Of a stretch of DNA of 64,000 nucleotides, positions 1 to 64,000 are shown one piece after another (the stretch's first letter is position 1; the number at the start of each line of letters is the position of its first letter). Source of the DNA: Tricholoma matsutake (taxonomy: Eukaryota; Basidiomycota; Agaricomycetes; Agaricales; Tricholomataceae); assembly GCA_026075535.2 (NCBI GenBank), contig AP026543.1:620001-684000 (forward strand), written 5' to 3'. The notes beneath the pieces were generated by a model that was given only the letters and a program-made list of their open reading frames with translations, did no database searches and was not told the DNA's origin. Position numbers and translations under genes: made by a program.

Positions 1-115
1 CCTCCCCCCTTGCGCTGAATGCGAGGGGTTAGTTTTATGTATATATATAATCAAATTCAAAAAATTTTGAACTTAATTATCTACTTCGAAAAAATGAAGT
101 TATGAGTTTGAATGG
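1..115. other. Unassigned flank outside the left inverted-repeat arm
   Basis: This AT-rich stretch has no counterpart beside the right arm. Homology between the arms stops at about position 116, inside the acidic-protein gene. A short string, gcgaggggtta, also occurs in the Gypsy LTR at about 2,770, but the match is too short to call this an LTR. The left-arm reading frame runs into this flank and ends at 81, so the join created an artificial C-terminus. I see no gene here. Confidence 0.4.
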
Positions 116-812
116 CATCTGCATCTGTCTCGTCACCTTCAGAAACATTATCATTGCTGTGGTTAGACTTTTCATCTCCACCAATGGAATTCATGGACAT
201 ATCTTCATCCATCTCATCCTCAACATCCTCGGTGCTGCAGTCTGACTGTTTGTCCCTGCAGGCCAAGTTCATGAACATGTTCTCATTCACATCCATAGCG
301 TTGGTGTCTGCCTCATTGTATTTGATGGCCTGTTCTCCAGTAGCAGGTTGTGCGAGAATCGGGGGTACAAACATACATTCCCCATGATTTTTGACTGGGT
401 GGGGTGAGGATAGGATGAGGGGTTTGAGAATCGGGGAGCTCTTCTCCACTACGCGTCTATCATGACACCCTTTGGTGCCTTCATTGATGGCTGTAGTGGA
501 CAGTAGCCACTCATTTTCGAGTGTACTATGCAATTGCATAGTATCATGAGCCAGTTCAACCAGGGCTTGTTCTTCCTCACTCACTCCATTGGCATGTACC
601 AATGGAACCCAATGACCTCATATGTAGATCACCTTATCACTTAATAGACCTCGAAAGTCAAGCTCACATTCATTCTCGAGCTGGTGCTTGATCTCACGCA
701 CTGTGTTTTGTGTGTCTGTTAGATGGCACATCCATAGGAAGTCCTTAGGATTATAGTAGAAATACCTATCAAGTACTTCGTTAGAGTGAATGCCATAGTG
801 TTTGTATGGTAT
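81..812 (-). pseudogene. Truncated acidic-protein gene, left-arm copy
   Basis: This is the left-arm counterpart of the gene at 43,749-45,129. The start codon used in the right arm (ATG) is ATA here at about 812. A CGA arginine codon in the right arm is TGA here at about 620, leaving an open frame of 173 codons from 602 to 81. That frame is rich in Asp, Glu, Ser and Asn, with motifs such as EDVEDEMDEDMSMNS and DETDADA. Downstream of the duplication break the last residues come from unrelated flank. I do not recognise the family. The copy looks dead: no start, an early stop and a missing C-terminal half. It is still useful because it lacks the frameshift that the right copy carries at about 44,040. 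Confidence 0.6.
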
Positions 813-900
813 ATTGACATGAAGTCACATCGAGCACAACTGTGATGTGTCACCTCACAACAACATCACATCATGCATATCTCCCTCTCGCGATGCATTT

Positions 901-1050
901 GGGTGCCTATTGGCACCCATAAAGGGGTCTGCAAGGGCCTGTTGGCCCTCACTTCGATCCAGAAGGCTGGTTTTGACTGGCATAACCATGTCAAAGGAGA
1001 GAGAGAGTTCTTGTAAGAACTCACTATATTGCCAGTTTGCTGGCAAACTG
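901..1050. other. Cluster of short perfect hairpins (left copy)
   Basis: Four inverted repeats sit within about 150 bp, each about 18 nt in total: GGGTGCC/GGCACCC at 901-918, GGGCC/GGCCC near 933-950 (one arm shortened by a mutation), GAGTTCTT/AAGAACTC near 1,006-1,023, and CAGTTTGC/GCAAACTG near 1,034-1,051. Loops are 2-4 nt. The same cluster is at 43,511-43,660 in the right arm, upstream of the acidic-protein gene. Function is unknown. Confidence 0.6.
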
Positions 1051-2460
1051 GGAATGGGTACTTAAAAAAGTGTAAAGGGCCTGGTAGGGGGGTGATAAGA
1101 CTGATCACACAAGGATAAGTAGAACCACTGTATAGTGTAGTACTGTTATCAACATAGTGTGTATGCTGCTAGGGAAGGTGTGACTACATGTAACACCAGT
1201 AACATACCCCAGGAATACCCAGGGTGTCACAGCCACACTGTAGGATGTCATTCTGGCTAGGGCTGTGCACCATCCATATTATAGCAATGGCCATACATCA
1301 TATGGTGCTGTGACAGTAGGCTGTACACCATCCATACAGCCCAACTTCAATTCCCTTGATGGTATGGTATGGATAATGGAACAGCTGTCATATGGGTGAT
1401 GGCTGTACAGTGTATAAAATGATGAGTATTCATTTTTAATTGCCCTCAAGTGCTGAAAATGATGCCTTGGTTGCATTGGAGCAAGTTGAAGAACACTTGG
1501 GAGAGCGTCACTAACCCACCCGCCACAGAAAACACCTGTTGGAAGAGACAGCATGTGCTAAAATTACCATCACATCAATAGACAGACATACATGTCTATG
1601 AAAGGTACTACCTGGGCTACCAGATTGGCTTCTTATGGTACACTTGGGATGTGATACAGATAGATTAAATGTATTGCAGTGTACTATGAACAAGGGTGAT
1701 CACATGTCAATCATATGTAACTACATACTAAGAAAAACTAAACAGCGCTGAATGTTGGATCTTCAGTTAAAGTGATGTGTGTAAACAAATCAAAGACTTC
1801 AAAAACAAGAGCTGAGAACTCACAGAAGTATGAGATCATATTGTAGTACAAGCAATTCCAGTAGTCAGCCACTTTTCACCCATTCTCTCCTGATAATGAT
1901 CGACATACAAGGACCATCAGCAGGCACCATCATGAGCAATCAAACAAGCTAGATATGTGCCAGCATGTCAGTGGTCAGTAGAGGGACAAGGAGCCTCAGA
2001 GGAGGTATAGAGAGTAACAATGTATGAAATTCTACAGAGGCAGAGAGGCAGAACAGAGCATCAGTAGGGGATGCATGGATATTTTTTGTAAGGATGGACC
2101 TCTTATGGTTGCACATGGTGCTCTCCCCACTGATGTCATTGGTTCCCTGCATTACCTAGGGGCTGTCTCACATGCACTGGTGTTTCCCCCATTTCAGCTT
2201 GTGTTCATCCTGTTGTCATTTGTCCCTCTGAGTTATTAAATTGGTAGAAGGGGGATAAAAAGAAAAAGGAAACATACATATGGGCTTGACACTCGGGCTT
2301 TCCATTGCTGTGCTCCCCATTCCCCAATATGCACTGTTACAGTGTGAGTCCAGGGGTGGGGTTGTTGGTTTTGTCATCATTGGACCTCATAGACAAGGGT
2401 ATACTGGTAAATAAACAATAGTGAAACAAAAAAAACTTACTAGATGACTCATTGTTCTCA

Positions 2461-2499
2461 TTGTTGTTGGTGTTGTTGTTGTTGTTGTTGTTGTTGTCA
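2461..2499 (+). repeat. GTT trinucleotide microsatellite
   Basis: A run of GTT units with one GGT interruption lies inside the non-autonomous hAT. The right-arm copy near 42,058-42,095 (AAC on the + strand) has a different number of units and a second interruption. Replication slippage since the duplication would explain this. Confidence 0.85.
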
Positions 2500-2665
2500 G
2501 AGGTTAGTCAGCATTTCCATTTTTGGGAACGATATAGCCATATGATGGCCATAATGGCCATCTTTTGATGGTCAATATGGCATAAAACTGTACTGTACAC
2601 CATACCATCAAGGCAAGGCTCAAGGTCCTGATGGTATGGGTGCTGTAACCATCAGTGTACAGCAT

Positions 2666-3077
2666 TGTTAGGGCGACACCCACTATCTGCTAGCTAAGAC
2701 CATGCAGGTTCTCTCTACAAGAAGGGGGCGGGATCCACGCGCGTGATTGGGAAATTGATGGTTTTGATGCGAGGGGTTATTAATAGGTGAGTTTGTTGAG
2801 ATAGGCCTTTCACACCAAAAACATAGGTGGAATACCTAAGAGAACACAACTAGGGTCCCCTAGGCATATATTTAGGGTTTATATACTATGTTATATATAT
2901 TGTACATTGTTGTTACCAACGCACGCATACAGGCGCATACATAGTGATGCGTGCGAAATAATATTCTCACGCTATCAAAGTGTAGCATGATTTGGCGTCA
3001 TTTGGTGTAATGTAGTGTAATTCAACATAATAAAATGAAAATGAAATTTTATTAGGTAATGGGGCTGTTTCCTAACA
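2666..3077 (-). repeat. Gypsy A 3' LTR
   Basis: 412 bp, flanked on its outer side by TSD AGCAT and on its inner side by a polypurine tract on the minus strand. It is the same length as its partner at 8,372-8,783, with about 19 substitutions, many of them C/T or G/A at CpG sites. Confidence 0.95.
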
Positions 3078-3080
3078 TTA

Positions 3081-3090
3081 CCCCCCTTTT
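3081..3090 (-). promoter_or_regulatory. Polypurine tract of Gypsy A
   Basis: On the minus strand AAAAGGGGGG lies three bases before the 3' LTR. This is the expected plus-strand priming site for reverse transcription. Confidence 0.8.
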
Positions 3091-3811
3091 ATGCCTCGAC
3101 TTCCAGGCGAGAAAATATTATGTTTGTCCCCTCTGTGAAATTTTGGTAAGGCCGGAATTTCATCCCCTCATACACCATTCTCGCAATGCGACGTGGAGCA
3201 TTCGGATTACATTTAAAGAATTGGGCGATCGCGTTATGTGCTCGCTTACAATTCTCTTCAGGCTCCCACAAATTATTTTCGTCGGTATAGTTTTTCCACT
3301 TTATTAAGAACTCCAATTTGTTCCGTTGAAGACGTGAGTCTAGAATTTCTTCAACTATGTATTCTGGAGCACCTTCTACTATTATCGGAGGTTGTGGAGT
3401 AGTTTGTTGGCCAGGAATAGTGGGCGGATGGTAAGGGCGTAAGCGGGATACGTTAATCTCGGGATCAATCTTAAATGATCGGGGTAATTTTAGCACTACC
3501 ACATTAGGCGAGATCACTTTAGAGATCGCATATGGGCCAACTTGTTTCTCCGTAAGTTTCTTTGAAGGTCGTGGAATATTCAGGTCCTTGGTACTTAGCC
3601 ATACCAAGTCACCAACTTTGTACTCTGGAGCGCGTGTTCGAGTACAATCCACGTGTCGCATCATGTCATCACGTGCTTTCTTCAATGCCGCCTCTGCTTC
3701 CTCTTGTACCCTTTGCATCTTAGATACAAAATCTTCTACTGACTGTACTTTGACTTCCCTTCTGGGTTCTACTCCCATGCGAGGATGATATCCATAGCAA
3801 TTGCCAACCAT
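3089..3811 (-). pseudogene. Gypsy A pol tail: integrase C-terminus and chromodomain
   Basis: This frame encodes the end of the integrase followed by a chromodomain (EYIVEEILDSRLQRNKLEFL, then IKWKNYTDENNLWEP), which in chromoviruses guides integration to particular chromatin. It overlaps the end of the upstream pol frame (3,769) in another register. At the join, EWLAIA runs straight into YGYHPRMG. The segment normally between these blocks in Gypsy integrases (about 25 residues) is missing, so a deletion with frameshift broke the gene. The rest is open to a natural stop close to the polypurine tract. Confidence 0.88.
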
Positions 3812-5841
3812 TCGGGCCAGTCGGTTTGTCGGTAGTTGACAAACATACGTAGGTACTGCTCCAACTCCTGATTCATTCTCTCTGTCTGCCCATCAGTCTG
3901 TGGGTGATATGCCATAGATAATTTAGTTTGAATTCCTAATATGTTGTTTAGTTCTCGCATAAATGCGGAAGCAAATTGTGGTCCGCGATCAGAGATAATG
4001 GTATCGGGTAACCCATGTAACCGCCATACCTGATTTAGATAGAGGTGCGCCAAGCCCAATGATGAGGTTTCTGTAGTAGTAGGAATAATATGGACCTCCT
4101 TTGTAAAGCAGTCGCATACTACGAATATTGCATTGTACCCTTGAGCCTCAGGTAATCCGGTAATAAAATCCACAGATATATCTCGCCATGGCGCTTTAGG
4201 TATAGGGTTCGGCATTAATTTTCCTGCAGGTTTCTCTGGAAATTTCTTCCCCCTCATGCACGTATCACATCCATCCACATACCCCAACACATACTTCGAA
4301 ATTCCGGGCCACCAATAATTTCTCATTACTAATTCCAATGTCTTCCATCTTCCTGGGTGTCCAGCAATTGGCGTATTGTGATGTAACCAGACAATCTCCC
4401 TTCGCAAATCCTGATCCTTTGGTACATACACTTTTCCTTGGAACAACACCAACCCTTGTTCCTCAGCCCATTCGTCTCCTTTGATATTACCTTTCTTCTC
4501 TCCCTTCAGAGCTTTCATGGCTTCCACTACTTCATCGTCCATTTCTGAGCATTGTCTAATTTTAGACAACATTTCCATTTCCGAGCTATCTATTAATAGA
4601 TGCCCTTGACGCATAGCGCAAATGCGAAAGTATTTGGGTTTGAGTAAGGTAACATTTTTATTGTCCTCCTCCACCCCCCTTTTATGATCAATACATCTGG
4701 ATAAGGCATCTGCTTTCCTCATTAAGCTTCCCACTTTATGGACCAAGTGAAAGTTGAAACGCGATAGGAATAGTGCCCAACGTGCTTGCTGGCGATTAAG
4801 CTTTTTAGCAGACATGAAGTATTGCAGATTTTGATGATCCATCCAGATCTCAATTTGATGTGTACATCCCTCCAAATAATGCCTCCATGCCTCCAATGCT
4901 CGTATTATCCCCAACATCTCTTTGTCATGCACATCATAATTCCTCTCCACATCATTCAACCCTTTTGACAAGTATGCACAAGGATGCCATTTGTCATCTT
5001 TGCACAGCATTGATAATACTGCTCCAGTAGCAAAATCGGATGCATCAGATTCCACTCGCAAAGGGCGTGTGAAATCTACTGGGGCTAATATTGGTCCCTC
5101 CACAAACTTCCTCTTCAACTCCTCAAACACTGTCTGCTGCTGCTCTCCCCACCTCCACACTACTCCCTTTCCCGTAAGGTTATGTAAGGGTGCGGCAATT
5201 TTAGAAAAATTGTGCACAAAGCAACGATAATAATTTGCGAGTCCCAAGAAGGCTTGAACCTCCTTGACACTGGTGGGCGCAGGCCAATCTGTGATCGCCT
5301 GTACCTTGATCGGATCCATTTTGATCCCATCAGGGCCGATCAATAATCCTAGGAACTTGATCTCGCTTGCCCCAAACACACACTTCTCTGGTTTCAAAAA
5401 TAGATCATTCTCTGCCAACCTCCGTAACACCTCCTGCACTATCGCCTCATGATTCTCTTCATCCTCCGTGAATATCAGAATGTCATCAATAAATATTATT
5501 ACCACGCCTTTGTCTATTACGTCCTTGAAAATGTCGTTCATCATATTTTGAAAGGTCGGGGGACTATTAGTCATCCCAAAAAACATGACAAGCGGCTCGA
5601 AGGATCCTCGACGCATGGCAAATGCAGCCTTCCACTCATCTCCTTTCTTTATTTGTACATTGTTGTATCCCCATCGTAAATCCAATTTTGTAAAGACCTT
5701 GGCTTTTCCCACCTTATCAATTATTTCTGAGATCAACGGCAGGGGGTATGCGTTCTTCACTGTCCACTCATTCAGATACCTATAATTGGTACACATCCTC
5801 TTCCTTTGGTCTTTTTTGGGCACGAAGAATATTGGTGACAT
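3769..5841 (-). pseudogene. Gypsy A pol: reverse transcriptase, RNase H, integrase
   Basis: A 690-codon frame copies element RNA into DNA and integrates it. RT motifs are visible, including FIDDILIF (the catalytic Asp-Asp). RNase H follows (DASDFATGAVLS). The integrase has the HHCC zinc finger (HH...H, then CDTCMRGK) and the catalytic blocks ISVDFITGLP, ISDRGPQF and HPQTDGQTERMNQELE. The frame continues that of the upstream protease part; the two are separated only by a TGA codon at 5,860-5,862, where relatives have arginine (CGA). It ends out of frame at the integrase deletion near 3,790. Confidence 0.93.
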
Positions 5842-5859
5842 CTGCGGTGATTTCGAAGG

Positions 5860-6942
5860 TCATATGTATCCTTTGCCCAATTGCTCCTTCAGGAATGCAT
5901 CCACTTCTTCTTGTTCCATCGGAGATAACGGATATACTTTCAACTTCTTCAGCACAAACCCTGGCTTCATCTCAATTGCATGATCCCATGGCTTCCACAC
6001 CAGCATTCGCTCAGACTCCTTCTTTTGGAACACTGACAAATGTTTATGATACACTTTTGGCACCCATTCCTCCACTGGCTTCTCCACCTTCACGATATTC
6101 TTGTCCCACGACTGTCCTCCATGAACTGCTCTAAAGGTTTGCTTCTGCTCTTCTTTCTCAATCATGATCGGAACTTCCCCATTTGGCATTTCCTCATCCT
6201 CCACTTCCTCCATCGTAACAGAATACTTCCTTAAACGTTCTTTCTCTTTCTTTTTCCTTTTTTCCTTCTTCATCTTCCTCCCATACACATTACATTCCTT
6301 AGGACAATGAGTCATTTGTACTTTCCCAGTTTTCCAATCAATTTCGGGATTATGCTTCCGTAACCATGGACATCCTATTATTAGATTGGTTTTCCCAAGA
6401 TCGCACACTTCGAATATGGCTCGCTCCTGATGCTCCTGATACTTTAGTACCATAGTCACCTCCTCCTTGATAGTTCCTCCACGATTGACTGTTCCGTCAA
6501 TATTGTACACCATTATAGGTTGCACCAGCTTGCGTGTGTTAATACCGTTTCTGGTAATTAAGGATCAATTAATAAATAATCCTGTAGCACCACTGTCAAG
6601 CAATGCTTCCACATCAATAGCTGCATGTGTGTCCACTGTCTTCAGTCCCACAGTCAAGGTGATTTCGGGTTCTATTCGCGCAGAGCGAATAAAGAATTTA
6701 GGGGTTTTCGGAAATGACATGTGACAATTTTCTTTGTTGCATGATTCGCAACAGTTGTACTCCTCCTCGATTTCCTTTTCTGATTTACTCTGGGTTTCCT
6801 CAGATACTAATACATTGTAACGATTCTGGGTCACCAATGGGGAAACCTTCACTGGGACTCTTCCACAAAATTCTCCTGCTTGCCTTCCTCCTGCTTCACT
6901 TCCTCGATTGTAGCTCCCCTGATCTTTCTCTTCTGCTTGCAA
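5860..6942 (-). pseudogene. Gypsy A protease and RT N-terminal linker
   Basis: The aspartic protease core LLDSGATGLFIN is at the 6,565 end. It is followed in frame, after one TGA codon, by the rest of the protease (VYNIDGT, LIIGCPWL) and a Lys/Glu-rich linker leading to RT. The start of this frame overlaps the end of gag by about 90 nt in another register, as expected for gag-pol made by frameshifting. Both in-frame stops (about 6,565 and 5,860) are TGA where the family has arginine, which suggests CGA to TGA changes. The protein would need readthrough at both. Confidence 0.85.
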
Positions 6943-7946
6943 TACTTAGAAATGTGTCCTAACTGCCCACAGTTAAAACATTTAAGTGGGGCTTGTCTCC
7001 CCACTTGATCAACCTCCATTGCCTCTGCTGGTGCTGCTGACTCCGTAACTATAGGTGTCACTGCCATGGCCGGTGGCTGTGCCCTCGGAGCTTGTGCCTG
7101 AGGCGCCTTTCCTTTCTTGGACTTTCCTCCTGATGACTTTCCAAATTTACTACTTCCGTACATCAACTTTGACTCCACCTGTTCCTGCCGATATTGCCGG
7201 TCAAGGCACATTGCCCAATTATACCACTCATCCAACTTCTCTGGCATAGAAGGTAGTCGGTAGATAGACTTGAATAAAGAGGGATTTAATCCTGCTTTCA
7301 AAAACTCTACCAACGCGGCTTCTCCCATGTCTGTTTGCAAAGCTTCTGCTTTGAACTGCAAAATAAATTCATCCGCCATTAAGGAACCTTGGCGCATGGT
7401 CTTTAATTTAGCATTGGCTGTCGCCTTTGGATTAGGGTCTCCAAACTGTGCCTCCAATCTCTCCAGAAATTCCTTGAAGGTTGCAAATGGTTTATTTCCT
7501 GCAGCAATTTGATTAATAGCCTCATTTCTCCAGAACTGTGCTTTCCCCCCCTGAATGTATGAGAGAGCAAACATAATCCTAGACTCGGCTGTATGAAACT
7601 CGGGCTTCCTCCCATGGATGTACAATACTATAGAGGTGATGAAGGATTTTGTATTCTCCATGGTACCATCAAAGATTTGCAGGGGCGCGTACTTAGGTAA
7701 GCGCACTTTTCCATTTCCAGATTTTTCCACCATCTCATCCTCCTGCGATATCCACTCCACCATCTCCTCCATCTCATCATCTCTTTCTCCTGTCGTCTCT
7801 GGCTGTACTTCCACTTGTCTGGGCTGTGATGCTGCCAATACTGACACTAATTGCGACATTTGCGCTGTGAGCGCATCAATTTTCACCTCTAGTGCTGGTA
7901 TGGGAACAGGATTAGGACCGGGATTAGAAGTTGAAGGTTCAGACAT
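6849..7946 (-). CDS. Gypsy A gag
   Basis: An open frame of 365 codons from an ATG encoding the retrotransposon capsid. A proline-rich N-terminus and an acidic stretch precede the capsid core (VRLPKYAPLQIFDGTMENTK, then FALSYIQGGKAQFW). An alanine/proline-rich linker leads to a CCHC zinc knuckle, CFNCGQLGHISKYC, which binds RNA. It is the only undamaged gene of this element. Transcription would come from the LTR at 8,372-8,783. Confidence 0.9.
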   Translation of the reverse strand: MSEPSTSNPGPNPVPIPALEVKIDALTAQMSQLVSVLAASQPRQVEVQPETTGERDDEMEEMVEWISQEDEMVEKSGNGKVRLPKYAPLQIFDGTMENTKSFITSIVLYIHGRKPEFHTAESRIMFALSYIQGGKAQFWRNEAINQIAAGNKPFATFKEFLERLEAQFGDPNPKATANAKLKTMRQGSLMADEFILQFKAEALQTDMGEAALVEFLKAGLNPSLFKSIYRLPSMPEKLDEWYNWAMCLDRQYRQEQVESKLMYGSSKFGKSSGGKSKKGKAPQAQAPRAQPPAMAVTPIVTESAAPAEAMEVDQVGRQAPLKCFNCGQLGHISKYCKQKRKIRGATIEEVKQEEGKQENFVEESQ

Positions 7947-8371
7947 AATTGTAGAATCTGTGATGAATCACTTCTTCGACAAATTCAAAATTCTTCTTCA
8001 AGACCTCTCCAAACGTCTACGGGTCACGTGATAAGGTTCATCGAGGTTCGTCAATGGTTCATCGTTCGTCGGGCGCCTATTTTGACACTTCGGATCAACA
8101 ACCCTTCCAACAGTGCCTGATCTCAGAGATATCACTGAATTCGGCTTGTAACTAAAATAGTCGTCCAAATAGAGTAATGTAAATCATAACTAAACCAGAT
8201 CCGATCAGTTGTCTGGTTGCAGCTGTCAGCTTACAAAAGAAAGGGTAGATTATGTATATACAAGTACTTCTGGCTCGTGCCAAAAGGATGAGTAATTGGA
8301 TGTGGCGCAGTGAAACAATGACGTATGCACAAGTAAGAGAAGGCGCACTGATATGGGAAGTTGTGTTCTTC

Positions 8372-8783
8372 TGTTAGGGTGACACCCACTATCTGCTAGC
8401 TAAGACCGTGTGGGTTCTCTCTACAAGAAGGTGGCGGGATCCGCACGCGTGATGGGGAAATTGATGGTTTTGATGCGAGGGGTTATTAATAGGTGAGTTT
8501 GTTGAGATAGGCCTTTCACACCAAAAACATAGGTGGAATACCTAAGAGAACACAACTAGGGTCCCCTAGGCATATATTTAGGGTTTATATACTATGTTAC
8601 ATATATTGTACATTGTTGTTACCAACGTGCGCATACAGGCGCGTATATAGTGATGCGTGCGAAATAATATTCTCATGCTATCAAAGTGTAACATCATTTG
8701 GCATCATTTGGTGTAATGTAGTGGAATTCAACATAATAAAATGAAAATGAAAATTTATTAGGTAATGGGGCTGTTTCCTAACA
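8372..8783 (-). repeat. Gypsy A 5' LTR (promoter LTR)
   Basis: 412 bp, partner of 2,666-3,077, and the promoter-bearing LTR for the minus-strand element. I could not recognise a classical tRNA primer-binding site just inside it; the inner sequence begins GAAGAACACAACTTCCC on the minus strand. Confidence 0.94.
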
Positions 8784-8810
8784 AGCATGGTGCGCAGCCC
8801 TAATTCTGAC

Positions 8811-9465
8811 CCCCTACACCAGCTCTTTGCCTGACATGCCGCCAACAACCCTACTGTGGAGTGGGAGCCCACAGCATGACCTATGACTGAGGACGAGGAA
8901 ATGGGGGAACCAACCACAGGCCCAGCTGCCTCCACTCATGTGCTACCATTTGCAGAGGAGATGGAGCTGGGCGAGGAGGATGACCACCAACCCCTGTTGC
9001 AACCACACTCACCATCATCCCTTTCCACATCCTGCTCCTCTGCCTAGTCTGCTGCCTTGTTACCTTCAACATACAATGGACTGATATGGTTGGGTCCTAA
9101 TGGCCCACCCATGGTTTTTTATCTTCTGATCCTTGGACATTTATCTATAGCCATTCCTTTGATTTTTTACTTTTTCTTACTTTATTCAGATTGCACAGAG
9201 CAATCTCAAAGGGGGGCATGTAACAAAACTTAGTTACACTTATTTGTACCCCCATACATTCCCTATTTGGTACATGGTTGGTGTTATGTAAGGATTACTT
9301 CTTACACTACTACTATACCTTTAGCAATACCATTTGGTCAAGCTCTGGGTACCTGTAGTGAGTAAGACAGCATAAAGGATGGAACCTTTACAGTCTGCCT
9401 TCCTGGCATAAGGCCTGCATCACACATGGTCTCCCCATTTGACTCATGCCCCATGATGTTATGAC
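8811..9465 (+). mobile_element. Possible 3' end of another LTR element (polypurine tract and LTR start)
   Basis: AAAGGGGGGCA (9,208-9,218) is followed at 9,219 by TGTAACAAAACTTAGTTACA, which looks like a polypurine tract plus LTR start with a TGTAAC/GTTACA inverted end. Upstream, a + frame reads an acidic Pro/Glu-rich tail (MTEDEEMGEPTTGP...). No second LTR or pol is present. The right-arm copy is 41,214-41,868. The last 30 bases before 9,466 may instead belong to the hAT gene interrupted by the MULE. Confidence 0.4.
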
Positions 9466-9475
9466 CCACTGGAAT
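9466..9475 (+). repeat. MULE target-site duplication, left copy, outer side
   Basis: CCACTGGAAT occurs here and again at 12,913-12,922 in the same orientation, flanking the MULE. Ten base pairs is within the 9-11 bp typical of Mutator-like elements. Codons around it read HDVMTHWN on this side and HWNTTYDML on the other, matching a conserved hAT transposase motif. Confidence 0.75.
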
Positions 9476-12400
9476 GACACCTGCAATAGGACCTCTTAGA
9501 AAACATATCACCTGACTATCTGAATCACATGTATGTTGGCTTAAGCATGTAGATTATCAGCGGCATTGATACATTCAGAATCTAATCAAGATACATTGTA
9601 TTCAAGTTCGAGTCCTTCCAAGTACGCTGACTCATTCTCTGCCTCTTGTGGTTTCCAATGTCCTGGCCAACTTGCCCAATCTGATTGAAGATTGGTTTCA
9701 AGACACCCGCCATTTTTGGATGAATGCCTCTGTCCCCCTCTATCACCCCCATTATGTCCAAGAAGCTTTGCTTTAGATGTTGTTGTTCTGCTTCTGAAAA
9801 GAAAATCTGTCTACAATTCAGTACATAATAAGAACAGGTGTCCAAATATGCTCACATGCTCCTCAGACTCATCCTTGACTTCCAAAGACTCTGAGCTGTC
9901 ATCTTGAACACTCCCCTGAGGTGCTGGTCCTTGGTCCCCTTCTGTATTTTTCACCTCACGGTCTTCACCCATGTCTACCTCAACCATTGTGCTGCCATTT
10001 TCCTCCTCAATTTCTGTATCAAATCATCTGCATCAGGGCTCGAACTTGAATGTCTGTTGGATTTGCTCAATTCTGAATGCATCAGATCATGTCCCAAGAC
10101 ACATATTGGTCCCTCTTTGTGTTCCTCCTCTGTAGCTTTGTCAAAATGGATGCCCTCAATCGAGTAATAGGGTGGGTAGCACTGTCGATGGAGATTTGCA
10201 AAGAAGGTCAGGCTTGTGATTGGCATGTTGTCCAGCACTTCATTTGCTTTCCTGACAAGATGTTTGCATGCACAGAAGGAACCAACTGATCAGATATGCA
10301 GGACAGCTGCATGTCCACCGATCAATTTCCATGAGATATTCACCACGAGGTTGACTTTCTTCCTCAGCAATCTCCGCCAGTCGTTTGTTACAGCCCTTCA
10401 TTTTTTTAGGTGCCTTCAACCACTTAAGCTCCTTCTTGACTAGGCAATACTCATCTGAATGGCTCATATCCACCCAGTCTGCATGAAAATTGGTTTGCCA
10501 CCCAGCTAAAGCTTTTGGCCTCCCAATGCACCTCAAGTTTTGAATGTAATCCAGCATCATACGACATGAGGCAGTACATCAGAAATGATGATATGTGTCA
10601 CAAGGTCAAGATGAGGTCAGTTAAATTCCTGTAAATCCAGATGTTTAAGGTTGTGCCATAGACTTTCAACAATCATTGTTGTTTTCAACTTTGAGATGGC
10701 CAGGTCAGTTGAACGAGCCCAAAGTTTCCATTGTTTTGGTGTATACCAGCAATTCCAGAGGTAGGCCCACACTTGTCCCAAGTCACATTAAAAACAGAAG
10801 TCGTATACATGTCCTTGGCTGCCCCATGGTATATCTCTTGGCTTGTCAGGCATGTTTTATTCTCATTGTTGAATGGAATTTGTGGATGCTGATGTAAGTG
10901 AATCCAGAATTTTTCTATGATTGTCACTCGGTGCTCCTTTGGGCAAAAAATAGGCAAGTCCCCTTTTGTGACCTTTGGAGGTGCTGGCCAGATGGGGATG
11001 TGTTTACCATCTGTGATGAGTATGAAAATGGGTGGATGACATGTTGCAGGTGGTTCCATTATCTGTAGTAACACATGTAAGTTTCTGTTCTGTTTTGCAC
11101 TTGTGTTGGACTTATGGGCTCTTCATCCTCAGCATCCTCATCATTTGTAGGTTGTTCACACTCTGTGTTGTCTTCATGAACTCCCTCTTCAAGCCAACCA
11201 GATGTTACACCTGGTGCCCATGTCGGATCGATGAACCCAAGCTGTTGATGGGCTTTTCGGGGATCATATTTCGCAGGTGGCTTATCTTCAGCCAGGCATT
11301 CCTCAAGATACTTAATGGCATGCCAATAGCAGAGCTGACTTTTCGCATCAGGCCATACATCACAGATTGCGCTCAATTCAGTGGGATCTTTGTCGCTGTG
11401 TGCCACAGCAAGGTTAGGTGTGTACTTGTCAATGTGTTGGAGAATGTCTCGAAGCATTCGATCCTTTGCACCTGGCACAGCTATCCCATCTGTCGAACAT
11501 GTGAAGGCAAATGCAAGTGGAAGCACCTGTCCATTCGCTTCCCCAACAACCCCATATAACTCATATCCCATTGCGTTTGTTTTCCCTTTAGGTAACATCA
11601 GTTTAGTATAACCCACATCGAGTTACGAGGTACTGACAGGTTGAATCCATTGCAATTTCAGTAATTTCCTCCCCGTAGTTGCCCAGTATATCCTTGAATG
11701 AAAAGGCAAGTGATGAGATCCCATCTTCTTGTGGAATGGCAATTGTCTCAATGTTGATATCATCCACCCATTCCAGGACCTTCAGTGCAGACTTGACTTG
11801 ATCATTATCCAGTCACCAAGATGCCTCATGTAGATGAGCCCAGTGTGCATATACTTGTTTTTGTGTTAACTCTGTTTTTGGATTGTTTTTCATGATTGCC
11901 CGCCATATCTTGAGTAACCATGAGATCATTGCCCTCAAGGGTAGGCAGAATTTCACTGACCTTGACAGCAGGTAAGTCCTTCAACTTCTTGATCTCTTCT
12001 GCAATGTTATCTGAAATTGATATGTCCATGTAGGGATGGTGCCAGTGGTAGTGTGTGATACATACACAAACCGTGCTCAAGTCACTCTCATCGACTGTTA
12101 CATGCAACCAACCATCACATTGGTACCGATCCATTGTCATACATGCACGCTGCTTTCTTGTGTCATCAGTCAGTTGATGCTTTGTTTGTTTGCCCTTGAG
12201 CTGTGCACAGTAGAAAGTGTACATTGTGATTCTGTTGCATGTCTTGCTTACTTGTTTTTTCTTATAGCTGTTTCATTTCAGGTAAGTTTGATTGGCAAGA
12301 ATCTATTCAATTGAATGCAACAAACTTGAATCTGAACCCTGTTAAATCCCAGGCTGTCTTTGCAATATGTGTGGCAATGCCATGGCCAGGTTGCTCAGAC

Positions 12401-12912
12401 TGCTCGGGCGCTGTAGTGGCATCATCCTCGAGCATAACAAATGCATGAAACTCAAATGCGCTGTCTTTGTTTTCTGTAAGAAGTTGATTGAAGACGCTCC
12501 ATGCAAATGTTGGTGGGCCGCCAAGTGTCTTATCCTTTCCTAATCCCCGTTGCTTCTTCTTCAAAAGATTTTCATTTTCCTTAGTGCCTCGCTTCTTCCC
12601 AGCTGATTCGTTTTGCTTTGTATTGCAGGTGGCACATGTTTTCAAATATTGGAGGTTGGGTTTATGGGGAAAATCAGTTTGTGCACCACAAAATGAGCAC
12701 CGCAAGCACTTAATGAGGTCTGCCATGAGTGGAGGAGATTATGGAGCTAGTAATTTACAATATCTATCTACATGTTTCTACTGGAGTCCACCAGATGAAC
12801 AATGGGCCTCTTGATGCACTGGGCCAGATATCGACAGAGATAAGATTAGTGTCCATGCAAGTGATATAATATTTCATGTGATATGTTTTCTAAGGGGTCC
12901 TATTGCCCAAAA
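9476..12912 (-). mobile_element. Mutator-like element (MULE), left copy
   Basis: A 29-bp terminal inverted repeat with one mismatch is at 9,483-9,511 (GCAATAGGACCTCTTAGAAA then ACATATCAC) and 12,878-12,906. The outermost 6-7 bases do not pair. The flanking 10-bp TSD CCACTGGAAT supports the boundaries. The element is about 3.4 kb and carries a minus-strand transposase pseudogene. The right-arm copy (37,767-41,203) shares its frameshifts, so it died before the arms were duplicated. Confidence 0.88.
9582..12726 (-). pseudogene. MULE transposase, left copy (pseudogene)
   Basis: Fragments in order from 12,726 downward: N-terminal zinc-binding region with paired cysteines (LRCSFCGAQ, CATCNTKQ); a FAR1/WRKY-GCM1-like block (FYCAQLKGKQTKHQLTD, YQCDGWLHVTVDESD); the MULE core (GYELYGVVGEANGQ, LCYWHAIKYLEECLAE); the C-terminal domain (GRPKALAGWQTNFHADW); a SWIM finger (WTCSCPAYLI...CKHL); and an acidic tail. 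A spliced intron is implied inside the core. At least three frameshifts break it, around 10,240, 10,560 and 10,790, all shared with the right copy. Differences from that copy are few (for example HQLTD against HKLTN). SWIM plus MULE domains make the assignment firm. Confidence 0.9.
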
Positions 12913-14080
12913 CCACTGGAATACCACATATGATATGCTGAAGATGGCAAACCAATACCACCATGCAATTGACAATCTCACAGCTGACAAGTTGTTGAAG
13001 CTCCAACAGTACAAACTTGAGGGCAATGACTGGGTTATACTAGAAGATCTTCTGCATGTGCTGAATGTATTCATTCATCTTCAAAATTAAAGCTGAGTCA
13101 CTCCAACAAGAATACTATAGATATACAAAGAAGCAATGATGCTCTTTTCTGGGGATACTAAAATGACAATTGTATACATCATTCCAATGGACTGCATCGA
13201 CACATTACTCAAACCTTCAAATCCTCAACCTCTCTCACCATGAGTAAGCAGGCTCTCAAGTTTGCTTGTGCAATTATCACCGAACACTACTTGAAGACAG
13301 ACTTGTTGAATGTGTATTGCATCACTATGGGTGAGTGCCACTCACTGCTCCAATGTGATAAAGTACCTCAGCTGGACCAACAGTTCTTCATCCTAATCTG
13401 AAGCTCCCATACTTTCAAATGCATGATGGGAGAAGGAGTGGGTGGACACAGCTGAGGCTATTGTGAGAAAGGAGTTTGAGAAGCATGAGGCACCATGGGC
13501 TCCCAATCCTACTTCAGTATGCCTTGCTGTTTGTCTCTCTGATGTAATACTTATTATACTGTTATAGACAAAGGCTTCTGCTGATCTTGATGACTTTACC
13601 AACTTTCTCAATCTCACAATGGAGGACATGGAGGTGCATTGCAAGCTCAATGACTACCTTTCTCTTCCTATAGAGAAGGCTCATGACCCTGTTGGTCAGT
13701 GGTAAGATCACAAGGCCATGTATCCAAAGCTTTTGCCCATGGCTTTTGACTATCTTAATGTTCCAGGTATGCACATTCCAAGTTAGACTAGCAAATAAAA
13801 CAGCAACATCAACAGCTGTTGAGCATCTGTTCCCACAAGGCCACTGACTCCTCCACCCATAGTTGCCTTTCACCAGCCATTCTCCATATCTTTCTTTGCT
13901 TTGGGGATTAGAGCTGGAAGGATCTAATTGATATGCCAGATCTTGCTCTGGCAATCCACAACTCACATGAGCAGAAATGGGCCCATAGTGATATTGAGGC
14001 TGAAGAGTAGATGTTGATGGCTGAATATGGTTGAGATTTGCATACAAACATGTTTTTTGGTTATGTGTATATAGCATATA
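12913..14080 (+). pseudogene. hAT transposase, C-terminal half (interrupted by the MULE)
   Basis: Starting at HWNTTYDMLKM, the hAT core motif with its conserved Trp, the gene runs through TMSKQALKFACAIITEHY and MHD...EFEKHEAPWAPNPT to the dimerisation domain (DLDDFTNFLNLTMEDMEV, NDYLSLPIEKAHDPVGQW, LLPMAFDYLNVP, then ATSTAVEHLFPQG). Two short introns can be read, 13,517-13,567 (51 bp) and 13,767-13,803 (37 bp). Removing them restores family order. Several stops and small frameshifts show decay. The right arm holds only the part up to 13,582, just after the first intron. The N-terminal half left of the MULE is mostly lost. The 3' TIR was not found. Confidence 0.85.
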
Positions 14081-15240
14081 TGTCATATTTTGTACTCACC
14101 ATGGGTATTACTCATGGTTTATGCTATGGTTTGCCAGATTTACCATAGTGTCTATACACCACAGTAAACAATATATGTATACCTTGGGTTGTAACCGCAA
14201 CTGTGGATGTGGTGTATTGTAAGGGTGTGGTGTAGCAGGTGATGGGTATGGTGTGTAACAAGGGGGTGGTGGAATGGGAATCCCAAACCACAGGTAGGGG
14301 GGGGGGTCCTGCCGGAGGCTGAAAAAGAAATTGTACTTAGGTATATACGACACCAATAGGTGTCATTGAGCCACCAAATAGGTTCTATTATGGTCCTATG
14401 GACTTGTAAACTATGCAGAATGCTTCATTTGGCCATGAATCACTTAGAATGGGTGTCACATAGTTTTCTAACTGGTATAAACAGATAGATTTACTGCAAA
14501 TATATGTCATATCAGCCCAATCCATGCTCAACCCCCATTTCAATGTGGCTGGCTGCCACATCTTACTCTCCGGTCTACTACCTGATCTCTTGTGCTTCCA
14601 GCGCCATGCCTTGGCCCTCAGCCATGACTATTCCCCCTCACTAGGCAACCTTGCTCCCTACAATCCCACATGTGACATGGTGCCTGGTAGATAATTCATG
14701 GATTTCATCTGGTTAACTGATTTTGTAGATGATGCACCTTACATGATGAGGAGCATGTCTTGAACATTACAGTGTCATCTCATGTCCCTCCCACTTTAGT
14801 TCCCTCTCCCAATCTGTATATTTTCATTTCCATGGGTTGTGATACATGCAACATCGACTTGATGCCAGTATTTGGAGATTGTGACACTTAAGTGTTTGGA
14901 CAACATTACCAGTGTTACCAGGGTGTAAACATGACAGGATTTGGAATCTGGCAAGAGGAAGGAGTCAGCAGTGCTTAGGGACCAAGCTAGGACAGTTAGC
15001 TGGGGGAGGTTGCTTGTAGTTGAGGGAGATGCTACTGATGCATCATCAGCAAGGTTCAAGCATGATGACACACTTTCTGATCAAATACAGATCATCCTCT
15101 GAATGGCAGCATGCAGGAAACAACGACATTGAATCCAAAATCATAGCTAGCATAGTAGGAAGCATGAGGGCTGCACTAGGAAGTCAATACTATAGTCAGC
15201 GACAAAAACTTTTGTGAAAATTACTTGGGAAAAATCATTG
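14081..15240. other. Non-coding stretch beyond the hAT pseudogene
   Basis: AT-rich and GT-rich sequence with short homopolymers (a run of nine G at about 14,297). The only frames are short and of unlikely composition. I see no recognisable gene, TIR or LTR. Part may be the 3' non-coding end of the hAT element. Confidence 0.4.
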
Positions 15241-15241
15241 C

Positions 15242-15360
15242 ATGTGATGGAAAATTACCATATATTACAGGAAGGGGGGGGGGGAGGGGGTCAATGGAGG
15301 TCGTGAAATAAAAAAGGTGAGTGGATGTCAGTTTTTCCTGTTCTGCCACCCCCTTGGTGT
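15242..15360 (+). repeat. Dispersed repeat, copy 1
   Basis: Aligns with 53,525-53,640: shared blocks are tgtgatgg.aaa.taccatatat, gaggggtc with a long G run, gagtggatgtc and cacccccttgg, with small indels between them. It is probably an old non-autonomous element. The G run (12 G) is a likely length-variable site. Confidence 0.65.
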
Positions 15361-15399
15361 GTAATATTTTATCCATGGTATGGCCCATGCCGATCCTTA

Positions 15400-15500
15400 C
15401 ACAAGGCCAGCCTCATAATTCCTCCTTTCTGAAATATAATATTTCACCAAGAATTTCTAACTATATCTCAGAAAGGAGAAATTATGAGGCTGGCCTTGTG
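15400..15500. other. 33-bp stem hairpin
   Basis: Arms 15,400-15,432 and 15,468-15,500 pair over 33 bp with a single mismatch around a 35-nt loop. The outer bases are CACAAGG/CCTTGTG. It is not part of any recognised element. It could be a fold-back remnant or the source of a double-stranded RNA. Confidence 0.8.
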
Positions 15501-15639
15501 CCATGCAGATCCCTAGCACTGGCTGCCAGAACCAACACCCTGGGAATTATTGATTCTCCTGTGGCTCCACTGATTGAGTACTTGTTTGGCAGTCATGTGA
15601 CTTATATCACATACTTGGTTCACTCCTTGCTTAATTTTG

Positions 15640-15930
15640 TAAGCACTCAATGAAAATTTCACCAAGTTACTTGAGTCTTCCAACATGGGCCATGTTGGAA
15701 TTTCATAGGAATTTACTAGGAATTTGTTGGGACAAGATTGGGACAAGACCAAATCCTGATAAGAATCCAATCAGATTCCTATCAGACTCCTAGGACTTGT
15801 ATCAGAGTAGGAGTCGAATCGGAAAACTCGGACTCCTAGAAGTGCAGAGTGCGATGGTAGGAGAGGCTGGAGGTTGTCTCAACACCGATAATATGGCTGA
15901 GCTCTTTAGCAACTGGAATCGTGAACCTAA
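15640..15930. other. Intergenic stretch next to the LINE 3' end
   Basis: Contains the short palindrome CCAACATGGGCCATGTTGG near 15,680 and several gaatcc/tagga repeats. No gene is seen, and no obvious poly(T) on the + strand marks the LINE tail. Confidence 0.3.
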
Positions 15931-15933
15931 AAA

Positions 15934-18900
15934 CTAAGCATTGTCATGATGAGAATATACAGCAGACACTGTATGGCCATCCAAAACAGCCTCACACAAA
16001 CTACTTTCCCTATGCCACACTTCCCCATATCTACCCATATGCTTTTCCAATCCCACCTCCCAGAATCCACACCAAGTGCAAATAATAATTTCCACGCAGC
16101 ACCCGGGATGAATGTCTAGTGTATTGCTTGCATAGGATAGGGCTTCAAGGTTTAGGTTGTATTTTCTTGCAGCTTTGGTGATTTGTTGGAGTGACTGGGG
16201 CAAGCTGTGGATTTGTGGTCTCCAGGTTTGTGCAAAAACATTAACCCTTGCTTCTTCATGAACAATGGGAGATTTCTGTGCAAAGTGGTTAAACAGGGCA
16301 TGTGCAGAAAAGGCCCAAGATGGGCATTTAGCTGTTGGAGCCAGGAGATCACATAGCCAGGTGAGCTCTATGGCATCATTGCGCTATGCTAAATTGAGGA
16401 CTTGTTTCCCTCCTGTGTCTATAGGAGCATACATTGTCTCAATGCTGATGGGAGGTTTTCCTTCACCATCCCAGATAAAAGCTTTGATTTTCCATTCAAG
16501 TTTTTGTTCAATAAGTTTCAGTGTCTTGTGCTTTTGTAAGGTATTGGGTCATGCTGATTGTCCATTGTATTATAGTTTTTCTCCCATCAACCGATGGGTG
16601 GTTTTTTTCCCATTTTCCTAAACATTCATCAATCTTTTCTAGGATCGGGGACCAGATGGTATTTTCATCTACATTATTTCCTAGCCAGGCACCTAGGATT
16701 CTTATGGCAGTGCCATCTTTTGCAATTCAGAGGTTTGCTGGTAGGGGAGGATGGTTGGGATTAAGTATGTGTGTGTTGTATGAGTTTTCACAGTAGTTGT
16801 GTGAGCCAATTGGGATTATTTCTGTCTTAGTTGTATTGAACTTGGCACTGGATGCAGTACACCATTTGTGTAAAATGGATTGGAGGGAGGTGTAGTCATC
16901 ATCTTTTGTCAGATAGACAGTGGTGTCATCTGCAAACATGGAACCTACAGTGCGGTATTCCATGCCTGGGGCTTGGAAGCCTTGGAGATTAGATTTACAT
17001 GGTGCTTCTGCTAGGGGTTCAATTCCAAGGTTGAAGAGGAGGCATGATAGCAGGTCTCCTTGTCTTACTCCTCTACTAACTCAGGAGGGGGAGCTTCACA
17101 TTCCATTGATGATTACTACTATTTCAGCATGGGCATATAAGGCTTGAACAGTGTTTATGAAATGAGGGGGGAAGTTACAGTGGGATAGGACTTTCCACAC
17201 ATAGTCATGTGCAATCTTTTCATAGGCTTTTTCTTGGTCAAGTGCTATAATTGCCCCATTGAGGTTCTCTACTTCAGCATAGTTAAGGATCATCTGTGTG
17301 AGTCTTATTTGGTCTGTAATGCTTCAGCCTTGTATGAAACCTGCTTAGTTTGGATGAATTACATCGGGTGCAGTTTTGGCTAGTCGTAAAGATAAGATCT
17401 TGGTGAAGATTTTGTAGTCTCCATTTAGGAGGGTTATGGGGCAATAATTCTCAATTTTGCATTGGTCATTCTTTTTGTATAATGGACATAGCCACCCATC
17501 TGAAAATCCAGATTCAGGGTCAACTCCATGGATTTCAATGTCATTGAAGACAATAGTGAGGCACTTAATAATGTCAAGGGGATTTGTTTCTTGTTCATCT
17601 GTGTGGGTTTTTGCAGTTTCATTTAGTCATTTCTAGAATTCATATGGGAGGCCACCAATACTGGTTGCTTTATTGTTTGGTAGCATTTTCAGGACCATTG
17701 CAATTTCACCCCCAGTGATTGGCTGGTTAAGGTAGTCATGCTGGTCAGTTGTCAGTCTTGCATTAACATTACTAAGGATTTCCTTGGTTGCAGCAGTGTG
17801 CTGGGGCTCAACTGCTAAGTTGGCTGATTGGAGATTTTCAGAGAAAGCTTTTGCGAGGTTGGCCATCTTTTTAGATTGTGCCTCATATATAGGTTGGTTG
17901 TCTGGGGAGTTTAGGGTTTGAAGTTCAAGAATGGTGTCTTTTGGTTTTTTTTCTTTTACATTACGAGCCCAAAATTTGCTGGCAGCATTTTCATCCTCAT
18001 ATCGCATTTTGGCTGCTAAATTATCCCATACAGATTGGTGGAGGTTGCACTCTTCCTGGTTTATCCTCTTTTGCAGAGTGGCATGTAATAGACATTTCTC
18101 TTCTGTGTCAAGAGATGGGTCTCTTGGGGAGCTTTTCATCTTATCACACATTTTCTGGATTTCAATTTTTGCTCAGGGAATCGCCTTTTTGGCAAAGGCT
18201 TTACAAGTAGTACAGGCTTTATCCTTAAAGTCTTTGAAAATAGTTTGGGGGTTTTTCAATGCTGTGCAGTTGTTGGTATTTTCTTCTAGAGATTTGTGTA
18301 AGTCTACACCAAGGGATATCATTTCTCTTGTTAGGTTTTTGTCTTTCAGAATGAAAAGTGGGAGTGTCCATCTACCTTTCCCTATATTGGGCATGTGGTT
18401 ATTGGAGATTCTTGCTGATATTAGCTGGTGGTCTGTCATGATTCCTGGGGCTGAAATGTCCCAGTCATTGCTGAATGGTATTAGGCATTACACAGATAGA
18501 TTCTGTCGATTTGTGAGCTGCTACCACCTTGTGCAGGGGGTTGGGAATAGGTGAAGGTAATATTGTCAAGGTTTGCTTGACGCCAGTTATCATAGAGGTC
18601 AAGGTTTGATTTGAGCACTGAGAAGGAGTCTGTTATATTTTCACTGTCACATCTGGAGAGGATCCTGTCAAGGGCATCTTCTACAAAATTGAAGTCACCT
18701 AGCAAAATATCTGGGGGAGGAATTAGAGGATCTCTCAGTTTGGACACAATGTCAGACCAGAATTGTTGGTTCTCATTCACAGAATTGGGGGCATAAATAA
18801 CTAAGATGTGAATCTCCATGCTTCAGTGCCATGGGACTGATACTAGAATGGCATGGCCTTGGGATGAGTACATATTTCTTAATGTTGTGGACATCAGCAA

Positions 18901-19135
18901 TATCTTTGTTTAGCACAATTGTGACACCACCAGAGTTGGTGTGTTGTGGATCAATGGAAGAAATGATGTGAAGTCTTTGTTTGAATAGATTATTAAGGCT
19001 CATTTCTGCAATGGGGGTGAGATGAGTTTCTTGGAGGGCTAGAATACCAATTTTGTCTGTTTGGACAAGTTGGTTAACATGATTCCATTTGTCAATGCTG
19101 CCATGCCAGCATCCTCTCATATTTAGCGAGGATAA
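15934..19135 (-). pseudogene. LINE ORF2: AP endonuclease and reverse transcriptase
   Basis: The endonuclease begins SLNMRGCWHGSIDKWN and shows the metal-binding QETHL, GGVTIVLN, YAPN, LLGDFN and DHQLI motifs (19,135 to about 18,390). A linker follows. The RT begins ITLLNGDYKIFTK near 17,430 and contains ALDQEKAYEKIAHDYVWK, RGVRQGDLLS and the catalytic FADDTTVYL at about 16,930. A decayed C-terminal domain with many stops runs to about 15,934. No RNase H is clear. Internal stops at several places break the gene into six or more frames. It would nick target DNA and prime reverse transcription there. Confidence 0.88.
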
Positions 19136-19967
19136 TTTTAGTGAAGCTTTTGTCCTTTGGTGGAATGTCTGGGGATGTTGCTCCTGGTGAGGGAGTTGGG
19201 ACAGACAGTGTCTCCATCATCTAGACCAATGTGGTCTGTGATCAGCTTGTGGGGCTAAGGAGTTTGTTCCTGAATCCCTTGGGGTAATTTCAAAAGGAGC
19301 AGTGTGCTCATTCTGTGGGGGGGCATCAGTCTGAGGACTCTGTGAGGCACTCACCTGGGAGCCATCTGTGTTCCCAGCTTGACCATCATCAGGGTGACAG
19401 GTGACGGCTTCCTGAACCCCTAAGCTGGGTTGGGGTCCGGGCCATACAATCCTCCCATGTGATTTTCTGTATTATTAGCAGTTGAACAATTACATACCCA
19501 TTTTTACAACCTTGATTATGGGACGCACAAAATCTCGTTTGTGTCAAAGGACTCCATTGTGAAGGAGAGCAGTTAGTAGGGGTGAGGCATTACTTACTGA
19601 TCCTTAGGACTTCAGCTTCTCAGCACGGCTCATCCATTGACCTTAATAGGTTGCCATTTACTTGTTTGTACCTGGGGGCTTTCCTGTACTGTTAGCAAGC
19701 TAACGACCAGTAAATGTGGGCCCCCCAGTGGTACCATGATTAACAACTATTCCTTCTATTTCTTGAGCAAGGTGCTGATTCCCTCACAAAAAGGCAGTTG
19801 TTGCGATAAGGTGATCAAGCTCATGTATTGGAAACTGTATGACATAAAGGGACATGATAGTGTGGATGGTTTTAACAAAGGTATATATTATGTATGGAAT
19901 CTTATTTACTACCCCTTCCATGCCTTCCTCTGACAGGGATGTGAGGGACCCAGCCAGTGTTCTTGTT
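19136..19967. other. Inter-ORF region of the LINE
   Basis: The spacer between ORF1 and ORF2 includes degraded minus-strand coding just upstream of the endonuclease (Ser/Pro/Gln-rich, about 19,140-19,400). From 19,480 to 19,960 I see no recognisable coding. An insertion could be hidden here because the spacer is long for this class. Confidence 0.35.
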
Positions 19968-21325
19968 TCAGGCAGGGGGTGATTTGGGGGAGGTCACAGT
20001 GTAGATGTTGGTATTTTCTTTGATGCTGGCAGATGGGCCAAGCCATCCCACAAGGCGGGGGATGGGGCAGAGACCAGAGGGGTGGTCATAGGATTTGCAG
20101 TTCAAACAAAATAATTGGTTGTTGAAATGGTGGGCAGCGCCCACACCATAGTCGAGGGAGTTGAAATGGAGGTTTCTGATTAGGTCAGTCCAGGCATGGA
20201 AGTTGTCAAAGGATAGGCAAGGGGGGTCATCACAGTAGATGTTCCAGATTGTGCAGAGATCATCAGGGGAAATGGCAATTTTTAGGCTTGAGATGCAGAT
20301 GGAGTGGAGAACTTTGATGGCCACCTCTGCATCAGGATTGGGGAGCCTGCAGTGAATAAATGAGGAAATGTCTGGGTTCGAGGTTATTGTGGAGCGAACG
20401 AGGGCTGCAACCAGTGTGTTGCTCTTGGGAGCGTTCGGGTAAGTTAGGTTTTCAACAGTGCAGATGTAAGAAGGTAGGACTTGTTGGAAGGGGGGTGAAG
20501 AAAATGGTGAGCTCAGACTGCAAGCTGGATGAGAGCATCGGTGACATCCTGGGAGAGGCCCATAACAAGAAAGTACCAGGGGGAGGCAAGATGTTCCCCA
20601 TTGTTGAACTTGTTTGATGGGGGGCTAACAATTACATCTTTGGAGGATCGAGGGGCAATAATCTTGGTAATGAGAGAGAGGATCCTCCCTATGATGCCCT
20701 GGGCATTTTCCTCATAGTGAGCATGCCATGGGCGGGCCCAGAGTTTTGAGCCAGGCTTGGAAGACCAGTGGAAGACTAGCCTGTCTGACACATTGTGCCA
20801 GACAGGGTGGCAGATTTGTGGTGTGGGGAAGCCATCAGAAGGGGGGGGCAGTGATCCGGAGACCATTATCAAGTGTCATGGTGCCATTATGTATTTCGCC
20901 CTGTAAGGTAAAGGGGGGATGGGTAGGGGGAGGCCAGCATTCAATTGTTCAGGGGATCCTTGCAGGGGGGGATGAGGAGGAGTCCTTTGGTGGGGTCAGA
21001 GTAGAGAATTTGAAAGTGCGAGAAGGACATACCTGAGGGGCAGCACTAGTTCGTTAGCCGAGTGGCTATCAGCTGTTGAGGAGGTGGAGGCACCCTGTTT
21101 GTCTTTGGCTGCTTTCTCAATGCAGGCTTCTGAGTGGCTTCCGGAATGGCTGCATTTATTGGGGCCAGAGTCAGTGTTCATAAACTCGGAGGGAGGCATG
21201 GGAATGCTCATGTAAAGGGTTGTGGAGATTGTTGCAGATAGAAGGAAGAGGCTGGGGGCCATGGTTGTGGATTGGGGAGTTTTTGTATGAGATGAGGTCA
21301 GTGGGTCATCAGATGCCAAGAACAC
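19968..21325 (-). pseudogene. LINE ORF1 (gag-like, CCHC zinc knuckle)
   Basis: Minus-strand blocks in order: a Ser/Thr-rich N-terminus (21,325-20,996), a middle region (PQICHPVWHNVSDRLVFHW, KLWARPWHAHYEENAQGIIG), and a C-terminal part (AEVAIKVLHSICISSLKIAI, then FCLNCKSYDHPSGLCPIP). The last has the C-x2-C-x4-H-x4-C spacing of a nucleic-acid-binding knuckle. Frameshifts near 20,990 and 20,510 separate the blocks. The position immediately upstream of ORF2 on the same strand fits a LINE ORF1, which coats the element RNA. Confidence 0.7.
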
Positions 21326-21525
21326 ATGTTGTGGTGCTAAAGACAGGGGTGGTCCCTTTGAGCCTCGGAGTGTGTTGATTGTGGCATTACTTGGGTGACA
21401 TCTGAAAAAACTGGATTCTATAATTTTATTATAAAAAGGGTATAATTACATGTCATTATCTGATTCCTATAATTATATGTCATTATAGCAGGTGCCATGT
21501 AACATGTACTATAATTGGTCCATAA

Positions 21526-22225
21526 TCACACAATAATAGTTGAATAAAAAGCCACTATATTCAGAATGGTATGTGTTAGGGTGCTACTAGTACCTAATAT
21601 GGCTACATAGATTGTGAGTCTAGGCCCCCACAGCACCATATTCTCCATATCTACATCGCACAGATCCAAATTATGACTGGGGCAGCTGTTCCTGTCATCC
21701 CCCATCATTGTCCTGCTCCTGGCATTGGTGCTTGTTGTCGTCTGCCACTGCCACCATTCCTGGTCCTGGCCTTCATCTGTTGCTCCTGTTGCTGTTGTGG
21801 CCCCCATCGTCCTGCATGGTTGCTGGCTGTTGTTGTGTGGTTCCCATTGTCCTGCCTGCTCCCTATGGTCCTGTGTCTCCCTGTTGTTGCCCCCATCTTG
21901 CCCTTGTTGTTTTGTTTTGTTATCATCACCTTCCTTGGTCCTGGTCTTGGGGCTCCTCATCATCCTCATCCTCGTCGTTGCTGCCCCTGGTCCTGGTCTT
22001 GGTGCTCTTTGTCATCATTGTCATTGTTGCTGTTGCTGTCCTCCTCCTGGTCCTGATCTTCATCATGGTCTTGGTCATCATTGTCGTCATCGTCATCGTC
22101 ATCGTCTGCTGCTGCTGCTGTTGTTCCTGGTCCAGTCTTGCTCTTCGGGAGGTGGCAGCAAGAGAAATTTGATATCACCTGTGCTTGTTTTTTTGAATGT
22201 GAAAGCAAGGTGAGTGGCACTGACT
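21526..22225. repeat. Low-complexity, triplet-rich stretch
   Basis: Runs of GTCATC/GATGAC, CTG and TGTTGTT units give long open frames on both strands (poly-Asp on minus; Leu/Val/Cys on plus) without any domain. I treat these frames as composition artefacts. It resembles the interior of the 58,213-60,513 element in style but not clearly in sequence. Confidence 0.6.
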
Positions 22226-23235
22226 GTTAGGCTTGAGAAATAAATGAGGTTGATGTTGAGGACAGAAGAGTCTTATCAAAATTATTCAGTAAATGAGATG
22301 TGAAAGAATTACACACTGATTGTATAAGCTGTATTCTCAAGTTGTCAATCTTTTGAGGTTCGTGTATATGTGATGTTGCTTAAAGGGACTTGATGAAGGT
22401 TGTGAACAAGGAACAGAAAACCTAAAAGAAAACTCCCCTGCCTCAGTCAGTTAGTGGGGGGTGGTAGATGGGTTGTGGTTGGTGCTTACCTGGTGTCAGC
22501 GGCGCTGTTCCCCTCCCTGATCAGTTGGTGCCCTTGTGTTTGCCATTCCTAGTTGCCATCGTCCGTCATTTCCATGGGTGCCATTGGCATATGTCATCTT
22601 GAGCTTGCTGTGTTGTTGTGATATAGTCAAAACCTAAATCAATGAAAAAATATGTTAGTAATTAAAATGAAAAAAAAATGAAACTTACTACCTGGGCCCA
22701 TGTTTTGTGCTGCATTGGTTGTTTGTAGCCTCTGGGCAGCATTATCCAATAGTGTGGCGGGTGTGGGAGTCATCAAGGTAGATGTTGAAGTGGTGGTGGT
22801 GTGATGCGAGCTGCAGGTCATGGGTGGTGAGTGGGGAGATGGAAGTCAACAAGGCGATTTGTTTGTGTCATATTTGTCACATGTTGAGCTTTCAGTGGAG
22901 TTTGAACTGACTTCTGCAATTTTAACAATCATGTGATTTTGCTGCAGTGCTGCACTGAGTGCTGCTAGCACTATATCATTGTACAACCATTGTAAATATA
23001 TTATACACAAAATTGTCAGGAACTTGAAGCTCATGATCTATCACAACTTATAGCCCATATTGAATTATGAGTATAAAGTTGTTGTAAGATAGTGGGTGAC
23101 TTTCCATAAGATTTCAGAATAAAATATTTGCCAGATCTCAATTGCTGATCCACTGATGACAAATTTAATCCAATAATCTATTGTTTCGATTAAACCACAA
23201 GGCAGTCTGATTTAAATGCTGAATATCACCACTTA
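22226..23235. other. Stretch without a recognisable gene
   Basis: Only short frames of unlikely composition. A tract of eight A lies near 22,671. I see no terminal repeats or RNA gene. Confidence 0.3.
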
Positions 23236-23720
23236 GCCTATGGACGACATTGAGCAACTCATTCTCCAGCAGATGGAGGAAGAAGAAGAGATGCAGGATC
23301 AGGAGGCAGTTGATCATGCAGTTTCTGCAATTGCACTTGCGCTTGTTGGAGTGGAGCATGCCCACCAACTTTGAGTCCAACAGCACCAACTGAGCCACCT
23401 TTACTTATGCCATGGCCAACTACCCCCAAACCCCCACATCAGTACTCCCTGGCAGGCGCTTTACGATAGCCATAGTGATCATGTGTTTATCATGACAATG
23501 GGTATGCGTGATTGTATGGCACAGGTATGGCAGAAAAAAAACAATCCTGAGTGGCACTGCTAGCCATAATTCACCTACATAATTCAGGTGAACATTAGCA
23601 GTGGAAATCAATAAAGACAGTCACAGGAACAAGACAGGCTTACACTCCAGGAGACTGCACTTCAGGCTGCAAGTTTGACATTACAGACAGTTGGCTTGTG
23701 CTTGGTCATGTTGTGCCAAG
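23236..23720 (+). pseudogene. PIF/Harbinger-like transposase, N-terminal fragment
   Basis: The frame opens MDDIEQLILQQMEEEEEMQD and continues to STPWQALYDSHSDHVFIMTM, the N-terminal pattern I associate with fungal DDE (PIF/Harbinger, DDE_Tnp_4) transposases just before their catalytic domain. After about 23,480 frames are broken and only scraps remain. The catalytic Asp residues are not visible. The assignment rests on pattern memory, so it is moderate at best. Confidence 0.45.
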
Positions 23721-24340
23721 TTGTGTTTATTCATGCTGAAAAAAGTCTATTTGAGGGGGGGGTACCCTATCTCATTGATCCAGCTGATGGGAGTCGGCAC
23801 CTCAACAGTAAGGATATTGTTCCTCGAATTTATTCTATTAACCTAAATAAGGGCTTATGGAAAGTCACCCAGTATAATACTTGGAATATTATCCCCTGTT
23901 ATATGAGATTATATTGTAAAAATCTATAATTATGCATAATTATACATTTGGGTTTTTCCTGATGGATGCATGCACATTAGGGCCAGCTACATCAGGGGGT
24001 GGCACTGATCCCTTTGTTCAAAGGTTTGTCACTGGTGGGGGGAGTCTTTGTGCTCATGGCTCAGTTAACGAGTGGCTGGGCAACTCTCAAGATTCTGGAG
24101 AGGCTTATGGCAAAGTGGGGGCTGCCAAGGCAGCTATCAGAGCACCTTGGTGCATTCAAGGTTGAAAAACATCTCTGTTTGGTGGTAGAGAGACATCTGG
24201 CGATGCAGAGTATCAGTGCCACCATACTTTGTATATGGTAGTATGAGTTCAAGAGCCCCCCCCATGACATCAAAATTGTCTCCTTTTAACATTGTGGGGA
24301 AAATATATTTTGTGGTTGGTGTGGTAACTGTGGTTAGATT

Positions 24341-24698
24341 TCAAGATTGTGATTGAGTTGTGGCTCGAATGGCTACATACCAGCCATACCTGCCAGATGT
24401 TCCATACACTGCCACACAGATGTAGTTTTCCTGATGATCTCCCCATTTTTTATACAGATTACGTGCCTTTTCATTTGGTATGATCCATCTTGATGTGGGT
24501 GAGCCTAAATCGGATGGCAGGATATCAACATCTATGCAAGGAGTCTCATCGAGTGCCAGTGTTGATGGACCATCATCTATTAGAAATGCCAACTCAGGTT
24601 CGCATGGGCTTGGGACTGGAATTGTCAGTGGAAAATTTCCCTTTCGACATTGTGACTTGGAAAGCAAGTCATCCAGCTTTGACTGCAACATCAGCTAA
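24341..24698 (-). CDS. Hypothetical protein fragment (116 codons)
   Basis: An open frame starting MLQSKLDDLLSKSQ with an acidic middle (ELAFLIDDGPSTLALDE) and ending in a Trp/Tyr-containing stretch. I do not recognise the family. It ends about 10 bases before the TTAAGG-rich region into which the Copia element is inserted. It could be an exon of a broken gene or part of an unknown transposon. Confidence 0.3.
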
Positions 24699-24709
24699 AT
24701 CAAGGATTG

Positions 24710-25868
24710 ACTTATTTGGCTTATTTGGCTTAAACCTCAATTAAGGGAATTAAGGGGAATTAAGGAAAATAAGTTCATTTTTTCCCTTAAAACTGATAAC
24801 CGTTAAGCAGATATAATCAACCAAGCGGTATAAGCAACATGTAAGCAAATTAAGGCCGTAAGGAGCATGTAATCCCTTAAGGCCTTAAGGACTTTTTCGA
24901 ATTTTCTTCCCAGTCCCTCTCGGCATTTCCCAAAAATGGAAATTCAAACTCAGCATCACCGACGTCACACGTTGTTTGTGTTCAATCCACCGCTTCCACT
25001 CCACACCTCTACACCACCATATCCATGCCAGCCAGAGCCACTAGTGACTGCAAGCAAGATTCATATTCTATGTATGTTGTAACAATGAGATGGTGCCAAG
25101 ACACCCACACCTAGGACGACGACCCAGGATGGGACCAGGAGAACCCACCGCTGTGAGCCCCTGCTCGCAGGCTGGATGGAGGGATGAATGACAAAGATGA
25201 AGATGAATAACGAGGGGGAGAGGATGACAACGACAAATGACAAACCACTACCACAGCACCTCTAACCACCGCAGTGAACAACTGCTCACGGGGTACAAAC
25301 GGGGAGCAACGAGATGGGACGACAATGCCAGGGGACTGGGATGGAGAGGGGTATGAACAATGCATGCAGCAAGGAGGAAGAGAATGGTGATGGGGCCAAA
25401 AAAAAACATCAAAAGGCGAGTTTTTTTTCTTTCCCCTTTTCTAATTTCATTTCCTTGTGGCTAACAACAAAAATTTTAGGTAGTGATTTTACTATTGACA
25501 ATGATGACGGGCGCCCCCTGATCGACCCCCACTACTGCTACGAGCCCCTGTTCGTGGGGTGGTTAGATGGTAGCATGACCATATGCCCACAAGGAAGGCC
25601 ACAAGGACGATGGGGTGACATGACAGCAGCACCCGCCATAGCAGGTACCACGACGCAAGGAATGCCGCCACCCTTCACCTCCTGTCATCTCCCTCACAGC
25701 GAGACGGGGTTTTTCGCTTTGTAGCATTGAGATGGCATGACGCCCAACCAGGACACCATAACGACGAACAGCATGCCACCAGCCACCAGCCTCGTGAGCA
25801 ACCGCTTGGGTGGATCGCGGGTGGAATGACAACGATGACAAGGCCGCCATGATGATGGGGGAGCAGCA
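24710..25868. other. Copia A host region, left part, with TTAAGG-rich terminus
   Basis: 24,710-24,895 is dense in TTAAG/CTTAA units and starts ACTTATTTGGCTTATTTGG. The matching right part (31,320-31,548) has similar CTTAA units and ends GCATAATAAGT, which pairs loosely with the left start. This suggests a decayed DNA element of about 1.5 kb that Copia entered. From 24,900 to 25,868 there are short GAC/CCA-rich frames without a domain. Confidence 0.4.
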
Positions 25869-26324
25869 TGTTGGATTGGCAAGGCTAACGCAAGACCTGA
25901 AACCCCGCACTCGCTTTAGCAGCTGCCATGCTATTTTTACACCATGTCTACATTCTTCGCGCCGTCCCTTTCTATGACCCTATCATGCTACAATATTGCA
26001 TTGCTGTGCTTGTACTACTACTCCCTGTTCCTTTACTTTTCCTCTGTCTTGCTGCTCTCGTCCAGAGCTTATTCTTTTGTTCGGCTAATTGTAGTTTAGC
26101 TTCTTTTCGGCTTATGTATTTCTACAGTCTGGTCGACTCATCTCCCCTCAGTCATTTGGCTACTCACAAACACTGAGGTGAGATTTCTACCTACTACTAT
26201 GCCTACTCTATGTGCTCACTGTGTACTCATAGTATTCATTCTTAGGTGATTTAATATAGTCATTTGGCTACTCGCAAACACTGAGTATTCATTCTTAGTT
26301 TCCGATCGAGTTCCTATCATCACA
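25869..26324 (+). repeat. Copia A 5' LTR
   Basis: 456 bp, the promoter LTR. It contains two copies of a short block around ctactcgcaaacactgag near its 3' part. It is identical in length to 30,730-31,185, with about a dozen or fewer substitutions. Confidence 0.96.
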
Positions 26325-26375
26325 GGTTATTGGGCCCCTGGATTGCTCTTGTAACTATTGGGTCTTTCAGTTCTA

Positions 26376-29300
26376 ATGTCTACAACCACTGCGCTTACTA
26401 CCACCGACATCCTTCCATCGTCTCTCCCTAAGCTCTTACCCACGGGCTTGAACTGGACTGCATTCTCCATCCGTTTTAAGGAAGCTATTGAGGCGAAAGG
26501 TTTCTGGGGCCATTTTTATGGCACCTCACCGAAGCTGACTCTGAGTTTGCCACCCATTACTGGAGATCAAGACGTGCTGACTCAGTGGTTGAAGGACAAA
26601 CGTTCCGCAAAGGCACTTCTCACTCACCATATCCCTGACTCCACATTGATCCGAATCCACGCAAAAGAGTCCCTGATGGACAGATGGAATCTTATCGTCA
26701 CGGAGTTCACTCAGAAGGGTGCTTTTGCCCAAGCCGAGTTGCGTACTCGCTTCATGGATTCGAAGTGCCCTGATAAGGGTAATGTTTGTGAGTTCTTGGA
26801 TGAGTTACATGTTGAGAAGGAGAAGCTGGCTACTTACAGTGTCATCATCGAGGACAAAGACTACCGCTCCATAATTATCAGCTCCCTCCCTAATTACCTC
26901 TCCAACTTCGCTTCTAGTCTTCTTGCAAATGCGAGGTTGCATGCGCAGTCGAAGACTGTCGATCCCGATCAGTTGATCTCGTTGATCTCTGAGGAATACA
27001 ATCGTAACGTATCACAGCGTTTGCGGCGCACCACAAAATCCTCGAAGACAGATGAGAAAGATGAAGCTATGCTTGCGTTGTCAAATGGGAAGGGGAAGCG
27101 GGAGCGCAAACCTCGTGGTGTGTGCTGGAAGTGCGGAGAGAAAGGTCATTTCAAGGACAAGTGTCCTAAGCCTGCGAAAGATATGAAGAACAACTCACCT
27201 AAGAAGGGCGGTTCTGCAAACGCCGCTGTTGAAGATGATTCGGAAGACGAGGCCGCTTTTTTCGTCGAAGGTGATTGGGAGTCTGATGATGATCTCCCAG
27301 AGCTTTGCACTGTGTCCAACTCTGATTCCGAGGAAGGTTCTGATACCGAGCCTGATGGGGATAGCAAGGGGGATTGGTTCTCTGAGATCAGCGAAAGTGA
27401 CAAGGGCAGTGGCTGGGAAACCGAGGAGCTATTCGAGGCTGATGGTAGCGAGTGCGGCTCGCTAGTCAGTGTTGACTCGAACTTGGTGGCCTCTGATCTT
27501 GAAGATGTTGCAGTTAATGTTGACACTGCCAGCATTACCGATCACGTACCTTGTGTCGAAGTTTATGACTCAGGGTGCACCAGGCACATCTCCCCATATC
27601 GAGATGCAATTAATAATTTTGTCGAGATACCCCCGAAGTCGTTCTGAGCTGCGAATAAGCAAAGTTTTAAGGCAGTCAGAACAGGCGAGATGATGATTGA
27701 CGTACCTAATGGTGTTGATATCTCACAGCTAAGTCTCACCGAGGTGTTGTATTCACCAGAAGTCGGGTACACACTCGTGTCTGTGGGCCATCTCGATGAC
27801 AAGGGCTTCTCATTGACATTTGCTGGTGGCAAGTGCACCATCAAAGGGCCGGACGGTGTGTGTGTGGGCGAAGTCCCAAAGAATAGTAACGGTCTTTACA
27901 AAGTTGCACATGAGCGAGATGAAGCGAATGTGGCAGCCGAGGTCCTTACCTTGGATCAATTCCACTGTCGTATGGGTCATATTTCCCCAGAAGTAGCATG
28001 GAAGCTTGTTGACAAAGGCTTTGTGACGGGCGTGAGATTGGAAACCACGCCAACCAGTGATCCCTTCTTCTGCGAGTCCTGTGTGTATGCGAAGGCAACG
28101 TGTAAGCCTGTCGCAAAGGCTTGGGAAGGGGAACATGCTACTGAGTTCGGTGGTGAAGTCCATAGTGACTTGTGGGGACCAGCGCCCGTGGCCACGAAGG
28201 CTGGAAAGCATTATTATGTCACTTTTACAGATGACAAAACACACTTGACTTACCTGAACCTTCTACGTAAGAAGGATGAGACCTTCGATTCCTATAAGGA
28301 GTATGAGGCGTGGTGTGATATGCATTTGGATGTACGCATTAAGGTTTTCCATTCTGATCGCGGTGGGGAGTACCTAGGGAAGGCATTCATCGCCTACCTA
28401 AAGTCAAAGGGTACCGAACAGAAACTTACTGTTCACGACACACCCCAGCACAATGGCTTTGCTGAATGCCGTAACCGCACCATCGTGGAGCGAATTCATG
28501 CACTGTTGCACTCAAGTGGGCTCCCGAAAATGATGTGGGGTGAGGCGGCACACCACGTCGTTTGGTTGATGAATCGCACATTGACCAGAGCCATTGATGG
28601 AATGACACCATACGAGGCTGCTTTTGGGAAGAAGCCTGATTTGCGGCATGTACGTGAATGGGGTGAGAAAGTTTGGGTTTGTATTGAGGGTGGCGATAAA
28701 TTAGGTGGATGCGTGAAAGAGGGCCGTTGGTTGGGAATTGATGAACATAGCAAAGGTTTCAGGATTTATTGGCCTGATAAGCGGACGGTTACAACAGAGC
28801 GAAACATCTATTATGACAAATCATGCTTGTCAGTTTGTCATCTCGAGGGGGAGGATTGGGAGTTTGTCGAAACAAAAATTGACATACCAAATTCTTCGAC
28901 ATCCACTACTCCACTGGCACCTCCCGCTCAACCTGTTGCGCCTGAAGTCTCATCTCCTACTCGTACGTGTGCCCCAAGTCCCAGTCCATCTGATAATCAG
29001 GATCTTCACGAAGAAGAGCCTGTCCCCGCAAAACGCGTCAGGAAGCCAAGCCAGCGTGTCCGCAATATTCTCGAAGGCCGTGGAGCTACTTCAGCTCGCC
29101 CCTCTGATCCGGTCGTTGCTGCAGGTGTGCAAGTACCTCCCATTGCCGAAGAAGCTCCTGCTCAGGTGCTTGAGGGGGAGGGAATTGCTGATTGGATGAT
29201 GGTAGCCGACTTCGTGGATGAATATGTGATGGTGGCCGAAATGAGTGATTTTGAGGCTCTTGAACCGAGCTCTTCAACAGAGGCGAAGCGCCATCCTGAC

Positions 29301-30722
29301 TGGCAGCTGTGGGAGAAAGCAATTCACGAGGAGTTAGCAACCTTACAAGAGGCTGGAACTTGGGAACTCACCGAAGCGCCCAAAGGAGCCAATATTGTCG
29401 GCTCAAAGTGGGTTTTCTGCGCGAAGAAGGACGCCGCCGGAATTGTCATCTGTCACAAGGCACGTCTTGTTGTGCAGGGATTCTCGCAGGTTCCAGGTGT
29501 CGACTATTTCGACACATTCGCTCCCGTTGCTAAGCTCGCGTCAATTCGAGCCATTCTTGCTATGGCCGCCGCAGAAGATATGGAGCTCCATCAGATCAAT
29601 ATCAAGGGGGCATATCTCAATGGACTCAAGCAGTCTGGAAGGCGCTGGTATCAGAAACTTGTCGATATCATGCTGAAACTTGGGTTCTCGAGGTGCGATG
29701 TCGACCAGGCTGTGTTCTTTAAGTGAGACGGGCGTAACTTGACCACAGTGTTGGTGCATGTCGACGATTGCACGATGGTGGCAACCTCGATTATTTTGGT
29801 TGATCATTTCAAGACCGAGATTGCCAAGCACGTTGAGATCACTGATCTTGGCGAGCTACACTGGTTGTTAGGCATCGGGATCAGGCGTGATCGTGAGAAA
29901 CACACCATCCACCTCTCCCAACGTTCGTATATCGACTCTATTCTCCGTCGTTATAACCTCCAGGACCTCAAACCCGTTTCCACGCCTATGGAAACCCATA
30001 TCAAACTCTCAACGTCTCAGTCACCTGCCACCACTGCCGAGTTTGCTCAGATGCGCGATGTCCCATACCATGAAGCTGTCGGATCCCTCATGTATGCGTC
30101 ACTCGGAACTCGTCCCGATATATCCTTTGCCATTCAAACTCTCTCGCGTTTTTCCACTAACCCCGGAGTTGCTCATTGGGAGGCCGTCAAACAAGTTTTC
30201 CGCTACTTGAAGGGCACGACGGATCTTTGGTTGTCATACGGTCAGAAGAAGGTTGATTTGATGGGCTATGCAGATGCAGATGGGAGTACGGCCGAGGACA
30301 GGCATGCTATTTCCGGGTACGCTTTCATTATTCATGGGGGAGCTGTTTCTTGGAGTGCTAAACGCCAGGAAATTGTTTCTTTGTCGACGACCGAAAGCGA
30401 ATATATCACCACCACCCATGCTGCCAAAGAAGCTTTGTGGCTTCAGTCCCTTATTCAACAACTTTTCGACACCACCTTATCCCCAACAACACTTTACTCC
30501 GACAATCAATCTGCCATCGCACTCACAAAAGACCACCAATATCATGCGCGTACCAACCACATCGACATCCGATATCACTTCATCCGTTGGATCGTTGAAC
30601 AGGGTTCTATTCGGCTCATTTACTGTCCCACTGATGACATGGTCGCTGACACCTTTACCAAGGCCCTTCCTTCTGCGAAAGTCAAGTACTTTGCTGCAGA
30701 ACTCGGACTCGCGTTACCTTGA
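26376..30722 (+). pseudogene. Copia A gag-pol polyprotein
   Basis: One frame from ATG 26,376 encodes, in order: Gag with a CCHC knuckle (CWKCGEKGHFKDKC); a Ser/Asp/Glu-rich spacer; protease (VYDSGCTRHISPY); integrase with HHCC finger (FHCRMGHIS, CESCVYAKA) and catalytic blocks VHSDLWGP, FHSDRGGEYL and GFAECRNRTIVERI; RT (WVFCAKKDAAGIV, IKGAYLNG, LVHVDDCTMV); and RNase H (SDNQSAIALTKDHQYHARTN). TGA interrupts it at 27,645-27,647 and 29,724-29,726, each at a conserved Arg position (CGA in relatives). In RT, KGAYLNG joins LKQSGRRW at about 29,625, lacking roughly 35 residues normally between them. The frame is otherwise open. Confidence 0.93.
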
Positions 30723-30729
30723 GGGGGAG
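30722..30729 (+). promoter_or_regulatory. Copia A polypurine tract
   Basis: GAGGGGGAG lies directly before the 3' LTR and includes the last bases of the gag-pol stop. It is the expected primer site for second-strand synthesis. Confidence 0.75.
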
Positions 30730-31185
30730 TGTTGGATTGGCAAGGCTAATGCAAGACCCGAAACCCCGCACTCGCTTTAGCAGCTGCCATGCTATTTTTA
30801 CACCATGTCTACATTCTTCGCGCCGTCCCTTTCTATGACCCTATCATGCTACAATATTGCATTGCTGTGCTTGTACTACTACTCCCTGTTCCTTTACTTT
30901 TCCTCTTTCTTGCTGCTCTCGTCCAGAGCTTATTCTTTTGTTCGGCTAATTGTAGTTTAGCTTCTTTTCGGCTTATGTATCTCTACAGTCTGGTCGACTC
31001 ATCTCCCCTCAGTTGTTTGGCTACTCGCAAACACTGAGGTGAGATTTCTACCTACTACTATGCCTACTCTATGTGCTCACCGTGTACTCGTAGTATTCAT
31101 TCTTAGGTGATTTAATATAGTCGTTTGGCTACTCGCAAACACTGAGTATTCATTCTTAGTTTCCGATCGAGTTCCTATCGTCACA
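30730..31185 (+). repeat. Copia A 3' LTR
   Basis: 456 bp, followed by the TSD copy CAGCA. Near-identical to 25,869-26,324. Confidence 0.96.
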
Positions 31186-31190
31186 CAGCA

Positions 31191-31548
31191 ATGATTGGGG
31201 GTGAAGGGGAACATTTAGGACAGTGAAAAGGGGTGTCGAGTGGGGGTTGGGTAAACACATGGGAACGATGGGAGCAGGGATGAAACCGTAGTCAGCGATG
31301 TGCTTATATATATATATTATTCTTATTTTTTTGCTTAAACTGCTGCTTACGTTTCCTTATTGACATGGCTAGGCAGCCCCCTAAGAGCCCAAAAGCGGTT
31401 TAAGAAGTGATATAAGCGTGAATAAGGGGAATTTTGCTTAATTCAGGAAACGACCCTACTTATTCTAAGCAGAATTTCCTTAACAGCCATTTGCTTAATC
31501 TTCCTTAATTTCCACTTTAAGTGCAATAAGGAGACATTAAGCATAATA
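31191..31548. other. Copia A host region, right part, TTAAGG-rich
   Basis: Continues the sequence interrupted by Copia. It has an AT dinucleotide run near 31,305 and many CTTAA/TTAAG units from 31,330 to 31,548. See the left part at 24,710. I see no gene. Confidence 0.4.
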
Positions 31549-31553
31549 AGTTA

Positions 31554-31832
31554 GTGTCAGATTTTCCTGATGAAACAATGATGCTTTACCGCCTGGCTGA
31601 ATGGTTGGACAAGCATAGTGGTCTTTCTCTTGTCAACGCGTTTTATTGGACTAGTGAAGGCCAAACCGAGACCCGATCAAATACGCTGTTGTTCACGCGG
31701 TTTGGCGGAGCCATGAGGGGAATAAAAGACAATTATTATGTAACACTGCTATCATATTGTCATCAAGTACAATCAAGGACCATCTTGTTGACTGTCTGTA
31801 TTGATGGCGCATGGACGGTCGGTGGAAGGTGA
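31554..31832 (+). pseudogene. Possible upstream exon of the kinase-like gene
   Basis: A 92-codon frame reading SDFPDETMMLYRLAEWLDKH and TRSNTLLFTRFGGAMRGIKD begins right at the edge of the TTAAGG-rich region. It is on the same strand as, and 0.7 kb upstream of, the kinase-like pseudogene. I do not recognise a domain. It could be an exon of that gene or of an unrelated one. Confidence 0.25.
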
Positions 31833-31839
31833 CCACCCA

Positions 31840-32520
31840 GAAGGTATCCAGGCCCACCGCCCAAATCTAGAGATCTATATCCATCATCACAAAGAATGGG
31901 CCTTATAGAGTCCTACTAAGCATCAAAGGTGCTGTCTAAGGTGACTCGGACAATTCTTGCAAACTAGACCTGTCAAGTTGTTGGGACTGGCCAGCCTAGC
32001 CTGGCCAACATACTGCATCATCTCATCTATGCTCTGACCGCTCTTCTGTGCTTCAAGTTAATTAGCTACAAGCAATGGCCCACTGAATCCTAATGCTTGG
32101 GAACTTCCTGCATGGCCCACATAATCTGAATCATCGGTTGTTATTACCTTTTTTTGGATGCCCATATTTCAGCCAGAGGTATTGCAGAGGTAGACGTTTA
32201 TCGCTATTAATATAATGATCATCCTTTGCTTTGAATCGAAATTGTATAAGCCCTGCCCAACCTTAGATTTTTAAACCAGAAATGAAGTCGAATAGTTGGT
32301 ACTCAAAGGCATTACTAAGTTGACCAGATTGTCGACACTATATAGTTGACTAATATGTTACCAAGATATTGTGAGGGTACCATCAGACCAGGTTTAGCGA
32401 TTGTCCTGAGATGTTTGGCTGTCATGTAAGAAAGGCATTACAAACAAAGTTCAACCTATTAGGTTGGACTTCACATCTGAAGAGGGAAAGAAATGCGTAC
32501 TCAACTAGTCATGTGTAGGT
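31840..32520. other. Stretch without a recognisable gene
   Basis: Mixed composition with stops in all frames. No repeats, RNA gene or TE termini were seen. Confidence 0.3.
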
Positions 32521-32526
32521 CAGCAC

Positions 32527-34070
32527 ATGACAGAAACAATAGATCACATGACTATATCGCCCGCATCCATGCCGACACTCCTTCATTTCCTGCAGAATGC
32601 CCACTTTCCAGCCCCACCAACAGTGATAAAGGAAACGGCTAATTCCACAGATGTCTCTGATGTGGATATTGGACTAGTTGAGGATGCTTGGAAGGCCAGA
32701 TTTGCCATACGAGACAACACTCTTGTCGACAATCTCAGCGGTACTCTAGCACAAATTCTTGGACAGACTCCTCTAGGTGCAGGTGAATTGGATGCCCATT
32801 TCTCACCCCATCTAGAATCGGAAGATGCTGACTGGCGACGACCAAACGATTCAGAAGCGAAGGTGTGTCATGATCCATCACGTCGTCCTTGCCTAATTAT
32901 TTAACCTCAGACTGTCCAACTGTTGAATATAGGCATCAATATGGCCTTGAAGCGCTGTGCCAGAAAGTATGATCCACAACTTGAGGTATCATGTGAACGT
33001 GAGGGCTCGAGTCGTTCTAAGGTCGACATGGTTATTTTTGTCAATAACATTTGTCGGATCCTTCTTGAGGCGAAATCTCCTACAGTAATGGAACATATTT
33101 GCAATATAGTACCTCTCCATGGCATGAAGTTGAGATGGGAGCCAGGAGGGCCATTGTTGTCGAAGGTGTTTTTGAAGGTCAATTCCTATCTTCCTATCAC
33201 GCCAAGTTAGCTGATCAAGAAAGACGATCAGGCTGCTGTTTATCTTGGTTTGAGAAAGCTAGAGTGGCTGTTTCTGACTTGCCACAATTCCTGGATCGTA
33301 TTCCATTTGACAAAGATCCACAATGAAATGGTCTTAGCCTATTCCCCTATGATCGATATTACGAATTCCTCAGCTCCTTTCTTGGCATTTTTTGGTGTCC
33401 TTCTCTCTGTTGTAAAAAAATTCCACGGTTTTCCCAGTCAATCTCATTGCCAGAAGAGGGAGATGAAGAGGGTCCAGCTGACCCCCCCAGTGACGGCGAT
33501 CATGGTGTTAGATCATGCACCTATAGGCCCTCTGGGGGTGGAGGTCGCTCCTCTGATCCACCCATGACTCATTCGCATCATAGAGCTGAGGGCGACAGTG
33601 CTGGTAATAGTTTGCTGGTTTGTTTCCCCACACTTCATTGGCTGTAGCAAACTAACTGGCTTGAATGCTGTACAGCTCACTTCTTCTCCTGCCCATGCGT
33701 CTCATTCTCATTGGATCCACCTACATAATACAAGCAACCGTTCCGTAGCCCTTTCCTTTCCACCTGAGTGGGGCCGATTCCTCAGGATTACCAATCTTTT
33801 GGGGGTGGGATCAACTGGTGGTGTATATCAAGGCACTATAGGGAGCAAAACTCTGGCAGTGAAAATTGTCGAGATTCTGGGCCCTGAAGATAGCCAAAGC
33901 AGCAGAGGCTCCAGTCTGAGTTCGGTATCTATTCACTCTTGGAACTTGCGTTCAGTTCAGGAAAGTTAACTCAGTGTATCACGCTGCAATGCTACAGCGT
34001 TTTTGGAAGCGAGTGGCTAGACACTTTAATCATGGAGTTGCATGGCCATTCTCTGTCTAAGTGGGATGAC
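32527..34070 (+). pseudogene. Protein-kinase-like gene of a fungal family (pseudogene), fused to a Plavaka remnant
   Basis: Blocks in order: an N-terminal helical region (FLQNAHFPAPPTVIKETA); a region reading SRSKVDMVIFVNNICRILLE (32,923-33,100); LEWLFLTCHNSWIVFHLTK with LAYSPMIDITNSSAPFLAF (33,250-33,420); then a kinase N-lobe with glycine-rich loop LLGVGSTGGVYQG and the VAIK-type lysine in LAVKIVEIL (33,800-33,880). A hinge-like IMELHGHSLSKWDDL follows (about 34,030-34,068). Frameshifts separate blocks at about 33,190, 33,440 and 33,905. The C-lobe, with the HRD and DFG motifs, is absent. At about 34,070 the reading frame passes into Plavaka transposase, so the kinase was truncated there. 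Confidence 0.6.
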
Positions 34071-36501
34071 CTGGGATATGATGAGCCTGATGAGCCTGGG
34101 GACAAAGAAGGCATGCCGTTTGCTGAACCAGGCCAGGAAGGAATCTCAGTTTGGGACCTTCTTGGTGAGGGTTTTATGAAAGAGGTTTCAGAAATAGGTT
34201 GGCAACTTTTGGACTGATTCTAACTGTCTTTCTGATGTTTTTTTTCAGAAGGCAAACTTCTTGATGAAAGTGACTTAACCCTTCTGCATGCCTACACCCT
34301 GAAAGTTGAAGATGGTATCACAAATGCAACTTTCAACAAATTTTGCTTTGCTTTCCCTCAAGCCCCACTCGACTCAATCAAGTCTACAGAGAAATGGGTG
34401 CAGTTCCTCTCAGGTTTTCAGCCCATACACTACAGTTGTCGTCATTCCTCATGTGTCTGTTATACCGGCCCATACGAGACCTTGCAGCAGTGCCCAAAAT
34501 GTAAGGCTGATCATTACAAAGCCAATGACACAACCACACATTCATACTTTGAATATCTTCCCATCATCCCGTGTCTTTGGGCAATGGTAGCCAATTCTAC
34601 CTATGCTAAAAAAATGCAATACCGGTCAAACCATGTGTGCGATCCAACCAAGTTAACAGATATCCTTGATGGCACACATTACACCTCACTACTGGGGAAG
34701 TGCGTCACCATTGGCGATGAAGAACTCCCTGAGTGGATCCTTGAGATATTGCACTTGGCTCATGCATGAAGGGACATAACACGATTGTTCCATGTTGAAT
34801 GTGTGAAATTCGAGGGATCTGCAAACCTGGTGCAAAAACACATTATATGCCCTTGGATTGTTCTTTCTTTCCAGGCGTTCAGGATTCATACAGCCCATCT
34901 GCTCTTCCACTCTGCAATCATGCATCATTCCTCGAACAAGCAGAGATAGTTCAATCCACTTCAACTAGCAAAGATTTCAATAAAATTTCCACAAAGTTTG
35001 GCATCAAAGGCATGCCATTGCTCAGTGCATTAAGCTCCCTCTCGTTTCCAACTTCATTCCCCTACAACTTCATGCATCTCATCTGGGCGAACCTGATTCC
35101 TAACTTGGTTCTCTTTTGGACTGGGAAATCAAGGACCTGGATCACAATAGGCAGGACTATGTGATTATGAAAACTGTCTGGGAAGCAATCAGAGAGGCAA
35201 CCTTTTGGGCTGGGGAAACGATTCCTGCTGCATTTGGGTCCCGCATCCCTAATGTTGTGTTAGAGAAGGCGCATATGATTGCTGAAACCTATTCAATCTG
35301 GACATTATACCTTGCACCCGTGCTTCTTAAAGGCCGCTTCCTGGATGAATGCTATTACAACCATTTTGTGAAACTCGTTCGACTGCTTACATGTTGCATT
35401 GACCTTGAAATCACGCATGAAGAAATTGACGACCTGGACCAAAATTTCCAAAAGTGGGTTCAAGACTATGAGCAGTACGTGCTTCAACCTCTCACTTAGA
35501 TGGAATTTTGTTTAATGGCTTGCCAGGTTCTACTGTCAAGATGATCCGGATTGTGTTTCATGCTGCCCACTCACTGTTCATGCCTTGCTGCATATTGCTC
35601 CAACCATCAGAGCTATGGGCCCGATCTGGGCCTATTGGGCATTCCCAATGGAACACTATTGCGGTGATGTCCTTCGCAACATCCAGAGTCGATGGTTCCC
35701 CTACTCAAGCATCAACAGATATGTTACGTCGTGTGCACAGTTAACCCACATCACCCTTCTATACAATTTGGATGAGAAACTATGCCTTCAACCATCTGCA
35801 TCTCATGACTGGAATTTGACACTGCCTTTATGTATGTCTTCCATCTCTCAACAAATCCACCAATTTACATTAGTTTTAGATCCGCTATATGTTCTTACTC
35901 CTCCAACGCGATCTGCTGAATCTATCAACCGCTCTCTATGGATGAAACTTACTGCGTCGCTTGCAACTTGCTTTGATGTAACTGTCCAAACAATTCGTCG
36001 GCTCATCCCAAAGGATTCCCAATTCGTTCAGTATGGCCGAGTATACCAGCTTGAGGGTGGCAATGTTATGCATGCTCATGAGCTTAACTCACCTCAATCT
36101 GATAGCTGAGACATGTCATTCATCTGGGTATGTGTTGATGTATCTCTGATGCGGTACACATTGACAAGTTTCTATTTTAGTATCAACTTTTGGTTGATAA
36201 ATTTGCTCATCAATGACGCCAAACATCCAAGTTTGAACTGCGCGACTTCTATGGCCAACTACTTCGCCTTCTTATCATCAGCATTCCTGAGTCACAAAAT
36301 GACTGAGTGTAGCCCCAAACACTTGTCTATGCACTTATCAAGTCAGTTAAACTAATCAACTCCACCGTGGATGGGATCAAATATTATGAAAACTTCAGAT
36401 CCATGGAATTTGTCGACCTCAACCAAGTGAAATGTGTCATTGGACAGATCATGGATCATGAGAGGTGGGCTATTGTTGATCGCAGCACATCTTCTGCATG
36501 A
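34071..36501 (+). pseudogene. Plavaka (CACTA/CMC-type) transposase, N-terminally truncated
   Basis: Characteristic Plavaka blocks: ISVWDLLGEGFMKEVSEI; CYTGPYETLQQCPKCKADHY; LPIIPCLWAMVANSTYAKKM; CEIRGICKPGAKTHYMPL; FGIKGMPLLSALSSLSFPTS; YNFMHLIWANLIPNLVLFWT; RAMGPIWAYWAFPMEHYCG; AQLTHITLLYNLDEKLCLQP; and the C-terminal VDLNQVKCVIGQIMDHERW. Three introns can be read: 34,198-34,248, 35,475-35,526 and 36,128-36,180. Each restores the expected order when removed. About 100 residues are missing at about 34,770, where LEILHLAHA joins KGHNTIVPC. A frameshift near 35,110 follows. The N-terminal zinc-finger part is gone, and the gene starts at the kinase junction. Confidence 0.9.
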
Positions 36502-36548
36502 CCACATGTTACATAGTTACTCCGCATTGTATTTGTATAGCTGTCTTA

Positions 36549-36554
36549 AATAAA
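36549..36554 (+). terminator. Possible polyadenylation signal of the Plavaka gene
   Basis: AATAAA about 48 bases after the stop at 36,501. Position and sequence fit a cleavage/polyadenylation signal, although fungi use this motif loosely. Confidence 0.45.
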
Positions 36555-36668
36555 GTTTCTTAGTTGTTTCTCAAAGCATTGAGAACATGCTGCCGAGTTT
36601 AAATTCAGCCAAAATTTGATGTAAGGCCTCATCAAAAATTCACATTGTTGAGCTAGCCCAAAAGTGGT

Positions 36669-36990
36669 TGAAATTCCTGTTGTTGTCGAAGTGGGAAATC
36701 ATCCCATCTATTTCAGCCCCTCATGGTATGTTATTCCACCTCACCAATTTGACATAAAAAGTAGAAATATACTGCATGTAAAATTCATACCTTAAATGTG
36801 TTGGAATCCAAACTGTCCTCTTAGATGAAAATCATCCTAGACCAACTGTATGAAATTCCTATCATTGTCAAAGGTGAAAAAACATCCCATATATTTCAGC
36901 TGCTCATGGTATGATATTCCACCACACCAACTTGGCATAAAAAGTAGAAATATACTATATATGAAATCAATACCTTAAGTGTTTGGAACA
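36669..36990 (+). repeat. Tandem duplication, unit about 182 bp
   Basis: Two units start with gaaattcct at 36,670 and 36,852. They share blocks such as ttattccacc/atattccacc, ataaaaagtagaaatatact and ataccttaa. They diverge by roughly 15-20%, so the duplication is old. It lies between Plavaka and the right inverted-repeat arm. Confidence 0.75.
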
Positions 36991-37108
36991 TTGCAGTCAG
37001 AAAGTCATCCCAAATTCATCCACCCTTAATTCATCCATATATATTATGAAATCAGGGTTTCCTAAACTAAACAAATGAAAAACAGGCCCCGCTGGGTTCA
37101 CAGTGTCA

Positions 37109-37766
37109 GCAGAAGCCTTTGTCTACAACAGTATAATAAGTATTACATCAGAGAGACAAACAGCAAGTAGGATTGGGAGCCCATGGTGCCTCATGCTTCT
37201 CAAACTCCTTTCTCACAATAGCCTCAGCTGTGTCCACCCACTCCTTCTCCCATCATGCATTTGAAAGTATGGGAGCTTCAGATTAGGATGAAGAACTGTT
37301 GGTCCAGCTGAGGTACTTTATCACATTGGAGCAGTGAGTGGCACTCACCCATAGTGATGCAATACACATTCAACAAGTCTGTCTTCAAGTAGTGTTCGGT
37401 GATAATTGCACAAGCAAACTTGAGAGCCTGCTTACTCATGGTGAGAGAGGTTGAGGATTTGAAGGTTTGAGTAATGTGTCGATGCAGTCCATTGGAATGA
37501 TGTATACAATTGTCATTTTAGTATCCCCAGAAAAGAGCATCATTGCTTCTTTGTATATCTATAGTATTCTTGTTGGAGTGACTCAGCTTTAATTTTGAAG
37601 ATGAATGAATACATTCAGCACATGCAGAAGATCTTCTAGTATAACCCAGTCATTGCCCTCAAGTTTGTACTGTTGGAGCTTCAACAACTTGTCAGCTGTG
37701 AGATTGTCAATTGCATGGTGGTATTGGTTTGCCATCTTCAGCATATCATATGTGGTATTCCAGTGG
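37109..37766 (-). pseudogene. hAT transposase fragment, right-arm copy
   Basis: Minus-strand copy of 12,913-13,582 with the same HWNTTYDMLKM and LKFACAIITEHY blocks. The dimerisation domain is cut off by the arm break at 37,109. It is bounded on the other side by the MULE, with TSD ATTCCAGTGG at 37,757-37,766. Confidence 0.85.
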
Positions 37767-40700
37767 TTTTGGGCAATAGGACCCCTTAGAAAACATATCA
37801 CATGAAATATTATATCACTTGCATGGACACTAATCTTATCTCTGTCGATATCTGGCCCAGTGCATCAAGAGGCCCATTGTTCATCTGGTGGACTCCAGTA
37901 GAAACATGTAGATAGATATTGTAAATTACTAGCTCCATAATCTCCTCCACTCATGGCAGACCTCATTAAGTGCTTGCGGTGCTCATTTTGTGGTGCACAA
38001 ACTGATTTTCCCCATAAACCCAACCTCCAATATTTGAAAACATGTGCCACCTGCAATACAAAGCAAAACGAATCAGCTGGGAAGAAGCGAGGCACTAAGG
38101 AAAATGAAAATCTTTTGAAGAAGAAGCAACGGGGATTAGGAAAGGATAAGACACTTGGCGGCCCACCAACATTTGCATGGAGCGTCTTCAATCAACTTCT
38201 TACAGAAAACAAAGACAGCGCATTTGAGTTTCATGCATTTGTTATGCTCGAGGATGATGCCACTACAGCGCCCGAGCAGTCTGAGCAACCTGGCCATGGC
38301 ATTGCCACACATATTGCAAAGACAGCCTGGGATTTAACAGGGTTCAGATTCAAGTTTGTTGCATTCAATTGAATAGATTCTTGCCAATCAAACTTACCTG
38401 AAATGAAACAGCTATAAGAAAAAACAAGTAAGCAAGACATGCAACAGAATCACAATGTACACTTTCTACTGTGCACAGCTCAAGGGCAAACAAACAAAGC
38501 ATAAACTGACCAATGACACAAGAAAGCAGCGTGCATGTATGACAATGGATCGGTACCAATGTGATGGTTGGTTGCATGTAACAGTTGATGAGAGTGACTT
38601 GAGCACGGTTTGTGTATGTATCACACACTACCGCTGGCACCATCCCTACATGGACGTATCAATTTCAGATAACATTGCAGAAGAGATCGAGAAGTTGAAG
38701 GACTTACCTGCTGTCAAGGTCAGTGAAATTCTGCCTACCCTTGAGGGCAATGATCTCATGGTTACTCAAGATATGGTGGGCAATTGTGAAAAACAATCCA
38801 AAAACAGAGTTAACACAAAAACAAGTATATGCACACTGGGCTCATCTACATGAGGCATATTGGTGACTGGATAATGATCAAGTCAAGTCTGCACTGAAGG
38901 TCCTGGAACGGGTGGATGATATCAACATTGAGACAATTGCCATTCCACAAGAAGATGGGATCTCATCACTTGCCTTTTCATTCAAGGATATACTGGGTGA
39001 CTACGGGGAGGAAATTACTGAAATTGCAATGGATTCAACCTGTCAGTACCTCATAACTTGATGTGGGTTATACTAAACTGATGTTACCTAAAGGGAAAAC
39101 AAACGCAATGGGATATGAGTTATATGGGGTTGTTGGGGAAGCGAATGGACAGGTGCTTCCACTTGCATTTGCCTTCACATGTTTGACAGATGGGATAGCT
39201 GTGCCAGGTGCAAAGGATCGAATGCTTCGAGACATTCTCCAACACATTGACAAGTACACACCTAACCTTGCTGTGGCACACAGCAACAAAGATCCCACTG
39301 AATTGAGCACAATCTGCAATGTATGGCCTGATGCAAAAAGTCAGCTCTGCTATTGGCATGCCATTAAGTATCTTGAGGAATGCCTGGCTGAAGATAAGCC
39401 ACCTGCGAAATATGATCCCCGAAAAACCCATCAACAGCTTGGGTTCATCGATCCGACATGGGCACCAGGTGTAACATCTGGTTGGCTTGAAGAGGGAGTT
39501 CATGAAGACAACACAGAGTGTGAACAACCTACAAATGATGAGGATGCTGAGGATGAAGAGCCCATAAGTCCAACACAAGTGCAAAACAGAACAGAAACTT
39601 ACATGTGTTACTACAGATAATGGAACCACCTGCAACATGTCATCCACCCATTTTCATACTCATCACAGATGGTAAACACATCCCCATCTGGCCAGCACCT
39701 CCAAAGGTCACAAAAGGGGACTTGCCTATTTTTTGCCCAAAGGAGCACCGAGTGACAATCATAGAAAAATTCTGGATTCACTTACATCAGCATCCACAAA
39801 TTCCATTCAACGATGAGAATAAAACATGCCTGACAAGCCAAGAGATATACCATGGGGCAGCCAAGGACATGTATACGACTTCTGTTTTTAATGTGACTTG
39901 GGACAAGTGTGGGCCTACCTCTGGAATTGCTGGTATACACCAAAACAATGGAAACTTTGGGCTCATTCAACTGACCCGGCCATCTCAAAGTTGAAAACAA
40001 CAATGATTGTTGAAAGTCTATGGCACAACCTTAAACATCAGGATTTACAGGAATTTAACCGACCTCATCTTGACCTTGTGACACATATCATCATTTCTGA
40101 TGTACTGCCTCATGTCGTATGATGCTGGATTACATTCAAAACTTGAGGCGCATTGGGAGGCCAAAAGCTTTAGCTGGGTGGCAAACCAATTTTCATGCAG
40201 ACTGGGTGGATATGAGCCATTCAGATGAGTATTGCCTAGTCAAGAAGGAGCTTAAGTGGTTGAAGGCACCTAAAAAAATGAAGGGCTGTAACAAACGACT
40301 GGCGGAGATTGCTGAGGAAGAAAGTCAACCTTGTGGTGAATATCTCATGGAAATCGATCAGTGGACATGCAGCTGTCCTGCATATCTGATCAGTTGGTTC
40401 CTTCTGTGCATGCAAACATCTTGTCAGGAAAGCAAATGAAGTGCTGGACAACATGCCAATCACAAGCCTGACCTTCTTTGCAAATCTCCATCGACAGTGC
40501 TACCCACCCTATTACTCGATTGAGGGCATCCATTTTGACAAAGCTACAGAGGAGGAACACAAAGAGGGACCAATATGTGTCTTGGGACATGATCTGATGC
40601 ATTCAGAATTGAGCAAATCCAACAGACATTCAAGTTCGAGCCCTGATGCAGATGATTTGATACAGAAATTGAGGAGGAAAATGGCAGCACAATGGTTGAG

Positions 40701-41203
40701 GTAGACATGGGTGAAGACCGTGAGGTGAAAAATACAGAAGGGGACCAAGGACCAGCACCTCAGGGGAGTGTTCAAGATGACAGCTCAGAGTCTTTGGAAG
40801 TCAAGGATGAGTCTGAGGAGCATGTGAGTGTATTTGGACACCTGTTCTTATTATGTACTGAATTGTAGACAGATTTTCTTTTCAGAAGCAGAACAACAAC
40901 ATCTAAAGCAAAGCTTCTTGGACATAATGGGGGTGATAGAGGGGGACAGAGGCATTCATCCAAAAATGGCGGGTGTCTTGAAACCAATCTTCAATCAGAT
41001 TGGGCAAGTTGGCCAGGACATTGGAAACCACAAGAGGCAGAGAATGAGTCAGCGTACTTGGAAGGACTCGAACTTGAATACAATGTATCTTGATTAGATT
41101 CTGAATGTATCAATGCCGCTGATAATCTACATGCTTAAGCCAACATACATGTGATTCAGATAGTCAGGTGATATGTTTTCTAAGAGGTCCTATTGCAGGT
41201 GTC
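37767..41203 (+). mobile_element. Mutator-like element (MULE), right copy
   Basis: 29-bp TIRs at 37,773-37,801 and 41,168-41,196, with TSD ATTCCAGTGG at 37,757-37,766 and 41,204-41,213 (the reverse complement of the left-arm TSD). Carries the + strand transposase pseudogene. Same structure as 9,476-12,912. Confidence 0.88.
37953..41097 (+). pseudogene. MULE transposase, right copy (pseudogene)
   Basis: Same domain order as the left copy: cysteine pairs (LRCSFCGAQ, CATCNTKQ); YQCDGWLHVTVDESD; MULE core GYELYGVVGEANGQ and LCYWHAIKYLEECLAE; QVWAYLWNCWYTPKQWKLWA; GRPKALAGWQTNFHADW; SWIM finger TCSCPAY...CKHL; YYSIEGIHF; acidic tail. An intron at 39,042-39,093 (52 bp) splits MDST-W-KTNAMGYELY. 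A second of about 41 bp probably lies before 39,620. Shared frameshifts occur near 39,890, 40,120 and 40,410, plus a stop at 38,370. Here the segment after 39,890 is an open frame in the shifted register (39,898-40,122). Once active, it would have bound TIRs and moved the element by cut and paste. Confidence 0.9.
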
Positions 41204-41868
41204 ATTCCAGTGGGTCATAACATCATGGGGCATGAGTCAAATGGGGAGACCATGTGTGATGCAGGCCTTATGCCAGGAAGGCAGACTGTAAAGGTTCCAT
41301 CCTTTATGCCGTCTTACTCACTACAGGTACCCAGAGCTTGACCAAATGGTATTGCTAAAGGTATAGTAGTAGTGTAAGAAGTAATCCTTACATAACACCA
41401 ACCATGTACCAAATAGGGAATGTATGGGGGTACAAATAAGTGTAACTAAGTTTTGTTACATGCCCCCCTTTGAGATTGCTCTGTGCAATCTGAATAAAGT
41501 AAGAAAAAGTAAAAAATCAAAGGAATGGCTATAGATAAATGTCCAAGGATCAGAAGATAAAAAACCATGGGTGGGCCATTAGGACCCAACCATATCAGTC
41601 CATTGTATGTTGAAGGTAACAAGGCAGCAGACTAGGCAGAGGAGCAGGATGTGGAAAGGGATGATGGTGAGTGTGGTTGCAACAGGGGTTGGTGGTCATC
41701 CTCCTCGCCCAGCTCCATCTCCTCTGCAAATGGTAGCACATGAGTGGGGGCAGCTGGGCCTGTGGTTGGTTCCCCCATTTCCTTGTCCTCAGTCATAGGT
41801 CATGCTGTGGGCTCCCACTCCACAGTAGGGTCATTGGCGGCATGTCGGGCAAAGAGCTGGTGTAGGGG

Positions 41869-41876
41869 GTCAGAAT
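41869..41876. repeat. Target-site duplication of the non-autonomous hAT, right arm
   Basis: GTCAGAAT here and at 43,304-43,311, perfect 8-bp direct repeats. Confidence 0.9.
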
Positions 41877-43303
41877 TAGGGCTGCACACCATGCTGTACA
41901 CTGATGGTTACAGCACCCATACCATCAGGACCTTGAGCCTTGCCTTGATGGTACGGTGTACAGTACAGATTTATGCCATATTGACCATCAAAAGATGGCC
42001 ATTATGGCCATCATATGGCTATATGGTTCCCAAAAATGGAAATGCTGATTAACCTCTGACAACAACAACAACACCAACAACAACACCAACAACAATGAGA
42101 ACAATGAGTCATCTAGTAAGTTTTTTTTGTTTCACTATTGTTTATTTACCAGTATACCCTTGTCTATGAGGTCCAATGATGACAAAACCAACAACCCCAC
42201 CCCTGGACTCACACTGTAACAGTGCATATTGGGGAATGGGGAGCACAGCAATGGAAAGCCCGAGTGTCAAGCCCATATGTATGTTTCCTTTTTCTTTTTA
42301 TCCCCCTTCTACCAATCTAATAACTCAGAGGGACAAATGACAACAGGATGAACACAAGCTGAAATGGGGGAAACACCAGTGCATGTGAGACAGCCCCTAG
42401 GTAATGCAGGGAACCAATGACATCAGTGGGGAGAGCACCGTGTGCAACCATAAGAGGTCCATCCTTACAAAAAATATCCATGCATCCCTTACTGATGCTC
42501 TGTTCTGCCTCTCTGCCTCTGTAGAATTTCATACATTGTTACTCTCTATACCTCCTCTGAGGCTCCTTGTCCCTCTACTGACCACTGACATGCTGACACA
42601 TATCTAGCTTGTTTGATTGCTCATGATGGTGCCTGCTGATGGTCCTTGTATGTCGATCATTATCAGGAGAGAATGGGTGAAAAGTGGCTGACTACTGGAA
42701 TTGCTTGTACTACAATATGATCTCATACTTCTGTGAGTTCTCAGCTCTTGTTTTTGAAGTCTTTGATTTGTTTACACACATCACTTTAATTGAAGATCCA
42801 ACATTCAGCGCCGTTTAGTTTTTCTTAGTATGTAGTTACATATGATTGACACATGATCACCCTTGTTCATAGTACACTGCAATACATTTAATTTATCTGT
42901 ATCACATCCCAAGTGTACCATAAGAAGAGAAGCCAATCTGGTAGCCCAGGTAGTACCTTTCATAGACATGTATGTCTGTCTATTGATGTGATGGTAATTT
43001 TAGCACATGCTGTCTCTTCCAACAGGTGTTTTCCGTGGTGGGTGGGTTAGTGATGCTCTCCCCAGTGTTCTTCAACTTGCTCCAATGCAACCAAGGCATC
43101 ATTTTCAGCACTTGAGGGCAATTAAAAATGAATACTCATCATTTTATACACTGTACAGCCATCACCCATATGACAGCTGTTCCATTATCCATACCATACC
43201 ATCAAGGGAATTGAAGTTGGGCTGTATGGATGGTGTACAGCCTACTGTCACAGCACCATATGATGTATGGCCATTGCTATAATATGGATGGTGCACAGCC
43301 CTA
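41877..43303. mobile_element. Non-autonomous hAT-type element, right copy, uninterrupted
   Basis: 1,427 bp with ends TAGGGCTGCACACCAT and ATGGTGCACAGCCCTA, and perfect 8-bp TSD GTCAGAAT. Subterminal regions contain several copies of ATGGT/ACCAT-type motifs near both ends, which may be transposase-binding sites. No transposase is encoded. It holds the empty target site of Gypsy A. Confidence 0.9.
41891..41895. other. Empty target site of the Gypsy A insertion
   Basis: ATGCT here is the reverse complement of AGCAT, the 5-bp TSD flanking Gypsy A in the left arm. Sequence on both sides matches the left arm without any residue of an LTR, so no element was ever excised or recombined out here. Confidence 0.93.
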
Positions 43304-43510
43304 GTCAGAATGACATCCTACAGTGTGGCTGTGACACCCTGGGTATTCCTGGGGTATGTTACTGGTGTTACATGTAGTCACACCTTCCCTAGCAGCATAC
43401 ACACTATGTTGATAACAGTACTACACTATACAGTGGTTCTACTTATCCTTGTGTGATCAGTCTTATCACCCCCCTACCAGGCCCTTTACACTTTTTTAAG
43501 TACCCATTCC

Positions 43511-43660
43511 CAGTTTGCCAGCAAACTGGCAATATAGTGAGTTCTTACAAGAACTCTCTCTCTCCTTTGACATGGTTATGCCAGTCAAAACCAGCCTTCT
43601 GGATTGAAGTAAGGGCCAACAGGCCCTTGCAGACCCCTTTATGGGTGCCAATAGGCACCC
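43511..43660. other. Cluster of four perfect 18-nt hairpins (right copy)
   Basis: Inverted repeats at 43,511-43,528 (8-bp stem, 2-nt loop), 43,539-43,556 (8 and 2), 43,611-43,628 (7 and 4) and 43,643-43,660 (7 and 4), all perfect and all exactly 18 nt. They lie about 90-240 bp upstream of the acidic-protein ATG at 43,749, possibly in its promoter or leader. Confidence 0.7.
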
Positions 43661-43748
43661 AAATGCATCACAAGAGGGAGATATGCATGATGTGATGTTG
43701 TTGTGAGGTGACACATCACAGTTGTGCTTGATGTGACTTCATGTCGAT

Positions 43749-45129
43749 ATGCCATACAAACACTATGGCATTCACTCTAACGAAGTACTTGATAGGTATT
43801 TCTACTATAATCCTAAGGACTTCCTATGGATGTGCCATCTAACAGACACAAAAAACACAGTGCATGAGATCAAGCACCAGCTCAAGAATGAATGTGAGCT
43901 TGACTTTCGAGGTCTATCAAGTGATAAGGTGATCTACATACGAGGTCATTGGGTTCCATTGGTACATGCCAATGGAGTGAGTGAGGAAGAACAAGCCCTG
44001 GTTGAACTGGCTCGCGATACTATGCAATTGCATAGTACACTCTAAAAATGAGTGGCTACTGTCCACTACAGCCATCGATGAAGGCACCAAAGGGTGTCAT
44101 GATAGATGCGTAGTGGAGAAGAGCTCCCCGATTCTCAAACCCCTCATCCTATCCTCACCCCACTTAGTCAAAAATCATGGGGAATGTATGTTTGTACCCC
44201 CGATTCTGGCACAACCTGTTACTGGAGAACAGGCCATCGAATACAACGAGGCAGACACCAACACTATGGACATGAACAAGAACATGTTCGTGAACTTGGC
44301 CTGCAGGGACAAACAGTCAGACTGCAGCACCGAGGATGTTGAGGATGAGATGGATGAAGATATGTCCATGAATTCCATTGGTGGAGATGAAAAGTCTAAC
44401 CACAGCAATGATAATGTTTCTGAAGGTGACGAGACAGATGCAGATGCATCTGTAACCTTGAGCCTGGAGGAGAACAAATACCATTGTCCTGAACCAGAGA
44501 TAGAAAGACAAACAAATATGTTCATTGATAACCAAGGAGAAATGGATCCCACAACTGAGGGTCCAGGCAGAGGGGGAGAAAACTCTGCAGAAACAGAAGA
44601 TTTGGATGCAGACATGCCCATAGATTCAACAGCTGATAATGGCAAAGCAAACATGGCTATGTTCGCAGATGCAGAGCCTGGTGAGGGTGAACTAGAGGCC
44701 CCCACCAATGTGCAAGATGTTGATGAAGAAGACAGTGATGAAGATGCCACTGATGATGAAGAAAATGAGACAGATGCAGATGCATCTATCACCACAGAAA
44801 AAAAAAATGTGGACACTAGAGGATGAATGGATACGTTCATTGAGGAGTCACCAGAGGCTTCAGAGGAAGTCTTGTCAGATCGAGATGAGACAAATGCAAA
44901 TATGTTCATAAACTCAACCTGCAGTGACAAGGAGTCAGACTGCAGCATCGAGAGTGATATGGAGGATTGTGAGATGTATGCAGATGCATCCATAGAATCT
45001 GTTGCTCAAGAAGAAATGGAGGGGTACATGAAGGTCCCAAAGGATGACAGGAATCATCATATGCAGACGTTCAACAGGCCTCATGCCCACAAGATATACA
45101 TTGAACACTGGGATGGAGTTGGAGCCTAG
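43749..45129 (+). pseudogene. Acidic repeat-containing protein gene of unknown family
   Basis: Begins ATG 43,749 with a folded-looking N-terminus (LDRYFYYNPKDFLWMCHLTD, VIYIRGHWVPLVHANG). A one-base insertion with a stop at about 44,042 shifts the frame; the left-arm copy is intact at that point. The next frame (to 44,826) is Asp/Glu-rich and repeats a module of the type DETDADAS/DETNANMFIN...SDCS. A TGA at 44,824 is followed in frame by a further module (MDTFIEESPEASEEV...) to 45,129. I recognise no family. Repeated acidic modules suggest a nuclear or disordered protein, but that is inference. A zinc-cluster frame follows 140 bp downstream on the same strand and could be the same gene. Confidence 0.55.
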
Positions 45130-45268
45130 CAGACCATATACCGATGAGCGTACATGTTTGTCGATAGTACACAGAGGGTAGAGGTAGAAACATACAACAA
45201 AAGACGTCGCCCTACAGCTAACCAAGAGGGCAGCATGAGGAGCACCCCAGCAAGGGAGTCTGCAAACA

Positions 45269-45955
45269 ATGCTGTGTGTGCAATGTGTCAGGCTTAGGCA
45301 TGAGTGTTGGGAGCAGGTGAATGGAAGAATGGCATGCTACTACTGTGGGAAAGGGAAAGTTCAGTGTGATCCAGAGGACATGGATCAAGTGCCAAGAACC
45401 AAGAAAGCAAAAGGATTGGCAAGAAGAAACGCAAAGAAGGTGTGATTTTCCAGTGAAGACAGTGGAGAGGAATCATCTAGGTGGCTCACTGCAAGACAAA
45501 AAGGAAAATCCAAAGTTTAGTTCTTCCATATCATGACACATAAAACCACTAACTAACACAGATACCCATAGCTGTGGAAGAGGATATCGACATGGCCAAT
45601 CCTGACCCCAAGCCAACTGCCCCCCCTGCCCTGACTGCCTCACCCACCCCGGTGACTATGCCACCCTCACTGGAAGTCTATACCAACTGGAGGAAGACAT
45701 GTACAAGCATGCACAGTGGAATGAATAGTCATTCCAAGAGTCCCGACTCCACGTATGAGAACTCTGAGATGCAGTTGACTCACTTCAAAACAGGGTGAAC
45801 AACATTGAAGCATACCTTGGGTTGCAGGCCAGCACACAACTCATTGCATTTGTACAATGGTTACATGGCTGGGCAGGTGGTTCACCTCGAGAGGACTCCA
45901 AGCAGAAGGGCAGAGGCAGATTTGGAAGGAATGACAGATGCTGAGGAAGTTGATG

Positions 45956-45986
<31 letters not shown>

Positions 45987-46293
45987 CACTCCCACTCACA
46001 CTCCTGCTCCCACTGGCATTGCTGCTGCCAACCACAAAGACAAAGAGATGGCAGAACTGGTTGAGGAGGGGGAATTGGTCAAGGGAGACTTGTCTGCTAA
46101 TGCTGAGCCTGAGCATGGTGAGGAGGGACTGGCCATGCCTGAAGAGGTTGTGGGGGAAGCATCCTTGGCTGGTGCCCCCCCCCCCCATCCAAATTATTCC
46201 CACCAGGCCACAGGATTCTCAAGAAATGGTACAGCCCACAACATCAATGGCCACACCACTCTCTCTCCTCTTCCCCCCAACATTGCTCACTGA
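45269..46293 (+). pseudogene. Zinc-cluster and coiled-coil protein gene (Gypsy-associated type)
   Basis: In the frame of 45,269 the sequence reads MLCVQCVRLRHECWEQ then ACYYCGKGKVQCD, i.e. paired C-x2-C...C and C-x2-C...C motifs. A basic stretch (RTKKAKGLARR) follows. After breaks come a proline-rich segment (45,574-45,680) and a coiled coil (AVDSLQNRVNNIEAYLGLQA near 45,790-45,850). The tail is Ala/Pro-rich and acidic (45,940-46,293). Proteins of this build often lie antisense to, or next to, Gypsy elements in mushroom genomes, and the one at 55,670-56,485 is another. Frameshifts near 45,440 and 45,680 make it a likely pseudogene. Confidence 0.5.
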
Positions 46294-46439
46294 GCCTGAG
46301 CCTGCCACCCCGGCCTCAGCACTTAACCCACTGGCATCAGCAGTAGATGTAATCACCTCACCCCAGCCCTCCCCTCCCTCTGCACAGCTGCACCAATCCC
46401 CATGTGGGCTGATGAATAGATGTTATTTGGCATGTAAAT

Positions 46440-47010
46440 AAAAGTTGGACAATTTTTTTTTTCACATTACATAGTGATTGATTTGTAAATCTACTCTGCA
46501 AATTTCACTTTTTTAATTCTCTGTCTCCTCCCAACAGCCTGGGTTGAAATGGCTTCTTGCTGTGCAAGGTCATCAGCTGTCCTTTGGATAGCTTGTGCCC
46601 TTGCCCTTGCAATAGGATGCTCCATCCAATTTCACCCTAAAAGTGGTTGAGGCTTAGGGCATTGTGAGCTCTCTAGAGGTATATCCAACAGAAATGGATC
46701 AATTGGGCATGGGGGATCATTTACAATGGTGTTTCCAGCTGATCCAGGTGTGATGTATCTCATGTAAATGTGTCAAGGAATGAGATATTCTGGTTCACTG
46801 TCACTAGGACCATTAATTGGCTGTGGTTGAGTAACACCAACCATGCAGAGCCTGTCCATTGTCACTTGATTGACTTGGACATATTGTGACTCAGTTGTAT
46901 CCGTGATTTGCGAGGAAATGAGGGGATCAGAATTGAGGCATCCATGTAGCTCTTTTGTAATGTACTCCATGAAATCTAGAAAGGAATGTCATAACGTCCC
47001 ACTGTACTGG
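46440..47010. other. Stretch without a recognisable gene
   Basis: Contains one short minus-strand frame (46,970-46,773) of no known family and a T-rich tract at 46,452. Nothing else is supported. Confidence 0.3.
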
Positions 47011-47029
47011 TAAGGAGCTTGTACAGCAC

Positions 47030-47615
47030 AGTTTGTTATAACTCACGATCCCACATTATAATACCTTCGCTGCCTGCCACCACACCTCCACCACCGTGTT
47101 ATAATTCTGTCCATTGCAACCCATTTTCCTGCCGCCATGTTATAATTCATAACCCACTGTTTGCTCACGTTATAACACCTTTGCTGCCTGCCACCACACC
47201 TCCACCACCACGTTATAATTCTGTCTATTGCAACCCGTTTGCCTGGTGCTACATTATTATTCCGTAACCCACTGTTTGCTCACATTATAACACCTGCGTT
47301 ATAATTCTGTCTATTGCAACCTGTTTTCCCACCGCCACATTATAATTCATAACTCATTGTTTGCGCACATTATAACATCTTTGCTGCCCACCACCACACC
47401 TCCACCACTGTGTTATAATTCTGTCTATTGCAACCCATTTGCCTGGTGCCACATTATTATTCCATCATTGTAACCTGCTGTTTGCTCCATCGCATTATAA
47501 TTCCATCCACTGTGACCTATTTGACATTATAATTCCTCATTGTAACCCACTGCTCGCCCACATTATAACAACTTTGCTGACCGCTGCCACATTATAATTC
47601 TGTTGATTGCAACCC
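47030..47615 (+). repeat. Complex minisatellite with TTATAATTCTGTC/TTGCAACCC motif
   Basis: The block gttataattctgtc.attgcaaccc recurs near 47,098, 47,212, 47,292, 47,410 and 47,590. Between copies are related cacattataacacctttgctgcc and ccaccacacctccacca blocks. Spacing is about 80-120 bp and irregular, suggesting repeated unequal exchange. No coding function is apparent. Confidence 0.8.
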
Positions 47616-47633
47616 ATCCCTCGCCCTAGGGAT

Positions 47634-48185
47634 GCCACAGTCCAGTTCTGGGTTCAGGCAAGGTGCAAAACCTCTGAACCTTGCTGAACCTGGTTCAAAC
47701 CGAACTTTTTTTGGTTGTGTACTTTGAACTTTTAGCGATTGAAAACTTTACTTTCTCCTTTTTTATTAGTGAACGCGTGTGCAACACGTGATGTCCTGGG
47801 CCAGGAAATATTGAGGTGTGACTTCAGTCAACGTGAACTATGCAAGATATCCGAGTCTTACTTAGTCACGACTCACTCTCGCTGACTCAGATGCCACCCA
47901 CCTACATCACTCTACCTCTATGACCACCACTGCTTCGTTGACACCCACTGCCCCACTTCCATGCCAGAGAACGACACCAGACTGTGAGCCACACCGCACA
48001 CAAAATGGGCCCAAATGACATTTCTCAGGTAAGTTAATTTCTGGTTTTTTTTTTTTTTTGCTTTCTTCAACTGACTTGTGTTTTCATTAATTTGACTGTG
48101 TTGCAACATGACGACCCCAAAACAACATAGTCATGCCTGACAACTGAGGAACTGACGTGCTCCTAGCCAGTTGATTGCATTACAA
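47634..48185 (+). mobile_element. Possible hAT 5' end truncated by the KDZ gene
   Basis: CTAGGGATGCCACAGTCCAG at about 47,631 looks like a hAT TIR (TAGGGATG), followed by GGTTCA/GAACC-rich subterminal sequence. Downstream, caaaatgggcccaaatgacat...caggtaagtt (about 48,000-48,035) resembles 54,590-54,650, where another hAT-like end occurs. A T run of 16 is at 48,044. No 3' partner TIR was found. Confidence 0.35.
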
Positions 48186-51158
48186 TGTAGCTTAGCCTGT
48201 CCTCAAGTAGGCATTAATATACCAGAAAATTGGAAGGACAATGCGAACTGGTGGGTGTCAAAATACCTCGGTGCAGTGGCATCTAAAATGATACTATGGA
48301 ATGCAGATTTGTTTTTAAACACATATTTGTGGCCGATGGCAATTTCAAAGCTGATCATGTTCAGCAGAAACACTCCGATACTGATATATGGCTATGGGAT
48401 GGAGGTGGGATGGCCCCAAATCAGGCTGAATATGAGGTGTTTCTCCAAGTGGCCATAGAACAATTAATGATAGGTACCTTCCCTTGGTAGTGGGCAATGC
48501 CATGCCCAATGCCATCTGCAAAGCCAGTCTGATTTGTATTTGGGTTTCCAGAAGGCTCCTTGTGAAAATAAATTCCTAGCCATTGTGAATGCTTTTCTGG
48601 CATCAAAAGCATGTGACAGGACTGGAGTAGCAGCCATTGCATGTGCACAGCATGGATATTATGTGCCCAATGCATTGTTAGACCTGTTTCATGGAGAACA
48701 GCAAAAGAATGTTGACTTTGCTTTCCTTCAAGCCCTGAAGACCACCAGAGTTGACCCTCAACAGGGAGTCATGCTCATCTATGACATTGTCTGCCAGTAC
48801 GTTATTGACCTTCAGGAACATAATGGTGCCCATCTTCTGGCCAGCTTGACCATTGACCTGGCCATTGGGCTTATGCATGTTCATGGCCACAAGGATGAAT
48901 GCTTTTCTCGCTATGCTCCATCTTTCATTCCAGGGTCTGGCATTGTAGCAGGAGAAATACTTGAGTCTCTCACAACAGGCAGGGCAAAACTTTCCCAGAG
49001 AGAAAATGTAGAGAAAATGTGGAGAAAATTACACTTTTTCATGTAGCAAACAAGTAGGGAAAAACTAATGAAAATAGCTTATTTTCTGTTCATTTTCTCT
49101 TCAATCTGCCTAAGAAAAAATATATCATTTTTGTGGAGAGAAAAAAAAGGGAATCTGCAGTGAAAAGAACTTATTTCTTCTTGATTTCCCCCTAATTTTT
49201 GCATAGGAAAAAAGAGTGATATTCCTGCAAAAACAAATCAGAAATCTTGAGTGAATATAACTTATTTCTTCCAAATTTTGACCTGGAAAACTGCATGTGA
49301 AAAAGTGTAATTTTCTCCTCATGTTTGCCAGCTTTTCACCAGGAGAAAATTACCCTTTTTCACATGCAGTTTTCCAGGTCAAAAGTTGGAAGAAATAAGT
49401 TATATTCACTCAAGATTTCTGATTTGCTTTTGCAGGAAATATCACTTTTTTTTCCTATTCAAAAATTAGGGGAAATCACTGGTCGCAGAATGACACTAGT
49501 AGTGAAAAAAAGTTATGGGTTTTTGAGAAGAGAAGCTTGAAGCTTAATTGCCAGTATAACGTGTACATTGGCAGATAACTTTGGCAGGGGCAGATATCTT
49601 GAGAGCATATTTCTTCACTCACACACCACTTAAGATGATTTTGAAAACATAAGAAGAAATAAGTTCTTTTCACTTCAGATTCCTTTTGTTTCTCTCCACA
49701 AAAATGATATATTTTTCCTTAGACAGATTGAACAGAAAATGAACAGAAAATAAGTTATTTTCACCAGTTTTTCTTTGCTTGTTTGCTACATGAAAAAATG
49801 TAATTTTCTCTGTGTTTTCTCCATATTTTATCTCAGGCAAAATGTTGCCCTGCCTGTTGTGTCTGTGGGCATCACTGAATTCCATTTCCCTGATGGTTAG
49901 AACAGCAACCTTGCCACATTGGGCAGAAATGCTTGATGATCATTCTACAGATTCAAATCACAAGAAAATGCTTGGCATGACAGTCACACTCTGCTCAAAA
50001 TCTCAGGAAGCCCTTGAGAACTCTACACAACTTGGCCAATACCATGGTGAACTAACAGCAGCATTTGGCCAACTGGCAATAAAACAATGGGAGGATGAAG
50101 TGAGGGCAGCAGAATTCCTAAGGCTCACAGATATCAGGGTAATGGATATGTATGCCACTCACATATCAGAAACAGCATCAGGGATGGCATTGGCAGTGGC
50201 AGCAGGGACAGGATTGGCAGCAGGAGCAGGATCAGTCTTCACTTCAGCATCAGCACTGGTTCAATCCATGGTTGAGGAGTGGATTGATTTTGCTATTCTT
50301 TTTGAACAAATGCAGTGAGTTGTACTGCCTACCACTGATCACAACCCATCATTGATCATCACCAGGATTGAATTATGAGACAAAGTCCATCGACTTGGTA
50401 AATCACCTCACATTTCTGACATGCAAGCTGTTGAATGGGAAAGAGAAGCTCTCACATCTCACATGGTAACCTTAATGCAGTTACAAAATGCTGCTGACAT
50501 TGCTGATCATGACATTGCTCCTTCATGGATCACCTGTGATAATGAAGGCAAATTTAATACCCCTGGTGACCTGGATGATGACAGTGCTGTGGCATTGGGC
50601 CTGTCAGATCTCCCAGCCAACACACATGCTATTCCAGTTGAGGAGCAACAAGTATACCTCCCCTCTAATGGCAATCTTGTGGATATAGAGATTAACCTCC
50701 ACAAGATCCAGGCAAGCTGACTGCTGCACCAGCTGTGGGAGGTCATTGCCAACAAATCATTTCAATATTTACACATCATTCGAGCTGCGCCATGAAAGGG
50801 AGTTTGCACCCCCAGTCATGAGCTGTTGTCCACAAGATCTCCACCCTCAAATTCATCTCCACCCTCAAATCCCCTATTAGCTTTTGCCACCACATCTGAT
50901 GCAGTGGATGTTTTTCTCTCATCATCAGAGACAGATTCTACTGGACCTCAGGGTGAATCCAATGCTGATGCTGATGATGCCAGTGCTGATTCTGACTCAG
51001 AGGACAATTTTAGTGATGAGTCCCCCAGCACCTCCCAGATAGAGCACCCCACTCCTTCTCGCATCACACTGCCCATCTATACTCATGCAGACTTTGATTA
51101 TGTTGATGACACTCGGTTGCATGGCTCTGATGATATGGACACTACAGATGATGGATGA
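48186..51158 (+). pseudogene. KDZ (Kyakuja-Dileera-Zisupton) transposase
   Basis: Blocks: CSLACPQVGINIPENWKDN; FVADGNFKADHVQQKHSDTD; IWLWDGGGMAPNQAEYEVFL; an apparent intron (about 48,474-48,551); NAFLASKACDRTGVAAIACA; GEQQKNVDFAFLQALKTT; LIYDIVCQYVIDLQ; IGLMHVHGHKDECFSRYAPS; GSGIVAGEILES; then, after the 891-bp MITE, LWASLNSISLMVRTATLPH, AEMLDDHSTDSNHKKMLGM, and the C-terminal VYLPSNGNLVDIEINLHKIQ and FQYLHIIRAAP. A TGA at about 50,793 (family Arg) separates the last 120 acidic residues, which end at 51,158. Several other frameshifts are present. The N-terminus is missing or lies across the truncated hAT sequence to the left. Confidence 0.9.
48971..49861. mobile_element. 891-bp fold-back MITE with CAC termini inside the KDZ gene
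   Basis: Ends CACAACAGGCAGGGCAA and, inverted, TTGCCCTGCCTGTTGTG, with TSD TCT at 48,968-48,970 and 49,862-49,864. Removing the element and one TCT restores GAG TCT CTG TGG GCA, encoding ESLWA of the KDZ protein. Most of the element is one imperfect palindrome: 48,990-49,322 pairs with 49,335-49,850, the latter arm holding about 180 extra bases (about 49,470-49,640). A CAC terminus and 3-bp TSD point to the CACTA/CMC group, to which Plavaka belongs. Confidence 0.92.
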
Positions 51159-51642
51159 TGGTCATTTATTTCATTTACATATTCTATACATGAACATGTA
51201 GTAATAATTGTTGGTGCTTCTGGAACACCGAACATTTTCTGCCCAATCCCTAATCCCAGTGCTGGTGCCATGCTCAATTCCAATGCTGATTTCTGATTTC
51301 ATGAAGGTCTGTATTTCGTGTCTGCTGCTGCCAATGTCAGTAAATTTTCAATTTCTGCCAGTGCCAGTGCAGACCCATTTCATAGGTCTGCATACAACAA
51401 ATGAATTATTGCTAAATGAGGCATTTATAATACATGTTACTATATAACCTTCAGCATCAGGAAATTTCCTTAGATGGGATTGGCAGCATTGACCAACACC
51501 AATTGGGTTGGCAAGCTGATCCCATTTGGTAGGTCTGCACTACATAGAAAATTATTGCATCATTGCCCCTTGCTAGGCCATTCAGTCTCCTATGCACATC
51601 TATACCAAGACTGTTAGCCTGATGCCAATGCCATATATTTTT
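51159..51642. other. Stretch without a recognisable gene
   Basis: Scattered cagtgctg/atgctgat-type short repeats but no gene, TIR or RNA gene. Confidence 0.3.
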
Positions 51643-51982
51643 GCTGATGCCATTGCTGATGCTGTTGCTGAGTACCACTGTGTCCAATGCTATCTCTGAT
51701 CTGTATATTAACATTCTTCATAGTATCACAAGCAAGAATTGTGAAAGTGTATTCATTTGATACTAGTACATATTATACATGCTATGAGAGCATTCAACAG
51801 CTAGGTCATACTGTTATGGTGAAGTGGTGCCTGATGCTGATGCCATTGCTGAGTACTGTGTCCAATGCTATCTCTGATCTGTATATTATTAACATTCTTC
51901 ATAGTGTATCACAGCAAGAATTGTAAAAATGTATTCATTTGATACTAGTACATGTTATACATACTATGAGAGCATTCAACAG
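51643..51982 (+). repeat. Near-tandem direct duplication, unit about 150 bp
   Basis: Copy 1 is 51,643-51,800 and copy 2 is 51,836-51,982, sharing gctgatgccattgctgag, gtccaatgctatctctgat, acattcttcatag, tttgatactagtacat and gagagcattcaacag. They are about 90% or more alike, separated by 35 bp. Confidence 0.85.
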
Positions 51983-52310
51983 TGTCCACCAAACCTGTAT
52001 CATTTGATACACTGTATGCATTCAATAGGCCGTATTATTTGGCACATTGTAGCTTACCTATCTGGAGATTGAAGTATTAAATGGCTGTGGAATGCATACC
52101 AAGTCATTAATAACAAAGACCTTGTTAAAAAGGTGAATTTTCATACCAACTTTATGATTCCAATTTCTAAACCCAAATGGCAACCAGGCTTTTGAATTGT
52201 GTTGCATGCAAGGCTGGAACCTGTCCTATGAAAGCCTAACATCATTTGAAGCATGCAAAAAACTTTGAAACCTGAAGGCAGATAACCCTGCATTCTGGTC
52301 TGAGCTTTCA

Positions 52311-52616
52311 ATGGAAAAGCAGGATACAACATTACCTGTGGCATACAACAATGTACCTGAGGATGCAGTTGACATCGAAGAGGATGATAGTTATGGGGAT
52401 GATAGCAGCATCCCCCTCTCTGCCATAGTCAATGCAGTCATTTCTGGGAAAAGGGACAGTGGCCTTGTCTCACAAGACCTTGCCAGGGATGATAACAAAG
52501 CACCAGTGGACAAAATTGATGGGCAGGATGATAAAGATCTAGAGGTTCACATGACTGTCAGCAAAGAAGCTTCAAACTCAGTGGTGTCGAGTGCACAACC
52601 TCTGGCAGAGGGATGA
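52311..52616 (+). CDS. Hypothetical acidic protein fragment (possible transposase C-terminus)
   Basis: The frame reads TTLPVAYNNVPEDAVDIEED and IPLSAIVNAVISGKRDSGLV. Upstream, in broken frames from about 52,200, AWNLSYESLTSFEACKKL can be read. This looks like the C-terminal tail of a DDE transposase of pogo/CENP-B style, but I cannot place it with certainty. It is small, isolated and surrounded by non-coding sequence, so it is more likely a remnant than a gene. Confidence 0.3.
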   Translation: MEKQDTTLPVAYNNVPEDAVDIEEDDSYGDDSSIPLSAIVNAVISGKRDSGLVSQDLARDDNKAPVDKIDGQDDKDLEVHMTVSKEASNSVVSSAQPLAEG

Positions 52617-52619
52617 GGA

Positions 52620-53520
52620 AAGAGGACGAAAATCTCTATCAAGTGGTACATGGTAAAGAGTTTCATACATCACAAGACGATGATGACTGGAGGGTTGATA
52701 TATAACTTAAATGGCTCAAATAGGCTGTTTTTCATTGAATTTCATGGTTTTTCCAATGATCTGTGCCCCAAAATGGGCAAATTTTGAACTCATAAAATGG
52801 TTTCATCACCCAACCTAACAGGCTGGGACACCTGTGACATTTCGGCAGGCAATGGTACCCTGTGACAAAATTTTGACATCAAAGTTTTGAAAGGTCAGGT
52901 CATGTCTAGGGTGCTCTAGAGCTGCAAATTTGGCTCCAAAACATGTTCTGTCTCTTGGTTTCCACACCCAATGCAGCAGATTCGGCCTCCAGCCCACACT
53001 CAGTGTTGTTCCTCAGTCCTGACCTTCCCTAGTATATTATAATAATGCATTGGCATCATTGTACTGGAAATACCACCAAACCTTGTCAATTCTTTCAAAG
53101 TATTTAAATTGTTGGAATTCAGGTTTGCAAGTTGCATGATGCTGCCCCCTCTTATTTGTTTTCTACATTTAGTTCTCTTAGGCATCTGTTTGCCTCGCAA
53201 GCTCACCAAGGCCAAACAAAAATATCTGATTGGGGTTGTCTCACCTTCATGAGATTACCAAATAAGTAAAAGGTGCACTGGTGTACTACTAGTAAATCAA
53301 GTGTAAATACCTGGCTAATAAGAGAGGAAGAATGGGAAAATTACAGAAGAGCCTTCAGTGCACAAGGTAGCAGACACTGGAGGTGTATAGGAGGTATGAT
53401 GACTGAGGGAGTTGATCACACAGGTTGTGAAACACCTCATCCACTCATTGACTCAAGTTTGACATGCATGTAACAGGCTGGTTGATGATTTTGATCCGGG
53501 GAGTTACCCAAAATAGGCTG
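52620..53520. other. Stretch without a recognisable gene
   Basis: Mixed sequence with stops in every frame; only frames shorter than 75 codons. No repeats or terminal structures recognised. Confidence 0.3.
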
Positions 53521-53524
53521 ACAT

Positions 53525-53752
53525 GTGATGGGAAACTACCATATATAGAAGGACGGGGAGGGGGTCCCAGATGGCCACTTGAAAAAAATTATGAGTGGAT
53601 GTCTAAAATTCACAGCCTGTCACCCCCTTGGCTGAATTGTGAATTAGTACAGTACACTTTTTCTGTTTCTTGCAGATACAGCTTGAATACATGTAAAATA
53701 TTTCTTTAGTATTTCTTCTAAATACAAAGTTGAGGACCCCCTCCCCCCCTCA
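53525..53752 (+). repeat. Dispersed repeat, copy 2, with inverted G/C-run ends
   Basis: 53,525-53,640 aligns with 15,242-15,360. GGGGAGGGGGTCC at about 53,548 is mirrored by GGACCCCCTCCCCCC at about 53,734, so this copy may be a small element of about 200 bp with inverted ends. Confidence 0.55.
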
Positions 53753-53759
53753 TAGGATA

Positions 53760-54270
53760 TCACTACTATATTTGGAAATAATTACACAATTGTTTTTAAA
53801 GATTTTCACTCAGCTTCAGCCCAACTTCGGCCCACTGAATCTCACAATTGATTACATTGGTATGTATATATCATGGTCTAATCATATATTACCCAGGGTA
53901 TGGACTGATTACTGTTGCACTCATAGCCATTGTGCTTGCTGTGGGCATGAATATTACATTCTTGTATCCACTCATGGAAGGCAGAAACTCTCATCCCTGG
54001 AATAGTGCTGTGATTATCAGTGTCTGAGCTTTTTTTCATTGGGAAGCTTATCATGCTGAATGCAGCTAATAGATTCATTACATCTGGCATACTTCTCAGA
54101 CTATTCATTGCATGGTCATGGTATTGCAGAACTGTGGCGCTTCTCCCACTCTGGCTCTTGAAGAACAGAACAGTCATTGGCCCTTCTCTAGCCAATTTCT
54201 TTCTCTGGATGAACATGGTGTGCATGAATCCTTCCCATCATCATAATTGCAGATTATCAGAGTTACTCAT
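53760..54270. other. Stretch with one unrecognised minus-strand frame
   Basis: A 115-codon frame runs from 54,225 to 53,878 (MHTMFIQRKKLAREGPMTVL...). It resembles no family I know and has no supporting context. Confidence 0.25.
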
Positions 54271-54272
54271 GT

Positions 54273-54774
54273 CAATTAGTGCTGTGCCTGGCCTGGCCTG
54301 AGGCTGTGAGCCAAGCCAAGCCAGGCCCAAATAGGCCAAGCCAGGCTGGGCTGTGGTGACAGCTTCATGGTGGCTTTGGCCTGGCCTGGGGTTCTGAAAA
54401 GCCAAAGCCAAGCCGATAAGCTGTGGCTTTTGGTGGGTGATGATTATTGTTCATAACTGAATGCTAATACTATAGCAGATTTTCCAGACCATGTGATTTC
54501 AGAAATACTGCTCTAACTGAGTCTAAGTTACCACCACCACCACAAAATGCCCATGGCTGCCACCACCCCAGCAAATGGGTTGTATCATGCACAAATTTGG
54601 GCCAAATGACATTTATTGTCATTTCGGCCCTAGGTAAGTCTTTCCAAATTCCATGTTCATTTCATTTTTTTTTGCTTAACTAACATACGTTTTCATCATT
54701 CTAAGGAATCTAACTAGGTTACAATGACACAAGACACCAAATCAACAAGCTGACACTTAACAACACCATCGTTT
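54273..54774 (+). mobile_element. Possible hAT 5' end truncated by Gypsy B
   Basis: TAGTGCTGTGCCTGGCCTGG at about 54,273 looks like a hAT terminus, followed by alternating GGCCTGG/CCAAGCC subterminal repeats to 54,430. Further on, gggccaaatgacatttattgtcat...ctaggtaagtc parallels 48,003-48,035. It stops where Gypsy B integrase begins (about 54,775). Confidence 0.35.
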
Positions 54775-55867
54775 TGAGTTCATTTCTCATTTCTTCCACT
54801 CTCTCGGACAAGCCCTGGACATGAAAATCCACTTCACTTTGGGTTACCATCCAGAAGGTGATGGACAGACTGAACACCTCAACCAGACCCTTGAACAGTA
54901 CTTGCGGATCTTCTGCAACTACCAACAGGATAACTGGTCTCAGCTTTTACCTTTGGGAGAATTCACTTACAACAATGCTCCCTCAGCTTCCACCAGAGTT
55001 TCACTCTTCTTTGCCAACAAGGGTTACCACCCAAACATCATGGTCTTCCTGGAGCACGAACTAGCCTCACAACATGCATGCCATTTTGTGGTCGACCTTG
55101 ATGATCTCCACCAGGAACTCTGGAAGCAAGCTGCTGAAGCACAGAAGCACTATCAAGGCCCTGTGGACAAGTGTCGGGCTCCCGCTCCTGACTTCAAAAT
55201 TGGTGACTACACTTTTGTCAAAGGCGAGCACCTACACACTACATGACCTTTCAAGAAGCTTTCAGAGAAGTTCTATGGCCCTTTCAAAATCATTGCCTGC
55301 CCGGGTACCCACTCAGTTACCCTTCGACTTCCTGACCACCTCCGGGCTGTCCACCCGGTATTCCATATCTCCCAACTGGAAGGAGACACCCCCAACACAA
55401 TTCCTAACCATATTCAACCTCCACCTCCTCTGGTCATCATAGACAATGAACTGGAGTATGAGATAGCAGAAATCCTTGACTCAAAAATCAACAACTGCTG
55501 CCAATGCAAGCTACTCTACTTTGTGTGGTGGGAAGGTTATCAAGGAACTGATGAAGAAACCTCCTGGCTTCCCACTACGGAACTCAATCATGCCCAGGAA
55601 CTCATTATGGACTATCACACTCGTTACCCAGGGAAACCCAGTCCTAATTCTGGATCCCCACCAGATTTCCTACTCCCCCCTCATTCCCTCGCCCTCTGCT
55701 TCCCCTGCCAACTCTGGCAGCTCTCCCTGCACCTCCTTATCCTCCTCCTCTTCTTTGTCATCTTCTTTGTCCTCTTCATCTTCTTCCTCCTCCTCCTCCT
55801 CCTCCTTGGCTTCCTCCTTCCACTCCAGATCCAAGGCCCCATGGATGTCCACCAGGGAATCCTGTAG
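54775..55867 (+). pseudogene. Gypsy B pol: integrase C-terminal half and chromodomain
   Basis: Begins mid-integrase (FEFISHFFHSLGQALDMKIH, FTLGYHPEGDGQTEHLNQTL) with QYLRIFCNYQQDNW and EFTYNNAPSAST, then the GPY-like region (YGPFKIIACPGTHSVTLRLP), and a chromodomain (EYEIAEILDSKINN...LLYFVWWEGYQGTDEETSWL). A TGA at 55,244-55,246 replaces an expected Arg before PFKKLSEKFYG. Otherwise one frame runs to 55,867. RT, RNase H and the 5' LTR are missing, cut off by the hAT-like sequence. The last about 200 bp overlap the antisense zinc-cluster gene. Confidence 0.9.
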
Positions 55868-56485
55868 GGCCAAGATTCCCTTGCTTATCACCCAGAGCTC
55901 CCAGAGCTCTTTCTTCACCCCTTTCACAGCCCCCACCAACTCTCTCAGCAACTCCACTACACCCTTGCTGCCCACTCTGGATGCTCCCGGTATCTCCTGC
56001 CCTTCCCAAACCACCTCCTTGCACTTGTGTTTTGCCTTAGTGCAAGGCTCACAGGCACAACCCCGGGTCCCCACCTGGAAACATGACAACTTTAAATTTG
56101 AACACCTACAAAAATTAGCTCGGAAGTATGCGAGAGGACAACAGACTCACCTTTTGCAAGATATGGTGGCTTGCAACTGCACTTCAGCCTTGGGCCCCTC
56201 CACCCTCACTTTTCCTTTTGCCTTCCTCTTGGGGGAGGTGCTCCCCTCAGCCTTGTTGGCCTCTGCGGCTTTCTGGTTCTTTTCCACCCTCTGGGTGGCA
56301 GCCATTTTCTTCCGCTTGGCCTCCACAGCCTTTTTCTCTGCCTCCACCCTGGCTGCCTCCCTCGCAGCCTCCTCAGCAACCCTGCACTCCTCAGCCTCCC
56401 TTTCTTCTTCCTCCAGCTGGAGCTCTTCCATCAGCTTTTCTTGTTGTGCCTTGAGGGCCACAATCTTATCTGCATGCAAAGACAT
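55670..56485 (-). CDS. Antisense zinc-cluster protein gene in the 3' region of Gypsy B
   Basis: Exon 1 runs from ATG 56,485 to 56,151, an intron spans 56,150-56,106 (45 bp, GTGAGT...TGTAG), and exon 2 runs from 56,105 to 55,670. The spliced length is 771 nt, exactly 257 codons, and the frame is open. The N-terminus is a long Glu/Ala/Arg coiled coil (EEEEREAEECRVAEEAAREA). Next comes a basic segment and a cysteine cluster, ISCKRCSNLKLSCFQV and CACEPCTKAKHKCK, like a fungal Zn-binding DNA-contact domain. A helical part and a poly-Glu tail follow. It is convergent to and overlaps pol. In contrast to its neighbours it carries no lesion. A DNA-binding role is inferred from the cysteine pattern. 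Confidence 0.72.
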
Positions 56486-56616
56486 TGAAGATTGTGGGTA
56501 GGAGGAGGTGAAGTTGTGGTGGTAGTGGTGGTGGTTAAAAGAAAACTTGGGAACCCATCAAAATCAACATACCTGATGTGGACTCAAACATTCATGTGCC
56601 TTGTAGGCTCATCATT

Positions 56617-56626
56617 AAGGGGGAAA
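56617..56626 (+). promoter_or_regulatory. Gypsy B polypurine tract
   Basis: AAGGGGGAAA three bases before the LTR start TGTCAAGACC at 56,630. Confidence 0.7.
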
Positions 56627-56629
56627 TAC

Positions 56630-57691
56630 TGTCAAGACCGATTCCTCCGACTGGATTTCCGATCGTTTCCACCGCATTTTCCAGCCACCTTGCAACACTG
56701 CCCACCTCCTATCAGCAGCACTGCATAACAGGTGAAATTCCCAATTAGATGAAACTAGTGTTTAAAGGTCTGGTTCATTGAACTGGAAAAAGACCACAAC
56801 TGAACTGGACTGAACTGCAAAAAACTGGACCATTAGTTGCAGTTCAGGCTTCTTGGGATGGAAGAACTGCTCTGAACCGAACCGATAAAAACCGGTTTGA
56901 GTCGGTTCAAACCGCCACTGTGTACTCCTCGTAAATACACATCTTTTGACCATATGTTCAAGAGAAACGGTCCAGAATTGCATGTGCTATGGCCAAAACA
57001 ATATGTTACTGCAAAATCTTACTTGCATGACATCCTATAGTTGTGTTTTTTGAGATGTAGAGGATTGTTATCACCATAAAACCTTTATGGTCGACTACTA
57101 TACACTCAATACTATAGTTTGCAGCAGGTTTTATGTACTAAATTCTATGAGAAGACCAGTTTTAGTCAGTTCAAACCAGTTATGACTGAACTGCAGTTTG
57201 AACTGGTTTGAACCATTTTGGACTGGTTTTTTGTGGTTCAGTCCGGTTTTTTGGGGTCTTACCATAATAGGCAACCAGTTGCGGTTGCGGTTCATCCAAA
57301 TGGGGCAAAAGACTGGACTGGACCAGACATTTAAACACTAGATGAAACAGTTTCAGGAAATGCCTTGGAAGCCAGTTTGCAATTATCACAGCCTTGGAAA
57401 CCCCTATTGTCTTCACTCCTCTTCGTCTCTCTCTTAAGTCTTCCTCAAAACCTTTGCCTCTCTAAGTCTCCCTCAAAACCCTTACTCATCCTCACTGGAA
57501 AACCTCCAGACCTCCAATCCTCTCCACTTACCTTCTTCTGAAATTAGGACACTTGATGAGAAGAAGGGTGCAGCTTCTTACAAGCTGAAGCCAAGTCCTA
57601 TCTGTCCCAATTAACTTTTGTCTGGAATTCCTTTGGGACCCACTCCTGCCTATCAACGTCAACCATTCTGGGTCCAACCAGAAATCTGACA
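56630..57691 (+). repeat. Gypsy B 3' LTR, interrupted by a hAT MITE
   Basis: Starts TGTCAAGACC after the polypurine tract. The end is uncertain; TCTGACA at 57,691 is a plausible terminus, giving about 470 bp without the MITE. The 5' partner is not in the window. Copia B coding begins within 30 bp of this point. Confidence 0.6.
56756..57340. mobile_element. 585-bp hAT MITE in the Gypsy B LTR
   Basis: Ends TAGTGTTTAAAGGTCTGG and, inverted, TAGTGTTTAAATGTCTGG. Perfect 8-bp TSD GATGAAAC at 56,748-56,755 and 57,341-57,348. Subterminal sequence is full of GGTTCA/GAACTGG/CCAGTTC units in both orientations, likely transposase-binding repeats. No coding capacity. Confidence 0.93.
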
Positions 57692-57717
57692 TTTTCCCTT
57701 CCCGAATCAGAGCTTAA

Positions 57718-58203
57718 CACATCAGAACATATGAACTGCACACTTGTTGAATTATCACATGCTATGCTCACTGCCAATGACCTTCCTGAATTTCTCTGGG
57801 AGTACACAGTTTTACACATGGCTTATCTCAGAAACTGATTGTATAATAAACAACTTTGGAAATTCAACACCTTATGAGGGCTGGGATAATAGAAAACCAA
57901 ATGTGTCTACCTTATGTGAATTCAGGGCCCCCATTTGGGTTCTAATACAAGGACAAAAAGAACAAAGAAAAATGCTACTGAAATCTAAGTGCCAAGCATA
58001 TTGTTGGATCTGATGATGGCGCTGGAGCAATTAAATATTATAATACAGAAATGTGAAAGGTACTTACCTCTAGAAACTTCCAAAATATTAATCCACCCGA
58101 AACACCTTCACCTCCAGAGCAGATCATCATTACACCTGATGCACCACATAAGGGGGAGTCTGATGGAAGCATGCCACCGCCTCAGGGTGGAACAGGTACT
58201 GAT
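57718..58203 (+). pseudogene. Copia B pol, integrase C-terminal part
   Basis: Reads SEHMNCTLVELSHAMLTAND, LPEFLWEYTVLHMAYLRN and WDNRKPNVSTLCEFRAPIWV, followed by a Pro/Gly-rich linker (PPETPSPPEQIIITPDAPH). This is the end of a Copia integrase leading toward RT. Upstream integrase, protease and gag are absent. The frame is broken in several places and interrupted at 58,213 by the 2.3-kb element. Confidence 0.82.
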
Positions 58204-58483
58204 GATAAAATTGAGCTCTTTACACTCCCTCACCTAATCCATGTGGAATCCAAGCTGTCCACTCAGACTGTACTAGGAATTGTTTTGGCAAAATTTCCAG
58301 CCAAATTTCCATTCCAAGTCTGAGTTTGGTCCAAGCTCAGTCTGAGTGGAATCCTAATAGAGAGCTAGGACTCGGAATTGCAAGTCAGCTCCACACTGAA
58401 TTACATGGAAATGCTAGGACAAGTATGAGCAGTCCAAGCAGTCCAAGCTCAACTTAGCATTAAATAAAATATTGTTCTGACCC

Positions 58484-58547
58484 AGAGTTGAACCTTTGAC
58501 TATGGAAGGGATAAATGCACATGCTAAACCACTAGACCACAGAGGCC
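58484..58547 (-). ncRNA. tRNA-like module 1 (A and B boxes)
   Basis: On the minus strand, TGGTCTAGTGG (58,539-58,529) and GGTTCAACTCT (58,494-58,484) fit RNA polymerase III A and B boxes at tRNA-like spacing. The acceptor ends do not pair, so it is not a functional tRNA. It resembles a SINE head. Confidence 0.55.
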
Positions 58548-59565
58548 TAGTGAGGTAGGTACATAGATTTCCTACAAGCTATTTCTAGTGGCTGTGCCAT
58601 GACAAATGCATGCACAGGCCACATCATCACTGCCAATCCACACCACCACACCACCACCACCATTCCCAACACCATGGCCTCCCACCACTGCCAACCACCT
58701 CCCACCACCATCAACAGCCACAAACACCACTCCCATGCCCATCCATCAACAACAAACAATGAACCATGTGGCTGCAAGAGTGCCACATCACATGCAGGTT
58801 TGGATGTTGACAGCCATTGACATGTGTTGAGGGGTAATGTAAACTAAGTATTTTTATTGTTGTTTTTGTTGTTTTTGATGCTTTTTTCTGTTATTTTTAG
58901 GTTATCTACTACTTTTACAATGACAATGCATGATGCATGCCCACCCCCTCCTCCCCATCCAAATGGGATGTCAGGGGGTCATTTGGGGTTAAGAGACCCC
59001 AGGGAGGCGCCAGAAGGTTGAGGAAGTGGGGTACCCACAAAGTAAGCACATGAAATGCCCCCAATGCTGCCACCTGCTACTAACCACCCCACCACCTCTC
59101 AAAACAGGAAATGCCACCTCAACAGTGGTGGGAGGGTGCAGCAAGACCCACCACCAGTGATGCAACCCCCCCAATCACCACAACCACAGCCATGGCAATT
59201 AAATGAAGGAACTGGGACCAAGAGGGGATGATGACCACAGGGGGGCAACACTGACACCAATGCAGGTGGCGGACCACAAAAGAGGGGGCAACAGTGGCAA
59301 CAGGACCACCAACACCAGTGGGGGGCCTGGACAGCAAATGGCGATGGTGAGGACACAAGCAGGACAACAAAGACCACAGGAAGAACCAGGAGGACCAGGC
59401 AAGTAAATGGGACACCCCAACACCAACAACAAGGAACCAAGGATGACACCATGAGGACAAAAACAGCAGGGCCAATGCCAATGCAAGTGAGGACAGCACC
59501 AACAATGGGGGGAATGGGGAACAGCACCACCAGCATGCCAATGATGACACAACAACCACAGGAGG

Positions 59566-59628
59566 CAATGACAGGCACATGGAGACAATGACAGGCACAT
59601 GGAGACAATGACAGGCACATGGAGACAA
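59566..59628 (+). repeat. 20-bp minisatellite inside the MULE-like element
   Basis: The unit caatgacaggcacatggaga is repeated about 3.2 times with near-perfect identity. It creates long open frames on both strands that encode nothing recognisable. Confidence 0.85.
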
Positions 59629-60170
59629 GGACGAGGATGAAAAAAACACCAAATGACACCAGGACAGGGAGCACAAGGACAATGAGGGCCAGACAGCAAG
59701 GATGATGAAAGTGAGGACAACAACACAACGATGGACCACTGCCAACAGAGACAACCCCAAAACCATGAACCAACAATGTCAGGGAGGACAAAAGCATGGG
59801 GAATGACGAGAATGACAGCAGGAGCAACGGGAGCAGTGGCAGCAATGGCCAGGGACAAGGGACAAAAATGCAGCACAAGGAAGTGGCCACTAACAGTGAT
59901 AGAGGAGAATGGAAGCCAACAACAGGGACAGGTGCAGGGATGACCATGATCATGAGGGGACATGCAAGGACAAAGGGGAGATGCCACACTGCTGGCTCAC
60001 TAAGTGAGGCAGCAGCCTTTTTTACATTTAGTAGCTGCCCCCTCTACAATAGGGGGGGCTTTTCTTATTTTTTGTGCACTGTTGCTCATTTCAAGTGAAG
60101 GTGATTTTTTTCTTGTTGTAGATCATTTGTAAATAGGTAATAAATAAAATTAATCATAAGAAATACCACT

Positions 60171-60245
60171 GCCCCTGTGGTGGAGTGGTATAATTGTCTT
60201 TAGTAATTTGTTTGTAACCTGAGGTCATGGGTTGAAATCCTGTGT
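60171..60245 (+). ncRNA. tRNA-like module 2 (A and B boxes)
   Basis: TGGTGGAGTGG (60,178-60,188) and GGTTGAAATCC (60,230-60,240) on the plus strand, opposite in orientation to module 1, so both face outward to the element ends. Acceptor pairing is poor. SINE-like. Confidence 0.55.
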
Positions 60246-60513
60246 TAGCTGTAATCTCTTATGTGGCCTTTGTCAAATTTACTAAGTCCACACCTGGCTT
60301 GGACTGTACTCAGACTCAATTTGGATTTCACTCAGAAAATACTTGGAAAATTACTCAGAACAAAATTCTGCTGGGACTAGTTAGCTGGTCCAAGCTGTCC
60401 ATTCAGACAATTTGGACTTTGCTCAGACTCAACTAGGATTCCACATGGATTCCTAGCATTCCATGCAGATGGCTTGGACTCTGCTTGGACCAGGTGGGGG
60501 AGTGTAAATTACA

Positions 60514-62163
60514 GATAAGATTCCAGACCTTGAACCCAGGAAGTGCAAGCATAAACGGAATGAGATAGAAAAGGATGTGGATATAAATGAACCACAAAAG
60601 ACACATGGAATTTGTACAGAATATTGATACCTTCAAAATCCCTTTACAGAAAAGGAAGAAGATGAAGAAGAAACCTTCCTATCATTTGAAGAAATATATG
60701 CAATAATTGCCAGAGATGAACTTACCAGCCTCAAGGATGCTAAGAACTCCTCAGAGTGGTCAGAATGGCAAATCACCATGCAGGAAGAGTTGGATTTGCT
60801 GAAGGAGATGGGCACTTGGGAACTTGTGCAGAAACCTCCAAACACAGTCCCTATCTCTCCAATAAATGGGTCTTTGTAAAGAAAAGAATTAACCAGGGGG
60901 ATGAAATAAGGAAATGAGTGTGACTGGTAGTGAAAGGATGCACACAGCAGCCAAGTTATGATTATATGGAAATCTATTTGCCTGTGGTTAGGATGTATAA
61001 ATTGCATGCAATTCTAGCCCTAGTACCAATAAAGAAACTCCAACTCCAACAGATGGATGTCAAGGGGGCTTACCTGAACAGCATTTTACAAGAAGAAATT
61101 TATATGCGAGAACCTGATGGATGCAAGGATGAAATGGACCAAGTCTGTCAGCTGGTCAAGACTCTCTATGGAGAAACAGGCTGGGAGAGAGTGGAATAAA
61201 CAACTTGATGAAAAACTCAAGTCACATGGCTACAAATGCTTACTCACAGATTCTTGTGTGTACATTAGATGGGATGGATGGCTATCTGGGTTGACGACTC
61301 ACTTCTCTTTGCATTGTTGGATGCAATGCTGGAACATATGAAGAACATGTTATGGTCAGAATGGCAAGTTATGGACCTTGGGGAACCTAGCAAGATTGTT
61401 GGTATGAAAATAAATCATACCAGCAATTCCATGACTATTCCTCAACAGAAATAGATTGAGAATACACTCATGGAGGGGATGGCCAATGCAAACCCTGTCA
61501 GTATACATATGGATCCAAATATTAAGCTAGGACTGAATCTGGATCACAATGAACCCAACTGAAGTAATTCATATGTAAAATTATTGGGAAGTCTACAGTT
61601 TATTGCAAATGCCACAAGGCCAGATATCTCATATGCATAAATAAATTGGCTGCATATACTGCTAACCCAGGTCTCCAACACCATGGTGCATCAAAGCAGA
61701 TACTCAGGTACCTTGCAGGTATGAAAACTCTTGGGATAACTTACCACACATCTCAGGATGCGACTGGGGAACATAACCTCTTCTATATGGGTATGCAAAT
61801 GCTACCTTTTTGAATGCAGACAACCACAAGTCCACAAAGGGATACATTTCCCTAACAGTACAGTGACTTGAAAACCAAAGAAACAAATGATCATAGCCTT
61901 GTCACCTACAGAGGCAGAATATGTAGCTCTCTCAGAAGCAACATGGCTCAGAATTCTATATGGCAAACTCGAATTTATTCAAGGGGATCTGACCATTATT
62001 TATGGTGACAATGAGGGGTCTGTAGTATTAACACAAACCCACAATTTCATTAATGGTCAAAGCACATCGCTCTTCACCATCACTGGGTCAGGGACCTCAC
62101 GAATGAAAAAGTTCTTGATATACAGAACTGTTGAGATCCAGAGCAAATGGCAGATGTATTAAC
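60514..62163 (+). pseudogene. Copia B pol: reverse transcriptase and RNase H
   Basis: Continues after the insertion: DKIPDLEPRKCKHKRNEIEK, EWSEWQITMQEELDLLKEMG, TWELVQKPPN, LQQMDVKGAYLNSILQEEIY, MREPDGCKDEMDQVCQLVKT, WVDDSLLFALLDAMLEHMKN (catalytic VDD), QVMDLGEPSKIVGMKI, and RNase H (ALSPTEAEYVALSEAT, IIYGDNEGSVVLTQ). The segment around 61,190 joins ETG to WERVE and appears shortened. There are many stops and frameshifts. With the 57,718-58,203 part it forms one decayed Copia, unrelated at sequence level to Copia A's LTRs. Confidence 0.88.
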
Positions 62164-62351
62164 CAAGGCTCTACTGAAACCAAAATATACTCGACATAGA
62201 GAAGAGATGGGCATCCAGTCAACATGCTAGTAACCCAGTAGCTTTCCTCACATGTGGAAAGGTTTTCCCACAGTTTTTTTCCACCACACAGAGGTTTTGA
62301 CACACCTGGATGAATTAACTAGCCATTCCGCTGTATTCAAATCATGGTAGG

Positions 62352-62499
62352 CTTGAGGGGGAGTGTTGGGATACAGACAAGCCATGTGCAGTCTGAGTAA
62401 ATAGTTCTATTATTAGTACATGCTATATATTGATCATAGTATGCATCAATACAAAAATAGGAATATACAAGATGTCTAACTCTCACTTAGACTCTAACC
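62352..62499 (+). repeat. Copia B polypurine tract and 3' LTR start
   Basis: CTTGAGGGGGAG (62,352-62,363) directly precedes TGTTGGGATAC at 62,364, as in Copia A. The LTR end is not certain; TCTAACCA near 62,499 is a candidate. The 5' LTR is not present. Confidence 0.6.
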
Positions 62500-63420
62500 A
62501 TGTGCAGAAATAAGTCCCCCCCCTTCCTTGCACAATTAAGAAACCCAATAGGGGATGATGAGCATGATGGTAGCCAAAGCTGTGGCATGTGTCAACCATG
62601 GGAGATAGTGATTGACAGTGATTGGGGTGGGAACAGTGGTGGGAAACTGTCCCACACATTCCTGGACCTATATGCTTATGTGAGCATGGTGTGTATGCTC
62701 ACCTTGGTATGTTGGAATGGTGCTTTGGAAGGGAAATAATGCTGGTGTTGGGTGTTTATGGAAACGAGCCTTATAATAGTGGGTGAGGCACCAGATCACC
62801 CACTATTATAAAGCTTGGTTTGTGGGAAGATCAGGTGGATAAAACCATGATGGATCACCAATGGATCATGGTTCTAGCACACCAAATTCTAAGTTCACTC
62901 AATAGACAGTTTACAGTCAATTTGGAAAGTAATGAGAATCACAATTTTTTTTTCTCCATGCATCAAATTGAAGATTTCCTTTTTTGGACTGGCAGTTGTC
63001 CCTCTTTACTCTCTATGGCCAGTCTCCAAATGAATCAGTCAACCAGATGATTCACAAGACCATGGCTGAGGTCCCCTCAGGTTTGAAAAATTGTCTACCT
63101 CTTGATGTACTGAAACAGTCTCCTCATCTTCAGCTAGGATGTGGATGGAGAGCAACCCCAAAATTGTAGCCAAGCAAGCCAAAGCAAAACAAGCCAAAGA
63201 ACAGGCTGCAGCAAAGAAAGAATTCAGGCCCTTCAGTGTATTTGAACCATTACAAATGGACCAACTAATGGTGGCTTTAAGCTGTGTTTAATGGTCTGGC
63301 TAATGTGGGCCCATAGATCACAATGGACCATAGTAGATGGATGGGCTCATCTTATAGATATAAGTTCATATAAATAGGATGGGCTCATGGGTGACATGAG
63401 TACTGTTATAAGCCATCTGC
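62500..63420. other. Stretch with one hairpin and no recognisable gene
   Basis: Apart from the hairpin at 62,771, only frames under 80 codons without known motifs are present. A T run of nine lies at 62,944. Confidence 0.3.
62771..62811. other. Perfect 16-bp stem hairpin
   Basis: TTATAATAGTGGGTGA (62,771-62,786) pairs perfectly with TCACCCACTATTATAA (62,796-62,811) around a 9-nt loop. No element boundary is recognised beside it. Confidence 0.85.
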
Positions 63421-63424
63421 CATG

Positions 63425-63665
63425 AATGGGCCCATGGGTCATATCAGCACTGCAGTGGACTGTATAATGGATGGGCCCACAGATCATGTCAATACTGCAG
63501 GGGATTGTATGATGGATGGGCCCATTGGTCATGTCAATGCCATACTGTATGATGGATGGGCCCATAGATGATGTCAATACTGCAGTAGACTGTATGATGG
63601 ATGGGCCCATGGGTCATGTCAACACTGCAGTGAACTTAATTATGGATGGGCCCATAGGTCATAGT
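63425..63665 (+). repeat. 45-bp minisatellite built on the palindrome ATGGGCCCAT
   Basis: Units start at 63,425, 63,471, 63,516, 63,556, 63,601 and 63,646 (spacing 46, 45, 40, 45, 45). Each has ATGGGCCCAT or a one-base variant, then ggtcatgtcaatactgcag and a gtatgatgg block. Degenerate units with gatgggctcat occur upstream near 63,337 and 63,385. The 45-bp period keeps frames open on both strands, but there is no sign of a real gene. Confidence 0.88.
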
Positions 63666-64000
63666 TCATTTGTCACCATTATCAAATTGTATCATAAAAT
63701 AAAATTGGAAATACAAATCAATACTTTGGTACTGATAAAAAGGTCTCAGACACTGTTACCCAATCTGGTGATCTCACCTTCATCCTCTCATGAGCATTAT
63801 CCTTCATATACTGGGCAATACATACCCAATTCCCATTAATCTCTGATGTGTCCACAGTTGTAAAATGGCTAGGACATCTTCACCATCCTTTACAGACCCA
63901 GGATCTTCGGCCACCTTCTTCAGCACCTCCTGCCTGATCTCATATAATTCTGGGTGAACAATGCTGAGCAATGCACCCATCAGTGTGAATGATTCATAGG
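63666..64000. other. Window end without a recognisable gene
   Basis: Only short frames. The last 150 bp on the minus strand might start a coding region that lies mostly outside the window. Confidence 0.25.

Follow-up and report, generated by a model that had tools for sequence, protein, structure and literature searches.

Putative outward-facing Pol III-type modules at the ends of a non-autonomous TIR element family in Tricholoma matsutake

In mobile DNA, Pol III promoters are known mainly from SINEs and from a few LTR elements; for instance, the Cassandra-type TRIM elements carry a 5S promoter in their LTR. In DNA transposons, it is unusual for both ends to carry an outward Pol III-type unit, and to our knowledge this is not a trait of MULEs. 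In the open-licence literature, as far as titles and the first lines of abstracts indicate, we found no TIR element described as having a Pol III unit at each end, although this is a weak negative. Among fungi, tRNA-related SINEs have been reported from Aspergillus fumigatus (PMC5063351), and the inverted boundary elements of fission yeast, which border silenced domains, are described as recruiting TFIIIC through their B boxes and helping to stop silencing (PMC4502379). The genome of T. matsutake itself is given as more than 70% repeats (PMC10627285).

The element described here resembles each of these systems in part. Like tRNA-derived SINEs, it has a tRNA-like head with A and B boxes, but it also has inverted ends, a single target-site duplication (TSD) around the whole element, a run of at least four T (T4+) behind the head and two different heads. 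It shares a Pol III-type unit in both terminal repeats, and a small non-autonomous build, with the Cassandra-type TRIMs and with a TRIM-like element of the same genome (L104, see below); however, the repeats of the latter two are direct and of LTR type, whereas here they are inverted, with the units in opposite directions and a 9-bp TSD. As in the fission yeast boundary elements, B boxes lie in inverted flanking elements, but those are described as fixed, bordering one domain and not mobile, and their clustered B boxes as not recruiting Pol III (PMC4502379).

The window, that is, the whole 64-kb stretch of DNA that was analysed (G000:C6:620001-684000), is part of a 13-contig genome totalling 161,040,721 bases. 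Boxes were scored with the patterns TRGYNNARN(N)GG and GGTTCRANNCC, 32-75 nt apart, the maximum score being 17. The features of the element, in window positions, are the following:

58204..58212, no strand: left target-site duplication, GATAAAATT, the 9-bp target being backed by uninterrupted Copia copies
58213..60513, plus strand: non-autonomous TIR element of 2,301 bp, with termini common to its relatives
58219..58255, plus strand: left inverted terminal core, opening with TTTACACTCCC, 37 nt pairing with the right core
58466..58469, minus strand: left T4 run, starting 25 nt after the B-box start
58484..58494, minus strand: left B box, GGTTCAACTCT, placed by box score
58529..58539, minus strand: left A box, TGGTCTAGTGG, reading toward the left terminus, placed by box score
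60178..60188, plus strand: right A box, TGGTGGAGTGG, reading toward the right terminus, placed by box score
60230..60240, plus strand: right B box, GGTTGAAATCC, with one invariant base changed
60472..60508, plus strand: right inverted terminal core, closing with GGGAGTGTAAA, 37 nt pairing with the left core
60514..60522, no strand: right target-site duplication, GATAAGATT, the 9-bp target being backed by uninterrupted Copia copies

The original prediction of a TIR insertion with matched terminal cores and a 9-bp TSD is confirmed at this locus. The two TSD copies agree in eight of nine letters and the cores are 81% complementary over their 37 nt; the inverted similarity of the ends as a whole is incomplete, the alignable sequence consisting of the terminal part, of subterminal repeats and of a stretch of 22 nt in the head. 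The Copia target was assessed by searching the left and the right flank each alone in the genome. Among the matches listed, each flank gave 41, and an undivided 9-bp target is implied in three Copia copies, on C4 (overlap 2804395-2804403), C6 (5341500-5341508) and C9 (10466479-10466486, where the right-flank query aligned from base 2). In eight further copies the flank matches overlap by 7, which agrees with a 9-bp target because the left match ends 2 bases early. A TSD of 8 bp was also entertained, since the right flanks read begin with G and some left flanks do not, and it was rejected at this locus on the basis of the uninterrupted copies. With common termini, a TSD, empty sites and no coding capacity (by eye, the ORFs in element copies are low-complexity or part of inserts), this is a non-autonomous TIR DNA transposon.

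Three relatives have extra sequence of about 0.7, 0.4 and 6.4 kb near one interior point (window 58820-58836), which would reflect either an insertion hotspot or a deletion in the window copy:

G000 C8:1675557-1676231: relative with extra interior sequence
G000 C13:8512827-8513204: relative with extra interior sequence
G000 C8:537299-543674: relative with extra interior sequence

Genome matches number at least 42 for the left end, at least 41 for the right end and at least 54 for the interior. When 20 end pairs were inspected, 18 were spaced at 1.3-3.6 kb and two at 8.3 kb. A TSD with eight or nine of nine letters in register at the termini is present in ten of the 20 and one with seven letters in pairs a and n, while none was seen in pairs e, j, k, l and s; pairs m, q and r, whose left terminus is misplaced or outside the retrieved sequence, were left out of this judgement. 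As flanks are common to c/d and n/o on both sides, and to a/i on the left only, the members of these sets are not independent insertions. The typical termini of the family are GAGGTCTTTACACTCCCCCACCT and AGGTGGGGGAGTGTAAATTACA, and the 18-nt terminal core occurs, with at most two mismatches, at 3,238 genome sites (1,618 + 1,620), the control pattern, read backwards, giving 42 (23 + 19). A degenerate core pattern gave 640 genome places. There is also a second family, in which GAGTAC replaces GAGGTC at the terminus: eight places picked from the first 100 terminal-core places listed (L071-L078) carry nine ends, eight of them of this kind and the remaining one a right end. A complete second-family element lies in L079 (127-2194) and a second-family right end in L080. 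Another type of right terminus, CCAGGGGGAGGGTAAATTACTG or similar, is found behind the same right module in L022, L028 and L034, and much farther from it in L036. Additionally, L103 (G000:C1:10551048-10551562) is a deletion form of 515 bp that has retained both termini but, of the modules, only the right one.

The proposal that the element is MULE-like draws its support from the TSD length. Its TSD of about 9 bp, its inverted ends and its internal deletion forms are those of MULEs and their non-autonomous derivatives, but a MULE transposase was not found in or near the element, and its inverted ends differ from those of the four MULE-domain elements compared (two retrieved and two in the window, of 60 MULE-domain places). 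The retrieved ones, L081 and L082, have other inverted ends of 42 nt and lack the terminal core within five mismatches, and those of the two window MULEs, again different, are 33 nt long. These two (9483-12906 and 37773-41196) have matching ends beginning with GCAATAGGACC, lie in opposite directions and contain MULE-domain matches at 11311-11583 on the minus strand and 39096-39368 on the plus strand. Among the matches listed, neither MULE nor KDZ domains lie inside paired elements, no full-length autonomous member was found, and none of the many places returned by the two domain searches is linked to the family termini. KDZ domains are very abundant in this genome (at least 165 matches in the best 150 of 831 candidates), and by domain search fungal KDZ transposons are, like the present family, abundant DNA transposons in matsutake. 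However, a KDZ element would have its transposase inside and a TSD of 7-8 bp (8 bp in Zisupton and Dileera and 7 bp in Kyakuja, without TIR, as given in PMC12730594), whereas the TSD here is of 9 bp. Four end pairs about 8 kb apart were considered as a source of an autonomous partner and rejected, as by eye they look like interrupted copies: the family matches break around a long insert, and two of the four contain ORFs similar to LTR-retrotransposon proteins. For one such insert, seven ORF pieces were compared with Pfam, and none had a match above the cut-off.

An outward A/B-box module had been predicted at each end of the window element, and it is found there: only two A/B pairs in the 64-kb window, both strands included, score at least 16 of 17, and they are exactly the two outward modules (five pairs reach 15 and 43 reach 14). 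For the element alone, its two pairs at 15 or above were equalled or exceeded in 3% of 200 shuffles. In the left unit the boxes and the T-run are intact. The right unit has the changed B box GGTTGAAATCC and no T4 run behind it; the window copy is an old, partly decayed one.

Across the family, 18 elements were scanned, namely the L079 element and 17 of the 20 end pairs; b and e were omitted for their long inserts and q because its left end was not retrieved. Both outward modules, at a score of at least 14, are present in 14 of the 18, those of c and d lying about 550 nt from the left end, but n, o and s have the right module only and p the left one only. In the second family, outward modules occur at both ends of the L079 element and at the right end in L080. 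When 52 ends with set termini (28 right and 24 left) were compared with 1,040 shuffled ends, the best sense A/B pair reached 15 in 41 real and 19 shuffled ends, and 16 in 26 and none, respectively, while an antisense pair of at least 15 was present in none of the 52. The threshold of 14 is a weaker test (47 of 52 real ends vs 155 of 1,040 shuffled ones).

Behind the boxes, 42 of the 47 ends with a pair of at least 14 have a T4+ run within 16-46 nt of the B-box start, beginning at 25-28 nt. The first such run comes at 26-28 nt in 24 of 25 right ends and at 25-26 nt in 18 of 22 left ends, and the control, 30-nt windows farther downstream, has one in 17 of 980 cases. For comparison, the tRNA-Ile gene of L104 has its T4 at B+24. 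This layout recurs behind several different heads and in the second family, with A box, B box and T-run in the order and spacing of a type-2 Pol III gene. Judged from sequence, each end is laid out like a whole tRNA-gene-like Pol III unit whose transcript would stop inside the element, and the data support such an outward module at each end as a trait of this TIR family. Beyond the unit, 8 sense T4+ runs were counted where letter frequencies predict 48.9, and 49 A4+ runs where they predict 38.8. As the copies are related, the scarcity of downstream T4 runs is no more than a hint of a possible role for read-through as well. In budding yeast, terminators of 5-6 U are described as weak, with read-through common (PMC4937561); T4 runs may be leaky in fungi.

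The best explanation, in our opinion, is that the Pol III units at both ends are bound by TFIIIC and keep the ends open for a transposase, and we would give it an even chance of being right. Each subterminal region, with its A box, B box and T4-5 run over about 80-100 nt, would be transcribed in the direction of the terminus closest to it, with the stop still within the element. General Pol III biology leads one to expect binding and transcription at such units, and TFIIIC, TFIIIB and Pol III would be the factors that bind here. Less surely, the benefit would be local: TFIIIC-bound ends may be nucleosome-poor and resistant to silencing, and open ends would let a transposase, perhaps MULE-type to judge by the TSD length, reach both termini, a small RNA from the units being a possible by-product. 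The idea of a local benefit comes from the analogy with the B-box inverted repeats of fission yeast, from which we infer that, with TFIIIC and Pol III bound, the units may keep the termini open or insulate them. What the DNA letters themselves establish is the termini, the 9-bp TSD at the locus and, at both ends, units that face outward, keep a fixed geometry and recur with different heads. In favour of this explanation, the boxes lie far above the shuffles and point outward, and the layout is kept behind clearly different heads. Against it, the left-end boxes are not outstanding, tRNA models give no match, the possible leakiness of T4 runs and their scarcity downstream hint at read-through, and four of the 18 elements, as well as L103, have one module.

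As for conservation, the A- and B-box windows of right ends come directly after two terminal windows (0.87, 0.86; mean 0.73); in left ends, the B box (0.82) ranks fifth and the A box (0.77) ninth (mean 0.68), no better than other subterminal windows. The left-end values are also what would be expected if the promoters were fossils, an ancestral tRNA-like sequence being carried unused at both ends and the common layout deriving from a few master copies, and the copies are indeed related and many of them decayed, including that of the window. Nevertheless, we consider this unlikely, as right-end boxes outlast their surroundings and the layout, T-run included, is kept behind the strongly differing heads of ends and families.

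The layout was also searched for as such, in 181,472 bases of stretches picked by similarity to ends, as an A/B pair of at least 15 followed by T4 at B+24-28. Of the 52 places that fit, 39 are followed by the terminal core at a distance of 187-486 nt (median 263), two are near the end of a stretch and 11 have no such core; in one of the 52 it lies upstream. The core was found at 3 of 16 places with an A/B pair of at least 15 and no T-run, and at 293 of 3,280 random positions. This enrichment is partly built in, because of how the stretches were picked, which does not affect the direction or the new heads; counts from such stretches are not those of a random genome sample, nor are the copies independent. 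Seven of the 52 places, lying away from known ends, were read individually. Two of them (C2:791525 and C8:8673947), found by layout alone, have new heads and a GAGGTC-type terminus 250-260 nt on; two (C12:1437164 and C6:9898592) are module-like, with the terminal core not in view; and C2:13112215, its near copy C2:13686671 and C8:543267 have the appearance of chance. The fairly constant distance from B box to terminal core, with its median of 263 nt, could also mean that the conserved motifs are transposase binding sites that merely resemble A and B boxes, and subterminal binding sites are common in DNA transposons. We find this quite improbable, since order, strand, spacing and T-run jointly match a tRNA gene.

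The resemblance to tRNA genes has its limits. ARAGORN finds no tRNA at the window element, and Rfam gives none at E of at most 10 in it or in 16 related loci; homology of the head to tRNA by model was rejected on these results, and because of them the tRNA-likeness appears confined to the promoter layout, without a folded tRNA. By eye, some right ends keep a well-paired T arm and no acceptor stem was seen in the ends inspected, which fits the absence of tRNA matches. The heads, which had been expected to align with each other or with a tRNA, do the former over the 22-nt stretch but not the latter. Selection for a functional tRNA-like small RNA (e.g., a regulator of the host or of silencing), rather than for an effect on chromatin, would suit the defined start and stop layout; it seems highly improbable to us, as the subfamilies do not agree in their RNA heads and acceptor positions and an Rfam match is absent.

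It had also been suggested that captured SINEs became the ends, that is, two tRNA-derived SINEs in opposite orientation. The A and B boxes lie in a tRNA-like head, as in such SINEs, and the heads face outward at about SINE length from the terminus. However, a SINE would have a terminator-free transcript from its head to its 3′ end, whereas the T4+ run at 25-28 nt in 42 of 47 ends, directly behind the B box, would, provided that T4 is an effective terminator in this fungus, stop the transcript inside the element and keep it from the terminus, which argues against captured SINEs. Additionally, the TSD surrounds the whole element, the heads of the two ends differ, and all nine ends in L071-L078 extend beyond the head, similarity to the L079 element continuing past it for at least 100 nt in seven and for about 40 nt in L074 and L078. 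Stand-alone copies, also proposed, are not found among these nine ends of eight places, and the only candidate for a SINE-like unit is a lone right-type module, L022 (G000:C3:10889483-10889631), which starts with the tRNA-like head and terminates in GGGAGGGTAATTACTG. Its start at the head favours capture, but it is ambiguous: a recognisable left end or TSD was not found in the 3.1 kb examined, a TSD-like copy of its right flank was not seen near the head, and none of the nine other ends is such a lone unit. Capture of SINEs is therefore, in our judgement, very unlikely. 

Returning to TFIIIC-bound open ends, a broader proposal, which we make tentatively and with some doubt, is that of a class of DNA transposons dependent on host Pol III, in which outward TFIIIC/Pol III units would be selected in several families, while heads and termini change, as boundary or access elements that the transposon itself carries.

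A separate observation concerns L104 (G000:C1:7782640-7783240, minus strand), where a TGT...ACA repeat of about 226-228 bp is present twice in direct orientation, the two copies being 98.8% identical over the 169 bases aligned. Each copy contains a whole tRNA-Ile(UAU)-like gene, and they lie 68 bp apart, with AAGGGGG before the second. By its sequence, it seems to be a TRIM-like LTR element carrying a tRNA gene. Its repeat has at least 51 genome matches (in the best 40 of 250 candidates), including about ten pairs about 292 bp apart. In the sister species T. bakamatsutake, 275 of 277 tRNA-Ile genes are given as having the TAT anticodon (PMC10627285), and an element of the L104 type may explain this excess.

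If our explanation is true, tRNA-like promoters would have a second means of spreading, through a TIR group whose terminal core occurs at thousands of sites, and such units could account for tRNA-like false matches in fungal genomes. The family would also offer many natural replicates for testing the effect of TFIIIC sites on transposon ends, be it protection or opening, and, in a genome as rich in repeats as this one, the outward units may help to keep the ends of the element open.
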